DNA from: Acidobacteriota bacterium
Lineage (GTDB): Bacteria; Acidobacteriota; Thermoanaerobaculia; Gp7-AA8
Direction: 5' to 3'
DNA: 64,000 nucleotides
Assembly (NCBI GenBank): GCA_003223645.1
Contig: QHVT01000003.1
Span: forward strand, 62,001 to 126,000
Shown here piece after piece: positions 1-64,000 of the stretch. Position numbers and translations under genes: made by a program. Below the pieces are notes generated by a model that saw only the letters and a program-made list of their open reading frames with translations, had not been told where the DNA came from and ran no database searches. Position 1 is the first letter of the stretch; every line of letters starts with the position of its first letter.

Positions 1-220
1 CGGCTGCAAGCGCGCGCAATGTCGGAAAGCGCTTCACGAACTTCTCGAAATACGGCACCACCACTTCCATCCGCGTCTGCTGCAGCATCACCTCGGATAC
101 CCACACGCGATACGGATCGTAGGTCTCGCGCCAGGGGAGGGGACGTTGATGCCGCGCGAACCATGATTCGATTTTGCGCGCGACGCGGTGGAGGTCCATA
201 GCTTGCAAGGCTGGCAGCAT
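1..220 (-). CDS. mutY: A/G-specific adenine glycosylase, N-terminal part (runs off window)
   Basis: Read on the minus strand, the first 66-73 codons give an MutY/EndoIII-type N-terminus: a basic helix, then LPWRETYDPYRVWVSEVMLQ followed by QTR, the conserved block at the start of MutY base-excision glycosylases that remove A mispaired with 8-oxoG. The catalytic helix-hairpin-helix and the Fe-S Cys cluster lie outside the window. Two ATG starts are possible, at 220 (better-spaced purine-rich GAAGAA upstream) and at 199. The gene is divergent from the gas-vesicle operon, with only about 35-55 bp between the two starts. Family is clear from the motif; start is uncertain. Confidence 0.85.
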   Translation of the reverse strand, partial: MLPALQAMDLHRVARKIESWFARHQRPLPWRETYDPYRVWVSEVMLQQTRMEVVVPYFEKFVKRFPTLRALAA

Positions 221-254
221 TGTATTCTTCAGGTCGTTCCACGAGAGGACATCG

Positions 255-1040
255 ATGGGTGAGCAAGCACAGCCCGAAACAGAGCAGGGCAAATACGTTT
301 ACTGCATCATCAAAACCGACACGCCGCGCGACTTCGGCGGCGTCGGCATCGGCGGTCGTCGCGATCGCGTCTACACGGTGCACTACCGCGAGTTCGCGGC
401 CGTGGTCTCGAACTGCCCGCTGATCGTCTTCGATCCTACGCGCGAGAACGCACTGGCCCACGAGCACGTGAACGAACTGGTGATGAAAGACTTCACCGTC
501 CTGCCGATGTCGTTCGGCACCGTGTTCCGCACCGAGAACGACATCAAAGAGTTCCTCAAGGGAACGTACGAAGCGCTCAGCGATGTGCTGCAGAAGATGG
601 AAGGGAAGATCGAATTCGGTCTCAAAGTGAATTGGGACAAGGACCAGGTCATCCGCGAGATCGAGACCGAGAACGAAGAGATCCGCAGGTTGAAGGAAGA
701 GATCTCGTCGAACACGTCGACGTCGACGTACTTTTCGCGCATGCAGCTCGGCCGCGTCGTCGAGTCGGCGCTGCAGGCGAAAGCCGACGCATACGTGACG
801 GAGATCTACGAGGCGCTGCGCGACGCCGCGATTGCGTCGCGGTCGAACAAACCGATCGGCGACAAGATGATCATGAACGCCGCGTTCCTCGTCGAGCGCG
901 ACAAAACGAAAGCGTTCGACGACCAGATCTCCGACATCGCGAAAAAGTACGAGAACAAACTGTCGTTCCTCTACACGGGCCCGTGGCCGCCGTACAACTT
1001 CGTCAACATCCGGCTCAAGTTGGAGCGGGCCGAGAGATAA
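255..1040 (+). CDS. gvpF: Gas vesicle protein GvpF/GvpL family (copy 1)
   Basis: 261 aa, the normal size for GvpF/L accessory proteins, which bind GvpA and are needed for vesicle nucleation. The N-terminus carries the KYVYCIIK strand, the middle has a charged helical stretch, and the C-terminus ends with the family hallmark LYTGPWPPYNFVNIRL. The ATG at 255 is preceded by GAGAGGA at 242-248, so I prefer it to the longer upstream reading. It is the first gene of the gas-vesicle operon and is divergent from mutY. Two further F/L-type genes follow in the operon. Confidence 0.93.
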   Translation: MGEQAQPETEQGKYVYCIIKTDTPRDFGGVGIGGRRDRVYTVHYREFAAVVSNCPLIVFDPTRENALAHEHVNELVMKDFTVLPMSFGTVFRTENDIKEFLKGTYEALSDVLQKMEGKIEFGLKVNWDKDQVIREIETENEEIRRLKEEISSNTSTSTYFSRMQLGRVVESALQAKADAYVTEIYEALRDAAIASRSNKPIGDKMIMNAAFLVERDKTKAFDDQISDIAKKYENKLSFLYTGPWPPYNFVNIRLKLERAER

Positions 1041-1041
1041 G

Positions 1042-1117
1042 TTGCGCGGTTGCGCAGTCGCGCGGTTACGCAGCCCGACCGCCCGCGCAACCGAGCGACC
1101 GCGTAACCGAGCAACTA
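1042..1117. repeat. Repeat family A: hairpin of 8-bp tandem units (copy 1)
   Basis: Fills the gvpF-gvpG gap. The left arm repeats an 8-bp motif like TTGCGCGG/TTACGCAG; the right arm is its inverted complement (GACCGCGTAACCGAGCAAC). A near copy is at 31781-31856 after clpP. It could fold as a long hairpin in RNA. No ORF of merit is present. Confidence 0.8.
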
Positions 1118-1118
1118 T

Positions 1119-1439
1119 ATGGCCTTCATCCTCGACGACATCCTCCTCCTCCCCATCAAGGGGCCGATCGCGGGCTTCCGCTGGATCATGTCGACGATTC
1201 AGACGATGGCGGACGAGGAGTTGATGAACGATCAGCCGTGGAAGGAGCGGCTGATCGAGTTGCAGATGCAGCTGGAGCTCGGCGAGATCAGCGAAGAGGA
1301 CTACGGGCGCGAAGAAGCGGTCGTGTTCCAGGCGCTGCGCGACATCCGCGCGCGGCGCGAGGCGATCGCGCGCGAAATGGCCGCGCAGCAGGGCGAGGAC
1401 GAGGGCGGCATCGGCATTTACACCGGCTACGGTGATTGA
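1119..1439 (+). CDS. gvpG: Gas vesicle protein GvpG
   Basis: 106 aa. The N-terminal LLLPIKGPIAGFRWI segment and the following acidic helical region (ELQMQLELGEISEEDY) match GvpG, a small accessory protein that acts with GvpF/L during vesicle assembly. The C-terminus is a low-complexity Gly/Glu tail. It follows gvpF in the same direction, separated only by repeat A. Function is known for the family; no experimental inference is made here. Confidence 0.88.
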   Translation: MAFILDDILLLPIKGPIAGFRWIMSTIQTMADEELMNDQPWKERLIELQMQLELGEISEEDYGREEAVVFQALRDIRARREAIAREMAAQQGEDEGGIGIYTGYGD

Positions 1440-1466
1440 CTCGCGGTTCATCCCGCGGCCTTCGGT

Positions 1467-1536
1467 TTCAGTTCATCCCGCGTAGATCCTGCCGATGTCA
1501 CCAGAGATCCCGCGTCTATGCGCGGGATAAACTGAA
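1467..1536. repeat. Repeat family B (copy 1, degenerate left arm)
   Basis: Right arm 1501-1536 reads CCAGAGATCCCGCGTC then a short spacer and GCGCGGGATAAACTGAA. The left arm (from 1467) is a decayed inverted copy. Other copies are at 4006-4121, 9482-9627, 30332-30385 and 46123-46163. Each arm is itself palindromic (ATCCCGCG...CGCGGGAT), the layout of REP doublets (REPINs). Its right end runs into the ribosome-binding region of the next gene. Confidence 0.85.
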
Positions 1537-1542
1537 AGAACG

Positions 1543-3249
1543 GTGATCGATGACGAGCTGCGCGCGCTGGCAACGCGGCGAGTAATTCTCTTCGGCGGTA
1601 AGGGCGGCGTCGGGAAAACGACGATCGCGACGCACGCCGCGACGCTGTTCGGCGAGAAGGCGATTCTCTTCTCGTCCGATCCCGCCAACGAGTCGTTCGA
1701 CGCGCACGCGTTGTACCAGCGCTTTCTCGATCAAAACCTCGATCAGTTCCTGGAGATCGGCGACCGCGGGACGTATCTCGACCGCGATGAGCTGCGGCGC
1801 TTCTTCGAGCTGTCGCTGCCCGGCGTCGACGAACTGATGGCGTGGATGCACATCGGCGAATTGGCCGAGAACAATCCCGAAAAAATCATCGTCGTCGACA
1901 CCGCGCCGACGGGACACACGCTGCGCATGCTGTCGTCGTCCGAACATTTCCAGCAGTTCGCGCGCGCGCTCGATGCGATGCAGGCCAAACATCGCGCAAT
2001 GGTGCAACAGTTCACGCGCCGCGCGTCGCGCGACGCCGTCGACGCGTTCATCGAAGATTTCGACGCCCGTGCGAAGCGCTACCGCTCGTACGTCGACACG
2101 TTCATTCCCGTGACGCTGTCCGAGCCGTGGGTCGTCGAGCAGACGCTGCGTCTCATCCATCAGATTGACGGGGAGATCGGCGCCATCGACGTGCCGTTCG
2201 TCGTGCTCAACCGCGCCGTGCACGACATCGACTGCGACCTGGATCGCGAACGAGCGAAGCGCGACGACGCGGCGCGCGCGCGATTCGTGCCTAGGAACGT
2301 CGTGGACTTCGAAAGGAGCTGCGTGCCTCTTTGGAGTGGAGCGGCGGCCGCTTCGGCCGTCGAGCCCTCGCGAGAATCCGGCGGCCGAAGCGGCCGCCGC
2401 TCCACCACACTCACCTTCTTCGCCGGCAAAGGCGGCGTCGGAAAGACGACGTGCGCGAGCGCGCTGGCGCTGCAGCTCGCGAAAAAAGAACGCGTCACGC
2501 TCCTCTCCGTCGATCCCGCGCATTCGCTGCGAGACGTGTTCGCGCACGAGCCACCTCCGCCCAACCTGTCCGTCGAGATGATCGACACGAAACGGAAATG
2601 GCGCGAGCTCCGAGACACGCTCGGCACGGAGATCGAGCGCGCGATGGAGGCGCTGACGCCGGGCGGGATGACGATCGGCTATGACACCGAGGCGATGCAG
2701 CAATTGATCGAGATCGCGCCGCCGGGTGCGGACGAGCTGTTCGCGATCACGCGTCTCGCCGATCTCACTGCCGGCGACACGCGAGTCGTTGTCGACACCG
2801 CGCCGACCGGCCACTTCCTTCGCCTGCTCGATCTTCCGCAACAGGCCGGCGAATGGGTGCGCGAATTCATGCGCCTCCTGCTCCGCTACAAGGATCTCGT
2901 CCCGCCCGGCTCCCTCGGCGAAGAGCTCGTCCGCGCATCGCGGGCGTTGAAAGTGCTCGACGAAACGCTCCACTCCGATCGTGCGTCGGTGATCGTCGTG
3001 ACGCGTCCCGAGCCGGTCGTCGTCGCCGAGACGAAGCGGCTCATCGACACGCTGAAGCAGCGCGGCATTTCCGTCGGCGGCCTGATCGCGAACTACGTCA
3101 CGCCGCAGAACGAATGCAAGTGCGACCAAACGATGCGTGGCTACGAGCTGGAGGCGCTCGAAGGGCTGGAAGTCACGCAGAGGATCGAGCGCCGCGCCGC
3201 GCCGCCGGTCTCGCTCGTCGAGTTGTCCACTATAGTTTCGTTCGCGTGA
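1543..3249 (+). CDS. Double ArsA/GET3-type ATPase in gas-vesicle operon
   Basis: 568 aa, two ArsA-family P-loop ATPase halves in one chain. Half 1 has FGGKGGVGKTT near residue 17 and VDTAPTGHTLRML; half 2 has FAGKGGVGKTT near residue 292 and VDTAPTGHFLRLL, plus a C-terminal segment with a CKC pair. GTG start. ArsA/GET3 proteins use a dimeric deviant-Walker-A ATPase to handle oxyanions or membrane-protein clients. Here, inside a gvp operon lacking gvpN, a role as assembly ATPase or chaperone is my inference. The interdomain linker (about residues 265-288) is encoded by a dispersed repeat (family E). The stop overlaps the next GTG start (GTGA). Confidence 0.85.
   Translation: MIDDELRALATRRVILFGGKGGVGKTTIATHAATLFGEKAILFSSDPANESFDAHALYQRFLDQNLDQFLEIGDRGTYLDRDELRRFFELSLPGVDELMAWMHIGELAENNPEKIIVVDTAPTGHTLRMLSSSEHFQQFARALDAMQAKHRAMVQQFTRRASRDAVDAFIEDFDARAKRYRSYVDTFIPVTLSEPWVVEQTLRLIHQIDGEIGAIDVPFVVLNRAVHDIDCDLDRERAKRDDAARARFVPRNVVDFERSCVPLWSGAAAASAVEPSRESGGRSGRRSTTLTFFAGKGGVGKTTCASALALQLAKKERVTLLSVDPAHSLRDVFAHEPPPPNLSVEMIDTKRKWRELRDTLGTEIERAMEALTPGGMTIGYDTEAMQQLIEIAPPGADELFAITRLADLTAGDTRVVVDTAPTGHFLRLLDLPQQAGEWVREFMRLLLRYKDLVPPGSLGEELVRASRALKVLDETLHSDRASVIVVTRPEPVVVAETKRLIDTLKQRGISVGGLIANYVTPQNECKCDQTMRGYELEALEGLEVTQRIERRAAPPVSLVELSTIVSFA
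2336..2405. repeat. Repeat family E (copy 1), in frame inside the ArsA-like gene
   Basis: Inverted repeat GTGGAGCGGCGGCCGCTTCG ... CGGCCGAAGCGGCCGCCGC then TCCAC, about 70 bp, nearly identical to intergenic copies at 23622-23692 and 54245-54314. It is read in frame as an Ala/Ser/Arg/Gly-rich linker between the two ATPase halves, with no stop. Confidence 0.9.
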
Positions 3250-4025
3250 TCTACGTCTACGCCATCACTCGGAACGCGGTGACGCCCGACTGCGAAGGGA
3301 TCGACATGACGCATCGCTTCGGCGCGGCATCGATCGACGGCGTCAGCGCGGTCTTTACCGCGGTCAGCGACGAGGCGTTCTCGCAGGACGAGATCGACCG
3401 GCGCGCGGGCGATCTCGAATGGATCGGCGCGATCGGCTATCGGCATCAAGCAGTGGTTCAGGACGTGATGAAGAAGACGGCGATCATTCCGCTGCGCGCG
3501 TTCACGCTGTTCAGCAGCGAGGAAGCGCTGCGCTCGTATCTGCACGAGAACGCGTCGATGCTGAACAAGGCGCTCGACCGCCTCGGCGGAAAACAGGAGT
3601 GGACGTTGCGCGTGGAGATCGATCCGCAGCGCTGGAGCGAAACGCTCGTCACGCGCGTCGACAGTTTGCGCGCGCTGCAAAACGAGATCGACACCGCGCC
3701 GCCGGGGAAAGCGTTCCTGCTGCGCAAGAAGCTCGACGATGAGAAGAAACGCGCGTCGCATGCGGCCGAGGAAGAGCTGGTCGGTGAGATCGAGCGCGCG
3801 GTGCTCGACAAGCTCGCGTGCGAGACCGTCGCCGAAACGCGCGAGCGCCGCGACGGCGCGTTCCCGCAGATCAACGTGCTGATCGAGCGCGACGAAGAAG
3901 CGAAGCTGGAAGAGCTGCACGCGTCGCTGATGGATCGCTACGCGTCCGAGGGCGTCGCACTTGCACTGACGGGGCCTTGGCCGCCGTACACGTTTGCGGG
4001 AGCTTCCAGTTTGTCCCGCGCGTAG
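3246..4025 (+). CDS. gvpL: Gas vesicle protein GvpF/GvpL family (copy 2)
   Basis: 259 aa starting at a GTG that overlaps the preceding stop. The N-terminal MIYVYAITR strand, a central charged helical region and the C-terminal ALTGPWPPYTFAG define GvpF/L. The last residues (SLSRA) and the TAG stop come from repeat family B, so the native C-terminus was probably altered by repeat insertion. Whether it plays the F or the L role cannot be told from sequence alone. Confidence 0.9.
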   Translation: MIYVYAITRNAVTPDCEGIDMTHRFGAASIDGVSAVFTAVSDEAFSQDEIDRRAGDLEWIGAIGYRHQAVVQDVMKKTAIIPLRAFTLFSSEEALRSYLHENASMLNKALDRLGGKQEWTLRVEIDPQRWSETLVTRVDSLRALQNEIDTAPPGKAFLLRKKLDDEKKRASHAAEEELVGEIERAVLDKLACETVAETRERRDGAFPQINVLIERDEEAKLEELHASLMDRYASEGVALALTGPWPPYTFAGASSLSRA

Positions 4026-4121
4026 ACGCGGGATCTCCGGTCATACCGGCAGGCTGTGGCCCGCGGGCAGCACCATCGCGGTGGAACCAGAGATCCCGTG
4101 TCTAAGCGCGGGATAAACTGC
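4006..4121. repeat. Repeat family B (copy 2, both arms)
   Basis: Left arm CAGTTTGTCCCGCGCGTAGA then CGCGGGATCTCCGG; right arm CCAGAGATCCCGTGTCTAAG then CGCGGGATAAACTG, inverted, with about 45 bp of unrelated sequence between. The left arm encodes the end of the upstream GvpF/L gene. The right arm ends immediately before the next ATG. Confidence 0.9.
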
Positions 4122-4123
4122 AA

Positions 4124-4306
4124 ATGCCCATGCCTGATCAGGAAGAAGACCTCGGCCTCCTGGAGATGCTCGATCACTTGCTCGACCGCGGTGTCGTGAT
4201 CGCAGGCGAAGCCGTGATCTCCATCGGTGACGTCGACCTCCTCTACCTCGGTCTGAACGTCGTGCTCGCCAACGTCGACGCGGTCGCGCGCGTGAGCAAG
4301 CGATGA
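4124..4306 (+). CDS. Small GvpA/J/M-type gas vesicle protein
   Basis: 60 aa. The core LLDRGVVIAGEAVISIGDVD, followed by a hydrophobic LLYLGLNVVLANVD, aligns with the helix-strand-strand-helix of the GvpA fold. It lacks the C-terminal helix of GvpA and is closest in layout to minor shell proteins such as GvpM or GvpJ. Its TGA overlaps the ATG of the next gene (ATGA), suggesting translational coupling. The exact subfamily is unresolved. Confidence 0.8.
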   Translation: MPMPDQEEDLGLLEMLDHLLDRGVVIAGEAVISIGDVDLLYLGLNVVLANVDAVARVSKR

Positions 4307-4932
4307 AGCACGTCGCCGTCGGCGTGCATCTCCGTCGTGAAGACATCGAGCCGCTGGCGACGCCGATCGCGGGCGGCGATCTTTTTTTCAGCGCTGTCGC
4401 CGTCGCCGACGATCAGCCGCTCGGCGATCGCGATTTGTTGTTGCGCGTCGCGAACATCCGCGCGCAGCTTCTCGATCGCGCGACCTTCATCGCCGTTCGC
4501 TACGGCTACACGTTCTCGCGCGAAGTCGAAGCGTCGCAGCTCGCGCGATGGAAGCGCGTGCTCGAATCGAATCGCGACCACGTCGAGATGACGCTCAAGA
4601 TCGCAGCGGCGTCGCCGCGCGAGCGTCCCGATCGTCACGCGTTCGCGAGCGGCGCGGCGTATCTGCGCGCGTTGCACGAGTCGACACAGGCCGCGGCAGT
4701 CGATCCGCGATTTCGCGAAGAAGCGGAGCGATTGATCGTGCCGCTCGCACTGCAGCATCGATGGACGCATCGCGATGAGAAGTCGCTCGAGCTGACGGCG
4801 CTCATCGCGCGAGAACGCGTCGACGACGTGCGCGCGGCGGGCGAGGAGTTGCGCCGCGCGTGTCTCTCGGTACCATTCCTGCTCTCTGGTCCGTGGCCGC
4901 TGGAAGTTTTCGCCGATGCTGATCACGAATGA
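4303..4932 (+). CDS. Divergent GvpF/GvpL-like protein (copy 3)
   Basis: 209 aa, shorter than the other two F/L proteins. Recognisable by the terminal FLLSGPWPLEVFA, a variant of the GPWPPY.F signature, and by the mid-region HVEMTLKI helix start. The N-terminal strand is less conserved. It begins in an ATGA overlap with the upstream gene and overlaps gvpK by 17 nt, so it is translated within the operon. Probably a specialised accessory protein; the family call is firmer than any role. Confidence 0.75.
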   Translation: MKHVAVGVHLRREDIEPLATPIAGGDLFFSAVAVADDQPLGDRDLLLRVANIRAQLLDRATFIAVRYGYTFSREVEASQLARWKRVLESNRDHVEMTLKIAAASPRERPDRHAFASGAAYLRALHESTQAAAVDPRFREEAERLIVPLALQHRWTHRDEKSLELTALIARERVDDVRAAGEELRRACLSVPFLLSGPWPLEVFADADHE

Positions 4933-5239
4933 AGAAGAAGAGCTGCGCCAGGCGCTGACGTTCACGGAGTCGATCGTGCCGGAGCGCATCGCCGCCGATC
5001 CGGAGATCGTGGAGAACGGACTCGCGAAGCTCGTGCTGTCGATCATCGAATTGATTCGGCGTCTGTTGGAGAAGCAGGCGATTCGTCGAATGGATCGAGG
5101 CAACTTGAGCGACGAAGAAATCGAGCGGCTCGGCAACGCGCTGATGAAGCTCGAAGAAAAGATGAGCGAGCTCAAGCGTGTGTTCGGCTTGAGCGATGAC
5201 GATCTCAATTTGAAGCTCGGACCGGTGAAGTCCCTGTGA
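4916..5239 (+). CDS. gvpK: Gas vesicle protein GvpK
   Basis: 107 aa. NGLAKLVLSIIELIRRLLEK, then QAIRRMDRGNLSDEEIERLG and a helix with LMKLEEKMSELK, is the conserved body of GvpK, a helical accessory protein needed for gas-vesicle formation. The usual flanking extensions are short. It overlaps the upstream F/L-like gene and is followed after 15 nt by a GvpJ-type gene. Confidence 0.93.
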   Translation: MLITNEEEELRQALTFTESIVPERIAADPEIVENGLAKLVLSIIELIRRLLEKQAIRRMDRGNLSDEEIERLGNALMKLEEKMSELKRVFGLSDDDLNLKLGPVKSL

Positions 5240-5254
5240 TATTTTCCGCGCGCA

Positions 5255-5578
5255 ATGCCAATCGATGATCGAGGTGTGATGCAGCGGCAGCCGCAAGGGC
5301 TGGTCGATATCCTCGACAAAATTCTGGACAAGGGTCTCGTCGTGGCCGGCGACGTGAAGGTCTCGCTGGCGAACGTCGAGCTCCTGACGATTCAGCTTCG
5401 GCTCGTGATCTGTTCGATCGACAAGGCTGAAGCGATCGGCATCAATTGGTGGCGCTCAGACCGTTTTTACTCGAGCGATGCGAAGGCACTTCCGAGTGCG
5501 CAGGAGTATGACGAATTGCGCAACCGCATCGCCGAGCTCGAACAGCAATTGAGTACTCGAGAGAGGAAAGGCAGGTAA
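5255..5578 (+). CDS. gvpJ: GvpJ-type gas vesicle shell protein
   Basis: 107 aa. Contains the GvpA fold (LVDILDKILDKGLVVAGDVK followed by VSLANVELLTIQLRLVICSI) and ends in a C-terminal predicted coiled coil (ELRNRIAELEQQLSTRE) typical of GvpJ/S-type minor shell proteins rather than GvpA. These proteins are thought to cap or nucleate the vesicle. It lies between gvpK and gvpA, with 3 nt to gvpA. Confidence 0.85.
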   Translation: MPIDDRGVMQRQPQGLVDILDKILDKGLVVAGDVKVSLANVELLTIQLRLVICSIDKAEAIGINWWRSDRFYSSDAKALPSAQEYDELRNRIAELEQQLSTRERKGR

Positions 5579-5581
5579 GTC

Positions 5582-5878
5582 ATGGCTGTTGAACGCGCCC
5601 CGGGCGGTACCAGTCTCATTGACGTACTCGACCGGATTCTCGACAAAGGTATCGTCGTCGATGCGTGGGTACGAATCTCCCTCGTCGGCATCGACCTGAT
5701 CACCGTTGAGGCCCGCGTCGTCATCGCGTCGATCGACACGTACCTCAAATACGCCGAGGCAGTCGGCATCACTTCGACCGTCGCGCGTCCCGCGCTGGGA
5801 CCGGGCGAAGGCGAATCCGGAGCCGCGGCGGCGCGGACGACCGTGCCGACTACCGGGCGCGGCGGCGCCGGCACGTAG
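5582..5878 (+). CDS. gvpA: Major gas vesicle shell protein GvpA
   Basis: 98 aa. [20 protein letters not shown], then [20 protein letters not shown] and [13 protein letters not shown], is the canonical GvpA sequence that polymerises into the gas-permeable protein shell. Residues after about 68 form a Gly/Ala/Thr-rich tail (to ...TTGRGGAGT) longer than the short tail of typical 70-75 aa GvpA. It is the last gene of the operon and is followed directly by repeat C. With one gvpA copy and a terminal position, abundant expression would need a strong internal promoter, which I cannot see. Confidence 0.95.
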
Positions 5879-5881
5879 CAA

Positions 5882-5950
5882 GTGGAGGACAGGCAATCCT
5901 GCCTGTCCATCCCAGTGGTACGAGGACAGGCAGGATTGCCTGTCCTCCAC
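5882..5950. repeat. Repeat family C (copy 1)
   Basis: GTGGAGGACAGGCAATCCTG then CCTGTCC ... GGACAGGCAGGATTGCCTGT then CCTCCAC. Each arm also contains an internal palindrome (GGCAATCCTGCC). It lies between the convergent gvpA and S9 peptidase genes and may serve as a bidirectional terminator-like hairpin. Copies at 10690-10743 and 36928-36998. Confidence 0.9.
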
Positions 5951-5953
5951 AAA

Positions 5954-7912
5954 CTACTTCAGCCAGCGATCCAGCCAGTCCAGCACCGTCTGGTGCCAGA
6001 GCTTCGAGTTCTGCGGCTTCAGCACCCAGTGCCCTTCGTCGGGAAACAGGAGCAGCCTCGAAGGCACGCCTCTGCGCTGCAACGCCGTGAAGAGCTGCAG
6101 TCCCTGATCGATCGGAACGCGGTAATCGAGCTCGCCGTGCACGACCAAAGTTGGCGTCGCAAAGTTCTTCACGAAACGATGCGGTGACCACTTCTCGTAC
6201 AGCTCCGGGTTGTCCCACGGCGTTCCGCCGAATTCCCATTCCGGAAACCACAGCTCCTCGGTCACGCCATACATCGACTCCAGGTTGTACACGCCGTCGT
6301 GGGTGACGAGCGCCTTGAAACGGTTCGTGTGTCCGAGGATCCAGTCGACCATGTAGCCGCCGAAGGATGCGCCCGCGGCGCCGATGCGGTTGCCGTCGAC
6401 GTACGGCAGCGCGGCGAGCATGTCCACGCCGTTCATGATGTCGGTGTAGACCCTGCCGCCCCAGTCGCGCGAGATCTCTTCGAGGAACTGCTGTCCGAAT
6501 CCCGACGAGCCGCGCGGATTCGGCATCAGCACCACGTAGCCGCGGGCGGCGAACATCTCGCCGTTCCAGCGATACGACCAGCCGTTGCTCCACGCGCCCT
6601 GCGGACCGCCGTGGATCAGCACGACCGCCGGATATTTTTTCGACGCGTCGAAGTGCGGCGGCTTGATGAGCCAACCCTGCACCGGCGTGTCGTCCGCGCC
6701 TTTCCACCACGTGCTCGCCGGCTCGCCCATGGCGACCTGCGCGAGCTTCGCATCATTCTCGGTCGTCAGCTTTTTCGGCGTGCTGCCTGGCCTCATCGAG
6801 TAGATGTCACTCGGACGCGTGAGCGTCGAGAGGTCGAAGTAGATCGTCTTTCCGTCGCGCGCCACGTCGACCTCGGATGCGGAGCCGCTCTGGGTGATGA
6901 GCGTCATCTTTCCGTCGAGCGTCACTTCGTAAATCGCTTCCGCTCCTTTCAGAGGCGCGATGAGGAACATCGACTTACTGTCCGGCGACCACTTCACCGA
7001 CTCGATCCAGTCCGTGAATTCGGACGCGATGCGTTTCGATTGATTCGTCGCGCGGTCGTACAGCCACAGCTCCCACAAATCGGACTCGTAGCCGGCGCGA
7101 GCCTGCGAGCGATAGGCGATGTAGCGGCCGTCCGGCGAATACGACGGCGACGTGTCGGCGCCGGTGCGCGTGGTGATGCGCTTCGGCGTGCCGCCCCCTG
7201 CTGACGCAACGAGCGGCACGAGGAAGAGATCAGAATTCGTGGAGCGCTCCGGATGCTCGTCGGTGTCGCGCGCAAAGACGAGCTCTTTGCTGTCCGGCGA
7301 GACGTCGAACTCGTTGCCTCCGCCGACCGAGAACGGCGGCGCGTCGAATGCGCCCGGCGTGAGGTCGCGCGTCGCGCTGCCGTTCAGCGGAATGTAGATG
7401 ATGTGCGTGCGCGTCGGCTCCTGCCACGCGTTCCAGTGGCGATAGAGCAGGGTGTCGATCACGCGCGCCTTGGTCGGCTTCGCCTCCTCGGCAGCGCCGA
7501 GATCGACGTCGGAGGTCACGACGATCGCACTGCCGTCGGGAACCCACTTCACGTTGCCTGCACCGTTCTCGAGGTGCGTGAGCTTCGTCGACTTCCCGCT
7601 CGCGACGTCGTACAGATACGCCTGCGACGAAAGGTACGCAATCGTTTTTCCGTCCGGCGACCACGCCGGAGTGTCGCCGCTGGCGATGCGCTTCGCTGCG
7701 CCGCCGCTCGCGGGCATCAGATAGACCGCGCTGTTCTTCGCATTCGCCGGCAGGTCGACGGTGATCGCGTCATACGCGATCCATTTGCCGTCCGGCGAAA
7801 TCTTCGGCGCGCCGATGCGGCGCATGCCGGCGAGATCATCGAAGTTCATCGCGTGCTGGGCATACGTGGTTGCGGCCGCGGCGATGAAGAGAATCACGAG
7901 CAGTTTTTTCAT
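5954..7912 (-). CDS. Secreted S9-family prolyl oligopeptidase-like peptidase
   Basis: 652 aa. A signal peptide (MKKLLVILFIAAAATTYAQ) is followed by a TolB/WD40-like beta-propeller with repeated SPDGK motifs, then an alpha/beta hydrolase domain. The catalytic triad is readable as Ser516 in GASFGGY, Asp596 in GELDYRVP and His628 in PDEGHW. This matches acylaminoacyl-peptidase/DPP-IV-type enzymes that cleave dipeptides or acyl-residues from peptides in the periplasm. It is co-directional with and overlaps (4 nt) the upstream membrane protein gene. Confidence 0.92.
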   Translation of the reverse strand: MKKLLVILFIAAAATTYAQHAMNFDDLAGMRRIGAPKISPDGKWIAYDAITVDLPANAKNSAVYLMPASGGAAKRIASGDTPAWSPDGKTIAYLSSQAYLYDVASGKSTKLTHLENGAGNVKWVPDGSAIVVTSDVDLGAAEEAKPTKARVIDTLLYRHWNAWQEPTRTHIIYIPLNGSATRDLTPGAFDAPPFSVGGGNEFDVSPDSKELVFARDTDEHPERSTNSDLFLVPLVASAGGGTPKRITTRTGADTSPSYSPDGRYIAYRSQARAGYESDLWELWLYDRATNQSKRIASEFTDWIESVKWSPDSKSMFLIAPLKGAEAIYEVTLDGKMTLITQSGSASEVDVARDGKTIYFDLSTLTRPSDIYSMRPGSTPKKLTTENDAKLAQVAMGEPASTWWKGADDTPVQGWLIKPPHFDASKKYPAVVLIHGGPQGAWSNGWSYRWNGEMFAARGYVVLMPNPRGSSGFGQQFLEEISRDWGGRVYTDIMNGVDMLAALPYVDGNRIGAAGASFGGYMVDWILGHTNRFKALVTHDGVYNLESMYGVTEELWFPEWEFGGTPWDNPELYEKWSPHRFVKNFATPTLVVHGELDYRVPIDQGLQLFTALQRRGVPSRLLLFPDEGHWVLKPQNSKLWHQTVLDWLDRWLK

Positions 7913-9477
7913 CGGATGTACCCCAGTGATTTCAGATTTTCGTAATAGTCCTGATTCATGGTTTGCGCGGCGTGCGTGGCGCCGCGGTTGCCGTAGGTGG
8001 TGATGCGCGGCTCGCGCGTGGTTCCGCCCGGCATCTCGGCGGCAAGCGGAAAGCCGAGGATCGACAGGATCGCAGGTGCGACGTCCCAGGTACGTTGCGG
8101 AACGGCAACGTTCGAAGCGATCACGGCCTGCCCGAGCTGGTAATCGCCGGGGAGGCCCGCGACGATGACGTCGTAGCCGCGCGCGCGCAGCGTCGCGACG
8201 AGCGACTGCAGGTTGTCGAGCGCGCGGATCGATTGCGCGAGTTTCGTGGTCTGTTCGATGTATGCGCGGTTGAGGATCACGTCGAGCGCGGGGAGATAGA
8301 CCGTCGCGAATCGCGGATGCGTGCGATCGAGCTCGGCGAGAAAGCGCGAGGTCGCGAGCGCATCGACGCGCAGCGCGTCGCCGTGCGCATTTCCGAAGAT
8401 CGACTCCTGTCCGATCGACGTCAACGCGCCTTCCTTTTCATCCGCCGTCGTCCACCAGTTGACCGAAAGGCTCGTGATGCCGCGCTTCGCGACGATCTCC
8501 CAAACATAGTCGCGCTTGCGCACGGTCGGCGGAAGCGGCTCACGGCGGGCGAGAGGCTTCGCGTTCATCAAGACGAAGTCGCTGCGCGAGATCCGTTGGA
8601 GGATGTGGCGACCGCCGCGGATGCGTACGCCTTCGATCGCGCGGACGCCGTGGAGGGCAGTGGGCACGCCGGTGCCCAACGAAGCCCAGCGTTCGGTGGT
8701 CGACGCACCGGGAATCGGAGATGCGGAATGCGAGAGGAGCGTTTGCGGACGCGATTGGTAGATCTCGTTCGTCAGGCCGTCGACCGCGATCAACGCGATC
8801 CGTGCCGTCGTCGGCGTCGTCACGACCATCGGCTCGATCGCGCTTCGCTCGCGCACCGCGTACGCCGGAACGAAGAGCAATGCGATCAGTGTGATTGCGG
8901 CGACCAGCATCGGAATCGTGCGCGGCTTCTGATGAATCGCCGGCACGCGCTGCACTTCGTAAATGGAGAATGAGAGCAACGCCGCGGACACGACGATCGT
9001 CGCGACGAGGAAGAAGATGACGCACAGCGCGACGCCGGCGAGCAGCTCGTTCATCGCCGGCGCTGCGTCGAAGCGATACCACCAGACCGCGACCGGCGCG
9101 ACGAGCAGCGCACTCGCGGCGAACGAGATGCCGAGGAGCGCGCGGGGCGTGTCGATCGGCAGCGCGGGACGGAGTTTCAGCAGTAGTGCGACCAGGACGA
9201 CCACGACAAAGGAGAACAGCAGCCACGCCGCAGCGTAGGTCAGAAAAAGCACGAAGATCTCGAGTGCGGAAAGGGGGAAGTTGCGGAAGAGCATGACCGC
9301 CGTCATCGGCAGCGCGCCGAAGGCGGCGATGAGCGTGGCCGCCTTCAGGGCGACGAGCACGAGCTCCAGCCAGAACGCGCGCGACGACCAGGGATCGAGC
9401 GCGAACCAGCGCTCGATCGAATTCGTCAGGTAGCCGCGCGTGCGCAGTTCATTGCGCAGGGAGTCGACGTCGGACAC
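7909..9477 (-). CDS. Membrane protein with alkaline-phosphatase-superfamily (type I phosphodiesterase-like) domain
   Basis: 522 aa. About six hydrophobic segments fill the first 220 residues, followed by a soluble domain with IALIAVDGLTNEIYQ, then TTERWASLGTGVPTALHGVR, features of the type I phosphodiesterase/phosphatase fold (metal-binding Asp in VDG, Thr-rich nucleophile region). The C-terminus YYENLKSLGYIR resembles tails seen in sulfatase-like proteins. Translationally coupled to the S9 peptidase downstream. Substrate unknown; whether all metal ligands are present is uncertain. Confidence 0.65.
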   Translation of the reverse strand: MSDVDSLRNELRTRGYLTNSIERWFALDPWSSRAFWLELVLVALKAATLIAAFGALPMTAVMLFRNFPLSALEIFVLFLTYAAAWLLFSFVVVVLVALLLKLRPALPIDTPRALLGISFAASALLVAPVAVWWYRFDAAPAMNELLAGVALCVIFFLVATIVVSAALLSFSIYEVQRVPAIHQKPRTIPMLVAAITLIALLFVPAYAVRERSAIEPMVVTTPTTARIALIAVDGLTNEIYQSRPQTLLSHSASPIPGASTTERWASLGTGVPTALHGVRAIEGVRIRGGRHILQRISRSDFVLMNAKPLARREPLPPTVRKRDYVWEIVAKRGITSLSVNWWTTADEKEGALTSIGQESIFGNAHGDALRVDALATSRFLAELDRTHPRFATVYLPALDVILNRAYIEQTTKLAQSIRALDNLQSLVATLRARGYDVIVAGLPGDYQLGQAVIASNVAVPQRTWDVAPAILSILGFPLAAEMPGGTTREPRITTYGNRGATHAAQTMNQDYYENLKSLGYIR

Positions 9478-9481
9478 TGCT

Positions 9482-9627
9482 CTTCAGTTTATCCCGCGCG
9501 AAGACGCGGGATCTCCGGCACCACCGCGTCGAGCAGTTCCCCGAGCGATCGGCAATCATCGCCCTTGTGGCTTGGTTTCTGCCGGTGTAACCAGAGATCC
9601 CGCGTCTTCGCGCGGGATAAACTGAAG
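9482..9627. repeat. Repeat family B (copy 3, best-preserved)
   Basis: Left arm CTTCAGTTTATCCCGCGCGA then AGACGCGGGATCTCCGG; right arm is the inverted copy CCAGAGATCCCGCGTCTTCG then CGCGGGATAAACTGAAG. About 73 bp separates the arms. It sits between the divergent membrane-protein and M50 protease starts, so it must overlap any promoter there. Confidence 0.92.
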
Positions 9628-9635
9628 AAGGTCCA

Positions 9636-10460
9636 ATGGATTCCCCCAAACCTCGCCGCACGTTCACGCAGGTTCTTTCCGGCCTGGTTCTCCTCCTCGG
9701 CGTGTTCGCGCTGAAGGCGAAAGCCGTTCTGATTCTCTTTGTCGAGAAAATCCGGCTGCTCTTCGTCAATCCGTTCGAAGGGTTCGGGGCGATTCAGTAC
9801 GCGCTCGCCGGCGGCTCGTTTATCGTCACGATCGCGGCGTATGCGACGCAGTTTCCGCTCGCGGTCGTCATCGGATTCGTCGTCATCACGCTCATTCACG
9901 AGATCGGACACGCGCTCGTGATTCGCGCGAAAGGGTTGCGCGCGGGATTCATGGTGTTCATCCCGTTCGTCGGCGGTGCGGTCACGTTGAAGGACCAGCC
10001 GCGGACCGTGTACGACGACGCGCTGATCGGACTCGCGGGACCGGTCGCCGGCACGTCGGCAGCGCTGATCTGCCTGCAGTGGTACAAGTGGAACGGCTCG
10101 CCGCGATTTCTGCTGATCGCGTTCCTCGGTTTCGTGCTCAATCTCATCAACCTGCTGCCGATCGGAATGCTCGACGGCGGACGGATCTCCGCCGCGATCT
10201 CGAAGTGGATGTGGCTGATCGGCGGCGCGGCGATCGTCTACAAAGTGCTCGACCAGCCGAACCTGCTGACGATCATCATCGGCCTCCTCGCCGCGTTCCA
10301 GGTTTATGCGTCGATCATTCGCGAGAAGACGGATCCTCGCTTCTACGAGATCACCGGCGGCCAGCGGGCGGGCATTGCCGCGCTCTACTTTGCGTTAGTC
10401 ATCTTCTTAGGGCATCAAACGTGGATGGCGTATGGCCGTCTGAAGTTGCTGCCGCACTAA
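9636..10460 (+). CDS. Site-2-protease-like M50 membrane metallopeptidase
   Basis: 274 aa with about six membrane segments. HEIGHA (His88, Glu89, His92) is the zinc-binding HExxH, and NLLPIGMLDGGR near residues 171-182 supplies the third ligand, the two hallmarks of M50 intramembrane proteases. No PDZ domain is visible, so it is closer to the FtsH-independent SpoIVFB/YwhC-like group than to RseP. Substrate unknown. The start ATG follows repeat B closely. Confidence 0.85.
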   Translation: MDSPKPRRTFTQVLSGLVLLLGVFALKAKAVLILFVEKIRLLFVNPFEGFGAIQYALAGGSFIVTIAAYATQFPLAVVIGFVVITLIHEIGHALVIRAKGLRAGFMVFIPFVGGAVTLKDQPRTVYDDALIGLAGPVAGTSAALICLQWYKWNGSPRFLLIAFLGFVLNLINLLPIGMLDGGRISAAISKWMWLIGGAAIVYKVLDQPNLLTIIIGLLAAFQVYASIIREKTDPRFYEITGGQRAGIAALYFALVIFLGHQTWMAYGRLKLLPH

Positions 10461-10462
10461 TC

Positions 10463-10518
10463 GGTGTAGGGCAGGTTTCCAACCCCCGGGCGGCAGGCTG
10501 GAAAGCCTGCCCTACACC
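10463..10518. repeat. Repeat family D (copy 1)
   Basis: GGTGTAGGGCAGGTTTCCAA ... GGCTGGAAAGCCTGCCCTAC then ACC; an imperfect inverted repeat two nt after the M50 stop. A relative is at 26001-26059. Confidence 0.85.
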
Positions 10519-10689
10519 GTGGGAAGTGATAGGCTGAATTAAACCGAAATGAGTCTTTTCTCACTGTTCGCGCTGACGTTTGGAATCGTGGCTGCCGCCG
10601 CTGAGCGCAGGCCGCGTCCGGCGTTTGCGCTGATCGCAGTCAGCGGCCCGCGCTTCTCCGTGCGACGGATGGAGCGAAGACCTGCTGTA

Positions 10690-10743
10690 GTGGAGGACAG
10701 GCGCTCTCGCCTGTCCCGGACAGGCAGGATTGCCTGTCCTCCA
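10690..10743. repeat. Repeat family C (copy 2) in the M50-secA gap
   Basis: GTGGAGGACAGGCGCTCTCG ... GGACAGGCAGGATTGCCTGT then CCTCCAC. The surrounding gap 10519-10853 holds no gene I can support: short ORFs on both strands run straight through this repeat and look spurious. secA has no obvious long leader ORF. Confidence 0.85.
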
Positions 10744-10853
10744 CTCGTCAGGCTCATTGCGCCCCTTCGCGGCACCGCCGCCGCCCGCGCGCCCGGCCTC
10801 GGCTTCTAAGCCGCTCTCGTCCGCGCACCTTCATTTTCAGAAGAGAGATCCTC

Positions 10854-13589
10854 ATGATCGACAAAGTACTCACCGCCATTTTCGGCTCGAAGCACGAGCG
10901 CGATGTGAAAGCGATGCGGCCGACCGTCGCGCAGATCAACGCGCTCGAGCCCGAGATCAGCGCGCTGTCCGACGATCAGCTGCGCGAGAAAACCAACGAG
11001 TTTCGCGAGCGCCTCAAGCCGGTGGTTCAGGCGCTCGAAGACGTGAAGAAGGAAGTTCCCCTTGACGAGCATGCGGTCAAAGCCGCGAAGGATGACCTGC
11101 AGTACGCGCTAGACGATCTGCTGCCAGAGGCGTTCGCCGTCTGCCGCGAAGCGGGCAAGCGCGTGCTGAACATGCGCCACTTCGACGTCCAGCTGATGGG
11201 CGGCATCGTGCTGCATCGCGGAAAAATCTCCGAGATGAAGACAGGCGAAGGCAAGACGCTCGTCGCGACGCTTCCCGTTTATCTCAACGCGCTCACCGGC
11301 CGCGGCGTGCACGTCGTCACCGTCAACGACTACCTCGCGCGCCGCGACTCCGAATGGATGGGCCGTCTCTACAAGTTTCTCGGCCTCACCGTCGGCGTGA
11401 TCCAGAACTCGCACGGCGATCGCGAGCGGCAGCAGGCCTATCGCTGCGACGTCACGTACGGCACGAACAACGAGTTCGGCTTCGACTATCTCCGCGACAA
11501 CATGAAGTTCGATCTCGAGGCGATGGTGCAGCGCGATCCGGTGTACGCGATCGTCGACGAAGTCGACTCGATCCTCATCGACGAAGCGCGCACGCCGCTC
11601 ATCATCAGCGGACCGTCCGAGGAGAGCGTCGACAAGTACTACCAGGTCGATCGCATCATTCCGAAGCTGATCAAGGACGCCGACTTCCAGGTCGATGAGA
11701 AGCAGCACACTGCCGTGCTCACCGAGGAAGGCGTCGCGCACGCGGAGAAGCTGCTGAAGGTCGACAACCTCTACGACCCCGCGAACATGGACACGCTGCA
11801 CTGCGTGAACCAGGCCGTGCGCGCGCATGCGCTGTATCGCAATGACGTCGAGTACATCGTCACAGACGGCGAAGTCGTCATCGTCGACGAGTTCACCGGA
11901 CGACTGATGCCCGGCCGCCGCTGGTCGGACGGATTGCACCAGGCCGTCGAGGCGAAAGAAGGCGTGCGCATCGAAGCGGAGAACCAGACGCTCGCCACGA
12001 TCACGTTCCAGAACCTCTTCCGGATGTACGAGAAGCTCGCCGGCATGACCGGCACCGCCGATACGGAAGCGGCGGAGTTCGACAAGATCTACAAGCTCGA
12101 AGTCATAGTCATCCCGCCGAACCGGGCGATGGTCCGCCGCGATCAGCCCGATCTCGTCTATCGCACCGAGCGCGAGAAGTTCGACGCGATCGTGCAGGAG
12201 ATCAAGGAGAAGCAGGAGACCGGTCAGCCGTCGCTCGTCGGCACGATCTCGGTCGAAAAATCGGAGCACCTCGCGTCGCTCCTGAAGCGCCAGGGCGTGC
12301 CGCACGTCGTGCTCAACGCGAAGTATCACGAGCGCGAAGCGGAGATCGTCGCGCAGGCGGGACGCAAAGGCGCGGTCACGATCGCCACGAACATGGCCGG
12401 CCGCGGCACCGACATCCTGCTGGGCGGCAATCCCGAGTTCCTGGCCGCGCAGAAAACGAAAGAGGTCACCGAGCCGCGCGAGCGGCAGAAGATCGAAGAA
12501 GAGATTCGGGAGCAGTGGAATCGCGATCACGAAGAGGTCGTGAGTCTCGGCGGCCTGCACATCCTCGGCACCGAGCGGCACGAGTCGCGCCGCATCGACA
12601 ATCAGCTGCGCGGACGTTCGGGACGCCAGGGCGATCCCGGCTCGTCGCGCTTCTATCTCTCGCTCGAAGACGACCTGATGCGCATCTTCGGCGGCGATCG
12701 CATCATGGGAATCATGGAGCGCCTCGGCATGGAAGAAGGCGTTCCCATCGAGCACGGCATGGTCACGCGGGCGATCGAGCGCGCGCAGAAGCAGGTCGAG
12801 GGCCGCAACTTCGAGGCGCGCAAACACCTCCTCGAATACGACGACGTGATGAACAAGCAGCGTGAGTCGATCTACACGCTGCGCCGCTCGATCCTCGAAG
12901 GACGCGAAGGGAAGGAGTACATCCTCAACGCCGCCGACGAAATCGTCGCGTTCCTCATCGACACGCACGTCCCCGAGGGCGATCGCGAACATCCGAACGA
13001 ACCGGAGTTGAACGCGGAGCTGTACGACTACTTCGGACTCGATCTCGAAGACGCGGGCGTCGATCTCGACTCGATGCCGCGCGACACGGTCAAAGAAAAA
13101 ATCGTCGAATCGGTCAACGCGCGCTACGAAGAAAAAGAGCGCGCGGTCGGTCCCGACAACATGCGCCTCAACGAGAAGTACCTCCTGCTGCAGGTCATCG
13201 ACCAGCAATGGAAGGATCACCTTCTCAACATCGATCACTTGAAAGAAGGCATCGGTCTGCGCGGCTACGGCCAACGCGATCCGCTCATCGAGTACAAGAA
13301 GGAATCGTTCGAGCTCTTCCAGGAAATGATGGAACGCATCCAGGACCACGTCGTCAAGATTCTCTGGAAGATGGCGATCGGAGGGTCTGCCGAAGGCTCG
13401 GCGGAGGAGGTCCAGCGCGTCCAGCGCGCCCTCCCGCCCCAGCCGCCCAAACAGCAGCTCACGTTCAGCGGCGCGCCGAAAGAAGCAGCCGCGCCGGTCA
13501 AACGCACGCAGGCGAAGGTGGGACGCAATGATCCCTGCCCGTGCGGATCGGGGAAGAAGTACAAGAAGTGCCACGGCACGGCGGCGTGA
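10854..13589 (+). CDS. secA: Preprotein translocase ATPase SecA
   Basis: 911 aa, full length. Drives Sec-dependent export through SecYEG. Walker [10 protein letters not shown] lies near residues 126-134, [15 protein letters not shown] gives Walker B, and [13 protein letters not shown] and [12 protein letters not shown] belong to the second motor domain. The C-terminus has the SEC-C zinc motif [17 protein letters not shown]. Start chosen at the ATG after GAGAGATCCTC. The stop overlaps the ATG of the next small gene (TGATG). Confidence 0.97.
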
Positions 13590-13909
13590 TGACGATGTCT
13601 TTCGCGATCGACATTCCGAAAGAAGAACTACGCGATTTCTGCCGCAAGTGGAAAGTGACGGAGTTCGCGTTGTTCGGGAGCGCGGTCAAGCCCGACGACT
13701 TTCGTCCCGATAGTGACGTGGATGTGTTGGTTCAATTAGCGCCGGACGCTCCCTGGAGTTTTTCGTTGTGGCTCGATATGAAGGATGAGCTGACAGCGAT
13801 CTTTGGCCGGGAGGTCGACCTCGTCGAACGCGCAGCCATCGAACATATGCGCAATTACCTTCGAAGAGCAGCGATTCTCGATTCGGTGGTGCAACTTGAC
13901 GTCGCATGA
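13589..13909 (+). CDS. MNT-domain nucleotidyltransferase (MntA-type antitoxin)
   Basis: 106 aa. LFGSAVKPDDFRPDSDVDVL contains the minimal nucleotidyltransferase signature GSx(9-11)DxD, and the C-terminal RNYLRRAAILDS resembles MNT proteins of HEPN-MNT toxin-antitoxin pairs, where MNT AMPylates the HEPN ribonuclease. ATG overlaps the secA stop. The expected HEPN partner immediately downstream is only a remnant (13908-14012), so this antitoxin appears orphaned. Confidence 0.85.
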   Translation: MTMSFAIDIPKEELRDFCRKWKVTEFALFGSAVKPDDFRPDSDVDVLVQLAPDAPWSFSLWLDMKDELTAIFGREVDLVERAAIEHMRNYLRRAAILDSVVQLDVA

Positions 13910-14012
13910 GCAGCAATGGCTGCTCGATATCTGGAAGATTGTGAACGACGAGTTGCCGCCGGTCGTCAACGCGCTCGACCCCCTCTTTCCGGAGCGGAAA
14001 TCCCAGCTCTGA
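13908..14012 (+). pseudogene. Remnant of HEPN-domain toxin (C-terminal end)
   Basis: About 34 codons reading WLLDIWKIVNDELPPVVNAL then DPLFPE, resembling the C-terminus of DUF86/HEPN toxins, directly after the MNT gene where a HEPN gene is normally encoded. No start codon or N-terminal RxxxxH catalytic region is present, so I read it as an internally deleted toxin gene. Short length keeps confidence moderate. Confidence 0.5.
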
Positions 14013-14033
14013 CGCAGTTAAGATGCGTTTCTC

Positions 14034-15476
14034 ATGAAACGAATCTTTCTGTTCGTGCTCTGTCTCTTCGCCGCTGCGGCCGCGTTCGCCGCGCCGCCGC
14101 AGCTTCCATTCCTCGCCGAGAAACAAGCCGCGGCTGCGAACATCGACGCGGATCGCGATCGGATGATCGCGCTGAGCGATGAAGTGTGGCGGTACGCGGA
14201 GACGGCGCTCAAGGAAGTGAAGTCGTCGAAGGCGCTCGCCGATTACGCGGAGTCGAAAGGGTTTCGCGTGACGCGCGGTGTGGCCGGAATGCCGACCGCG
14301 TTCGTCGCGGAGTACGGCAGCGGCTCGCCGGTCATCGGCATCATGGGCGAGTACGATGCGTTGCCCGGCCTTTCGCAGAAAGCCGAGCCGGCGCGCGCGG
14401 TGATCGAGAATGGCGCGCCGGGTCACGGCTGCGGGCACAATCTCTTCGGCGTCGCCTCCCTCGGCGCCGCGACCGCGATCAAAGAGTTGATCGAAGCCGG
14501 CAAATTGCGCGGCACCGTGAAGTTCTTCGGCACTCCCGCGGAAGAATCGGTCGGCGGAAAGCTCTACATGCTGCGCGAAGGCGTGATGAACGGCGTCGAC
14601 GTCATGCTCGCGTGGCATCCGGGCGATGAAACGCAGGCGGACACGAAGAGCACGCAGGCGATCGTCGACGTGACGGTCGAATTCTTCGGCAAGGCCGCGC
14701 ACGCCGCGTACGATCCGTGGAACGGCCGCAGCGCCGTCGACGGACTCGAGCTCTTCACGCACGCCGTGAACATGATGCGCGAGCACGTTCACCCGACGTC
14801 ACGCATGCATTACGCGATCATCAAAGGCGGCGACGTGCCGAACGTCGTTCCCGAATACGGAAAAGTGTGGATCTGGCTGCGCGACGAGAAACGCGCGCTC
14901 GTCGACGAGATGCTGCAGCGCCTGCGCAAGATGGCCGAGGGCTCGGCGATGGCGGCGGGCGTCGAGTCGAAAGTGACGATCAACGGCGGCGACTGGAACA
15001 TGCTCGTGAACATGCCGGGCGAGCGCCTCGCGCAGCGAAATCTCGAGTGGTTAGGCGCGCTGCAGTTCACGCCGGAAGAGCAGGAGTTCGGGAAAGCGAT
15101 TCAGCGCGTGAACAGCATTCCGGAAAAAGGCGTGAAGGGTGCGGTGAAGGCATTCGAAGAAAATCCCGGACCGGCCGAGGGCGGCTCGACGGACGTCGCG
15201 GACGTCAGCTGGAACATTCCGACGATTCATCTCTCGATCGTCACTGCGGCGGAAGGAGTGCCGTGGCACGGCTGGTCCGTCGTCGCGTGCGGCGGAATGT
15301 CGATCGGACACAAGGGGATGATCTACGCGTCGAAAGCGCTCGCCGCGACGATGGTCGATCTCTTCAAAGATCCGAAGAACGTGAGCGCGATCCGCAGCGA
15401 CTTCGCGGCGAAGACTGAAGGCGTGAAGTACGTGCCGTACATTCCGCCGGGACCGCCGCGGGTGCCAAGCGATTGA
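14034..15476 (+). CDS. Secreted M20-family amidohydrolase (AbgB-like)
   Basis: 480 aa with a clear signal peptide (MKRIFLFVLCLFAAAAAFA). M20 features: GIMGEYDALPG, GHGCGHNLFGV (metal-binding His/Cys region), TPAEESVGGK (catalytic Glu), WHPGDET and a late SIGHKGM. The overall pattern is that of p-aminobenzoyl-glutamate hydrolase subunit B and related aminoacylases/amidohydrolases. Export suggests peptide or amide scavenging rather than folate recycling. Substrate is not determinable from sequence. Confidence 0.88.
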   Translation: MKRIFLFVLCLFAAAAAFAAPPQLPFLAEKQAAAANIDADRDRMIALSDEVWRYAETALKEVKSSKALADYAESKGFRVTRGVAGMPTAFVAEYGSGSPVIGIMGEYDALPGLSQKAEPARAVIENGAPGHGCGHNLFGVASLGAATAIKELIEAGKLRGTVKFFGTPAEESVGGKLYMLREGVMNGVDVMLAWHPGDETQADTKSTQAIVDVTVEFFGKAAHAAYDPWNGRSAVDGLELFTHAVNMMREHVHPTSRMHYAIIKGGDVPNVVPEYGKVWIWLRDEKRALVDEMLQRLRKMAEGSAMAAGVESKVTINGGDWNMLVNMPGERLAQRNLEWLGALQFTPEEQEFGKAIQRVNSIPEKGVKGAVKAFEENPGPAEGGSTDVADVSWNIPTIHLSIVTAAEGVPWHGWSVVACGGMSIGHKGMIYASKALAATMVDLFKDPKNVSAIRSDFAAKTEGVKYVPYIPPGPPRVPSD

Positions 15477-15479
15477 CCG

Positions 15480-16448
15480 CTACTTCCGGAACCGCATGAT
15501 CAGCTGTCCCTTCACCGGCTCGCCGCGCTCTACGCGCTTTCCGTCGGCGACGTAGTTCACGAACGGCGCGGGGAGTCCTTCGCTGTTGCCGAACGTGCCG
15601 GTGTTCTGCAGGTGATAGTGCAGGTGCGGCTCGCTCGTGTTGCCGCTGTTTCCGCAGTGGCCGACGAGTTGTCCCTGCTTCACTTTGTCGCCGACTCTCA
15701 CCGCTACGCTTCCTTTTCGGAAGTGCGCCATCACGGAGAACTCGTTGTTGCCGTGATCGATGACGATGTGATTTCCCGCCGGTGCGAATCGATTCATGAC
15801 GCCCGGCACGTTGTCGTCGATCCCATCGGCCACTTCGGTGATCGTGCCCGCGGCGGGCGCGTAGATCGGCTTGTCGAAGCAGTAGTAGTTCGCGAGGACT
15901 TTGTCGTCGCCTTCGTGCGATTTTCCGTCGCGCATGATCAGGATGTCGTACGCGAAGCGCTGATCCTTCGCGATCACGTGATAGTTCTGCTGCACCGTGC
16001 GTCCGCCCCAGAACACGAACCATTGATCGTCGAACGGCAATTGCAAACGTGTCTTCGTCTGGTAATCGGCGAAGCGCGTCGGCGCGGGTTCGGGTGCCCG
16101 ACCGGGACGGAAAAAGAGTCCGCCCACTTTCCCCTCGGCATCGAACGCGACCACGATGCTGACCGGCCCTTTCTCGAACTTCGCCGGGATCGTCACGACG
16201 GTGACGCTGCCCAGCTTTTCCGACGTCGCGTCGCCTGCGGATTCGAACGCACCGACATTCGGGGCAATCTGCTGCTCGTAGACCTGCTTCAGGATTTCCG
16301 GTGGGAGCCCCTTCATCATCTCAGCGTTGAAATTCCTGGTTGCCCCGGCGTAATCGCCGGCGATGACCGCCTTCGCGACGTCGCGCGCCTCGGTCTCGAA
16401 ATCGTGCGGCTGGCCTAACAGCAGAAGAAATGCGGCGAGGGTGAGCAT
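15480..16448 (-). CDS. Secreted M23-family metallopeptidase with DUF3887-like N-terminus
   Basis: 322 aa from the ATG at 16448 (a TTG start five codons upstream is possible). The hydrophobic leader LTLAAFLLLLG is followed by a DUF3887-like domain, then a LysM-free M23 domain: HGNNEFSVMAHF, GHCGNSGNTSEPHLHYHLQN gives the HxH zinc ligand, with an upstream His in NHIVIDHG. M23 enzymes cut peptidoglycan cross-links or act as scaffolds; the metal ligands look intact. Convergent with the M20 gene, with 3 nt between stops. Confidence 0.85.
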   Translation of the reverse strand: MLTLAAFLLLLGQPHDFETEARDVAKAVIAGDYAGATRNFNAEMMKGLPPEILKQVYEQQIAPNVGAFESAGDATSEKLGSVTVVTIPAKFEKGPVSIVVAFDAEGKVGGLFFRPGRAPEPAPTRFADYQTKTRLQLPFDDQWFVFWGGRTVQQNYHVIAKDQRFAYDILIMRDGKSHEGDDKVLANYYCFDKPIYAPAAGTITEVADGIDDNVPGVMNRFAPAGNHIVIDHGNNEFSVMAHFRKGSVAVRVGDKVKQGQLVGHCGNSGNTSEPHLHYHLQNTGTFGNSEGLPAPFVNYVADGKRVERGEPVKGQLIMRFRK

Positions 16449-16475
16449 CGCGAGATCGTACAATGCGCGAGCCGG

Positions 16476-17303
16476 ATGTCCATCTCGAAAACGATCGGTT
16501 TCGTCGGCGCGGGAAACATGGCCGAGGCCATGATTCGCGGGTTGCTGCGCGGAGGGGACTTCGCGGCGGAGGGTGTGTCGGCGTCGGGTCCGCGTGAAGA
16601 GCGGATGCGCGAGTTGCGCGAGAAGTACTCGATCAACGCGACGACCGACAACAAAGTGCCGGCCGCGTCGCAGATCGTCGTGCTCTCGGTCAAGCCGCAG
16701 ATTCTCAGTCGCGTGCTCGACGAAGTCGCCGGCGTGATCTCATCCGACGCGCTCGTGATCTCGATCGCCGCGGGAGTTCCGGTGGCCGCGATTCAGGCGC
16801 GGCTCGCGAGCGGCACGCGTGTCGTGCGCGCGATGCCGAACACGCCCGCGCTCGTCGAGGCCGGCGCGACTGCGATCGCCGGAGGCGAGCACGCGCGCGA
16901 GTCCGATCTCGAAGACGCGAAGAAAATCTTCGACGCGGTCGGACTCACCGTCATCCTCGAAGAGTCGCAGCTCGACGCGGTCACCGGCTTGTCGGGATCG
17001 GGACCGGCGTACGTGTTCCTCATCCTCGAGGGATTGAGCGACGCCGGCGTGAAGGTCGGGCTCTCGCGCCGCACCTCGCAGTTGCTCGCGGCGCAGACGT
17101 TACTTGGCTCGGCAAAGCTCTTGCTCGAAACTAATGAGCACCCGGGCCGTTTGAAAGACATGGTGACGTCGCCCGGCGGGACCGCGATCACGGGATTGCA
17201 CACGCTGGAAAACGGCGGCGTGCGGACGACGCTGATGAATGCGGTGGAAGCAGCGACGCGCCGTTCCCGTGAGCTCGGCGAAGCGCTGATGAAGAAGGAG
17301 TAG
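16476..17303 (+). CDS. proC: Pyrroline-5-carboxylate reductase
   Basis: 275 aa. N-terminal Rossmann GFVGAGNMAEAMIRG; C-terminal signature region LSGSGPAYVFLILEGLSDAG and TSPGGTAITGLHTLE. Catalyses the last step of proline synthesis, NAD(P)H reduction of 1-pyrroline-5-carboxylate. Divergent from the M23 gene with only about 27 bp between starts; followed after 2 nt by a DinB-like gene. Confidence 0.95.
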   Translation: MSISKTIGFVGAGNMAEAMIRGLLRGGDFAAEGVSASGPREERMRELREKYSINATTDNKVPAASQIVVLSVKPQILSRVLDEVAGVISSDALVISIAAGVPVAAIQARLASGTRVVRAMPNTPALVEAGATAIAGGEHARESDLEDAKKIFDAVGLTVILEESQLDAVTGLSGSGPAYVFLILEGLSDAGVKVGLSRRTSQLLAAQTLLGSAKLLLETNEHPGRLKDMVTSPGGTAITGLHTLENGGVRTTLMNAVEAATRRSRELGEALMKKE

Positions 17304-17305
17304 GC

Positions 17306-17884
17306 GTGCTGGAGGAAGTCGAAACAGAGCTGAGCGAGACGACGTCGCGCGCATGGCAGCTCGTGCGCTCTACCGACGGCCGCCTCTTCACTGTCCGCCC
17401 GACGCCGCGCGACTGGTCGGCCGCGGAGTGCATCGCGCATCTCAGTCTGTCGACCGAAGAGTTTCTGCCGGTGCTGCAGAAGGCGATCGAAGCCGCCAGG
17501 CAGAAAGGGTGGATGTCGAAGAAGAGGCCCGCGATGGACGTCATCGGCCGCACGCTGCGTTGGTTCCTCGAGCCGCCGATCCGCAAGCGCGTGAAAGCGG
17601 CGGGCCGTTTCGTGCCGCGCTCCGCGCGCGCGAAGTCGGAAGCATTCGGCGAGTTCGCCGCGCTGCAGTCGCAGCTCGTCGACGTCGTGCATAACGCCGA
17701 GGGACTCGACGTCCGCAAGATCAAAGTCTCGTCACCGTTCGACAAGCGCGTGAAGTACAACCTCTACTCCGCCTTCAAGATCATCGCCGCGCATCAGCGG
17801 CGGCATCTGTGGCAGGCGGAGCAGGCGGTGTCGACGGTGAAGGCGAATGTGGCCGCGCGCGCGTCGCAGCCGGCGTCAGTTTGA
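17306..17884 (+). CDS. DinB-superfamily protein
   Basis: 192 aa, GTG start. The four-helix DinB/YfiT layout is suggested by the helix WSAAECIAHLSLS (His as first metal ligand) and the late IIAAHQRRHLWQAE (two His), the three-His metal site of this family, which includes thiol-dependent S-transferases. Follows proC closely, so probably co-transcribed. Its last 9 nt overlap the convergent DedA gene. Function unknown. Confidence 0.75.
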   Translation: MLEEVETELSETTSRAWQLVRSTDGRLFTVRPTPRDWSAAECIAHLSLSTEEFLPVLQKAIEAARQKGWMSKKRPAMDVIGRTLRWFLEPPIRKRVKAAGRFVPRSARAKSEAFGEFAALQSQLVDVVHNAEGLDVRKIKVSSPFDKRVKYNLYSAFKIIAAHQRRHLWQAEQAVSTVKANVAARASQPASV

Positions 17885-18532
17885 CGCGTTCCGCTTCTGC
17901 GCCCGTCGCTGCATCCACGTCATCAGCCAGTACAGCGCGCCGATCGCGAGCGCGAAGCCGATGAGGTAATGCGACTTCTCTTTCAGCACTTCCGACATCG
18001 CCGACGGATCGTTCATCAGCTCCGGATGATCGCCGATCACTTTCGCGCCGAACCACGCCAGCGCGCTGCAGAAAATCGCCGCGCCGGTGACCGTCATGAT
18101 CGAGAACCACTTGAAGTTCATCCGGAACAAACCGGCCGGAATCGAGATGACATGGCGAATGACGGGAAGCAATCGCGCGACGAAGATGCCGCCCGCGCCG
18201 TACGCCCCGAACCACTGATCCGCTTTCGCGATTTTCTCCGGCTTCAGGAAGATGTACTTTCCGAAGCGGTCAACGAGCGGACGTCCGAACTTCCACGCGA
18301 TCCAGTAACTGACTGCCGAGCCGAACCACGAGCCGGCGGTCGCGGCGACGATCACGCCGGCGAAACTGAGGCGTCCCTGTGCGGCCCAATACGCGGCCGG
18401 CGGAATCACGATCTCGGCGGGGACGGGAAGCGCGGTGCTCTCCAGCGCCATCATCACGAAGATGCCGAGATAGCCCCAATCGAGAATGAACTGCATCCAT
18501 GTGGCGAGGAGATGGTGAAGGGTTTCTTGCAT
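17876..18532 (-). CDS. DedA/SNARE-associated family membrane protein
   Basis: 218 aa. ALESTALPVPAEIVIPPAAY, then GSWFGSAVSYWIAWKFGRPL and FVARLLPVIRHVISIPAGLF with the conserved GxxxSRxxP-type region (here ARLLPVIRH) place it in the DedA family of undecaprenyl-phosphate/phospholipid flippases. Four to five membrane segments. Convergent with the DinB-like gene. Confidence 0.9.
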   Translation of the reverse strand: MQETLHHLLATWMQFILDWGYLGIFVMMALESTALPVPAEIVIPPAAYWAAQGRLSFAGVIVAATAGSWFGSAVSYWIAWKFGRPLVDRFGKYIFLKPEKIAKADQWFGAYGAGGIFVARLLPVIRHVISIPAGLFRMNFKWFSIMTVTGAAIFCSALAWFGAKVIGDHPELMNDPSAMSEVLKEKSHYLIGFALAIGALYWLMTWMQRRAQKRNASN

Positions 18533-18558
18533 GAGGGCGGCGCATGCTACCAGACAAC

Positions 18559-19797
18559 TCAGCGCGCGGCGGAGAGGGCGGAGCGCTTGATTTTTCCCCG
18601 CTCATCGACCGGCATCGCGTCGATGAGTTTCACGATCCGCGGCACTTTGTGAGGCGAGAGCCGCGCCCGGCAATGCGAGCGCACGTGCTCTCGCGTGACG
18701 TCCGGCGTCGCGACGATCGCGGCCGCGACGACTTCTCCCCGCGCACCCGCCGCTTCGCCGTATACCTTCGCCTCGCGCACGCCGTCGAGCTGCAGGATCA
18801 CCGCTTCCACTTCCCGCGGGTTCACTTTCTTTCCCGCGGTGTTGATGAGATCGGACGCGCGTCCCGTCAGCACGAGCTCTCCGTCTTCGCGCATCGCGAC
18901 GAGATCGTCGGTGACGAATGTCTCGCTGCCGGCGACGGCGTTGCTGCGCACGGTCAGGCGCGAGTTTTCGATCGCAAGCTGAACGCCGTTCATCGCCGTG
19001 CCGACCGTTCCGCGCTCCGCTGCGCCGCCGATGCGGTCGTACGTGATGCCGCCCGTTTCGCTGCATCCGTAGAACGAATGGATGCCGATGCCGAAGCGCT
19101 CGCGGAAGCGGCGCGACGTCGACGCGGGAAGCGGCGCGCCGGCGGAGATGAACGTGCGTACCGTCTCGAAGTTGCCGTGCGCGGCGGACGCGAGGTGATC
19201 GAACACCATCGGGATCAGCGGCGCGACGGTGCAGCGATGTTCGTTCGCGAGCTCGATGAGCGTCTGCGGCAGATACGCGTTCGTCGCCACGATCGCAGTG
19301 CCTTGCACGAGAAGCGGCATGACGAGATTGCAGAAGCCGTAGGAGTGCGAGAACGGGATTGCGCCGAGGTTGATGTCGTCCGGCGCGAGGTTCATCGTGG
19401 AGCAGATGTTTTCGCAGTCGGCGATGAGATTCGCTTCGCTCGTGAAAATGCCTTTCGGTTTTCCCGTGGAGCCCGACGTCACTTTGATGATGCGCGTGCC
19501 TGCAGGAAGCGGCGGCGTGAACGTGTCGCGAATCATCGCGACTTCCGCGGGCGCGGCATCGCGGTCGATCGGGATCACGACGAGGTCGCGCTTCAGCGCT
19601 GCGAGGAACGTAGCGACGAACTCGGCCGAGTTCGGCAGCTGAATGGTGTGGTGCGGGCTTTCCAGCGCGCCCTCGATTTCCCGCGCTCTCTCCCACAACT
19701 CCGCCCGCGTCCAGACACGCCCCTCTTCGATCACCGCAACGGCGCGCGGATCGCGTTCGAGCAGGGTTAGAAATCGATCCAGCATCCGGAATACCAT
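18559..19797 (-). CDS. AMP-forming acyl/aryl-CoA or acyl-ACP ligase
   Basis: About 412 aa from the ATG at 19797 (alternative ATG 19785); longer readings run into the divergent ACP gene and are rejected. Adenylation motifs: VTSGSTGKPKG at about 107-116, FYGCSETGG, then LVLTGRASDLINTAGKKVNP and the C-terminal Lys in GKIKRSAL. ANL ligases activate carboxylates as acyl-adenylates. Small ligases like this, next to an ACP and ketosynthases, usually load a starter acid in aryl-polyene-type pathways; that role is inferred from context. Confidence 0.85.
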   Translation of the reverse strand: MVFRMLDRFLTLLERDPRAVAVIEEGRVWTRAELWERAREIEGALESPHHTIQLPNSAEFVATFLAALKRDLVVIPIDRDAAPAEVAMIRDTFTPPLPAGTRIIKVTSGSTGKPKGIFTSEANLIADCENICSTMNLAPDDINLGAIPFSHSYGFCNLVMPLLVQGTAIVATNAYLPQTLIELANEHRCTVAPLIPMVFDHLASAAHGNFETVRTFISAGAPLPASTSRRFRERFGIGIHSFYGCSETGGITYDRIGGAAERGTVGTAMNGVQLAIENSRLTVRSNAVAGSETFVTDDLVAMREDGELVLTGRASDLINTAGKKVNPREVEAVILQLDGVREAKVYGEAAGARGEVVAAAIVATPDVTREHVRSHCRARLSPHKVPRIVKLIDAMPVDERGKIKRSALSAAR

Positions 19798-19804
19798 CTT
19801 GCCC

Positions 19805-20074
19805 ATGACCGACTTCAAACACAAACTGAAAACGATGCTCATCGAGCGTCTGAAATTCGAGGACATGACGCCCGAGGACATCGATGATGACGCGCCGCTC
19901 TTCGCCGGCGGACTCGGCCTCGACTCGATCGACGCGCTCGAGATCGTGGTGATGCTGGAGAGCGAGTTCGGCATCAAAGTGAAAAACGAATCGGCCGCGC
20001 GCGACTACTTCGTGTCGATCTCGACGCTGGCCGCGTACGTCGAGGAGAAGCTCAACGAGCCGGTGTCGTCCTGA
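19805..20074 (+). CDS. Acyl carrier protein
   Basis: 89 aa. GGLGLDSIDALEIVVMLESE contains the Ser (in DSID) that receives 4'-phosphopantetheine, followed by the FGIKV helix of the carrier fold. It is a dedicated ACP rather than the housekeeping one: it is the first plus-strand gene of the ketosynthase cluster and is divergent from the AMP ligase (about 7 bp between starts). The stop overlaps the probable CTG start of the dehydratase. Confidence 0.92.
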   Translation: MTDFKHKLKTMLIERLKFEDMTPEDIDDDAPLFAGGLGLDSIDALEIVVMLESEFGIKVKNESAARDYFVSISTLAAYVEEKLNEPVSS

Positions 20075-20436
20075 ACTGGCTCGCGCGCCTCCCGCATCAA
20101 ATTCCTTTTCGCGCCGCGAGCGCGGCGCATCGCATCGATGAGAAAACGATCGCAGGCGTGTACGTCTGCACCGCGAACGACGCGATGCCGGCGGAGATCA
20201 TGATCGTCGAGGCGATGGCGCAGTTCGCGGGAGGGCTTGTGTTCGAGTCGCGCGGATTCTTCACCGGCATCGATCGCTGCGAAGTGTTGCGCGCAGTCGA
20301 ACCGGGTGACGTCGTCACGATTCACGTCGAGCTCGAAGCGGAGTTCGGCGGGACGTTTCGCTTCAGCGGCAGCGGCTCGATCGATGGAGTAGACGTCGTA
20401 CGTGGGAGGTTCTACCTCAGCAGTGCGCAAGCCTGA
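20071..20436 (+). CDS. Hotdog-fold 3-hydroxyacyl-ACP dehydratase-like protein
   Basis: About 121 aa if translation starts at CTG 20071, in a CTGA overlap with the ACP stop. That start keeps LPHQIPF, the conserved FabZ/ApeP opening; the first GTG (20158) would lose it. MIVEAMAQFAGGLVFE is the FabZ central helix region, but the GHFP loop carrying the FabZ catalytic His is missing (NDAMPAEIMIVEA instead). The ending VVRGRFYLS fits the hotdog sheet. It may be an ApeP-type dehydratase or a scaffold. Start and activity uncertain. Confidence 0.7.
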   Translation: MNWLARLPHQIPFRAASAAHRIDEKTIAGVYVCTANDAMPAEIMIVEAMAQFAGGLVFESRGFFTGIDRCEVLRAVEPGDVVTIHVELEAEFGGTFRFSGSGSIDGVDVVRGRFYLSSAQA

Positions 20437-21628
20437 TCTCTCGACGCGGATCGCGATCACCGGCGCGGGCATCGTCTGCTCGATCGGCCGCGACAAAGCG
20501 GAAGTGTGGCAGTCGATCGTCGACGCGCGTGCGGGCATCGCGAAGCTGACGCGATTTCCGGGCGAGACGTTTCCGACCGACCTCGCCGCGGAAGTGACGG
20601 CCGATCTTCCGAAGTCGCGGCGACTCTCGCGCACCGACCGGCTCGCGATCGTCGCCGCGAAAGAAGCGATCGAGCAGGCTTCCGAACATTCTCCGCTGCC
20701 GCGCGAGCGCGCGATCGTCTCCACCGGCACGTCGACCGGCGGTCTGCTCGAAGGCGAGGACTATTACTTCCGCCGCATCGTGCGCGGACGCCGCCACGCG
20801 CCCGCGTCGCTCGTGCTGCAGCAGCCGACATCGGGCCCGTCCGACGCCGTCGCGCGCGCCTTTCATCTCGGCGGCGGCGTCGTCTCGAACGCGACTGCCT
20901 GCGCGTCCGCCGGCGCCGCGATCGGCATGGCCGCGGACTACCTCCGCTCGCATCACGCCGACGTCGCGATCGCGGGAGGCAGCGACGCGCTCTGCCGCCT
21001 CACCTACAGCGGCTTCAACGTGCTGCAGGCCGTCGATCCCGAGCCGTGCGCTCCCTTCGACGCCGCGCGCAAAGGCATCACCCTCGGCGAAGGCGCAGGC
21101 TATCTCGTCCTCGAGCGATGGGAGGACGCCGTCGCGCGCGGCGCAAACATCCTCGCCGAACTTTGCAGCTACGGCGCATCGTGCGATGCGCATCATCCGA
21201 CGGCGCCGGCAGAAGACGGACGCGGCGCCGAAGCCGCCATGCGCGGCGCGCTCGCTGATGCGCGCGTCGACGCCGCGGCGATCGACTACGTCAACGCGCA
21301 TGGCACCGGCACCACGCTCAACGACTCCGCCGAAACGAAAGCGATCCTCGCTTCGCTGGGCGGCGGAGTGCCGGTGTCGTCGAGCAAGTCCTACTTCGGC
21401 CACACCCTCGGCGCCTCCGGCGCCGTCGAAGCCGTGGTCACCGTGCTCGCGCTGCAACACCAGACCGCGCCGCCGACGCTGCGCCTTCGCGAGCGCGCCG
21501 CCGACTGCACGCTCGACTACATCCCGGACACGCCGCGCCCGATGTCGCTGGAAAACGTCCTCTCCAACACATTTGGTTTCGGAGGGAGCAACGTGTCGTT
21601 GCTGTTTCGACGGGCCGAAGTAAACTAA
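20423..21628 (+). CDS. Beta-ketoacyl-ACP synthase (FabF-like, catalytically complete)
   Basis: 401 aa from GTG 20423 (GTG 20402 also possible). The condensing triad is intact: Cys160 in NATACASAGAA, His293 in NAHGTGT and His327 in SYFGHTLGASG; the end has NTFGFGGSN. Elongates acyl chains by decarboxylative condensation with malonyl-ACP. It overlaps the dehydratase gene and is paired downstream with a triad-less homologue, the KS-alpha/chain-length-factor arrangement of type II polyketide and aryl-polyene pathways. Confidence 0.93.
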   Translation: MRKPDLSTRIAITGAGIVCSIGRDKAEVWQSIVDARAGIAKLTRFPGETFPTDLAAEVTADLPKSRRLSRTDRLAIVAAKEAIEQASEHSPLPRERAIVSTGTSTGGLLEGEDYYFRRIVRGRRHAPASLVLQQPTSGPSDAVARAFHLGGGVVSNATACASAGAAIGMAADYLRSHHADVAIAGGSDALCRLTYSGFNVLQAVDPEPCAPFDAARKGITLGEGAGYLVLERWEDAVARGANILAELCSYGASCDAHHPTAPAEDGRGAEAAMRGALADARVDAAAIDYVNAHGTGTTLNDSAETKAILASLGGGVPVSSSKSYFGHTLGASGAVEAVVTVLALQHQTAPPTLRLRERAADCTLDYIPDTPRPMSLENVLSNTFGFGGSNVSLLFRRAEVN

Positions 21629-21635
21629 GCATCGA

Positions 21636-21860
21636 ATGACCCGGACTTTCACCGCAGTCTTTCAACCCGCCGATGAAGGTGGATTCGTAGCATGGGTCGA
21701 GGAACTGCCCGGCGCGAACACGCAGGGAGAAACTCTCGACGAAGCACGAGAGAATTTGCGTGAGGCGGTTGAGCTGATTCTGGAAGTGAATCGTGAGCGC
21801 TCGATGATGGATGTGGATGAAGCGGTGATCATTCGTGAGCCGCTCGTCGTGAACCTCTGA
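21636..21860 (+). CDS. HicB-like antitoxin, orphan
   Basis: 74 aa. FTAVFQPADEGGFVAWVEEL, PGANTQGETLDEARENLREA and VELILEVN form the partial RNase-H-like HicB fold. No HicA ORF is present on either side, and the gene sits inside the ketosynthase cluster, 7 nt after the KS stop. It may be a stand-alone regulator or a leftover of a toxin-antitoxin pair. It lacks a C-terminal DNA-binding extension. Confidence 0.8.
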   Translation: MTRTFTAVFQPADEGGFVAWVEELPGANTQGETLDEARENLREAVELILEVNRERSMMDVDEAVIIREPLVVNL

Positions 21861-21949
21861 TCAGCGCGGGACCGGCAGTCGAGGTCCTTGCAGATTTTTC
21901 GAGCCAGGGTCGTCTTTTCCGCTCGCGGTGGTATAACGCCGCGCCTCTC

Positions 21950-22963
21950 ATGACGCGCGTCCCCATCACCGGCATCGGTGTCATCGCGCCTTCCGCGATT
22001 GCGCCGATCGATCGCTTCGATACCACCGGCCTCTCCGCGCACACCGCCGCGCTGGTGCGCGACTTCAAGCCGAAGGACTACATCGCGCCGATGAAGATGC
22101 GTCGCATGAACGGGCTGTCGCGATTGGCGATGGCGGCGGCGAAGCTGGCGATCGCGGATTGCGGCGCTGTGCTTCCCGCGAACACCGGCGTGGCGATGGG
22201 GACGGCGTTCGGGCCGGTGCAGACGTCCGTCGACTACATGCGGGAGTATGTCGAGAAAGGCGCGGCGCTTGCGCCGCCGCAGTTGTTCGCGGAGTCGGTG
22301 GCGAACGCGCCGGGGAGTCACATCGCGATCGAGTGGGGGCTGCGCGGATTCAACGTGACGATCACGCAGCGCGAGTCGTCGGCGCTGGCCGCGGCGATGT
22401 ACGCGTGCGCACAGCTTGCGAAGGGAACGGTCCACGCGGCGCTAATCGGCGGTGTGGACGAAGTGAACGAGATGTTGTTCAGCGTCCTCGATCGCATCGG
22501 CGCGCTCGACGATGCGGGACTCGACGGAATGGTGATCGGTGAGGGAAGTGCGGTGCTCGTCGCGGGCAGCGCATGTGCGCGCGAGCCGTACGCGCATTTC
22601 TCGGGATTCGGAATCGCGCGCGATGCGACGGCGACGATCTCGGACTGGGGAAGCGATCACGAGAGCGTCGCGCGCGCGATGCGCGCGGCGATCGACGATG
22701 CGGAGATCGCGCTCGAGGACATCGACGCGGTTCATGTCTCGGCGAACGGCTCGCGGCGTTGCGATGCGCTCGAAGCGCGCGCACTCGACGCGCTGTTCGG
22801 CGCGAAGATGCCGCGGCTCGTGAACACGAAAAAAATCTACGGCGAGTACGCTGCCTCAGGCGCGCTGCAAATCGTCGAAGCGGTTCGCAACGTGGAGCGG
22901 CATCTGCTCGTGAATTCGATTTCGGCGGGGGGAGGGATCGTTTGCGCAGTGATCTCGCGGTGA
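21950..22963 (+). CDS. Chain-length-factor-like ketosynthase homologue (inactive)
   Basis: 337 aa, thiolase fold. N-terminus VPITGIGVIAP; IGEGSAVLV and SISAGGGIVCAVI correspond to conserved KS positions. All three catalytic residues are replaced: the Cys position reads TQRESSA, the first His NGSRR instead of HGTGT, the second EYAASGA instead of GHTLGASG. Loss of the triad beside an active KS is the pattern of chain-length factors. About 60 residues shorter than the KS. Its 3' end overlaps the glycosyltransferase start by 22 nt. Confidence 0.82.
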   Translation: MTRVPITGIGVIAPSAIAPIDRFDTTGLSAHTAALVRDFKPKDYIAPMKMRRMNGLSRLAMAAAKLAIADCGAVLPANTGVAMGTAFGPVQTSVDYMREYVEKGAALAPPQLFAESVANAPGSHIAIEWGLRGFNVTITQRESSALAAAMYACAQLAKGTVHAALIGGVDEVNEMLFSVLDRIGALDDAGLDGMVIGEGSAVLVAGSACAREPYAHFSGFGIARDATATISDWGSDHESVARAMRAAIDDAEIALEDIDAVHVSANGSRRCDALEARALDALFGAKMPRLVNTKKIYGEYAASGALQIVEAVRNVERHLLVNSISAGGGIVCAVISR

Positions 22964-23622
22964 TCATTCCCGCGTACAACGCGGAGCGGACGGTGGGGAA
23001 CGTCGTGATCGAGGCGCGCAGGCAGCACGAGCCGGTGATCGTCATCGACGACGGATCAGTCGACAAAACCGGCGATGCCGCGCGTGCGGCGGGAGCTGCG
23101 GTGGTGCTGCGTCACGACGTGAATCGCGGCAAGGGCGCGGCGCTGAAAACAGGATTCGCGTGGGCGCTCGACAACGAATACAGCGCGGTGATCACGCTCG
23201 ACGCGGACGGGCAGCATCTTGCTTCCGAGATCCCGAAGTTCATCGAGCAGTACGCGCGCGGAGGCGAGGACCTGATCATCGGCGGGCGCGCGCATCTCTT
23301 CATGCAGATGCTCCCGCGCCGCCGCAACGCGAATCGCTTTTCGGCGTGGTGCATCGCGAAATGCTCCGGCGCCGACATCACCGACTCGCAGAGCGGCTTC
23401 CGCCTCTACTCCGCGCGTCTCCTGCGCGCGCTGAAATTGCGCGCCGACCGCTTCGACATGGAGAGCGAAGTGATTGTGCTCGCCGCCAAGCGCAAGCTGC
23501 GCATCGTCACCATCCCGATCGAGCTCGGCTTCGTCGACGGTCTCGCCACCTCGCACTTCCGCCCGCTCGTCGACACGCTGCGCATCGCGTGGACGGTGAC
23601 GCGCGCGAAATTCCTTTGGTAG
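22942..23622 (+). CDS. Family 2 glycosyltransferase (DPM1-like)
   Basis: 226 aa from TTG 22942, chosen because a strong GGGGGGAGGG lies about 5 nt upstream. VIIPAYNAERTVGNVV and TLDADGQHLASEIPKF give the nucleotide-binding DxD region; DITDSQSGFRLYS is the acceptor-site motif typical of polyprenyl-phosphate sugar transferases. No membrane segments. Overlap with the CLF-like gene ties it to the cluster, suggesting glycosylation of a lipid or lipid-linked product (inference). The TAG stop coincides with the first bases of repeat E. Confidence 0.87.
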   Translation: MRSDLAVIIPAYNAERTVGNVVIEARRQHEPVIVIDDGSVDKTGDAARAAGAAVVLRHDVNRGKGAALKTGFAWALDNEYSAVITLDADGQHLASEIPKFIEQYARGGEDLIIGGRAHLFMQMLPRRRNANRFSAWCIAKCSGADITDSQSGFRLYSARLLRALKLRADRFDMESEVIVLAAKRKLRIVTIPIELGFVDGLATSHFRPLVDTLRIAWTVTRAKFLW

Positions 23623-23692
23623 TGGAGCGGCGGCCGCTCTCGGCCGCCGACGTTTCGCGAAAAATCGGCGGCCGAAGCGGCCGCCGCTCCAC
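23622..23692. repeat. Repeat family E (copy 2)
   Basis: GTGGAGCGGCGGCCGCTCTC ... CGGCCGAAGCGGCCGCCGCT then CCAC, inverted arms around a CGTTTCGCGAAAA centre. Shares its first base with the glycosyltransferase stop and lies between convergent genes. Confidence 0.9.
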
Positions 23693-23699
23693 AGGGACG

Positions 23700-25268
23700 T
23701 TACTTCGGCAACGGTTTTCGCGGCAACATCTCCGCGCGATTCGCCGCCTCCCACACGAACGTCGCCGCCACGACGGCGGCCTGCATCAAGTCGTCGCGCT
23801 GCAGGCGCTCGTACGTGTCCCAGTTCGTGTGATGCGTGCGCGTGCTGTATTCGATCTCGTCCTGGATGAACTGGAATCCGGGGATTCCGGCTTCGTCGAA
23901 CGAGATGTGATCGGTGCTCATCGTGTTGCGCATCGTGACGGCGGTGGCGCCGAGGTCGTGGAGCGGGAGGAGCCAGTCGGCGAAGATCGGGGCGACGGCG
24001 GCGTTTTCCTGCGCGTAGATGCCCCGCACCTTGCCGGTGCCGTTGTCGAGATTGAAGTAGGCGGAGATTTTCGCGTGATCGGGCTTGAGAACGAGCTCGC
24101 CCTTGTCCGTGGTTCGCTGTCCGAGCGGGAGCTTTGCTTGTTCCGGATCCTTCGGTGTCGTGCGCGACGCGAAGTGCTCGGCGACGTAGCCGCGCGAGCC
24201 GAAGAGTCCCTGCTCTTCGCCGCTCCAGAGCGCGATGCGGATCGTGCGCCTCGGTGCGATGCCGAGCGCTTTGATGATGCGCACCGCTTCCATCATCGCC
24301 GCGACGCCGGCCGCGTTGTCGGTGGCGCCGGTCGCGCTCTGCCACGAGTCGAGGTGCGCGCCTAACATCACGATCTCGCCTTTCTTGTCTGTCCCCGGAA
24401 TCTCGGCGACCGTGTTGTAGCCGTCCTTGTCCTGATCGTAGAACTGTGCGTGCAGGTCCACTTCGAGCTCGACGTTTTTCTTCGCGTCGATGAGGCGCGC
24501 GATGCGGTCGTAGTGTTCCGGTGCGAGCGCGATCGTCGGCACGCCCTGCGGCTCCTCGGGATTCCAACTGCCGAATCCCTGTTGCACGTTGAACGTTCCG
24601 CCGTCGCCGCGTCCGACCTGGATGAGCACCGCGATCTTCTCGTCCATCGCGAACTGGGCGAGCGCGCGGCGGAACTCGCGGCGCGTCTGCGCCTCGCGGC
24701 GCCGCGTGTCATTGAGCTGCGGGACCTCGTACGCCGCCAGCTTCTCGAGCTCCGCGTCGTCGTATCGCTCGAGCGCGGCTTTGTCCTGCGGCTTCAGCTC
24801 GCGCGCGTCGTTGATCATCACGATCGCGCCGGCGAGCTTGCCTTTGTTTTTCTCGAGGTCCTCTTTCGTCTCCAGCTTCACCTTCTTCACGATTCCGCGC
24901 ACCGGACCGTTCGTCGGCGGCGACCACGCGAGTCCCGCGGCGTAGAGCTGCTGCGTATCCGGCGCGAGCATGCGCACGACGCAGTAGTCGGACGTCCATC
25001 CGCGGCCGAACGGTCCCCACGACTCGAGATGCGCGTTCGTGAGACCAAACTCCGTCAGCTTGTCGCGCGTCCACTCGTTCGCCTTCTTCATGTTCGGCGA
25101 ACCCGTCACGCGCGCGCCGATCTGGTCCGTCAGCGCCTCGGCGATCTCCATCACTTTCGAATTGCGAAAGCCTTCCGCGCGGATGCGCGTCACGATTTGC
25201 AGGTCGGGTTGTTCGGCGGCGAGGGCGGCGGCGAGAAACAGAGAAAAGATGACAGTCCGCAGTTTCAT
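23700..25268 (-). CDS. Secreted M28-family zinc aminopeptidase
   Basis: 522 aa with signal peptide (MKLRTVIFSLFLAAALAAEQ). Metal and catalytic motifs of M28: GAHLDSW, GATDNAAGVA, WSGEEQGLFGSRGY and a late STDHISFDEAGIPGF. A PA-like insert occupies the region between about residues 130 and 270. Co-catalytic zinc peptidases of this type release N-terminal residues from peptides outside the cytoplasm. Convergent with the glycosyltransferase, separated by repeat E. Confidence 0.9.
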   Translation of the reverse strand: MKLRTVIFSLFLAAALAAEQPDLQIVTRIRAEGFRNSKVMEIAEALTDQIGARVTGSPNMKKANEWTRDKLTEFGLTNAHLESWGPFGRGWTSDYCVVRMLAPDTQQLYAAGLAWSPPTNGPVRGIVKKVKLETKEDLEKNKGKLAGAIVMINDARELKPQDKAALERYDDAELEKLAAYEVPQLNDTRRREAQTRREFRRALAQFAMDEKIAVLIQVGRGDGGTFNVQQGFGSWNPEEPQGVPTIALAPEHYDRIARLIDAKKNVELEVDLHAQFYDQDKDGYNTVAEIPGTDKKGEIVMLGAHLDSWQSATGATDNAAGVAAMMEAVRIIKALGIAPRRTIRIALWSGEEQGLFGSRGYVAEHFASRTTPKDPEQAKLPLGQRTTDKGELVLKPDHAKISAYFNLDNGTGKVRGIYAQENAAVAPIFADWLLPLHDLGATAVTMRNTMSTDHISFDEAGIPGFQFIQDEIEYSTRTHHTNWDTYERLQRDDLMQAAVVAATFVWEAANRAEMLPRKPLPK

Positions 25269-25294
25269 CGGCCGCGTAGTGTAATGGAAGCTGC

Positions 25295-25993
25295 ATGAAC
25301 GTCACGCGCACGGCATCGGCCGCGTTCACCGTCGCATTCGAGAGCGAGAGCGAGCTGCGCGACGAGCATCGCGACAATCTCTCGATGGGCGGCCTTCGCT
25401 TGCAGACGACCGAATCGATCGCGCTGAACACGACGATTCTTCTCACGCTGCGCGGTCCGTTCGGCGGAGAGGCGATCGCGAAGGCAACGATCGTCGCGCA
25501 ACTTCCGGACGGACTCGCGCTCGCCGTCGACGGCGATGCGGAAGAGCGACTCGCGCGATTGCTCGCGAAGCTGGAGACGGATGCTGCGTCACCCGCGAAC
25601 CTGTGGGAGCGAATGCGCGCGCTGACGCAAACCGAAAAGCTGCTGCTCGCGGTGAAGGCTGATCGTCCCGAGCGCGCGGTGCTGCTGCAGGACAACGATC
25701 CGCGCGTGCTGCTCTCGCTGCTGCGCAATCCGCGGATCACGGTCGACGAAGTCGTGCGCGTCGCGAAGTCGTCGTACCTCACTTTTCAAATCGCGGACGT
25801 GATCTCGAAGACCGGCCAGTGGATGTCGAACCTCGACGTCCGCATCGGCCTGATTCACAACGCGAAGACGCCGCAGCCGCTCGCGCTGCGCATCCTGCCG
25901 ACGCTGCCCGACGCCGAAGTGCGCAACATCGCGCGCAGCGGAACGAACATGGGCCTCAAGACGGCGGCGCTGCGGCAGCTGGCGGCGAAGTGA
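25295..25993 (+). CDS. PilZ-like N-terminal domain protein with helical C-terminus
   Basis: 232 aa. The first 90 residues (DNLSMGGLRLQT, then a beta-rich stretch ending ATIVAQLPDG) resemble a PilZ domain with the D/NxSxxG element; the RxxxR pair is weak (RDEHRDN). Residues 110-232 are helical and repeat-like (DPRVLLSLLRNPRITVDEVV), similar to HEAT-type repeats. A c-di-GMP response is possible but the incomplete motif makes it tentative. Divergent from the M28 gene. Confidence 0.55.
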   Translation: MNVTRTASAAFTVAFESESELRDEHRDNLSMGGLRLQTTESIALNTTILLTLRGPFGGEAIAKATIVAQLPDGLALAVDGDAEERLARLLAKLETDAASPANLWERMRALTQTEKLLLAVKADRPERAVLLQDNDPRVLLSLLRNPRITVDEVVRVAKSSYLTFQIADVISKTGQWMSNLDVRIGLIHNAKTPQPLALRILPTLPDAEVRNIARSGTNMGLKTAALRQLAAK

Positions 25994-26000
25994 CGGGGCG

Positions 26001-26059
26001 GTGTGGTGCGGGCTTTCCAGCCCGCCCTTCCGGGGGACAGGCTGGAAAGCCTGTCCTAC
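26001..26059. repeat. Repeat family D (copy 2)
   Basis: GTGTGGTGCGGGCTTTCCAG then CCCGC ... GACAGGCTGGAAAGCCTGTC then CTAC. The end of the repeat contains the stop codon of the convergent MinD-like gene (26056-26058). Confidence 0.82.
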
Positions 26060-27345
26060 TCCAGCTCCGACCAGTCGATCGTCGTCGGCACGTTCGATTT
26101 CGCGAACAGTGATGCGAGCATTTCCTGCGGCGAGTAGATGCGCACGTCGCCCAATTCGCTCGGGCGGCGGTTTTTCATCGTGAAGAGCGTGCGCTGCGTG
26201 ACGTAGTCGAAGTTCGCGTAGAAGTCGTCGTTCTTCTTCTGGTCGAACATCGTCTTCAGCGTGTTGAGCTGGCGCGAGAGGTGGTCTTCGAGCGCTTCTT
26301 CCATCGTCGGCACTTCGAGCGGGGAGACGATCTTCGACTTTTTCTTCGCCGGCTCGAGTCCGATCGCGAGACGCAGATCGTCGAGCTCTTTTTCGATGCG
26401 ATCGATTTTGTGCGTCCTCTTCTTTGCGGGCAAAAGCAGCGCGGGGATGCGATTGCAGTTCGCCTGATGAATGATGTCGCTGCGGGTGATCCAGCCGAGG
26501 TTCGTGACGCCGCAGCGCGCGGAGACGTTGCGCGTCAGGTTGTCGAGGAACGGCTTCACCGCGGTGTTGAACGAATCCTCGACGCCGTTGAAGAGATTGA
26601 GCACGTAGTGGACGCGGAACTCGTCGATCGTCGTCTGCACGGTGCGCGTGATCGGGTGGTCGCCGAGGTTTTCGGCGAGATCGAGCGCGAACGCGTCGAG
26701 GTTCTGCACCGACGAGTCGTAGACGTCTTCCACGCGATCGATCAGGTCGTTGATCAACTTCCAGAAATCGAGTTTGTGATCGACGGTGTCGAAGAACGGC
26801 GACGACTTGCTGAAGATGAGGCGCAGCTTGCGGAAGAGAATCGCCTTCACGATGTCCGAGGCGGCGAGCGTCGCGCTCGGAAGATGCGGCGTGAAGATGA
26901 GAATGCCGGAGTTGGAGAAGGGGAGGAAGTCGATCACGTTCGCGTCGAGGCCCGCGCGCAAATCGAGCACGACGTAATCGGCGGGCAGCGTGTTGATCGC
27001 CTCCATCAGCTTCGCTTTGTAGGCGGGGCCGAAGTTCGTGATCTCTTCGATCAGATGCAGCGGGCCGGCGACAAAGCCGAACTGGCGGAACTTTCCGTCC
27101 TTGTCGAGCTTCGAGTCGAGCGTGGAGATGCAGTTCTCGAGCGGCTCGTTCTTGCGGAAGAAGTGGTAGAGATCTTTTTGGATCGGGACGTCGATCGCGT
27201 TGCGGATCGCGGACGTGCCGGTGTCGAGATCGACGAGCACGGTGGGGGCATGACGCGCGAGCGCCAGGGCGAAGTTGATCGCGAACGTGGTCTTCCCGAC
27301 ACCGCCCTTGCCGGAAGAGACGGGAATGATCCGCTTGATTGCCAC
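26056..27345 (-). CDS. MinD/ParA-like ATPase with long C-terminal region
   Basis: 429 aa from GTG 27345 (MAIKRIIPVSSGKGGVGKTT); an ATG at 27387 would add 14 residues and place the palindrome inside the gene. Deviant Walker A SSGKGGVGKTTFAINFALAL, switch regions VLVDLDTGTSAIRN and DYVVLDLRAGLDANVIDFLP. Unlike the 260-aa MinD or FlhG, about 170 further residues follow the ATPase domain. The likely role is spatial positioning or polar localisation, but the partner is unknown. Divergent from a Crp/Fnr regulator. Confidence 0.8.
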   Translation of the reverse strand: MAIKRIIPVSSGKGGVGKTTFAINFALALARHAPTVLVDLDTGTSAIRNAIDVPIQKDLYHFFRKNEPLENCISTLDSKLDKDGKFRQFGFVAGPLHLIEEITNFGPAYKAKLMEAINTLPADYVVLDLRAGLDANVIDFLPFSNSGILIFTPHLPSATLAASDIVKAILFRKLRLIFSKSSPFFDTVDHKLDFWKLINDLIDRVEDVYDSSVQNLDAFALDLAENLGDHPITRTVQTTIDEFRVHYVLNLFNGVEDSFNTAVKPFLDNLTRNVSARCGVTNLGWITRSDIIHQANCNRIPALLLPAKKRTHKIDRIEKELDDLRLAIGLEPAKKKSKIVSPLEVPTMEEALEDHLSRQLNTLKTMFDQKKNDDFYANFDYVTQRTLFTMKNRRPSELGDVRIYSPQEMLASLFAKSNVPTTIDWSELE

Positions 27346-27347
27346 CT

Positions 27348-27367
27348 GCGTGGCAACGTTACCACGC
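27348..27367. promoter_or_regulatory. 20-bp palindrome between MinD-like and Crp/Fnr genes
   Basis: GCGTGGCAACGTTACCACGC: 18 of 20 positions are symmetric. It lies 19 bp before the crp-type ATG and directly before the GTG of the divergent ATPase gene. A dimeric regulator site, possibly for autoregulation, is plausible; it is not the classic TGTGA-N6-TCACA sequence. Confidence 0.5.
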
Positions 27368-27385
27368 GTTACAATCAGCGCGTCC

Positions 27386-28066
27386 ATGCAGGCATCGTTC
27401 TTCCGGAAGCTGCCTCTCTTCGCAGATCTCGACGATCGCGAGCTCGCGTCCATCGTGGCGGTGGCGAAGACGCGCCGCTACGCGAAGGACGACGTCATCT
27501 TTCACGCCGACGAGAGCGGCGACGTCTTCTGCCTCATCCGCGAGGGGCAGGTGAAAGTGACGATGATTTCCCCCGAGGGGAAGGAAATCATCCTCGCGCT
27601 CCTCGGACCCGGCGACTTCTTCGGCGAGATGGCGCTGCTCGATGACGAGCCGCGCTCGGCGACGGTGATCGCGACCGAGAACCTCGATCTGGTGACGATC
27701 TGGCGCAGCGACTTCCTGCAGATCCTCGCCGAGAATTTCTCGATCACGCGCAAAGTGCTGTCCGAGATCTCGCGGCGTCTGCGCAGCGCGTCGAGCCGCA
27801 TCGAGTCGCTGGCGACGATGGACGTGTACGGACGCCTCGCGCGTTTCTTCCTCGACCTGGCGCGCGATCAGGGGAAGGTTCTCGAGAACGGCTACGTTGC
27901 CGTCACCCGCCCGACGCACCAGGCGATCGCCAACATGATCGGCACGTCGCGCGAGACCGTCTCGCGGCTGATCCACGATCTGATGCGACAGAATCTGCTG
28001 CTGTCGGAAGGGAAGACCATTTATCTCAGGCGGACTGCATTGGATCAGTTCCGCGCTGAAGTCTAG
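27386..28066 (+). CDS. Crp/Fnr-family transcriptional regulator
   Basis: 226 aa. N-terminal cyclic-nucleotide-binding fold: DVFCLIREGQVKVTM and GPGDFFGEMALLDDEPRSAT, the phosphate-binding cassette region. C-terminal winged helix: HQAIANMIGTSRETVSRLIH. No N-terminal Cys cluster, so not an Fe-S Fnr. The FGEMALLDDEPRSAT cassette is compatible with cNMP binding. Adjacent palindrome suggests autoregulation. The start ATG overlaps, on the opposite strand, an alternative ATG of the MinD-like gene. Confidence 0.92.
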   Translation: MQASFFRKLPLFADLDDRELASIVAVAKTRRYAKDDVIFHADESGDVFCLIREGQVKVTMISPEGKEIILALLGPGDFFGEMALLDDEPRSATVIATENLDLVTIWRSDFLQILAENFSITRKVLSEISRRLRSASSRIESLATMDVYGRLARFFLDLARDQGKVLENGYVAVTRPTHQAIANMIGTSRETVSRLIHDLMRQNLLLSEGKTIYLRRTALDQFRAEV

Positions 28067-28068
28067 AA

Positions 28069-28150
28069 GTGCTGAGTGCTGCGTGCCGGGTGCTGAGTTG
28101 TTGATTCGCACCCAGCACCCAGCACCAGCACCAGCACCAGCACCCAGCAC
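28069..28150. repeat. Hairpin of 7-bp tandem repeats (TGCTGAG / CAGCACC)
   Basis: Left arm has four units like TGCTGAG/TGCCGGG; right arm has several CCAGCAC units, complementary to the left. It fills the crp-pgsA gap and can fold as one long stem. Confidence 0.85.
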
Positions 28151-28152
28151 GA

Positions 28153-28716
28153 ATGCTCACAATCCCGAACATCTTGACGCTCGTTCGTCTCCTGCTCGTG
28201 CCATGTTTCATCGTGGCGTCGATGCGGGGGATGTTCACGGCGGCGTTCGTGATGTTCGTGACGGCGGCGATCACGGATTCGCTCGACGGCATCGTCGCGC
28301 GGCGCTGGAACATGCACTCGAAGCTCGGCGCGCTGCTCGATCCGGCCGCGGACAAGACGCTGCTCGTCAGCGGATACTTGTACTACACGTTCGCGTCGGG
28401 GATTCCGCTCGTGCGCATTCCGTCCTGGCTCACGTTCGTGGTGTTCATCCGCGACTTCCTGATCGTGTGCGTCGCATACCTGATGTACACGCGCGTCAAC
28501 GTGAAACGTTTCCCGCCGACGGTGTACGGAAAGATCTCGACGATCCTGCAGATGCTGCTGCTGTCGACGACAATCGCCGTAAACGCGTTCCTGCCGATGC
28601 TGCTGCCGTTTTTGCAGTTGCTGTTTCGCGCGTCGCTGGTGATGACGCTCGTTTCCGGATGGCACTACATGCATCGCGCGAGGCGGATTCTTGACTTCGG
28701 CGCGGAAGCGAAATAG
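28153..28716 (+). CDS. pgsA: CDP-alcohol phosphatidyltransferase (PgsA-like)
   Basis: 187 aa with about four to five membrane segments. The full CDP-OH-P motif D42xxDG..AR(x8)G(x3)D(x3)D67 is present in TDSLDGIVARRWNMHSKLGA then LLDPAADK. The family joins CDP-diacylglycerol to an alcohol; the N-terminus LTIPNILTLVRLLLVP is typical of PgsA (phosphatidylglycerophosphate synthase). Cardiolipin synthase of the CDP-OH type is the alternative. Confidence 0.88.
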   Translation: MLTIPNILTLVRLLLVPCFIVASMRGMFTAAFVMFVTAAITDSLDGIVARRWNMHSKLGALLDPAADKTLLVSGYLYYTFASGIPLVRIPSWLTFVVFIRDFLIVCVAYLMYTRVNVKRFPPTVYGKISTILQMLLLSTTIAVNAFLPMLLPFLQLLFRASLVMTLVSGWHYMHRARRILDFGAEAK

Positions 28717-28748
28717 TTTCCGCACCCGTTTGTTGTACGCAAGCCCGG

Positions 28749-28824
28749 GCCTCCATAGCTCAATTGGTAGAGCAGCGGACTCTTAATCCGTTGGTTCCAG
28801 GTTCAAGTCCTGGTGGGGGCACCA
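28749..28824 (+). tRNA. tRNA-Lys (anticodon CTT)
   Basis: 76 nt. Acceptor GCCTCCA pairs with TGGGGGC, followed by encoded ACCA. D-loop TAGCTCAATTGGTAGAGC, anticodon stem GCGGA/TCCGT with loop CTCTTAA, T-arm CCAGGTTCAAGTCCTGG. All four arms pair. Confidence 0.97.
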
Positions 28825-28852
28825 ACCCTCCTATGACGTAGACTCTTCCCGC

Positions 28853-28938
28853 GCGAAAGTGGCGGAATTGGCAGACGCGCTGGTCTTAGGAGCCAGTGGC
28901 CCAAAGCCGTGTGGGTTCGAGTCCCACCTTTCGCACCA
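28853..28938 (+). tRNA. tRNA-Leu (anticodon TAG)
   Basis: 86 nt with a class II variable arm. Acceptor GCGAAAG/CTTTCGC plus encoded ACCA; anticodon stem CTGGT/GCCAG with loop CTTAGGA; variable stem about TGGCCCAAAGCCG; T-arm GTGGGTTCGAGTCCCAC. Confidence 0.96.
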
Positions 28939-28945
28939 GACCGAC

Positions 28946-29025
28946 GAAGGCAGAACGCAGAAGGCAGAAGGCAGAAGTGAGAAACGTTTCTTACTTCTGC
29001 CTTCTGCCCTCTGCCTTCTGCCTTC
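28946..29025. repeat. Hairpin of 7-bp tandem repeats (AAGGCAG / CTTCTGC)
   Basis: Left arm GAAGGCAGAACGCAGAAGGC then AGAAGGCAGAAGTGAG; right arm has the complementary CTTCTGCCTTCTGCC units around a GAAACGTTTC centre. It separates tRNA-Leu from tig and can fold into a stem of about 35 bp. Confidence 0.88.
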
Positions 29026-29047
29026 AGCTCAGAAGGTACTTCAAGCA

Positions 29048-30325
29048 ATGACTGTCCTTAATTTCGAAGACCTCTCCCCCGTCCAGAAAACCGTCGAGGT
29101 CGAGATCCCCGCGGCTCTCCTCACCCGCGAGGCCGATCGCGTCACTTCCGAATTCGGCCGCCAGGCGAACGTACCGGGCTTCCGGCCCGGCAAGGTTCCG
29201 GCGAGTGTCGTGCGCACGCGGTTTTCGAAGGAGATCCAGGAAGAGGTCGTGCAGCGCGTCCTCGGACAGAGCTTCCGTTCGATCGTGAAGGAGAAAGGTC
29301 TCGAGCCGGTCGGCGATCCGCAGCTCGAGCATCTCGATCCGTTCATCGAAGGCGCGCCGATGAAGTTCAAGGCCCGCTTCGAAGTGAAGCCGCAGATCGA
29401 GCTGCGCGAGTATCGCGGCCTCGAGATCGACGATCCGAAGATCGAAGTCTCCGACACCGACGTCGACGCGATGATCGAGCGGCTGCGCGATCAGGCCAGC
29501 GTGTATCGCGTCGAGAGTGAGCGCGGTCTCGACGACGGCGACTTCGCGGTGATCGACATCGCGTCGAGCGGCGAAGACGTCGAGCCGAAGACCGACTCCG
29601 GTCATTTTCAGCTGGGCGAAGACACGCCGCTGCCCGAGTTGCACGAAGCGCTGCGCGGCAAGAAGACCGGCGAGACGGCATCGTTCGACAAGGCGTACGG
29701 CGACGACGCGAATCAGGAAGCGTGGCGCGGCAAGACGATTCATCACGACGTCACGCTGAAAGAGATCCGCGTGCAGGAGAAGCCGGAAGTCGACGACGAG
29801 TTTGCGAAGAGCGTCGGCGGATGGGAAAGCGTCGAGCAGATGCGCGAGGCGATCAGCGCCGACATCCGCAAGCATCGCGAGCTGGAAGTGGTGCGCCTCA
29901 AGCGCAATCAGATCGGCGAGAAGCTGCTCGCGTCGCACGAATTCGACGTGCCGCAGGCGCTGGTCGAAGAGGAGCTCGGAAAGTCGCTGAACAACTACGC
30001 GCGCTATCTCGCGTCGCAGGGCGTCGAGCTGCAGAAGGCGGAGCTGGACTGGTCGAAGATCGGCGAAGAGTTTCGCCCCGAGGCGGTGAAGCGCGTGAAG
30101 CGCTCCCTCATCCTCGAGGCGATTGCGAGGAAAGAAAACATCGTCGTCAGCGACGTCGAAGCCGACGCCGAGATCCGCAAGGCCGCGCGCGAACAGGAGC
30201 GCGACTTCGCGGACGTCAAACATCATCTGGTCGAGGATGGCGGCTACGAGGCGCTGAAAGCGTCGATCGCTCAGGAACGCGCGCTGGAGCTCGTGCTGCG
30301 CGAGTCCGTTTCGCCGGACAGGTGA
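29048..30325 (+). CDS. tig: Trigger factor (ribosome-associated chaperone, PPIase)
   Basis: 425 aa. The ribosome-binding loop signature is present as VPGFRPGKVP; the FKBP-like domain follows (about 155-250), and the C-terminal helical arms hold nascent chains. ATG 29048 chosen because longer readings pass through tRNA-Leu and the repeat. First gene of a tig-clpP-clpX-lon arrangement, here interrupted by a small minus-strand hydrolase gene. Confidence 0.96.
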   Translation: MTVLNFEDLSPVQKTVEVEIPAALLTREADRVTSEFGRQANVPGFRPGKVPASVVRTRFSKEIQEEVVQRVLGQSFRSIVKEKGLEPVGDPQLEHLDPFIEGAPMKFKARFEVKPQIELREYRGLEIDDPKIEVSDTDVDAMIERLRDQASVYRVESERGLDDGDFAVIDIASSGEDVEPKTDSGHFQLGEDTPLPELHEALRGKKTGETASFDKAYGDDANQEAWRGKTIHHDVTLKEIRVQEKPEVDDEFAKSVGGWESVEQMREAISADIRKHRELEVVRLKRNQIGEKLLASHEFDVPQALVEEELGKSLNNYARYLASQGVELQKAELDWSKIGEEFRPEAVKRVKRSLILEAIARKENIVVSDVEADAEIRKAAREQERDFADVKHHLVEDGGYEALKASIAQERALELVLRESVSPDR

Positions 30326-30331
30326 GATTGT

Positions 30332-30385
30332 CTGCAGTTTATCCCGCGCGCAGACGCGGGATCTCCGGTGATACCGCGGAGAGGT
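30332..30385. repeat. Repeat family B (copy 4, single arm)
   Basis: CTGCAGTTTATCCCGCGCGC then AGACGCGGGATCTCCGG; only one arm remains. It encodes the C-terminal residues and stop of the minus-strand hydrolase. Confidence 0.88.
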
Positions 30386-30959
30386 GAAGTTGCAGGAAAC
30401 GCAAAACCGCGCTGTCCGCGGCCTCGGATCCGTGCTGCGCCTCGGGCAGATTCACGAGCGTGATCGGTAAGTTGTTCGCGAGTGACTGCGCGACGAAGCG
30501 ATCGATCGACGCGTTGAGACCGTCGAAGTGATCGCGTCCCGCGCGGACGAGAAACAGCGGCACGTCGCGCGGTACATCTTCGAAGCGCGTTTTCGGATCG
30601 ACGAAGCCGAAGTTCGTTTCCGGGACGTCGAGCATGAATCCGTAAAGCAGTGCGGCGCAGCGGATTCCGTGCAGCGCGGAGAGCGCGAGCGGCACGTTTC
30701 CGGACGTCGCCCAGAACGCGATGCGGTCGGCATCGACTCCTTCGCGCGCGCGCACTTTCTCCAGCGCGCGCTGCAATCCCGCGACCGGCTCGTCGTTCGC
30801 GTACGCGACGCCGATCATGCCGGCGTCGGCGATGCGCCGCGCGGTCTTGATGATGAGCTCGAGCGTGTTCATGCGGCCGGGATAGCCGCCCACGATCACG
30901 ACTGCGGGCAACGGCGTGTTTGCGTCAGACGGAAAATAGAAATCGACTTCATCGCTCAT
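30339..30959 (-). CDS. Dienelactone hydrolase-like alpha/beta hydrolase
   Basis: 206 aa from ATG 30959, preceded by TTTGGAGG. PLPAVVIVGGYPG resembles the oxyanion region, the nucleophile elbow reads FWATSGNVPLALSA (GxSxG-like ATSGN), and LVRAGRDHFDGLN supplies the Asp region with a late His in EAQHGSE. The nucleophile Ser is in TSGN rather than GFSQGG, so activity is uncertain. The last residues (SPEIPRLRAG) come from repeat B. Preceded by a terminator-like hairpin in its leader. Confidence 0.72.
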   Translation of the reverse strand: MSDEVDFYFPSDANTPLPAVVIVGGYPGRMNTLELIIKTARRIADAGMIGVAYANDEPVAGLQRALEKVRAREGVDADRIAFWATSGNVPLALSALHGIRCAALLYGFMLDVPETNFGFVDPKTRFEDVPRDVPLFLVRAGRDHFDGLNASIDRFVAQSLANNLPITLVNLPEAQHGSEAADSAVLRFLQLHLSAVSPEIPRLRAG

Positions 30960-30974
30960 GCAATCCTCCAAATG

Positions 30975-31014
30975 AAAAAGCCGCCGGGCACGCGTGTGCG
31001 TGCCGCGACGGCTT
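30975..31014 (-). terminator. Hairpin plus U-tract in leader of the hydrolase gene
   Basis: On the minus strand AAGCCG...GGCACGC, a 4-nt loop GTGT equivalent, GCGTGCC...CGGCTT pairs, followed by five Ts just before the GGAGG ribosome site. It has the form of an intrinsic terminator or attenuator. Whether it ends an upstream transcript or controls the hydrolase cannot be decided by eye. Confidence 0.6.
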
Positions 31015-31087
31015 GTTCTGATCCTTGGAAGATACGCGTCGCGCGCGGTCGTTTGCAAGCGAGGAGTTCGGTTAGACTGCCGCTTCG

Positions 31088-31165
31088 CGGCATCCTGAGC
31101 CGCGAAGACGGCGAAGGATCTCGTGCCGCGTAGTTTGAGATCCTTCGCAACGCTCAGGATGACGA
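31088..31165. repeat. Repeat family F (copy 1)
   Basis: GCATCCTGAGCCGCGAAGAC then GGCGAAGGATCTCG ... GAGATCCTTCGCAACGCTCA then GGATGAC. Inverted arms ending in GTCATCCTGAG/CTCAGGATGAC-like sequence, a motif I recall as common in intergenic DNA of some high-GC soil bacteria. Copies at 39260-39334 and 51826-51923. Ends 20 bp before clpP. Confidence 0.88.
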
Positions 31166-31184
31166 CTATGGTAAGGAGACTCTC

Positions 31185-31769
31185 ATGCTGGTTCCAATGG
31201 TGGTCGAGCAGACGTCGCGCGGCGAACGCGCCTACGACATCTACTCGCGGCTTCTCAAAGACAACGTAATCTTCCTCGGCCAGGCAATCGACGACAACGT
31301 CGCCAACCTGGTCATCGCCCAGATGCTGTTCCTCGAAGCGGAGAACCCCGAGAAGGACATCTTCCTCTACATCAACTCGCCCGGCGGCTCCGTCAGCTCC
31401 GGCTTCGCCATCTACGACACGATGCAGTACGTGAAACCCGACGTCGCGACGATGTGCATGGGAATGGCGGCGTCGTTCGCCGCGGTGCTGCTCGCCGGCG
31501 GCACGAAAGGAAAACGCTACGCGCTTCCGAACGCGCGCATCCTGATGCATCAACCGTGGCTGCAAGGCCTCGGCGGTCAAGCGAGTGACATCGACATTCA
31601 CGCGAAAGACATCATTCGCATGAAGCGCCGCATCAACGAGATCCTCGCCGAGCACACCGGACAATCGATCGACAAGATCGATCGCGACACCGATCGCGAC
31701 TACATCCTCGCGGCGAGCGATGCCAAGGAGTACGGCGTCGTCGATCAGGTGATCGCGAAGAGGGACTGA
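31185..31769 (+). CDS. clpP: ATP-dependent Clp protease proteolytic subunit
   Basis: 194 aa, typical ClpP length. Ser97 in [12 protein letters not shown], His122 in ILMHQPW and an Asp in DRDTDRDY form the triad; the handle and [12 protein letters not shown] oxyanion strand are present. Forms the tetradecameric chamber fed by ClpX, encoded about 580 bp downstream. ATG preceded by AAGGAGA. Confidence 0.96.
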
Positions 31770-31780
31770 CCATCGAGCGG

Positions 31781-31856
31781 TTGCGCGGTTGCGCGGTTAC
31801 GCAGTCACGCGGCAACGACACCGCGCAACTGCGCGACCGCGTAACCGCGCAACCGG
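31781..31856. repeat. Repeat family A: hairpin of 8-bp tandem units (copy 2)
   Basis: GCGGTTGCGCGGTTGCGCGG then TTACGCAGTCACGCGG, then the inverted complement ACCGCGCAACTGCGCGACCG then CGTAACCGCGCAACC. Lies between convergent clpP and the NTF2-like gene. Confidence 0.88.
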
Positions 31857-31858
31857 CT

Positions 31859-32242
31859 TCAGGACTCGCGGTTCGTCATCCCGCGCGCGAAGCGCCAGCG
31901 GCCGTCGGCTTCACGATGCAGCACCGTGAAGCCGCGCTGGCGCACTTCGATGCGCGCGCCGTCGCTCTTGTTCACGACGACGTTGTGCTCGTGTCCGCGC
32001 TCGAACGCCCAGTCGCCGATCACGATCCGTTCGATCTTCTCCCATCGCTGCGCGGCGTCGTAGACCGCGAACGTCGCGCGAAACGCTTCGAGCACGGACG
32101 TGCGTCCGCGCATCGTCGGCCTGCCTTGCGACCAGAACTCCGCGTCGCCGGTGACGAGCGACGCGAGTGTTTCCGCGTCGCCGTTGCGGCCCGCTTCTTC
32201 CCATTCCGCAAAGGTTTGGTCGATTTCCGCGTCGGCGCTCAT
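31859..32242 (-). CDS. SnoaL/NTF2-like protein (DUF4440-type)
   Basis: 127 aa from ATG 32242. The cone-shaped NTF2-like fold is suggested by the N-terminal helix EIDQTFAEWEEAGRNGDAET then LASLVTGDAEFWSQG, a central RGRTSVLEAFR and the closing GFTVLHREADGRWRFARG. Such proteins bind small hydrophobic molecules or act as polyketide cyclases/isomerases; catalytic function cannot be assigned. Confidence 0.75.
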   Translation of the reverse strand: MSADAEIDQTFAEWEEAGRNGDAETLASLVTGDAEFWSQGRPTMRGRTSVLEAFRATFAVYDAAQRWEKIERIVIGDWAFERGHEHNVVVNKSDGARIEVRQRGFTVLHREADGRWRFARGMTNRES

Positions 32243-32350
32243 GGAACATACGTACTCTACGATGGAATGCGGTCGCACTACACTGAGTTGACTTCCCCGA
32301 CGCTCGGGAGTTCAATCTTGGAGCAACCTCAGACAAGGGACCAATAGCAC

Positions 32351-33601
<1,251 letters not shown>

Positions 33602-33627
33602 GGCGCGAGGTCAAACGCAACGAAACA

Positions 33628-33649
33628 AAGCCGCCCGCGGGCGGCTTTT
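33628..33649 (+). terminator. Intrinsic terminator of clpX
   Basis: GCCGCCCGCGGGCGGC stem directly followed by TTTTGCGTTTT. Located about 29 nt after the clpX stop. It would also lie at the end of the convergent hicBA transcript. Confidence 0.85.
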
Positions 33650-33654
33650 GCGTT

Positions 33655-33848
33655 TTATGTGTACTGCGGCGGATCGATTCCGAGATCGCGGCAGATCTTC
33701 CGGATCAGATCGTTATTGATTTCGGAGTGGCGTGGACCGCGGAGCGTCGTCCGAGAGCAGGATTGTGAAACCAGGAGTGGCGAGCACCTTCTCGCAGCAG
33801 TTCGCATCCATGTTCTGCGAGCCACCGTTCGAAGGCGCGCCGTTTCAT
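33655..33848 (-). pseudogene. hicA: hicA-like toxin gene with a single-base frameshift
   Basis: From ATG 33848 the sequence reads MKRRAFERWLAEHGCELLRE then GARHSWFHNPALGRRSAV, a normal HicA dsRBD-like start with the catalytic His in GARHSWF. The expected continuation PRHSEINNDLIRKICRDLGI is present but in another frame, because one base is missing near 33734 (the interval is 194 nt rather than 195). It overlaps the hicB stop (ATGA). A true inactivating mutation or a sequencing error would both explain it. Confidence 0.82.
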
Positions 33849-34054
33849 ACGGCGATGCGCAGTTCCTGAAAGTCAGCGCCTGCCGCATTGCGTGCATCGA
33901 CCCGGTTCAGTTCGAGTGCTTCGCGCAGCGTGATTCGGAGCGTTTCGATGAGCTCCTCTCGTGTCCGCTCCTGACAGTTCACACCCGGAAGTTCCTCGAT
34001 CCAGCCGATCCACCAGTCACCCGCGTCTTTGACGATCGCCGTGTATTCGCTCAT
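33845..34054 (-). CDS. hicB: HicB-family antitoxin
   Basis: 69 aa. YTAIVKDAGDWWIGWIEELP then GVNCQERTREELIETLRITL and REALELNRVDA: the HicB fold that masks HicA. Order hicB-hicA with a 4-nt overlap. Its toxin gene downstream is frameshifted, so this antitoxin may persist as a regulator. Confidence 0.88.
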   Translation of the reverse strand: MSEYTAIVKDAGDWWIGWIEELPGVNCQERTREELIETLRITLREALELNRVDARNAAGADFQELRIAV

Positions 34055-34112
34055 GACTGCATGTTAGCAACAGTCGGGACGAGGGCTGGCATTGCGGCAG
34101 GTCCGCTCCACT

Positions 34113-34412
34113 TCACTTCTTCTTGAAGAACGGCCCCACGGCGCACGCCGTGACCTCGATCCGCTCCCAGACGTTGCCCTTCGTGTACGGATCGTCGCGC
34201 AGCCATGCGTCGACGTCTTCGCGTGTCGGGAAGTCGCAGATGAAAACGGAGCCCACCATCCGCTGCGCGTCGTCGAGAAGCGCGGCCGCGCAATACATGT
34301 GACCGTTCTTCACGTGCTCGCCGACGACGACGAGATGTTGCGGGCGGGCGGCGATGCGGCGGTCGAGTGCTCCCGCGTCGCGATGATCGTGTGCAGTGAC
34401 GACGAATTCCAA
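34113..34412 (-). CDS. YciI-family protein
   Basis: 99 aa. N-terminal [20 protein letters not shown] with the conserved His/Asp, [20 protein letters not shown] then [13 protein letters not shown], the ferredoxin-like YciI/YCII domain. Function in general unknown; some act as small dehydrochlorinase-like enzymes. Divergent from lon. Confidence 0.85.
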
Positions 34413-34518
34413 ATCCTTCTCCTCTCAGGAATACGAGTTTGTTCGAGTGTACGAGAGACGCGGACCCGCGTCGCTCGGGAAGTTTTTACCCTCAAATCAG
34501 CGTATAACTGGATCAAAC

Positions 34519-36921
34519 ATGTCCAACCCAGAATCGAAAGTGCTCCAACTGCCGCTCGTTCCGCTTCGCGACATGGTGGTCTTCCCGTCGATGATGGCTC
34601 CGTTCGTCGTCGGCAGGCGCGCGTCGATCCTCGCGCTCGAAGCCACGCTCTCGACGTCGGAAAAGAAGATCTTCCTGGCCACGCAGCGCGATCCGAAGAT
34701 CGACGACCCGTCGATGACCGAGATCTACAAGACCGGCGTCATCGCCACGGTCGTGCAGAACCTCAAGCTGCCGAACCAGAACGTGAAGGTGATGGTCGAG
34801 GGCCTCACGCGTGGCGAGATCATCGGCAACTCGGAACGCGACGGCTACACCGTCGTGGCCGTGCGCGAGATCGACACCAAGTCCGCGCCGACGCCCGACG
34901 TCACGCAGTACATGCAGAAGCTGATGGAGATCTTCGAGCAGTACGCGAAGATGTCGCATCACCTCGCCTTCGAAGGCGTCATGTCGACGCTGAAGATGGA
35001 CGACCCCGACCGCTTCGCCGACACGCTCGCGTCGCACCTCCTCATCACCACCACCGAGAAGCAGCAGCTCCTCGAGACTCCTTCGCCGCACGAGCGCCTG
35101 CAGAAGCTGCAGGACTTCATCGAGATCGAGATCGAAAAGATCAACATCGACAAGCGCATCAACTCCAAAGTCAAAAAGCAGATGGAGCGCGCGCAGAAGG
35201 AGTACTACCTCAACGAGAAGATCAAGGCGATCCACCACGAGCTGGGCCGCAAGGACGACCGCTCGGACGAGATCGAAGAGCTGCGCCAGAAGATCGAAGA
35301 AGCCGGCATGCCGAAGGAGACGAAGGAGAAGGCTCTGCAGGAGCTGAAGCGTCTCGAGGCGATGCCCGGCGTCAGCGCGGAGGCGACGGTCTCGCGCAAC
35401 TACATCGAGTGGCTCGTCTCCGTTCCCTGGAAAAAGTCGTCGAAGGAAATCAAAGACATCGAGCTCGCCGAGCAGATCCTCAACGAAGATCACTTCGGCC
35501 TCGAGAAGATCAAAGAGCGCATCCTCGAGTTCCTCGCGGTGCGCCAGCTGGTGAAGCAGCCGAAGGGGACGATCCTCTGCTTCGTCGGACCTCCGGGCGT
35601 CGGCAAGACCTCGCTCGCGAAGTCGATCGCCCGCGCGACGGGACGCAAGTTCGTGCGCCTTTCCCTGGGCGGCGTGCGCGATGAAGCGGAGATCCGCGGA
35701 CATCGCCGCACGTACATCGGCGCGTTCCCCGGCCAGATCATCCAGCGGATGAAGAAGGCCGGCACGATCAACCCGGTGTTCCTCCTCGACGAAGTCGACA
35801 AGATGTCGATGGACTTCCGCGGCGATCCGTCCGCGGCGCTCCTCGAAGTGCTCGACCCGGAGCAGAACAATTCGTTCACCGATCACTACATGGACGTCGA
35901 GTACGACCTCTCGAAGGTGATGTTCATCGCCACCGCGAACGTCGTGCACACGATCCCCGCGCCGCTCAAGGACCGCATGGAGATCATTTCTCTGTCCGGT
36001 TACACGCACCTCGAGAAGCTCGCCATCGCGCGGCAGTTCCTGGTGCCGAAGCAGAAAGCCGAGCAGGGTCTCGAAGACACGAAGATCTCGATCGACGACT
36101 CCGCGCTCGAAGAGCTGATCAGCTCCTACACGCGCGAGGCGGGCGTGCGCAATCTCGAGCGCGAAGTCGGCTCGGTGCTGCGCAAGATCGCACGCTTCGT
36201 CGTGAAGAACGGTCCCGATTTCGAGACCTCGATCGACCGCCCCAAAGTCCGCGAGCTCCTCGGCAAGGCGAAGTTCCGCTCGCAGCAGATGAACGAGCAG
36301 GGCGAAATCGGCCTCGCGACCGGCCTGGCGTGGACGGAAGTCGGCGGCGAGATTCTCTCGACCGAAGTCGCGCTCTCGCGCGGCAAAGGCAATCTCACGC
36401 TCACCGGAAAGCTCGGCGACGTGATGCAGGAGTCGGCGCGCGCCGCGCTGTCGTACGTCCGCTCACGCGCGGAGATGTTCGGACTCGATCCCGACTTCCA
36501 CGCCAACATCGACATTCACATCCACGTGCCGGAAGGCGCGATTCCGAAAGACGGACCGTCGGCCGGTATCACGATGGCGACGGCGCTTCTCTCCGCGGTC
36601 ACGAAGATTCCGGTGCATCGCGATCTCGCGATGACCGGCGAGATCACTCTCCGTGGAAAGGTCCTGCCGGTCGGCGGCGTGAAGGACAAAGTTCTCGCCG
36701 CGGCGCGCGCCGGAATCATGCGCGTGATTCTCCCCGCCGAGAATGAGCGCGATCTCGACGAGATCCCGGCAGACGTCCGCGAGAAGATGGAGTTCACGCT
36801 GGTCGAGTCGATGGATGACGTGATGTCGGTCGCCCTCGATGGCACGATCGTTCCATTAGCCGCGAAGACGAAACTCCCGGAACCGGAGAAGCTCACCGGC
36901 GACACTCCGGTTACGCATTAG
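34519..36921 (+). CDS. lon: ATP-dependent serine protease Lon
   Basis: 800 aa from ATG 34519; the longer reading upstream is unlikely as [15 protein letters not shown] is the conserved start of LonA. Substrate-binding N-domain to about 200, AAA+ module with Walker [10 protein letters not shown] near 357, and a Ser-Lys dyad: Ser681 in KDGPSAGI and a Lys near 722 in VGGVKDK. Degrades misfolded and regulatory proteins. Ends clpP-clpX-lon quality-control run. Confidence 0.97.
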
Positions 36922-36927
36922 ACACAA

Positions 36928-36998
36928 GTAGAGGACAGGCAATCCTGCCTGTCCTCTCTTCCGCTGAACAGGGACAGGCAGGATTGCCTGTCCTCCAC
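36928..36998. repeat. Repeat family C (copy 3)
   Basis: GTAGAGGACAGGCAATCCTG then CCTGTCCTC ... GGGACAGGCAGGATTGCCTG then TCCTCCAC, starting 7 bp after the lon stop. The rest of the gap to engB (36999-37123) shows no gene. Confidence 0.9.
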
Positions 36999-37123
36999 CG
37001 CTCGTTGACACCGCGCGCGAATATCGCCACAATTTCCGGCGTTCAGCTTCACAACTCACCGACTTCTGCCTTGTCCGGCCCTCCGGATACTCGTACTTAC
37101 ATCAAGCCAGCAACAAATCATCA

Positions 37124-37705
37124 TTGGAAATCCGGTCAGTAACGTTTCATCGGGCGGCGTACCAGCCTGAAGATTTTCCCCGTGACCAACGGCCGCAGTT
37201 CGCAATGGTCGGCAAGTCCAACGTCGGAAAATCCAGTCTGATCAACGCCGTGCTGAACCGAAAGGGCGTTGCCCGCGTCAGTCAGACGCCCGGGAAGACA
37301 CAGGCCGTGCAGTTCTATCTCGTGAACGAAAAGTTTTACCTGGTCGACCTTCCAGGTTACGGCTACGCGAAGGTGCCGAAGAGCATGTCCCGCTCGTGGG
37401 GCGAGCTCGTGCGCGGCTACCTGGAGAACGCCCCCGAGCTGCGGGCGATCTTTCTTTTGCTCGACTCGCGGAGAACTCCGGGCGAGCACGATCGTCAGAT
37501 GCACCAATGGGCCCGCGATCTCGACGGCGTCGCCGAGAAGATCGTGCTGACCAAGAGCGACAAGCTTTCGAACAACGAATTGGCCGTCAGCCGCCGCGCG
37601 ATCGCGAAAGAGCTGGAGATCGGCGAGAGCGAACTGATTGCCGCGTCCACCGTAACGAAGAAGGGAATGGAACAGATTCGCCGCGAGATCCACACGCGAC
37701 TCTGA
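37124..37705 (+). CDS. engB: Ribosome-biogenesis GTPase EngB/YsxC
   Basis: 193 aa, TTG start (no ATG upstream in frame fits). G1 [14 protein letters not shown]3 [11 protein letters not shown]4 TKSDK and G5 AAST-like ASTVTKKG are all present. TRAFAC-class GTPase needed for 50S subunit assembly. Followed after 13 nt by rho. Confidence 0.93.
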
Positions 37706-37718
37706 GATCGAGGAACCA

Positions 37719-39242
<1,524 letters not shown>

Positions 39243-39259
39243 CGCGTGCGCAAGCACGC

Positions 39260-39334
39260 GTCATCCTGAGCGCAGCGAAGGATCTCAAGCTACGACGCTC
39301 GAGATCCTTCGCCGTCTGCGCGGCTCAGGATGAC
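39260..39334. repeat. Repeat family F (copy 2)
   Basis: GTCATCCTGAGCGCAGCGAA then GGATCTCAAGC ... GAGATCCTTCGCCGTCTGCG then CGGCTCAGGATGAC, between convergent rho and the glycoside hydrolase gene; likely overlaps the 3' ends of both transcripts. Confidence 0.9.
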
Positions 39335-39343
39335 GGTGGTTCA

Positions 39344-41197
39344 TTAACGCTCGCGCGTGGATTTGCCCTCGCGCTCCGCTTTCGCGAACGCGGGATCCAT
39401 CGACTCCGCGATCGCGCGCAGCGCGGCGCGATCCGGGTTCGTCACCGCCGCGTCGTACGCGACGAAGTAGCGCGCGTCTCCGGTGCCCTTCCAGTGCAGC
39501 GAGCGCTCGCCCGAGTGCGCGCCTTCGAAGCTCTGGCCGTAGCGGTAGATGCCGGCGCGGATCACGCGTCCGCTCGCATCTTCGAACGTCCAGACGAAGT
39601 CGAGATCCGGTGTGTGTGCCGCGACGTCGGCGCCGCAGCCGAGCGTGAGGTGCGTGGACTCGATCGCCGCGTCTTTCAACGTGAAGCCGGCCGGCGCTTT
39701 CGGTGATGCGTAGCCGAGGCGTGCGACGGCGTCGTCGTCGGAGCGAATCGTTTCGGCGAGGCACGCGCCTCCGAACGAAGCATCGACCGCGGACGCGATC
39801 GCGCGGACTGCGTTCTTGCCGATCGGCATGCCCTCGCGCAATCCGGAGATCGAGATCCTCGAGTTGCCGCTCGTCCATTCCGCGCCGGACTCGGTCAGAA
39901 ATCCACGCGCCGCTTCGCGCGCCGGCTCGACGTTGACGCTGATGGTTCCGCCCGCGTCATCGGCGAACAGCACCTCCGTGCTCTGCCCTTCGGCAGAGCG
40001 GCTGATCCCGGCTTCCTTGAAGCCGGAAGGGAGCGCCGCCGCCGGGTCCCGAAGACCGAAATCCGCCAATGCGGCTTTCGGCGTGCTCGCCTCGACGACA
40101 GAAGCGAATCCTGTCGCGGACGTGCACACTGGACTGCCGGCCGGCTGCTGCACGGCCGGATACGGCAGGTACTGCAGGTATTGCGTCACGACCGTTTTCG
40201 GCGTGCCGTTGGCGTAATAGATCGTGTTGCTGATCTGGTTGGACGGATCCCAGAGAGTGAAGATGAACGCTCTCCGAACGTCCCAATCGTTGAGATGCGT
40301 GTACGACGGATTGCGATAACCAGAGTACGACTGCGCCACCTGACAGGTCAGCTGCCGTTGTCCGGTGTCGCCCACCGCATTCGATCTCCATCCGAACTCC
40401 GTGACCCATACCGGCCGATGGCGCATCGAAAACGCATGGTTCCAGAAGTACGCGAGATTCTCGTAGTTGAGCCGGTTGCCCATCGTGTCCGCGCTCTCCG
40501 TGCTGCCCGCGTTGTTGTGCACGGAGATCACGTCGATGAAGCTCGTTCCCTGTCCGTCGGGATAGTAGGTTCCTTCGGCCTGCTGCAGAATGCGCCGCTT
40601 TCGGTTGTCGGCGCCGTCGGCGTTGTTGCGGCTCATGAATGCCGGCGCGGCGACGAGCGTTCCCGGCGCCTGCGCGCGGATCTCGATCGCCGCGGTGCGA
40701 ACGAAGTCGATGAAGAGCGGCGGCTCCTCGACATTGCGTCCCCAGCCGATTCCGTCGCTGCTGTAGCTGATGTTCTTCTGATCGGGCTCGTTCCAGATCT
40801 CGTATGCCGCGATCCTGCCGCGGAATTCGGACGCGAGGCGCCGCACGAACGCGGACCACTCGGTCGTGCTGTACGGAGGAATGTCGCCGTCGCTGGTGAG
40901 CCATGGCGGAACGACGTGGAGGATGGCCAGGACCTGTTGGCCGTTCGCGATCGCGTTGTCGATCTGACTGTTCACCGGACCGATGTTCCAGGCGCCGGAC
41001 GTCGGCTGGATGTCCTTCCAAATGATGTCCAGTCGCGTCCAGCCGAGATTTGCGTTGCGGGCGAGGTTCTGGTCGTAGTTGGCGACCACGCCGATGCTTA
41101 CCGGGCGCGTCGGCGGATGGTTGGCGGCGAGAGGAAGTGCAAGGGCGAGGGCGAGGGCGATGAGGAAGTAGCGGATTGATGGGGCACGTGGGTTCAT
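39344..41197 (-). CDS. Secreted clan GH-A glycoside hydrolase-like protein
   Basis: 617 aa from ATG 41197 with GAAAGGAAA upstream. Signal peptide (FLIALALALALPLAANH). TIM-barrel motifs: EIWNEPD with the acid/base Glu137 and VWVTEFGW with nucleophile Glu267, as in clan A families such as GH39/GH5. Residues after about 350 form an unassigned C-terminal region with no clear carbohydrate module. Likely acts on extracellular or surface polysaccharide. Exact family needs a profile search. Confidence 0.8.
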   Translation of the reverse strand: MNPRAPSIRYFLIALALALALPLAANHPPTRPVSIGVVANYDQNLARNANLGWTRLDIIWKDIQPTSGAWNIGPVNSQIDNAIANGQQVLAILHVVPPWLTSDGDIPPYSTTEWSAFVRRLASEFRGRIAAYEIWNEPDQKNISYSSDGIGWGRNVEEPPLFIDFVRTAAIEIRAQAPGTLVAAPAFMSRNNADGADNRKRRILQQAEGTYYPDGQGTSFIDVISVHNNAGSTESADTMGNRLNYENLAYFWNHAFSMRHRPVWVTEFGWRSNAVGDTGQRQLTCQVAQSYSGYRNPSYTHLNDWDVRRAFIFTLWDPSNQISNTIYYANGTPKTVVTQYLQYLPYPAVQQPAGSPVCTSATGFASVVEASTPKAALADFGLRDPAAALPSGFKEAGISRSAEGQSTEVLFADDAGGTISVNVEPAREAARGFLTESGAEWTSGNSRISISGLREGMPIGKNAVRAIASAVDASFGGACLAETIRSDDDAVARLGYASPKAPAGFTLKDAAIESTHLTLGCGADVAAHTPDLDFVWTFEDASGRVIRAGIYRYGQSFEGAHSGERSLHWKGTGDARYFVAYDAAVTNPDRAALRAIAESMDPAFAKAEREGKSTRER

Positions 41198-41474
41198 ACG
41201 ATTTCCTTTCGCCATCCAGTGAACGCCTCGTTCGGTCCGCTCACAATAAATTTGGGATTAAAGGTACGGAATCGGGTGCGAGGCGGCACTAAGGCGGGAC
41301 GCAGGTCCGCTGATCCGCAATAACGTGAAAGCGGAAAGAGGGGTGTCCGGATTCTTGACGGTTTCCGGCTTTCGAACTGGTCCTGCGAATCCGCCAATCC
41401 GCGTAACTCCTGTCTCCTCATCCACTTCGACGATTGGCATCGTCGGAACGCCGCTTGATACGAAACAGCCCACC

Positions 41475-42815
41475 ATGCACTGGACGACGCCCGTGATTCT
41501 GCTTTGGGCGGCAATCGCATTGATGCTGTGTGCCGCGCTCGCCGCGGTTCGTGCTGTCCTCCATGTCCGCGGTCTGCGCAAGGCGGAGGAGCGCTTCGAG
41601 CTGCTCGCGCGCGCGACGAACGACGTGATGTGGGACTGGAATCTCGTCGACGACACGGTGTGGTGGAACGAAGCGATTCACACGCAGTTCGGCTACACGG
41701 TCGCGGAAGCGATGGCCGTCGATTTCTGGCGGCAGCATGTGCATCCCGATGATGTGCAACGCGTCCTCGACTCGATCGACGAGGCCATCGGCGCGGGACA
41801 GATGAACTGGCAGAACGAGTACCGCTTCCGCAAAGCGGACGGCACCTACGCGACGGTGCTCGATCGCGGCTCGATCGGGCGCGGCGACGACAGGAAAGCC
41901 GTGCGCATGGTGGGAGCGATGATCGATGTGACCGAGGCGCGGCAGATGGCGGAGCGGCTCGCGCATGCGACGCGCGTGAGCTCCCTCGGACGAATCGCCA
42001 CCGCGATCGCGCACGAGTTCAACAACGTGCTGATGGGCATCCAGCCGAACCTCGAGCTCGTGAAGCGGCGCGGCGGCGACGACCTCGCGGTACCGGTCGG
42101 ACACATTCAGCAATCGGTCAAGCGCGGCAAGCGCATCACCGACGAGATCCTTCGCTTCACGCGGTCCGCGCCGCCGAAGCTCGAGTGCATCGACGTCACG
42201 CGCTTTCTCGATCGCTGGAGCAGCGAGATCGCGCCGTCCCTCGGCCATCGCATCAAGCTCACCGTCGACGTCGAAGAAGAAGAACTCTACATTTCCGCCG
42301 ATCCCGAGCAGATCTCGGAAGTGCTGACGAACCTCGCCGTCAACGCGCGCGAGGCGATCACTGCGGAGAACGGAGAGATCGAGATCACGGCCGCGCGCGT
42401 GCGCAGCTACGGCACGCTCGGCTTCGCCGCGATTCCGACCGCGGACCGCTTCGCGCACTTCTCCGTGCGCGACAACGGCAGCGGCATGAACGCGAGCCAG
42501 CTCGCGCATCTCTTCGAGCCGCTCTTCACCACGAAGAAAGGCGGCACCGGCCTCGGCCTCGCCGTCAGTTATCAGATCGTCACCAGTCACGACGGCTACA
42601 TCAGCGCGGAGAGCAATCCCGGCGAAGGTACGACATTCCACATCCTCCTGCCGCAGACGCTGCCGATCCTGCACGCGAATGGCGAGGAGTCGCATGTGGT
42701 GCGCGTGAAGCCACGCGTTGCGATCGCCGAGGACGATACGGCGGCGAGGAACATCCGCGCGTTGCTCGCGGTCGAAGGCCTCCAGTCGCGCGACCGGCAT
42801 CGCGGCTTGAATTAG
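41475..42815 (+). CDS. PAS-domain hybrid histidine kinase with truncated receiver
   Basis: 446 aa from ATG 41475. One membrane segment (about 5-27), a PAS_3-type domain (DVMWDWNLVDDTVWWNEAIH onward), HisKA with His180 in IAHEFNN, then ATPase boxes NLAVNAREAI, VRDNGSGMN and TKKGGTGLGLAV. The last 30 residues RVAIAEDDTAARNIRALLAV then EGLQ are the start of a receiver (Asp pair) but it stops before the phospho-Asp strand. The S46 gene begins 13 nt later. Phosphorelay to a domain lost here is suggested. Confidence 0.87.
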   Translation: MHWTTPVILLWAAIALMLCAALAAVRAVLHVRGLRKAEERFELLARATNDVMWDWNLVDDTVWWNEAIHTQFGYTVAEAMAVDFWRQHVHPDDVQRVLDSIDEAIGAGQMNWQNEYRFRKADGTYATVLDRGSIGRGDDRKAVRMVGAMIDVTEARQMAERLAHATRVSSLGRIATAIAHEFNNVLMGIQPNLELVKRRGGDDLAVPVGHIQQSVKRGKRITDEILRFTRSAPPKLECIDVTRFLDRWSSEIAPSLGHRIKLTVDVEEEELYISADPEQISEVLTNLAVNAREAITAENGEIEITAARVRSYGTLGFAAIPTADRFAHFSVRDNGSGMNASQLAHLFEPLFTTKKGGTGLGLAVSYQIVTSHDGYISAESNPGEGTTFHILLPQTLPILHANGEESHVVRVKPRVAIAEDDTAARNIRALLAVEGLQSRDRHRGLN

Positions 42816-42828
42816 ACTCACGCGCGCC

Positions 42829-45008
<2,180 letters not shown>

Positions 45009-45009
<1 letters not shown>

Positions 45010-45644
45010 TGCGGAAATTACTCCTTGCGTTTCTTTTCGCGGCGGGCGTGGCGCACGCGGACCTCCCTTGTCCGCTGCTGACGCCGGCGAATGCCTTCAT
45101 CCTCTACGCGGGTAGCAGCAGCCACTGTCTCATCACCTCACAGGAGCCCTGCACGCAGGGAGAGCTGATCCAGTTCGATCTCGCAACGTTCGGCTACAAC
45201 TTTGCCTGTTTTACGCACGCGTTCCGGTGGAACTTCGGCGACTCCACGGAGGTCGTGCTTACGCGGGCTTCGACGCATGTCTACACGTCGCCCGGCATGT
45301 ACGCCGTGACCGTCACGATCAACTCACCGATGCAGCAGCTGACGCTCACGCAAAACGTATTCATCTCGGACCCGCAGCCGTCATTCGAGGGCGAGGAGCT
45401 GTTCAGCGATCGAGGCCGCGTGCCGCGCGGATATCGCTTCATCGTCGGCTCCGCGGTCGGCAAGGGCGATTGGCTGTGGGACTTCGGCGACGGCACGACC
45501 GCGCGCGGTCCGGAGACGGAGCAGACGCACATCTACAAAACCGGCGGCAAGTTTCTCGTCACGCTGACGTCCACGCAAGCGCCGAACAGCTACGCGCTGG
45601 AAGTGAGCGTGCCGGTGGACAGGCGAAGATCGGCGCGGCACTGA
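45009..45644 (+). CDS. Secreted PKD-domain protein
   Basis: 211 aa. Signal peptide (LLLAFLFAAGVAHA), then two PKD modules marked by FRWNFGDSTEV...HVYTSPGMYAVTVT and WLWDFGDGTTARG...HIYKTGGKFLVTLT. Four Cys in the N-terminal part may form disulfides. PKD folds mediate protein or polysaccharide contacts at the surface. Translationally coupled to the S46 peptidase, suggesting an extracellular partner. Confidence 0.85.
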
Positions 45645-45693
45645 CGTTTCTGATCGTGTACACTCCCGCATCCGCCGATGCGGAAGTAAGGAC

Positions 45694-46113
45694 ATGTACA
45701 CAGTCGAACATCACACCGGCAAACTCTTCGAAGTCCGCGTCGTCACGCCCATGACCGAGCAAGAGCTCGGGCAATTCGTGCACGACCTGAATCGCGTGCT
45801 CGGCCAGATCCCCGGCAAGTACGTCGGCGTCACCGACCTCACCGAGGCGCACATCTTTCCGCCGTACGTCACGCAGACAATGATCCAGTACATGGCCGCG
45901 TCGTCGCCGCGCGTCATCCGCTCGGCGATGCTGATCGGCGAGAGCGCGACGTTCGCGCTGCAGGTCGAGCGCGTGCTGCGCAGCTCCAACAGCGACCTCC
46001 GCCGCGCGTTCCGGCGGGCTGAAGAACTGGAGACGTGGGTGGGCGAGGTGCTCACGATCGAAGAACGCGTACGGCTGAGGCGCTTTCTCACCGCGCGACA
46101 CGTTTCCGCGTAG
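45694..46113 (+). CDS. Hypothetical protein, STAS/SpoIIAA-like fold suspected
   Basis: 139 aa. Alternating strand/helix pattern: N-terminal VEHHTGKLFEVRVVTPMTEQ, a helix FVHDLNRVLGQIPGKYVGVT and a basic C-terminal helix region (RRAFRRAEELETWVGEVL). This resembles SpoIIAA-like lipid-associated domains, but I recognise no defining motif. No signal peptide. Function unknown. Confidence 0.55.
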   Translation: MYTVEHHTGKLFEVRVVTPMTEQELGQFVHDLNRVLGQIPGKYVGVTDLTEAHIFPPYVTQTMIQYMAASSPRVIRSAMLIGESATFALQVERVLRSSNSDLRRAFRRAEELETWVGEVLTIEERVRLRRFLTARHVSA

Positions 46114-46122
46114 GGACTCGGT

Positions 46123-46163
46123 TCTTCAGTTTATCCCGCGCGAAGACGCGGGATCTCCGGTTG
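46123..46163. repeat. Repeat family B (copy 5, single arm)
   Basis: TCTTCAGTTTATCCCGCGCG then AAGACGCGGGATCTCCGG, one arm only, after the hypothetical gene. Confidence 0.88.
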
Positions 46164-46216
46164 TCCCGCGATGAGCAACGCCAACGACGCAGATCGAGGA
46201 CGCGTACAATTGTCCG

Positions 46217-46243
46217 GCGGCCGGAAGCACCGGCCGCTTTTTT
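46217..46243 (+). terminator. Intrinsic terminator upstream of the PBP gene
   Basis: GCGGCCGG, loop AAGCA, CCGGCCGC, then six Ts. It ends 33 nt before the PBP ATG. It could end the upstream transcript or act as a leader attenuator; a TACAAT box sits just before it at 46205. Confidence 0.8.
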
Positions 46244-46276
46244 CTTGTTGCGATCTACGTTGCGATCAAACAACTG

Positions 46277-48721
46277 ATGGCCAAGCGTTCGCGCATCAAA
46301 GATTTTCTGTGGCGACACTCCGCGGGCATCGCCTTCACGGCGATGTTGCTGTTCGTCGCGCTGATCGGATTCGTCGGCTATACCTACATCTCGATCACCA
46401 AGAAATTCGAGTCCAGCCAGCGCTGGGATCTGCCGAGTCGTGTCTACTCCGACGCCGCGCCGCTCGTGCCCGGCATCCAGTATCCGCGCACGCTGCTCGA
46501 GCCGAAGCTGAATCATGTCGGCTATCGCGAAGTGAAGAAGGCGGTCGAGAACCCCGGCGAGTACCGCTACGTCGGCGACGACCTCGAGATCTATCTCAAC
46601 AACTTCGAGTATCCGGACATGGAGTTTCACGCGATGCCGGTGCTCGTCGAGTTCAGCGGCGCGACGGTGCGCTCGATCCGCCGCGTCACCGACGGCGTGA
46701 AGCTGCGCGGCGTGCGCATCGAGCCGGAGCTGATCACGTCGATCTACGACAACGAGATGGAAGACCGCATGCCGATCTCGCTCGATGCCGCGCCGAAAGT
46801 GTTGGTCGACGCGATCGTCGCCACCGAGGACCGCGGCTTCTACTCGCACCAGGGCATCTCCATCCGCGGAATCCTGCGCGCGGTCTGGACCGACATCCGC
46901 AGCGGCTCCTTGTCCGCGGGCGGCTCGACGCTCACGCAGCAACTCGTGAAGAATCTCTACCTCACGCCCGCGCGCAACTTCCGCCGCAAGTCCGTCGAGG
47001 CGGTGATGGCGCTGCTGCTCGAGGCGCGCTACAACAAGCAGCAGATCCTCGAGACCTACCTCAACGAAATCTACCTCGGACAAAACGGATCCGTGCAGAT
47101 CATCGGCGTCGAGCAGGCGTCGCAGGTCTACTTCGGAAAACACGTCACGTATCTGACCTTGCCCGAAGCCGCGACGCTCGCCGGCATGATCCGCTCGCCG
47201 AACGTCCTCTCGCCGCTGAAATATCCCGAGCGCGCGAAACCGCGGCGCGACACGGTGCTGCAGCTGATGCTCGATCAGCACAAGATCACGCAGGCGGAGT
47301 ACGACGCCGCGCTCGCATCGCCGCTCGCGGTCACGCGCTTCCCGAAGACGTCGCGCAGCGCGCCGTTCTTCGTCGACCTCGTGATGAAGCAGTTGCGCGA
47401 GACGTATCCCGAGACGCAGTTGAAGACCGAAGGGCTGCGCATCTTCACGACGCTCGACACGACGGTGCAGCGAAGCGCCGAAGAGGCGCTCGACAACGGC
47501 ATCGCGAACCTCAACAAAAAGTACAAATACATCCGCGACTCGGCGACGCCGCTCGAAGGCGTCGTCGTCACGATCGAGCCGGGCACCGGATACGTGAAGG
47601 CGCTCGTCGGCGGACGCAGCTACTCGAAGACGCAGTTCAACCGCGCGATCCAGGCGCGGCGACAGCCGGGATCGCTCTTCAAGCCGTTCGTCTACGTGAC
47701 GGCGATGGATCCCGCGCGCGGACACCAGGCATTCACCGCGGCCACGGTGCTCGACGACTCGCCGATCACCGTGCGCACCGGCAACAACGTCTGGTCTCCG
47801 CAGAATTACGACAATCGCTTTCACGGACGCGTGAGCGTGCGCGAGGCGCTCGCGCATTCGTACAACATTCCCGCGGTCCGCGCGGCGATGAACGCCGGTG
47901 TGCCGAACGTGATCAAGATGGCGTCGACGATCGGCGTCGAGAGCCGGCTGCAGCCGTATCCGTCGGTGTCCCTCGGATCGTTCGAAGTCACGCCGCTCGA
48001 AATCGCCTACGCCTACTCCGTCTTCGCGAACCTCGGCGTGAAAGCCGAGCCGGTCTCGATCCTCGCCGTCGTCACGCACGACGGCCAGCTGAAAGAGAGC
48101 CGCAACGTGAAGATGAAGCGCGTCGCGCCGGCGAGCGTCTGCTACGTGATGAACGACATCCTCAAGGACGTGCTCAACTACGGCACCGCCGGCAAGGCTC
48201 GTTCGCTCGGCTTCGACAAGCCCTTTGCCGGAAAAACCGGAACGACCAACAACTATCGCGACGCCTGGTTCACCGGTTACTCGCCGCGCATTCTGAGTCT
48301 GGTGTGGATCGGCTTCGACGACGGCAAGAGCGTGCGGCTGGCGGGCGGCGACGCGTGTCTGCCGATCTGGACGCGGCACATGAATCGCGTCAGCGGACTC
48401 GTTCCCGACGTCGATTGGCGCCGTCCCGACGACGTCACCGAGCGCGAGATCGATCCCGAATCCGGCATGCTCGCCACGCCGTACTGTCCGCAGACGCGCT
48501 CGGAAGTCTTCGTCGCGGGAACGGAACCGGAAACGGTCTGTCCGATTCACGCCGGCAGCGGCGAGCTCTCGCCGTATTTCCCGGACCAGCCGCAGTTGCA
48601 GCAGATCCCGATGCCGCCGCCGAACGTGATCGACGCACAACGCAGGGCCGAGGAGCAGCGTAAGAAAACACGTGAGAACTCGATTCGCCGATTGTTGAGA
48701 AGGATTTTCGGTAACGACTGA
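46277..48721 (+). CDS. Class A penicillin-binding protein (PBP1B-like, GT51 plus transpeptidase)
   Basis: 814 aa. N-terminal membrane anchor (about 14-36), a UB2H-like region (YPRTLLEPKLNHVGYREV) as in PBP1B, then GT51 EDRGFYSHQGISIRG and GSTLTQQLVKN. Transpeptidase motifs SLFKP (Ser466), SYNIPA and KTGTT (Lys653) are intact. Polymerises and cross-links peptidoglycan. Basic C-terminal tail. Preceded by a terminator-type hairpin. Confidence 0.95.
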   Translation: MAKRSRIKDFLWRHSAGIAFTAMLLFVALIGFVGYTYISITKKFESSQRWDLPSRVYSDAAPLVPGIQYPRTLLEPKLNHVGYREVKKAVENPGEYRYVGDDLEIYLNNFEYPDMEFHAMPVLVEFSGATVRSIRRVTDGVKLRGVRIEPELITSIYDNEMEDRMPISLDAAPKVLVDAIVATEDRGFYSHQGISIRGILRAVWTDIRSGSLSAGGSTLTQQLVKNLYLTPARNFRRKSVEAVMALLLEARYNKQQILETYLNEIYLGQNGSVQIIGVEQASQVYFGKHVTYLTLPEAATLAGMIRSPNVLSPLKYPERAKPRRDTVLQLMLDQHKITQAEYDAALASPLAVTRFPKTSRSAPFFVDLVMKQLRETYPETQLKTEGLRIFTTLDTTVQRSAEEALDNGIANLNKKYKYIRDSATPLEGVVVTIEPGTGYVKALVGGRSYSKTQFNRAIQARRQPGSLFKPFVYVTAMDPARGHQAFTAATVLDDSPITVRTGNNVWSPQNYDNRFHGRVSVREALAHSYNIPAVRAAMNAGVPNVIKMASTIGVESRLQPYPSVSLGSFEVTPLEIAYAYSVFANLGVKAEPVSILAVVTHDGQLKESRNVKMKRVAPASVCYVMNDILKDVLNYGTAGKARSLGFDKPFAGKTGTTNNYRDAWFTGYSPRILSLVWIGFDDGKSVRLAGGDACLPIWTRHMNRVSGLVPDVDWRRPDDVTEREIDPESGMLATPYCPQTRSEVFVAGTEPETVCPIHAGSGELSPYFPDQPQLQQIPMPPPNVIDAQRRAEEQRKKTRENSIRRLLRRIFGND

Positions 48722-48727
48722 TGACGA

Positions 48728-48812
48728 GGCTCATGGGCTCATGGGCTCAAAGGCTCAAAGGAAACCAACTACGAACCTCTATGAGCCTATGAGCCTATGA
48801 GCCCATGAGCCT
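48728..48812. repeat. Hairpin of short tandem repeats (GGGCTCAT / ATGAGCC)
   Basis: Left arm GGCTCATGGGCTCATGGGCT then CAAAGGCTCAAAGG; right arm CTATGAGCCTATGAGCCTAT then GAGCCCATGAGCC, complementary. Occupies the PBP-mlaE gap. Confidence 0.85.
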
Positions 48813-48845
48813 ACGTCCCCCCACCTATAATCACGCACGAACCAA

Positions 48846-49655
48846 ATGACCACAGTCTCTGAACAAGCGCCGGCCGACGACGCCGACATCCTCGATCGCA
48901 TTCGCTCTCGCATCGGGGACGCGCTGAATCACGTCGGCGAGCTGACCGATCTCGCGCTGCAGACGATGCAGCAGCTGAAGCGTCCGATCGAGCGCGATCT
49001 GCTCGTCGCACAGCTCGAGCAGATCGGATGGCGCTCGCTCTCGATCGTCATCATCACCTCCGCGTTCATCGGGATGGTCCTCGCGTTGCAGACCGCGTAT
49101 GCACTGGAAGATTTCGGCGGGAAGCTCTTCATCGGCACGATCGTCTCGCTCTCGCTGGTGCGGGAGCTCGCGCCGGTGCTGATGTCGCTGATGGTGGGCG
49201 GACGCGTCGGCGCGGGCATGACCGCGGAGATCGGCACGATGAAAGTCACCGAGCAGATCGACGCGCTGCGCGCGCTGGCGACGAATCCGGTCCGCAAGCT
49301 CGTCGTGCCGCGCGTCCTCGCCACGACGATCATGTTCCCGCTCCTCACCGTCGTCTCGATGGCCCTCGGAATCCTCGGCGGCCTGGTCATCGCCGTCATC
49401 AACCTGCACGTCACCGCGAACTTCTACATGCGCAGCGTCATCACCACCGTGAAGTACAACGACCTCTCGTCCGGCATCGGGAAGACGTTCTTCTTCGGCT
49501 TTACGATCGCGCTCATCGGCTGCTACAACGGCCTTCGCACCAGCGGCGGCGCGGACGGCGTCGGACGCTCGACCACGCGCACCGTCGTCACCGGCGCGAT
49601 CACCGTTTTGATCATGGACTTCTTTCTCACTAAGCTCTTCCTTCTCATCCTCTGA
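48846..49655 (+). CDS. mlaE: MlaE-type ABC transporter permease
   Basis: 269 aa with five membrane segments. Conserved MlaE/YrbE features: GMVLALQTAYALEDFGGKLF, LVRELAPVLMSLMVGGRVGA and GTMKVTEQIDALRALATNPV. Forms the inner-membrane part of the MCE complex for phospholipid traffic between the membranes. Stop overlaps mlaF start. Confidence 0.95.
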   Translation: MTTVSEQAPADDADILDRIRSRIGDALNHVGELTDLALQTMQQLKRPIERDLLVAQLEQIGWRSLSIVIITSAFIGMVLALQTAYALEDFGGKLFIGTIVSLSLVRELAPVLMSLMVGGRVGAGMTAEIGTMKVTEQIDALRALATNPVRKLVVPRVLATTIMFPLLTVVSMALGILGGLVIAVINLHVTANFYMRSVITTVKYNDLSSGIGKTFFFGFTIALIGCYNGLRTSGGADGVGRSTTRTVVTGAITVLIMDFFLTKLFLLIL

Positions 49656-50479
49656 TGACCGAAGCCGCCATCACCGACCGTCGCGGCACCGACCGTGGCC
49701 CCGACCGCCGGCGCCACTCGCGCGAGCCGTTCGTCGAGTTCACCGACGTCTACAAAGCGTACGGACCGAAGCAGGTCCTGCGCGGCGCGAGTCTGCAGGT
49801 GTTCCGCGGCGAAGTGGTGGTCATCCTCGGCGGCTCGGGAACCGGAAAATCGGTCACGCTGCGGCACATGCTCGGCCTCGAAGCGCCCGACGCGGGACGG
49901 GTGATCGTCGAAGAAGAAGACGTGACGGATCTCCCCGAGGAAGAGCTGTATCGCGTGCGAAAAAAATTCGGGATGCTCTTTCAGAGCGCCGCGCTCTTCG
50001 ACTCGATGACCGTCTTCGAGAACGTCGCGTTCCCGGTGCGCGAGCACACCGAGATGACGGAAGGGGAGATCACGCGGGCGGTGCATGAGAAGCTCGATCT
50101 CGTGAATCTTCCGAACACCGGACACTTGATGCCGGTCGATTTGTCGGGCGGCATGCGCAAACGCGTCGGACTGGCGCGCGCGATCATTCTCGATCCGAAA
50201 GTGATCCTTTATGACGAGCCGACGACCGGGCTCGATCCGATCACCGCGCAGACGATCAACGAGTTGATTGTCGACTTACAGGCGAAGCTCAACGTCACCT
50301 CGGTCGTCGTGACGCACGACATCCACTCCGCGTTCTCGGTCGGCGACCGCATCGCCTTTCTCAACGAGGGCGTCTTCGAGTGGGTCGGCAGCATCAACGA
50401 GGCGCGCGACGCCTCGCATCCCAAACTCCGTGAATTTCTGAAGGCCAGCGCCGTCGTGGCGGCGCAGCCGACGAAGTGA
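49655..50479 (+). CDS. mlaF: MlaF-type ABC transporter ATPase
   Basis: 274 aa. Walker A GGSGTGKSV near 59-67, signature LSGGMRKRVGLARAI, Walker B VILYDEPTTGLDP. Belongs with MlaE and the MCE protein. A short basic N-terminal extension (about 20 residues) is extra compared with E. coli MlaF. ATG overlaps the mlaE stop. Confidence 0.94.
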   Translation: MTEAAITDRRGTDRGPDRRRHSREPFVEFTDVYKAYGPKQVLRGASLQVFRGEVVVILGGSGTGKSVTLRHMLGLEAPDAGRVIVEEEDVTDLPEEELYRVRKKFGMLFQSAALFDSMTVFENVAFPVREHTEMTEGEITRAVHEKLDLVNLPNTGHLMPVDLSGGMRKRVGLARAIILDPKVILYDEPTTGLDPITAQTINELIVDLQAKLNVTSVVVTHDIHSAFSVGDRIAFLNEGVFEWVGSINEARDASHPKLREFLKASAVVAAQPTK

Positions 50480-50484
50480 GCTCT

Positions 50485-51747
50485 ATGGCCAAAACCAATC
50501 AAGCGAGATCGATTCGAGTCGGCCTGCTGGTCGCCGTGGCGCTGGCGGTGCTGATGGTGTTCGTGTTCTTCATCGGCAGCGAGCAGAAAATCTTCGCGCG
50601 CAAGAACGAATACGAAGTGCGGCTGGAAAACGTGACCGGACTCGCCGAGGGAAATCCGGTGAAGATGAGCGGCGTCACGATCGGCGTGATCCGCGACATC
50701 AAACTCCCGCAGGACCCGAAAGAGCGGATGGTCAACATCCTCCTGATGATCGACCGCAAATTCTCCGAGCGCGTGCGCGGCGACTCGCGCGTGCGCCTCA
50801 AGAAGCTCGGGCTCCTCACCGGCGACAGCTACATCGACGTCACTCCGGGCACGCCGAAGTTCCCGCCGCTCGAGCCGGGCTCGATCATTCCGTCACAGCG
50901 GCAGACCGACGTCGAGCAGCTGCTGTCGTCGGGCGAAGACCTCGTCGACAACTTCGTGCAGATCTCGTATTCGCTGAAGAGCATCCTCGCGCGCATCGAT
51001 CGCGGCGAAGGACTGATCGGCGAGCTGACGACCGCGCCGGAAACGAAGCAGCGCATGACCGACACGTTCCTCACCACGCTCAACAAAACCAACGCCGCGC
51101 TCACGCACATGGAGAGCGGCAAGGGCGTGATGGGCAAACTGTTCTACGACGACAAGTTCAGCGAGCAGCTCACGACGTCTCTCGCGAGCACCGCGTCGTC
51201 GCTGCAGTCGATCACCGGCAACGTGCAGAAGAGCTTCGAGACCGGACAGGGCGCATTGCCCGCGCTGCTCAACGACGCCGAGACGAAGAAGAAGGTGACG
51301 GATCTCGTCGAGAACCTGCACAAGACATCGACGAGTCTCGCGACCTTCACCGCGGGCGTGGAAAAAGGAGAGGGACTTCTTCCGCGTTTGTTGAACGACA
51401 AGCAATACGCCGATCAGGCGCTCACCGAGTTCGCGCTCCTCGCGCATCAGCTCAACGAGGTTGTCGCCAAAATCAACAACGGACAGGGCACCGCCGGAAA
51501 ACTCATCACCGACCCGACGCTGTTCGAGTCCGTCAACGACATCCTCATCGGCATCAACGAGTCGAAGCTGCTGCGCTGGCTCATTCGCAACCGCCAGCAG
51601 TCGGGGATCGAGAAGCGCTACAACGAACAGCAGAAACAGCTGCAAACGCCGCCGCCGATCGTGCCGCCGCCTCCGCCGGCGATCGATATGACGAATACGA
51701 CGGGGACGACAGATACGACCGCGACGACCGGTACAAATCCGCCGTGA
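50485..51747 (+). CDS. mlaD: MCE-domain substrate-binding protein (MlaD-like)
   Basis: 420 aa from ATG 50485. One N-terminal membrane segment (about 11-31), then the MCE domain (VRLENVTGLAEGNPVKMSGV then TIGVIRDIKL), a long helical/coiled region with repeated GEGLIGELT/GKGVMGKLFYDD/GEGLLPRLLND modules, and a C-terminal Pro-rich and Thr/Gly tail. Longer than E. coli MlaD (183 aa). The helical modules may line a needle or shuttle across the periplasm. Confidence 0.9.
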   Translation: MAKTNQARSIRVGLLVAVALAVLMVFVFFIGSEQKIFARKNEYEVRLENVTGLAEGNPVKMSGVTIGVIRDIKLPQDPKERMVNILLMIDRKFSERVRGDSRVRLKKLGLLTGDSYIDVTPGTPKFPPLEPGSIIPSQRQTDVEQLLSSGEDLVDNFVQISYSLKSILARIDRGEGLIGELTTAPETKQRMTDTFLTTLNKTNAALTHMESGKGVMGKLFYDDKFSEQLTTSLASTASSLQSITGNVQKSFETGQGALPALLNDAETKKKVTDLVENLHKTSTSLATFTAGVEKGEGLLPRLLNDKQYADQALTEFALLAHQLNEVVAKINNGQGTAGKLITDPTLFESVNDILIGINESKLLRWLIRNRQQSGIEKRYNEQQKQLQTPPPIVPPPPPAIDMTNTTGTTDTTATTGTNPP

Positions 51748-51750
51748 TCA

Positions 51751-51968
51751 GCCTCCTGGCCTCCCAGCCTCCTGGCCTCCGAGAAGACCGGGAGACCGCG
51801 TATGCCGTGATAGTCTCCCGCGCCGCGTCATCCTGAGCCGCGAAGACGGCGAAGGAGCTCGAAATTGCAGGCCTGTTCGCATTTTGAGATCCTTCGTCGC
51901 GCTCCGCCGACTCAGGATGACGAGTTCAGTCTCCCTGGGAGGCCAGGAGGCTCGGAGGCTCGGAGGCT
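51751..51968. repeat. Tandem-unit hairpin (CCTCCTGG / GGAGGCTC) interrupted by repeat F
   Basis: Left arm GCCTCCTGGCCTCCCAGCCT then CCTGGCCTCCGAG at 51751-51782; right arm GGGAGGCCAGGAGGCTCGGA then GGCTCGGAGGCT ending at 51968. A family F element lies between the arms, so one repeat appears inserted into the other. Ends 6 bp before ugd. Confidence 0.8.
51826..51923. repeat. Repeat family F (copy 3)
   Basis: GTCATCCTGAGCCGCGAAGA then CGGCGAAGG ... GAGATCCTTCGTCGCGCTCC then GCCGACTCAGGATGACGAG. The central segment differs from copies 1 and 2 by about 20 bp of extra sequence. Confidence 0.88.
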
Positions 51969-51974
51969 AACGGT

Positions 51975-53291
51975 TTGAACATCTCTGTCATCGGCACCGG
52001 CTACGTCGGACTCGTTACCGGCGCGGGCCTTGCCGACTTCGGCAACGACGTCATCTGCGTCGACGTCGACGTCCGAAAAATCGAGGCGCTGAAGAACGGC
52101 GAGATCCCGATCTACGAGCCGGGGCTCGACACGCTCGTCAGCAAGAACGTCAACGAAGGACGGCTGCGCTTCACGACCGATTTGCCCGAGGCCATTCGCG
52201 CGGCGCGGGCGATCTTCATCGCGGTCGGCACGCCGCCGAAGCCGGACGGCTCCGCCGATCTGCGCTACGTCGAAGAAGTGGCGCACTCGATCGCGCAGCA
52301 CATGAACGGGCCGAAGCTCGTCATCACGAAGTCGACCGTTCCGATCGGCACCGGACGTCTGATCGAGCGGATCATCACCTCGCACGGCAAAGAGCATTCG
52401 GTTTCCGTCGTCTCGAATCCCGAGTTTCTGCGCGAAGGATCGGCGATCGAAGACTTTCTCGAGCCCGACCGCGTCGTCATCGGCGCGTCCGATAAGCAAT
52501 CGGTCGAGCTGATGAAAGAGATCTACGCGCCGCTGCATTCGCTCGAGATTCCGTTCGTGGTCACGAACGTCGAGTCGTCGGAGCTGATCAAGTACGCATC
52601 GAACGGCTTTCTCGCCGTGAAGATCACGTTCATCAACGAGATCGCCGTCGTCTGCGAGCGCGTCGGCGCCGACGTGCAGGACGTCGCGCGCGGCATGGGA
52701 CTCGACTCGCGCATCGGTCCGAAGTTCCTGCAGGCCGGCCCCGGCTTCGGCGGGTCCTGCTTCCCGAAAGACACGAGCGCGATGGCCGACATCTCGCGCC
52801 GTCACGGCTACGAGTTCGAGATCATGGAAGCGGTGCTGCGCGTCAACGATGCCATCAAGCTGCGCATGGTCGACAAGATCGCGGAAGCCGTCGGCGGCGA
52901 GCTGCGCGGAAAAACGATTGCCATCCTCGGCCTCGCCTTCAAGCCCGAGACCGACGACATGCGCGACTCGCCGACCATCCCGATCATCAACGGCCTGCAG
53001 GCGCGCGGTGCATCCGTGCGCGCGTACGACCCGCAGGCGATTGAGAACGCGAAGATGTTCTTCAAGGACATCACCTACTGCGACGATGCCTACTCGACCG
53101 CCGAAGGCGCGGACGCGCTCGTGCTCGCGACGGAGTGGAACGAGTTCCGGGCGCTGAACTTCGACCGCATCCGCAAGGCGCTGCGCGCACCCGTGCTCGT
53201 CGATCTCCGCAACGTCTACGACCCGCACCGCATGCGCACCCTCGGCTTCGCCTACACATCGGTCGGCCGCGCGGAGGACGCGCAGAAGTAA
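51975..53291 (+). CDS. ugd: UDP-glucose 6-dehydrogenase
   Basis: 438 aa, TTG start. [10 protein letters not shown] Rossmann motif, [11 protein letters not shown], catalytic Cys262 in [10 protein letters not shown] and the [11 protein letters not shown] region. Oxidises UDP-glucose to UDP-glucuronate with 2 NAD+. The TAA stop overlaps the next ATG, so it is coupled to the decarboxylase that uses its product. Confidence 0.95.
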
Positions 53292-54226
53292 TGGCCCGCG
53301 CGCTCATCACCGGCGGCGCCGGCTTCCTCGGCTCTCACCTCTGCGAGCTCTTTCTCGATCGCGGACACGAAGTCGTCTGCATGGACAACTTCATCACCGG
53401 CAATCCGAAAAACGTCGAGCACCTCTTCGGCCGCGACGGCTTCAGCTTCGTCAAATACGACGTCACCAACTACATCCACGTCGACGGCGCGCTCGATTAC
53501 GTATTGCACTTCGCATCGCCCGCGAGTCCCATCGACTACCTCGAGAAGCCGATCCAGACGCTGAAAGTCGGATCGCTCGGCACGCACAAAACACTCGGCC
53601 TCGCGAAGGATCGCAAGGCGCGGTATCTGATTGCATCGACGTCCGAGGTGTATGGCGATCCGCTGGTGCACCCGCAGAAAGAGGATTACTGGGGCAACGT
53701 GAACCCCGTCGGCCCGCGCGGCGTGTACGACGAAGCGAAGCGATTCGCGGAAGCGATGACGATGGCGTACCACCGCTTCCACGGAGTCGAGACGCGCATC
53801 GTGCGCATCTTCAACACCTACGGCGAGCGGATGCGCGTCAAAGACGGCCGCGTCGTCCCCGCCTTGATTTCGCAGGCGCTGCGCAACGAGCCGCTCACCG
53901 TGTTCGGCGACGGCAGCCAGACGCGATCCTTCTGCTACGTCTCCGATCTGATCGACGGCATCTATCGATTGCTGATGTCGGACGAAGTGCAGCCGACGAA
54001 CATCGGCAACCCGTCGGAGATGACCGTCCTTCAGTTCGCCGAAGTGATCAAGAAGCTGACCGGCAGCAACGCCCCGATCGAATTCCGTCCGCTCCCCGAG
54101 GACGATCCGAAAATCCGCAAGCCCGACATCACGAAAGCGCGGCAAATCCTCGGATGGGAGCCGAAGGTGCCGCTCGAAGAAGGGCTCACGCGGACGATCG
54201 ACTACTTCCGGTCCGTGGTCTCTTGA
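53291..54226 (+). CDS. UDP-glucuronate decarboxylase (UDP-xylose synthase)
   Basis: 311 aa from ATG 53291. Extended [31 protein letters not shown] then [20 protein letters not shown] with YxxxK (Tyr146, Lys150), and [10 protein letters not shown]. The motif set matches UXS. Produces UDP-xylose for surface glycans. Overlaps ugd by one base, giving a two-step pathway in one transcript. Confidence 0.93.
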
Positions 54227-54244
54227 GTTGATCCCGCGTCTCCT

Positions 54245-54314
54245 GTGGAGCGGCGGCCGCTTCGGCCGCCGAATTCTCGCGAGGGTCGGCGGCCGAGGGC
54301 GGCCGCCGCTCCAC
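54245..54314. repeat. Repeat family E (copy 3)
   Basis: GTGGAGCGGCGGCCGCTTCG then GCCGCC ... GGCGGCCGAGGGCGGCCGCC then GCTCCAC. Lies between the convergent UXS gene and the frameshifted gene and touches the latter's stop. Confidence 0.92.
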
Positions 54315-54906
54315 TACTTTGCGCAGACGGCCGCCTCCGGCTGCCCGATCGCCGCGCGCCAGTCACACAGCATCGACACCCACTCCGCCGCCGCGTTTCG
54401 ATTGAGACTTTCGCTCGGATACGCGTGCGCGAGCAGGTCCGCGCGGTGCGCGCGCAGCCACGGCAGCGCTTTCTCGAGATACGTTTGCCAGCGCGGTTGA
54501 TCCGGCGCCGGAGCATAGCTTCTTTCGACGATCCTCCCTTCTCGAATCTGGAGCTCGGAATCGCGACCACGACGTCGGTCAGTCTTTTCTCGCTGACGAA
54601 CGGCATCACGTAGACCGCTGCATCCAACGTCGCGCGGAACGTCGCCGGTCTGTTGGTCAGCTCGTCCGCGGCCGCGTCGAGCGCGTTCGCGGTCTCGACG
54701 AGTTGAACCTTGCGCGCCGATCTTGCGGACGCGCGCAACCAATCCGACGCCGGAATCTCCGCGTTCGCGTGCAGACGCGCGCCCGCCTCGAACGTCAACA
54801 ACCATTCGCGCTGCGCGCTGGTGAGCCTGGACAGATCCGCCTCGACGTCGAACGGCTTCGCGAACAGCGGACACGCAACGAGCAACAGCAGGACAACACG
54901 ACGCAT
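54314..54906 (-). pseudogene. Frameshifted gene for a small secreted protein
   Basis: From ATG 54906: signal peptide RRVVLLLLVACPLFA, then KPFDVEADLSRLTSAQREWL and a helical domain to SSRFEKG. Meaningful sequence continues in another frame (RIVERSYAPAPDQPRWQTYL ... QPEAAVCAK) ending at a TAG that abuts repeat E. A one-base deletion near 54536 fits. Ancestral protein about 197 aa with no recognised domain. Decay or sequencing error cannot be separated here. Confidence 0.65.
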
Positions 54907-55079
54907 ACCTGATGCGACGCGCGACCATGCACGCGCGTTCCGCTGGTGTTCATCGCACGACAAAATTGTCGTAAGACATTTGTGCTGTGAGGTGCCGCTG
55001 GAAAAGGGCACACATCTCCAGGAGATGACCCGCGTGCTGCAAAGACCACGGGTACGAGCCGCGGAGGAGGGTTGAGAAA

Positions 55080-55446
55080 CCCGGAAGTCAATTTGACTTG
55101 CCCGGCAGTCATCGTCGACTTGCCCGGCAGTCAATTTGACTTGCCCGGTAGTCATCGTTGACTGGCCCGGCAGTCGATTTGACTTGTTCGGAAATCATCG
55201 TTGACTCGCCCGGCAGTCGATTTGACTTACCCGGAAGTGATCGTTGACTTGCTCGGCAGTCAATTTGACTTACCCGGAAGTGATCGTTGACTTGCTCGGA
55301 AGTCCATTTGACTTGTCCGGAAGTGATCGTTGACTTGCCCGGCAGTCGATTTGACTTGTCCGGAAGTGATCGTTGACTTGCCCGGCAGTCGATTTGACTT
55401 GTTCGGAAGTCATCGTCGACTTGGCCGAAAGTCATCAGTGACTGAC
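55080..55446. repeat. Tandem array of a 43-bp unit (about 8 copies)
   Basis: Alternating 21- and 22-bp halves: CCCGGCAGTCAATTTGACTT then G, and CCCGGAAGTGATCGTTGACT then TG. The first half contains the symmetric AAGTCAA-T-TTGACTT. Copies vary by about 10-20 percent. Because 43 is not a multiple of 3, no repeated peptide is encoded; a minus-strand reading frame through it changes frame in every copy. The remaining gap 54907-55079 and 55447-55543 has no gene I support. Confidence 0.92.
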
Positions 55447-55543
55447 TCCGATCTCTGTGTTAATTCATGAAAGCCGGTTTTTCGTAGTTTATGAATAACT
55501 TTTGTCAGAAATATGCGTCTCATGGTTGAGGTTGAGCACGTGG

Positions 55544-56221
55544 ATGAGGAAACTGAACCATGTTCAGGCGCCTAAGAGCGCCGACGGCACTTGCCGGGAC
55601 CGTCGCCGGTCGGAAGACCTGCGGCGGAGGGCATGGGTCCGTCCGATCCGGCGCCTCCACCGCGCTCTCGACAGCTCCGTTCACCTGATCAGCCGCAGCC
55701 TGCTATCCGCCGGCGCCTCCGAGCGCCGCGCGCAGCGCCGGCCGATCCGTTCCTCGCGGGAGCTGGAGAAGATAGAAGAGCTGATCCTCCTCGCCTCCTC
55801 GCGGCTCTCGCAGGCGGCTCGCGAGCTCTCGAAAGTGCATGCCTGCATCGCCCGCGATCCGGAGAATGCGGGCGACGCGCCGGAGCTCCTCATCCTGGCG
55901 ACCGAGCGCTGGATCTTCATGGCCGGATGGCTTGCTGCAAGCGCCGGCAGCGTCTTCGACAGCCACCAGGACGTGCTCGACGGCATCCGCAACGGGACGC
56001 TCGTGCCCGAGCGCTCCGCTTTCCCCCGTCCGCGCATCATCCCGGCCCCGCGGCCGGTGCCCATCCGCGCGTTCCTGCTCTGCCGTCAGCACCGCGTGCG
56101 GGATCGCATCGCCCCCTTGCTCCACAGACGCCGGCGCACTCCCCGCCCGGCGGCCCTGACAGTTCCCAATCCCAGCGTTATGGGCCGCGCTCCTCCTCTC
56201 TTTCCCGGCTGCCTGCTCTGA
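55544..56221 (+). CDS. Hypothetical protein
   Basis: 225 aa from ATG 55544 (an upstream TTG is possible). The central region is helical: SSRELEKIEELILLASSRLS then QAARELSKVHACIARDPEN and LLILATERWIFMAGWLAASA. The ends are rich in Arg and Pro and look poorly ordered. No domain recognised. It precedes another unknown gene by 37 nt in the same direction, so they may form an operon. Confidence 0.55.
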   Translation: MRKLNHVQAPKSADGTCRDRRRSEDLRRRAWVRPIRRLHRALDSSVHLISRSLLSAGASERRAQRRPIRSSRELEKIEELILLASSRLSQAARELSKVHACIARDPENAGDAPELLILATERWIFMAGWLAASAGSVFDSHQDVLDGIRNGTLVPERSAFPRPRIIPAPRPVPIRAFLLCRQHRVRDRIAPLLHRRRRTPRPAALTVPNPSVMGRAPPLFPGCLL

Positions 56222-56258
56222 CCATTCGCAAGCATTCGAGAGAAGATAGGAGATTTTT

Positions 56259-56867
56259 ATGAGCATCGTAGAAGTGACAGGACCCCCCATTTCCCATTCT
56301 GAAGCGGCGCAGGAACGCGTGCAGGAGCTCCGCCACTGGCGCGAGCTGATCCCGCACTTCGTCATGCCGGAGTCCGCGGACGAGACCCGGCGCCTGAGCA
56401 TAGCCGCGTCGGTCTCACCCGAGTTCATCGAGCTGACGAACGTGGCCGTCGCGAACCAGCCGGCAATCGCGCGGAAAGAAGGAGCGACTCCGGCCGAGAC
56501 CCGGGACCTCGTGAGCTACGCGGACGCATACGATCCGCTGGCGGACGAGCTCGAGGCCTTTGCGCAGTTCCTCCGCCACAGCACGACGGCGGCGCGGAAC
56601 CTCGCCGGCACCGAGGCGCTCAACCGGTATGCCATGGCGCAGCGTCTGGCGCGACAGCGCAACACCGGGCACTTGAAGCCGTACGTCGCCGACATGCGCC
56701 GTGCGCTGGGACGCGTCCGGAAGGCATCGCCTGAAGCAGCCGCACAGAAGGCGGCAGCCAAGGCCACGAAGGCCACGGAGCGCGCCGCGAAGGCGGCAGC
56801 CCGCGCGGCGAAGACCCCGCCGACGTCACAGCCGGCACCGGCCAAGCCCACGAATACCCCGCAGTAG
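56259..56867 (+). CDS. Hypothetical protein with Lys/Ala-rich histone H1-like tail
   Basis: 202 aa, preceded by GATAGGAGA. Globular part to about 150 with VSPEFIELTNVAVANQPAIA and DLVSYADAYDPLADELEAFA; the last 50 residues are KAAAKATKATERAAKAAARA then AKTPPTSQPAPAKPTNTPQ, resembling DNA-binding basic tails. No known domain. Followed by a strong hairpin terminator. Confidence 0.75.
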   Translation: MSIVEVTGPPISHSEAAQERVQELRHWRELIPHFVMPESADETRRLSIAASVSPEFIELTNVAVANQPAIARKEGATPAETRDLVSYADAYDPLADELEAFAQFLRHSTTAARNLAGTEALNRYAMAQRLARQRNTGHLKPYVADMRRALGRVRKASPEAAAQKAAAKATKATERAAKAAARAAKTPPTSQPAPAKPTNTPQ

Positions 56868-56878
56868 GAGACCCCGGA

Positions 56879-56908
56879 GCGGGCGCGTCGTGAGACGCGC
56901 CCGCGTTT
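56879..56908 (+). terminator. Hairpin terminator after the Lys/Ala-tail gene
   Basis: GCGGGCGCGTC, loop GTGA, GACGCGCCCGC: an 11-bp GC stem followed by GTTT, so the U-tract is weak. The gap to 57104 is otherwise empty. Confidence 0.65.
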
Positions 56909-57104
56909 CGGAGGTGAGGGGCGGCGAAGCGGTTAGAACGCAGGCCCTGTTACGCCGGAGGTCGGGGGTTCGAGCCTGCGGCTGGCGGCAACTCCGCCAT
57001 TCCCGTTATTCCTGGCGCGGCGTCTGTTCACGCCCCCCGACGTTACCGCTTCGCCGCGGCTGCGGCGTATGCATCGTTGGCGGTGGAGGAAAGGGATTGA
57101 CCCG

Positions 57105-58607
57105 TTAGAAACAGCCGACGTCGAACCTCACCGTGACCTGCTGCTGGCGCTTGCAGCACTGGCCGTCGATCGTCACTGTGTAGGTGACCTCGAAGCTCTT
57201 GTTTCCGCCGGGATGCTTAACCGTCGGCCTCGCGACGTTCGGATTGCTGAGATAGGTCGCCGGCGACCATTGGTACGTGTAACCGGGAACGCTCGGCGGG
57301 CCGATGAATGCGGCGGGCTGGCACGGATCGGCTCCTCCGCAACCGTACCGGCAGACGCGGACGTTGGAGCCCGAATGCAATGAGCTGTCGAGGATCCAGC
57401 GGCGATGCATTGTGTCCTGCAGGCCGCCCACGACATCTCGAGTCCACGCCGTCGCGAACAGCGCCGAGCCCACCGAGACGGCGACGCCGCGCGGCGAGGC
57501 GGGTGCGCCGAGCGGCGTCTGGTTGAAGGAGGATTCGGCGACGGGAACGCCGGCGTACGAGTACTCCCTGACTCTCACCTGATCGGTACCGACCGGGCGC
57601 CAGGCGAGCATCACGTCTCCACAGCTGTTTGCGGCCATCGATGGCGGTTCGATCGAGCCGAAGAGGAACTCCGGCGTTGCGGCGGGATTGCCGTTCGCGT
57701 CGAAGCGGTGCAGAAAGTGATTGCCTCCGGTCGTCGTAATCGCGTTGAAGGCACCCGTCGGAAGGTAGACTAGACGAGCGTTTCCTGGCGCGCGATCTCC
57801 GAATGCGCCGGAAGGCTCCTCGTCGTTGAGGGTGATCCGGCTACCCATCTGCGTGCCCGCCGCGGAGAAACGGATGATGTGCGTCAGCGGCTGGCTGGTC
57901 GTTCCGAAGCCGCTGCGGGTGTCGTGGTAGAGCACAATGAACTCGTCAGTGCAGCGCGTGCGAATGTGCGTCGAGCCGATGTAGGCGAGATTGTTCGATG
58001 GATAGTTGTCGATCGCGATAGGTCCCCCAACGGTTCCGCCGTTCGCATCGAAGCGCTGCACGCGGACAAACGCACGCCCGGAGATGTAGCGGACATAGCT
58101 AACGAGAAACCCGGTCGTCGTCAGCGCGATGTCCGGATTCTCACCGATGTCGACGAACGACCGTCCTCCGAGCGTGGTGCCATTTGCCGCGAAGCGCTGA
58201 ACGTAGATGTGATGGGCGAGTTCGGATTGCGGGGCGTAGACGATCTCATCGAAGACCACGACGAACTCGCCGGAGTCGCGGATCGCGACCTTCGGCGTGC
58301 TGCCAGCGGTCGACGGGGAGAGGAGGGGGCCAGGCGTGGTCGGCGTCAGGAAAATCGGCGGCGTGACCGGTTTCCCGGCAGCGTCGTAGGCCCGCACGTA
58401 CGCGCGGGTCGGGCCGGTCACGGCGACGCCGCCAGGCTGCTCCTGCGTCAACCATGTCACCGCGTAGCGAGAGAGGGGCGCCATCGCGATGTCGCAGGTG
58501 TGCGTGCGCTACGTCGCCACGCGGATCACGTTCGTCTGTGTCTCACACGCCGCAGCGAGACAGAGGCTCAGTACGAACAGGCGGGTTTGAGCTATTGTGG
58601 TGTGCAT
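57105..58607 (-). pseudogene. Secreted protein gene with an in-frame amber stop
   Basis: From ATG 58607 a signal/lipoprotein-like start (FVLSLCLAAAC) runs 32 codons to a TAG at 58509-58511, and the same frame then continues open for about 465 codons to 57105. Beyond the stop: repeated strand motifs such as YVQRFAANGTTLGGRSF and VRVQRFDANGGTVGG suggest a beta-propeller, and a Cys-rich C-terminus (YGCGGADPC...QCCKRQQQV). An ATG at 58484 could give an unexported protein. Amber readthrough is unlikely to be assumed. Confidence 0.7.
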
Positions 58608-58692
58608 ACCCGATAGTGACTGCCGCGTCCTCTGCGTTTCACAATTCCCCTACTTTCTTCGTCGGAAATAGTGCTCAGGTAAATCGCGCCCC

Positions 58693-59000
58693 ATGCCCAC
58701 AGCTTTTCCGACACTCCTCCTCGCTGCCGACACCGTCACCGCGATCAAGGCCCGCGTGTGATCGATGGCACGGGCGCGGCGCCGGTGCAGAACGCGGTCG
58801 TAGTCATCACGTGCAATCGCATAGTTCGTCAGGTCGGAGCCTGGCTGCACGAGCTGGGCGACGGCGGGCGGAGTTTCTTCGGCAGCTCCCAACGGTCGAT
58901 GACCTGGTCGTCCTCGTCATACTTGAAGTTGAAAGTAGTGACGGCGGACGGTCTCCACGTTGGTATCCCCCGTCATGTTCACACCACCCGCATCAGTTCT
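58693..59000 (+). pseudogene. Degraded amidohydrolase start
   Basis: MPTAFPTLLLAADTVTAIKA then RV stops, but a different frame gives VIDGTGAAPVQNAVVVITCN then RIVRQVG, the usual opening of metal-dependent amidohydrolases (GARVIDGTG...). After that no frame continues with HxH or other metal motifs. I read it as a frameshifted, truncated relic. The surrounding tract 58608-59843 has no intact gene. Confidence 0.6.
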
Positions 59001-59298
59001 TCGCGATTGCTGGCATCCGCGCGATGTTGGTGGCGCCGGTGTGACCGGGAGGTGAAGAAGTCGGCTTTCTCGTTCACGAGCGGATACCCGAGATGTCGCT
59101 GGCGATCGCGATCACCCGGTCCCACTGCTTGCGGATGTTCGCGTACGCGAACTCGATCGTCCTGGCCGACTTCCGCAAGGTCCTCGCATCCGTCGCGCAC
59201 CTCAGCGCGCAGTCACGCCGGCACTACGGCTCCACGTTCTTGGCGATAGTGAACAACGCCAACCCGAGGGTGTCATCCGCTCCCATGCCCTCACCGAT

Positions 59299-59702
59299 GT
59301 GCGCCTTTCGACTGTGCCGACTAAGACCACCCGACCTGTGACGTGGAGTGAGGAAGAGCTCTCCGTCATCATCGGCCCCGCTCTCGATCAATACAAGGTC
59401 GGGCAGGCGAAGTGGAACAGCAAAGTTGGCAAGGTCGCCGGAACCGGCTCATTCGCGCGGCCTCGAAACTGCCGCTCCGCGGAATGATCCTCATCGCCTA
59501 CTTCACGCTGATGCGCCCCCATCAACAACTGGGCGCTGACGTGGAGGAAGTGACGCTCGATCCGCTGAAGGGCACCGGGAACTTTGAGCTCGACCAACAC
59601 ATGAACGTGAACAAAGGCATTCGCGCATATGGCCGTCTCGCGCGTCCGCTGGTCGACGACGGCGCTCCTGACCAGCGGTGGCAAGAATTGAGGCCATGGT
59701 AA
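59299..59702 (+). pseudogene. Tyrosine recombinase (integrase) relic
   Basis: Two overlapping frames together resemble the catalytic-domain start of phage-type integrases: WSEEELSVIIGPALDQYKVG (first frame), then LIRAASKLPLRGMILIAYFT then LMRP and VTLDPLKGTGNFELDQHMNV then NKGIRAYGRLARPLV (second frame). The R of LMR fits the first catalytic Arg; the HxxR and Tyr regions are absent. A relic of a mobile element; confidence moderate because only part is readable. Confidence 0.55.
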
Positions 59703-59843
59703 TGACGACGAGACGCGTGCCGGCGATGGTTGCACGGGTGGAATGCGATGCTCCAGAGGCCAGAACACGTCGCGCTCCGTCGGCCGTCGCACGACGTTCT
59801 CGCGCGATGGCCGAGGGCGTGTTCGAGCCGCAATTGCGCCGGT

Positions 59844-59870
59844 CCTTACGTTGCTATACTTAAAGTAAGG
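59844..59870. promoter_or_regulatory. Inverted repeat and -10-like box before vapBC
   Basis: CCTTAC ... GTAAGG, 6-bp perfect arms, flank TATACT (59855-59860), 15 bp after TTGCGC. It ends 11 bp before the antitoxin ATG, a position typical of autoregulatory operators of vapBC-type loci. Confidence 0.6.
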
Positions 59871-59881
59871 AGACTCCAGCG

Positions 59882-60112
59882 ATGCCGACCTCGACTCTGA
59901 CGAGCAAAGGCCAGACGACGGTGCCGAAGAAAGTGCGCGAAGTGCTTGATCTCGAAGAAGGCGACAAGCTGACTTGGGAGATCCGTGGTGGCAAGGTCGC
60001 CGTCACGACGGATCGACCGGCGTTCTACCGTTGGGAAGGAGTCATCAAGAACTCCTCCGGCGACGTCGTGAAAGAGATGGAAGAAGCGCGCAAGCGTAGA
60101 GGGCGCGTTTAA
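59882..60112 (+). CDS. vapB: AbrB/MazE-fold antitoxin (VapB-like)
   Basis: 76 aa. STLTSKGQTTVPKKVREVLD then LEEGDKLTWEIRGGKVAV is the swapped-hairpin SpoVT/AbrB domain that binds operator DNA; the C-terminal EMEEARKRRG region would contact the toxin. Three nt separate its stop from the PIN gene. Confidence 0.9.
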   Translation: MPTSTLTSKGQTTVPKKVREVLDLEEGDKLTWEIRGGKVAVTTDRPAFYRWEGVIKNSSGDVVKEMEEARKRRGRV

Positions 60113-60115
60113 CTC

Positions 60116-60529
60116 GTGCGGCAGGTGCTCATCGACGCGAACGTGTTCGTCTCGTTTCTGGTCGAGAGAAACGAGGAACAGCGCGCAGCGGCGAAAGCAT
60201 TGATCGACGCGGCCGGCGATGGCGAGCTGGAAGGCTTCGTCACGCAGTTCGCCGTCTTCGAAGTGACGTACGTGCTGCAGAGCTACTACAGCATGCCCAC
60301 TCCCCGCGTCGCGGCGCTCATTCGCGACCTGATCGCACTTCCGGGCGTAACGGCGATCGACGACTGTCCGTGGAAGAAGGTCTTCGAGTATTGGCCGGAG
60401 CAGTTGCCGGGATTCGCCGATGCGGCGTCAGTCGCAGTGGCAAGGGCGAACCACTACGATGCCATCGCGACGTTCGATCAGAAGATGATCAAGCGGATGA
60501 AGAGCATCGGCGTGGAGTCGTACTGGTAA
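60116..60529 (+). CDS. vapC: PIN-domain toxin (VapC-like ribonuclease)
   Basis: 137 aa, GTG start. Acidic PIN residues: Asp7 in LIDANVF, Glu49 in AVFEVTYV, Asp102 in GFADAASV and Asp121 in IATFDQKM. Family enzymes cleave tRNA or rRNA. Coupled to the AbrB-type antitoxin, an intact type II pair. Located next to an integrase relic, suggesting arrival with a mobile element (inference). Confidence 0.9.
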   Translation: MRQVLIDANVFVSFLVERNEEQRAAAKALIDAAGDGELEGFVTQFAVFEVTYVLQSYYSMPTPRVAALIRDLIALPGVTAIDDCPWKKVFEYWPEQLPGFADAASVAVARANHYDAIATFDQKMIKRMKSIGVESYW

Positions 60530-60675
60530 GCCCGATCTTGAGCGCAAGCCCGGCGCGAATGCTCCACGGAAAAGCGCCACAAGCGCAATTGAAACTAAGA
60601 GCAGAGCGCGAGCGCGACGGGCGCAAGAGCGACCCACATGCCACGCCTCTCGCTGACGCTCGGGTAACCCTTGCG

Positions 60676-61887
60676 TCACTTTTTCGTCGGTCCTCCGACG
60701 CCCTTGAGGGCCGAGAGGTGACTCATGAGGTAGGCCTCGATTCCGTTTTCGAAGTACACGCTGTATCCGATGAGCGTCGTCGCGCCTACGGTGGTCACCG
60801 GTACGTTGAACGAGATGTACTTGCCGTTGGGCGAGAGTGCCACTGAATTCTGCTCGATGTTGCTCCCGAGGCCGAGCTTGGAGATGAGACCGGCCACGGA
60901 ATAGACAAGGTAGCGGGTCGGCGTCGTCGGGTCCGGAAGCACGAAGTAGTAAGCACTCGAGCTCCCTGTCGCGACGGCGATCGCGCCCTTGTCCGTCACG
61001 TCCCCGCGATTCATGAGGTAGGGCAGCGACGTCTCCGTCACGACGTAGCTTCCGCTGCTGTTCTTCGTCACGCGCGTGATGAAGTTGCGAGTGGGTTCGT
61101 ACGAGTGGAAGCCGTAGAGGTACGAGCCGTTCGACGAGATCCCCTTGAGCAACGCCCTGTAGGCGGTCGTGCCCCGGTCGATCTCCTGACACGGTCCGGC
61201 CGTGATGCAGATCATTCCGTTCTGCGTCTGCGGTTGCGAAACGTTGCGGAAGCCGACGGCGAGACCCGCATCGCTTGCCGAGGAGAGGATCGCGTCGAGA
61301 ATGGAGGCCCCGTTCAGAGTCAGCGAGACCGGTTTCTTCGTCGTCACGTTGTACAGGAGCGGCTGCCCGGCGAAATTGGTTCCGGTGATCCACGTGCCGT
61401 TCTCGGAAATCCCGAATACGTAGTTCCAGCCGTTGATCACGAACTGGGACGCCGGGCCTGAGGCCGTGGCGGCTTCGAAGGGGCTCGGACAGCTCATCGA
61501 ACCCTGGCATTCGAAGGTGATCCCGCCGGTGACGTTGTTCGTGCTGATGACGGCGATCCGGCCAGCGATGGCGTTCGTGTTCGGCGGCATCGGCGGGAAC
61601 GGGACGATGGTGAATCCACTGGTGGTCCAGCGGAACACGCGCTGGAGACAGCCACTGCTGCCGAGCTTCGACGTGACGAAGCCGCCCACGACGCCATCGT
61701 TCGAGACGGCCTGCACGTTCGCCACGAACGAGCTCGGGGTGCATCCCGCGAAGGGCGCCGCGGACGACGAGACCACGATCCTGGAAACGATCGCGTCGTT
61801 CTTCGCACCGGCGGCGAGAATCTCGCCGGCCGCCAACGACAGGACCACGCATCCCGAAACGAAACCCACGCTGAACCTTCCGCTCAT
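60676..61887 (-). CDS. Secreted hypothetical protein with repeated HAF-like motifs
   Basis: 403 aa from ATG 61887, chosen for its AAAGGAG upstream; longer readings lack such a site. Signal peptide FSVGFVSGCVVLSLAAGEIL. Repeats such as VQAVSNDGVVGGFV, GISENGTWITGTNF, GISSNGSYLYGFHS and LSPNGKYISFNV recur every 45-60 residues, like extracellular HAF/PQQ-type propeller repeats. No catalytic motif. The gap 60530-60675 shows nothing. Confidence 0.65.
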   Translation of the reverse strand: MSGRFSVGFVSGCVVLSLAAGEILAAGAKNDAIVSRIVVSSSAAPFAGCTPSSFVANVQAVSNDGVVGGFVTSKLGSSGCLQRVFRWTTSGFTIVPFPPMPPNTNAIAGRIAVISTNNVTGGITFECQGSMSCPSPFEAATASGPASQFVINGWNYVFGISENGTWITGTNFAGQPLLYNVTTKKPVSLTLNGASILDAILSSASDAGLAVGFRNVSQPQTQNGMICITAGPCQEIDRGTTAYRALLKGISSNGSYLYGFHSYEPTRNFITRVTKNSSGSYVVTETSLPYLMNRGDVTDKGAIAVATGSSSAYYFVLPDPTTPTRYLVYSVAGLISKLGLGSNIEQNSVALSPNGKYISFNVPVTTVGATTLIGYSVYFENGIEAYLMSHLSALKGVGGPTKK

Positions 61888-62047
61888 CGGCGTTCTCCTT
61901 TTCTGCCAAGGCATTCTGTGGTGATTCCGTGGCGCGTGTCCATCTGCGCACACCGCCGTCCCGGAATCGAACACCGCCGCGGGTCTAACTCATTGAAAAC
62001 TCGCGCATGATGCGTGGCAACCCGCTTGCGGAAGGAGCGCGCCAACA

Positions 62048-63301
62048 ATGGATATCTCCCGTCCCGACCTCGGCGAAAAAAAGCGAAAGCGCAAGATCAT
62101 CATCACCGCGACGGTCATCGTCCTCGCGGCGCTTGCGGCCTTCGGCGTCTCGCGGCTCCCGTCCGCGGTTCCGCAAGTCGACAGCTCGGGACTCTTCATC
62201 GATGTCGTGAAGCGCGGACCGATGGTGCGGCAGGTGCGCGGCACGGGCGTGCTCGTGCCGGAGCTGGTGCGCTGGATTCCCGCGTCGACCGAGGCGCGCG
62301 TCGATCGCATCGTCGTGCGGCCGGGAACGATCGTGAAGGCCGACACCGTCATTCTCGAGTTGAGCAATCCCGAAGTCGAGCAGGCCGCGCAGGAGGCGGA
62401 GCTGCAGCTCGGCGCCGCGATCGCGGAGATGCGCAAGCGCGAAGTCGAGCTGCAAAGCTCCATCCTCGCGCAGCAGGCCAGCGCCGCGAACATCGAGGCG
62501 CAAATGGTCGAGGCGAAAGCGCAGGCCGACGTCGACGAAGAGCTGTCGCGCAACGGACTCACGTCCGCGCTGACCTTGAAACTCTCGCGCTTGCGCGCGA
62601 ACGAGCTCGCGTCGCGCAGCGAGATCGAGAAGAAGCGGCTCGAGATCGCGCGCAAAGCCGCGGACGCGGAGCTGGCCGTGCAGCGCTCGCGCGTCGAACA
62701 GGTCCGCGCGCTCGCCAACCTCCGCAACTCGAATCGCGACGCGCTCCGCGTCCGCGCCGGCATCGACGGCGTGCTGCAGCAGCTGCCCGTCGAGATCGGA
62801 CAACGCGTTCCGCCGGGCACGCCGCTCGCGCGCGTCGCGCAGCCGGAGCCGTTGAAAGCGGAGCTGCGCGTCGCGGAGACGCAGGCGCGCGACGTCGCGA
62901 TCGGACAGAGCGTCGTCATCGACACGCGCGTCGGCACCGTGAACGGGCGCGTGACGCGCGTCGATCCGTCCGTGCAGAACGGCACGATCGGCGTCGACGT
63001 CGGCATCGAAGGCGTGCTGCCGAAAGGCGCGCGTCCCGATCTCACCGTGGACGGCGTGATCGAGCTCGAGCGGCTCGCCGACGTGCTCTATACCGGCCGC
63101 CCCGTGCAGGGCAGCGACGGCGCGACCATCGCGCTCTTCCGCGTCAGGGCCGACGGACACGACGCCGTACAAACGAATGTCACTCTGGGGCGTACATCAG
63201 TCAACAGCGTCGAGATCAAACAGGGCCTGCGCGAGGGCGACCGCGTCATCCTCTCCGACATGTCCGCGTGGAGCGAGCACCACAGGATTCGACTCGAATG
63301 A
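62048..63301 (+). CDS. HlyD/MacA-type periplasmic adaptor protein
   Basis: 417 aa. N-terminal membrane anchor (about 15-37, KIIITATVIVLAALAAFGVS), a lipoyl half (VDRIVVRPGTIVKADTVILE), a long helical hairpin (about 110-230, EQAAQEAELQLGAAIAEMRK), then the second lipoyl and beta-barrel parts (GVLQQLPVEIGQRVPPGTPL). Links an inner-membrane exporter to an outer-membrane channel. The ABC gene downstream makes a MacAB-like export system likely. Confidence 0.87.
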   Translation: MDISRPDLGEKKRKRKIIITATVIVLAALAAFGVSRLPSAVPQVDSSGLFIDVVKRGPMVRQVRGTGVLVPELVRWIPASTEARVDRIVVRPGTIVKADTVILELSNPEVEQAAQEAELQLGAAIAEMRKREVELQSSILAQQASAANIEAQMVEAKAQADVDEELSRNGLTSALTLKLSRLRANELASRSEIEKKRLEIARKAADAELAVQRSRVEQVRALANLRNSNRDALRVRAGIDGVLQQLPVEIGQRVPPGTPLARVAQPEPLKAELRVAETQARDVAIGQSVVIDTRVGTVNGRVTRVDPSVQNGTIGVDVGIEGVLPKGARPDLTVDGVIELERLADVLYTGRPVQGSDGATIALFRVRADGHDAVQTNVTLGRTSVNSVEIKQGLREGDRVILSDMSAWSEHHRIRLE

Positions 63302-63303
63302 AG

Positions 63304-63374
63304 CGGATGGCAGATGGCAGATGGCGGATGGCTATTCTCGCGAATGCCATCTGCCATCCGCCATCCGCCATCTC
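63304..63374. repeat. Hairpin of 7-bp tandem repeats (GGATGGC / GCCATCT)
   Basis: Left arm CGGATGGCAGATGGCAGATG then GCGGATGG; right arm GCCATCTGCCATCCGCCATC then CGCC, complementary, around a TATTCTCGCGAAT centre. Starts 3 nt after the adaptor stop. Confidence 0.9.
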
Positions 63375-63389
63375 CGAAGGAGAACAACC

Positions 63390-64000
63390 ATGCAGTCGCT
63401 GATTCACCTCGACGGCCTCACCAAAGTGTTCTACACCGACGATCTCGAGACGCACGCGCTCTCCGGTGTGCACCTCGACATCTTGGAAGGGGAGTACGTC
63501 TCGATCGCCGGTCCGTCCGGCTGCGGCAAGTCGACGCTGCTCTCGATTCTCGGTCTCCTCGACTCGCCGACCGGCGGCGCGTACACGCTCAACGGCACGC
63601 CGGTCGCGCAGATCACGACCGCGCAGCGCGCGCGCATCCGCAACAAGGAAGTCGGATTCATTTTCCAGAGCTTCAACTTGATCGGCGATCTCACGGTCTA
63701 CGAGAACGTCGAGCTGCCGCTGACGTATCGCCGCACCAGCGCCGGCGAGCGGAAGAAAGCGGTGCAGGCCGCGCTCGAGCGCGTCGGCATGTCGCATCGC
63801 ATGAAGCACTATCCGGCGCAGCTCTCCGGCGGCCAGCAGCAGCGCGTGGCCGTCGCGCGCGCGATCGTCGGCAAGCCGTCGATCGTCCTCGCCGACGAGC
63901 CGACCGGAAACCTCGACTCGCGCAACGGCGAGGCGGTGATGACGCTGATGCGCGAGCTCAATCGCGACGGCGCGACGATCTGCATGGTCACGCACGATCC
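63390..64000 (+). CDS. ABC exporter ATPase (MacB/LolD-like), truncated by window end
   Basis: At least 203 aa. ATG 63390 follows AAGGAGA. Walker [10 protein letters not shown] near 41-49, [15 protein letters not shown] signature, Walker [14 protein letters not shown] and the H-loop VTHDP at the window edge. The [20 protein letters not shown] start fits macrolide-exporter/LolD-type ATPases. With the upstream adaptor it suggests an export system; the permease would lie beyond 64000. Confidence 0.92.

Follow-up and report, generated by a model that had tools for sequence, protein, structure and literature searches.

The locus at positions 18559-23622 of the window (the whole 64,000-nucleotide stretch of Acidobacteriota DNA analysed here) raises the question of whether a ketosynthase (KS), a chain-length factor (CLF) and a few partners constitute a new, minimal pathway, as a preliminary description had suggested from the small size of the locus, or belong to a system of a known kind. 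We find a reduced form of a known cluster kind rather than a brand-new minimal one, since the genes that appear to be missing are partly located elsewhere in the genome. More specifically, the locus is probably the core of an aryl-polyene (APE)-like, highly reducing type II PKS pathway, reduced and dispersed, which would supply a glycolipid of the membrane with its polyene acyl chain. Its features are:

18559..19785, minus strand: AMP-binding acyl/aryl ligase, 408 aa from ATG 19785 (Pfam AMP-binding 1e-45, plus a C-terminal domain)
19805..20074, plus strand: acyl carrier protein (ACP) with an LDSIDALE phosphopantetheine site (Pfam PP-binding 8e-11)
20071..20436, plus strand: hotdog-fold, dehydratase-like protein, ApeP-like, with a probable CTG start
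20423..21628, plus strand: active KS with the Pfam N and C ketoacyl-synt domains; the ORF opens at 20402
21636..21860, plus strand: HicB-like (UPF0150) ORF of 74 aa between KS and CLF (Pfam UPF0150 30.7 bits, cut-off 27.3)
21950..22963, plus strand: CLF, 337 aa, with the KS catalytic residues replaced
22942..23622, plus strand: GT2 glycosyltransferase of the polyprenyl-phosphate type (Pfam Glycos_transf_2 4e-22)

The ligase is divergent from the remaining genes, which run in the order ACP, hotdog, KS, HicB-like ORF, CLF and GT2, and its start codon almost abuts that of the ACP (19805) on the opposite strand; ATG 19797 and ATG 19806 are alternative ligase starts. The six genes named in the preliminary description are all in place, but their packing with overlaps holds only in part: overlaps are present at ACP/hotdog, hotdog/KS and CLF/GT2 and absent at the KS/HicB/CLF junctions, the ligase lies on the minus strand, and the HicB-like ORF, not seen between KS and CLF in the nine relatives with called genes, had been overlooked. 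KS most likely begins at GTG 20423, where its relatives begin MRKxD, while GT2 starts at TTG 22942 inside the 3' end of CLF and stops at 23622. No ATG was found across the conserved length of the hotdog ORF, and the frame matching the relatives opens at CTG 20071, with a 4-nt overlap with the ACP stop.

All genes of the locus display a coding-type substitution pattern, with differences concentrated at third codon positions (as judged from a comparison of codon positions), and the order ligase|ACP-hotdog-KS-CLF-GT2 recurs in genomes of the same Thermoanaerobaculia family wherever the contig permits a view; together these exclude a chance grouping. CLF was found in 17/17 other genomes of this family, and the ligase is a conserved divergent partner in family f1. 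The family is known here from metagenome-assembled genomes only. An Rfam scan of 17000-25500 gave zero matches, and a search for a promoter signal around the locus found none.

As HMM libraries label both KS and CLF as FabF-like, one might take them for ordinary FabF duplicates that are adjacent by accident. This is extremely improbable: the trees place both outside the FabF clade, the genome's own FabF is located on another contig (C4), and the cluster is conserved across the family. KS groups with ApeO and the acidobacterial cluster KSs, apart from FabF, in two trees (support 99/95 and 97/93); the Priestia/Streptomyces KS domains form its sister group (97/96), and the acidobacterial KSs are closer to ApeO, which sits on a long branch. 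The acidobacterial cluster CLFs likewise form a single clade in two trees (100/99 and 100/93). By alignment, the C-H-H-K catalytic set of KS is complete, whereas CLF carries Glu142 in place of the Cys, Ser264 and Glu299 where a KS has its first and second His, respectively, and an unchanged Lys294 (HMMER alignment to 9s5h_B). The pair is thus a true KS with a catalytically dead CLF partner, as in APE systems. The preliminary description had named in advance two outcomes that would speak against it, namely KS and CLF placing within FabF clades and cluster genes not being conserved together; the trees and the gene order across the family gave the opposite for both. A fold search with the CLF model, which is only of moderate quality (pLDDT 64), gave the ishigamide KS/CLF 6kxd as its best match; 9s5h is the best PDB match of CLF by sequence, yet lies outside the first 50 fold-search matches.

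The resemblance to aryl-polyene loci noted earlier is borne out at several points. In common with the APE clusters of E. coli CFT073 (apeA-R) and Xenorhabdus doucetiae, the locus possesses an AMP ligase, an ApeE-like ACP, an ApeO-related KS with its CLF, an ApeP-like hotdog protein and a GT2. The ACP is 45% identical to E. coli ApeE and reaches NCBIfam PRK09184 at its cut-off (70 bits), the ligase shares only 23% identity with ApeH, and GT2 is 30% identical to ApeJ, being the counterpart of the GT2 part of the latter. The hotdog protein is alignable with ApeP, and like it retains LPH and EAMAQ (LPHQxPFRA and EAMAQ are invariant across the family). Its model is FabZ-like (AF2 pLDDT 85), with FabZ folds as the top fold-search matches (TM about 0.8), but it lacks the HFPG loop that carries the catalytic His of FabZ.

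Nevertheless, the locus is not a canonical APE cluster. It has no second, FabB-like KS (ApeR) beside KS and CLF, no ApeI-like dehydratase beside the single ApeP-like hotdog protein, and no thioesterase (ApeK) or LolA-type gene; its ligase is divergent; and its CLF belongs to the full-size KS type (337 aa in the window, about 395 aa in relatives), in contrast to the half-size, single-domain ApeC of 240 aa (PMC8358021). Further, a ketoreductase and an acyltransferase are unlinked, and no exporter of the in-cluster type was found in the family's genomes. With the highly reducing type II PKS systems (ishigamide Iga11-Iga12 and the fused KS-CLF of the Priestia pBM500 type) it shares a KS with a full-size, dead CLF, an ACP, a hotdog dehydratase-like protein and a dedicated ketoreductase, the last unlinked. 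Unlike these systems, the locus lacks a FabD-like malonyltransferase or PPTase, and the pathway includes GT2 and lipid-anchoring genes.

The size of the locus is placed in context by its relatives. Elsewhere in the class and phylum, other families have the same core inside full clusters with a ketoreductase, an MMPL exporter, an LpxL-type acyltransferase, a deacetylase and flavin oxidoreductases; the SDR ketoreductase, MMPL and acyltransferase domains were Pfam-confirmed on one such cluster and Trp_halogenase-type flavoproteins on another. The SDR ketoreductase and MMPL exporter of the APE clusters thus have their match in sister families. These full clusters, from Thermoanaerobaculia and other classes (L121, L157, L166, L168, L170 and L210), share with the window the divergent ligase|ACP-KS-CLF-GT2 core. 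They keep the ketoreductase and, mostly, the MMPL and acyltransferase behind GT2, and a NodB-like deacetylase adjoins their ligase. In the window's family these genes are lost or dispersed, and a hotdog gene lies between ACP and KS. GT2 is kept both in the family and in the full clusters.

The absence of ketoreductase, thioesterase, acyltransferase and exporter genes that had been reported for the locus itself stands, but two of these have orthologs elsewhere in the genome. No counterpart of the ApeQ ketoreductase is present at the locus; an ortholog lies about 464 kb away on contig C21 (547780-548505). It and the in-cluster ketoreductases are mutual best matches, and together with the ketoreductases of families f1/f2 it forms the sister group of the in-cluster versions (100/98), apart from housekeeping FabG. 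Hence, the reliance on a housekeeping ketoreductase envisaged earlier is unlikely, as a dedicated one exists. Similarly, an LpxL-type acyltransferase on contig C31 (94079-94975) is the reciprocal best match of the in-cluster acyltransferases, for which a tree was also built. It too matches ApeJ; for ApeJ-type lipid anchoring, the GT2 is at the locus and the acyltransferase part on C31. From these orthologies, both unlinked genes are predicted to work together with the locus. A deacetylase gene is also found on C31, its tree having no outgroup.

The in-cluster-type MMPL exporter (counterpart of ApeM), in contrast, was not found in the family genomes and seems to have been lost from the family; the main MMPL match of each family genome is a separate, class-wide kind that elsewhere coexists with the in-cluster one. 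An MMPL gene on the genome's contig C41 was considered as the pathway exporter or part of a second half cluster and rejected, being an ortholog of the class-wide kind with housekeeping neighbours (BioY-, BirA-, CoaX- and RpiA-like). Also rejected as partners were a KS-methyltransferase-FAD group on contig C7 and an ACP-KS pair on contig C36, the KSs of which fall outside the cluster-KS clade.

The missing exporter, the hotdog protein without the catalytic His and the likeness of GT2 to polyprenyl-phosphate glycosyltransferases might instead be read as a family-specific lipid with a modified, non-polyene acyl chain, built with housekeeping FabG/FabZ and staying in the inner membrane, with GT2 glycosylating a carrier. 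We regard this as quite unlikely, since a dedicated ketoreductase exists whose tree divides in the way seen for KS and CLF, the KS itself falls among polyene-type KSs rather than with FabF, and the full clusters of the sister families look aryl-polyene-like.

A different question is whether the window's species is in the course of losing the pathway, i.e., whether the locus is a decaying relic, with the exporter lost family-wide, the flavoenzymes and the hotdog start codon gone, and the ligase and CLF eroding. Window-specific losses are uneven: compared with 11 relatives, the ligase lacks 39 aa through three in-frame deletions, one of which removes the stretch around ...GYL..D.., CLF has three totalling 55 aa, and KS has lost 10 aa in frame, versus 0-1 aa in ACP, hotdog, GT2 and the flanking genes tested. 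The ligase and CLF deletions are absent from most relatives and, being several in both, might lower activity. The two flavin oxidoreductases (FAD1/FAD2) common to most relatives are missing from the window genome, the hotdog gene opens with CTG, and a HicB-like ORF has been inserted. Against decay, no frameshift or stop is present, the larger losses are all in frame, substitutions fall mostly at third codon positions, the KS motifs are complete, and the KS and CLF branch lengths are similar to those of the nearest relative. Moreover, AbApeC is a stable CLF without the first helix (PMC8358021), and the CLF of one relative (G001) is likewise short of some loops. We therefore consider a relic unlikely.

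Returning to the APE-like pathway as the preferred reading, the ligase would activate a starter acid, probably aromatic, and load it onto the ACP. KS with its dead CLF would add malonyl units and set the chain length, and the ketoreductase on C21 would reduce each keto group. The hotdog protein, probably with a His-bearing FabZ-type partner, would then remove water to leave a double bond, and GT2 together with the acyltransferase on C31 would attach the chain to a glycolipid. Given the loss of the in-cluster MMPL, export would be by another transporter or absent. The product may serve as a membrane pigment or antioxidant, as APEs do. The low likeness of the ligase to ApeH, the hotdog protein devoid of the FabZ catalytic His, the want of an ApeI-like partner in the cluster, the missing flavoenzymes and the deletions that may weaken the ligase and CLF all count against this reading. 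Only tentatively would we extend it to a scenario in which the whole family runs an exporter-less APE-like pathway with scattered ketoreductase and acyltransferase, the polyene lipid is retained in, or transported by, some other membrane system, the hotdog protein is the non-His half of a FabZ heterodimer, and CLF is shrinking towards the half-size ApeC form independently of the APE clusters.

With its parts scattered, such a pathway would be missed or misjudged by cluster-finding software. It illustrates how a full polyene-lipid cluster can become dispersed, and its CLFs are natural material for testing which parts such a factor can do without. Its presence throughout one acidobacterial family, beside core housekeeping genes, marks it as a likely standing membrane trait rather than an occasional secondary metabolite. 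Among these neighbours, SecA lies upstream of the locus, and trigger factor and ClpP/ClpX/Lon lie downstream.

The locus at 18559-23622 is a reduced, dispersed variant of a predicted polyene-lipid pathway found in several families of the phylum. The gene cluster described there at the outset exists, with corrections such as the placement of the ligase on the minus strand and the addition of a HicB-like ORF. The relevant features, on the window and, for the last two, elsewhere in the same genome, are:

18559-19785, minus strand: AMP ligase
21636-21860, plus strand: solitary HicB-like (UPF0150) ORF between the ketosynthase (KS) and chain-length factor (CLF) genes
C21:547780-548505: ketoreductase (KR) ortholog, a single gene that the cluster KR matches best (199 bits versus 126 for the next)
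C31:94079-94975: LpxL-type acyltransferase, reciprocal best match of the copies in full clusters

The ligase and ACP start codons almost touch, and the plus strand then carries, in order, the ACP, a hotdog-fold protein, the KS, the HicB-like ORF, the CLF and a GT2 glycosyltransferase, with overlaps between ACP and hotdog, hotdog and KS, and CLF and GT2 genes. The window as a whole is C21:62001-126000 of a 6.38 Mb genome. No HicA-like partner was recognised adjoining the HicB-like ORF, which was not seen at that spot in relatives. A GC-rich long inverted repeat (GGAGCGGCGGCCGC...GCGGCCGCCGCTCC, 23620-23695), the top terminator-like match of the scan, lies between GT2 and an M28 peptidase gene, which are convergent. 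An MNT-like nucleotidyltransferase gene (13541-13909) adjoins SecA; in a relative (locus L040) a HEPN-like partner (2210-2545, flipped coordinates) comes after its counterpart, a partner not recognised in the window.

The proposed aryl-polyene (APE)-like affinity of the pathway is well supported. In an 87-row KS/CLF tree including the FabFs of this genome and of E. coli, the cluster KSs and ApeO form a single clade (99/95) separate from both FabFs, the acidobacterial CLFs all fall in another (100/99), and the KS and CLF halves share one split, the window's order versus the rest. Adding further references makes the Priestia/Streptomyces KS-CLF fusion type the sister group of these KSs (97/96), which remain separate from FabF; the exact position of ApeO is unsure because its branch is long. 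The KS motifs are complete (NATACASAG, NAHGTGT, SSKSYFGH), whereas in the CLF, aligned to a KS with HMMER, Glu142 replaces the catalytic Cys, Ser264 stands in for the first His and Glu299 for the second; Lys294 is retained, and these residues are invariant across the window's family. The best PDB sequence match of the family CLF is the KS and dead-KS pair of 9s5h (chains B and C). The hotdog protein, whose predicted fold resembles FabZ, lacks the His-bearing HFPG loop and retains LPH and EAMAQ, which ApeP keeps in part; it probably needs a His-bearing partner.

Compared gene by gene with the APE cluster of E. coli CFT073, the ACP matches ApeE at 45%, the KS ApeO at 33% and ApeR at 32%, GT2 ApeJ at 30%, the cluster acyltransferase ApeJ at 29%, the extra hotdog of a full acidobacterial cluster (L121) ApeP at 25%, and the ligase ApeH at 23%. 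Unlike APE clusters, the locus has no ApeR, ApeI, TE or LolA, and its CLF is of full-size KS type, whereas ApeC is half-size (PMC8358021). APE anchoring via ApeD/ApeJ and export via ApeM have been proposed (PMC8253772). Given these differences, we term the locus APE-like rather than filing it as an APE cluster.

Close CLF orthologs occur in all 17 other family genomes examined (12/12 genera) and in G018, from a sister family of the same order. Every neighbourhood with sufficient contig shows the minus-strand ligase followed by ACP-hotdog-KS-CLF-GT2, several with DedA upstream and most with ParA-Crp-PgsA-trigger factor downstream. In many relatives FAD1, a Trp_halogenase-family flavin oxidoreductase, lies between ligase and ACP; a second, FAD2, has close homologs in 11 of 17 and adjoins the ligase in several. 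Both are absent from the window's genome.

Relative to relatives with full-length genes, the window copy shows in-frame losses: 39 internal aa in the ligase (6, 18, 13), which nearly all relatives keep; 55 internal aa in the CLF (21950-22963; 16, 12, 27), again versus nearly all relatives; and 10 aa in the KS. Losses are 0-1 aa in the ACP, hotdog and GT2 genes and in the six neighbouring genes that were also checked. The CLF of one relative (G001) has lost 34 aa (11 + 23), seemingly from the same two loops. Among the residues missing from the window CLF is the region of the first N-terminal helix; Acinetobacter ApeC is reported to have a ~20-residue truncation removing its first helix (PMC8358021). 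The ligase deletion removing the ...GYL..D.. stretch could affect activity. Codon differences in ligase, CLF, KS, ACP, hotdog and GT2 are mostly third-position, arguing that selection still acts on these genes.

Elsewhere in the class, Thermoanaerobaculia, and in the phylum, families outside the window's own have the same divergent core followed by an SDR ketoreductase, an MMPL exporter and an LpxL-type acyltransferase; close by lie a NodB-like deacetylase, a methyltransferase, an extra hotdog and flavoenzymes. The preliminary description held the KR and acyltransferase absent, which is true of the locus only: their orthologs lie unlinked on C21 and C31. The best match of the C21 KR in full-cluster genomes is the in-cluster KR, and together with the family KRs it is sister to the in-cluster KRs (100/98), separate from FabG. 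Since the same core sits in full clusters elsewhere and these orthologs are unlinked here, the reading as a new minimal cluster is unsupported. Next to the unlinked KR on contig C21 (region L150:8802-12533) are a GT2 gene and one resembling acetyl-CoA synthetase. In G018 a comparable arrangement is found a few kb away from Crp-PgsA-trigger factor, which borders the cluster in genomes of the window's family.

Beside the C31 acyltransferase lie a deacetylase (40% identity to that of L121) and a methyltransferase (28% to its L121 counterpart). The family-conserved block there (L151:4623-11788, contig C31) comprises a PIG-L deacetylase, glycosyltransferases, the LpxL-type acyltransferase, the NodB-like deacetylase and the methyltransferase, and may be the relocated lipid-anchoring portion of the pathway. 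The sole MMPL match in this genome, like the main match in each family genome, is an MMPL of another, class-wide type; genomes with a full cluster carry this type alongside the in-cluster one (550-630 versus 125-176 bits). The dedicated exporter thus appears to have been lost from the family. Contig C7 of the genome carries a further, distinct group (L107:7740-11141), made up of a KS, a methyltransferase and an FAD oxidoreductase, whose KS falls outside the cluster-KS clade.
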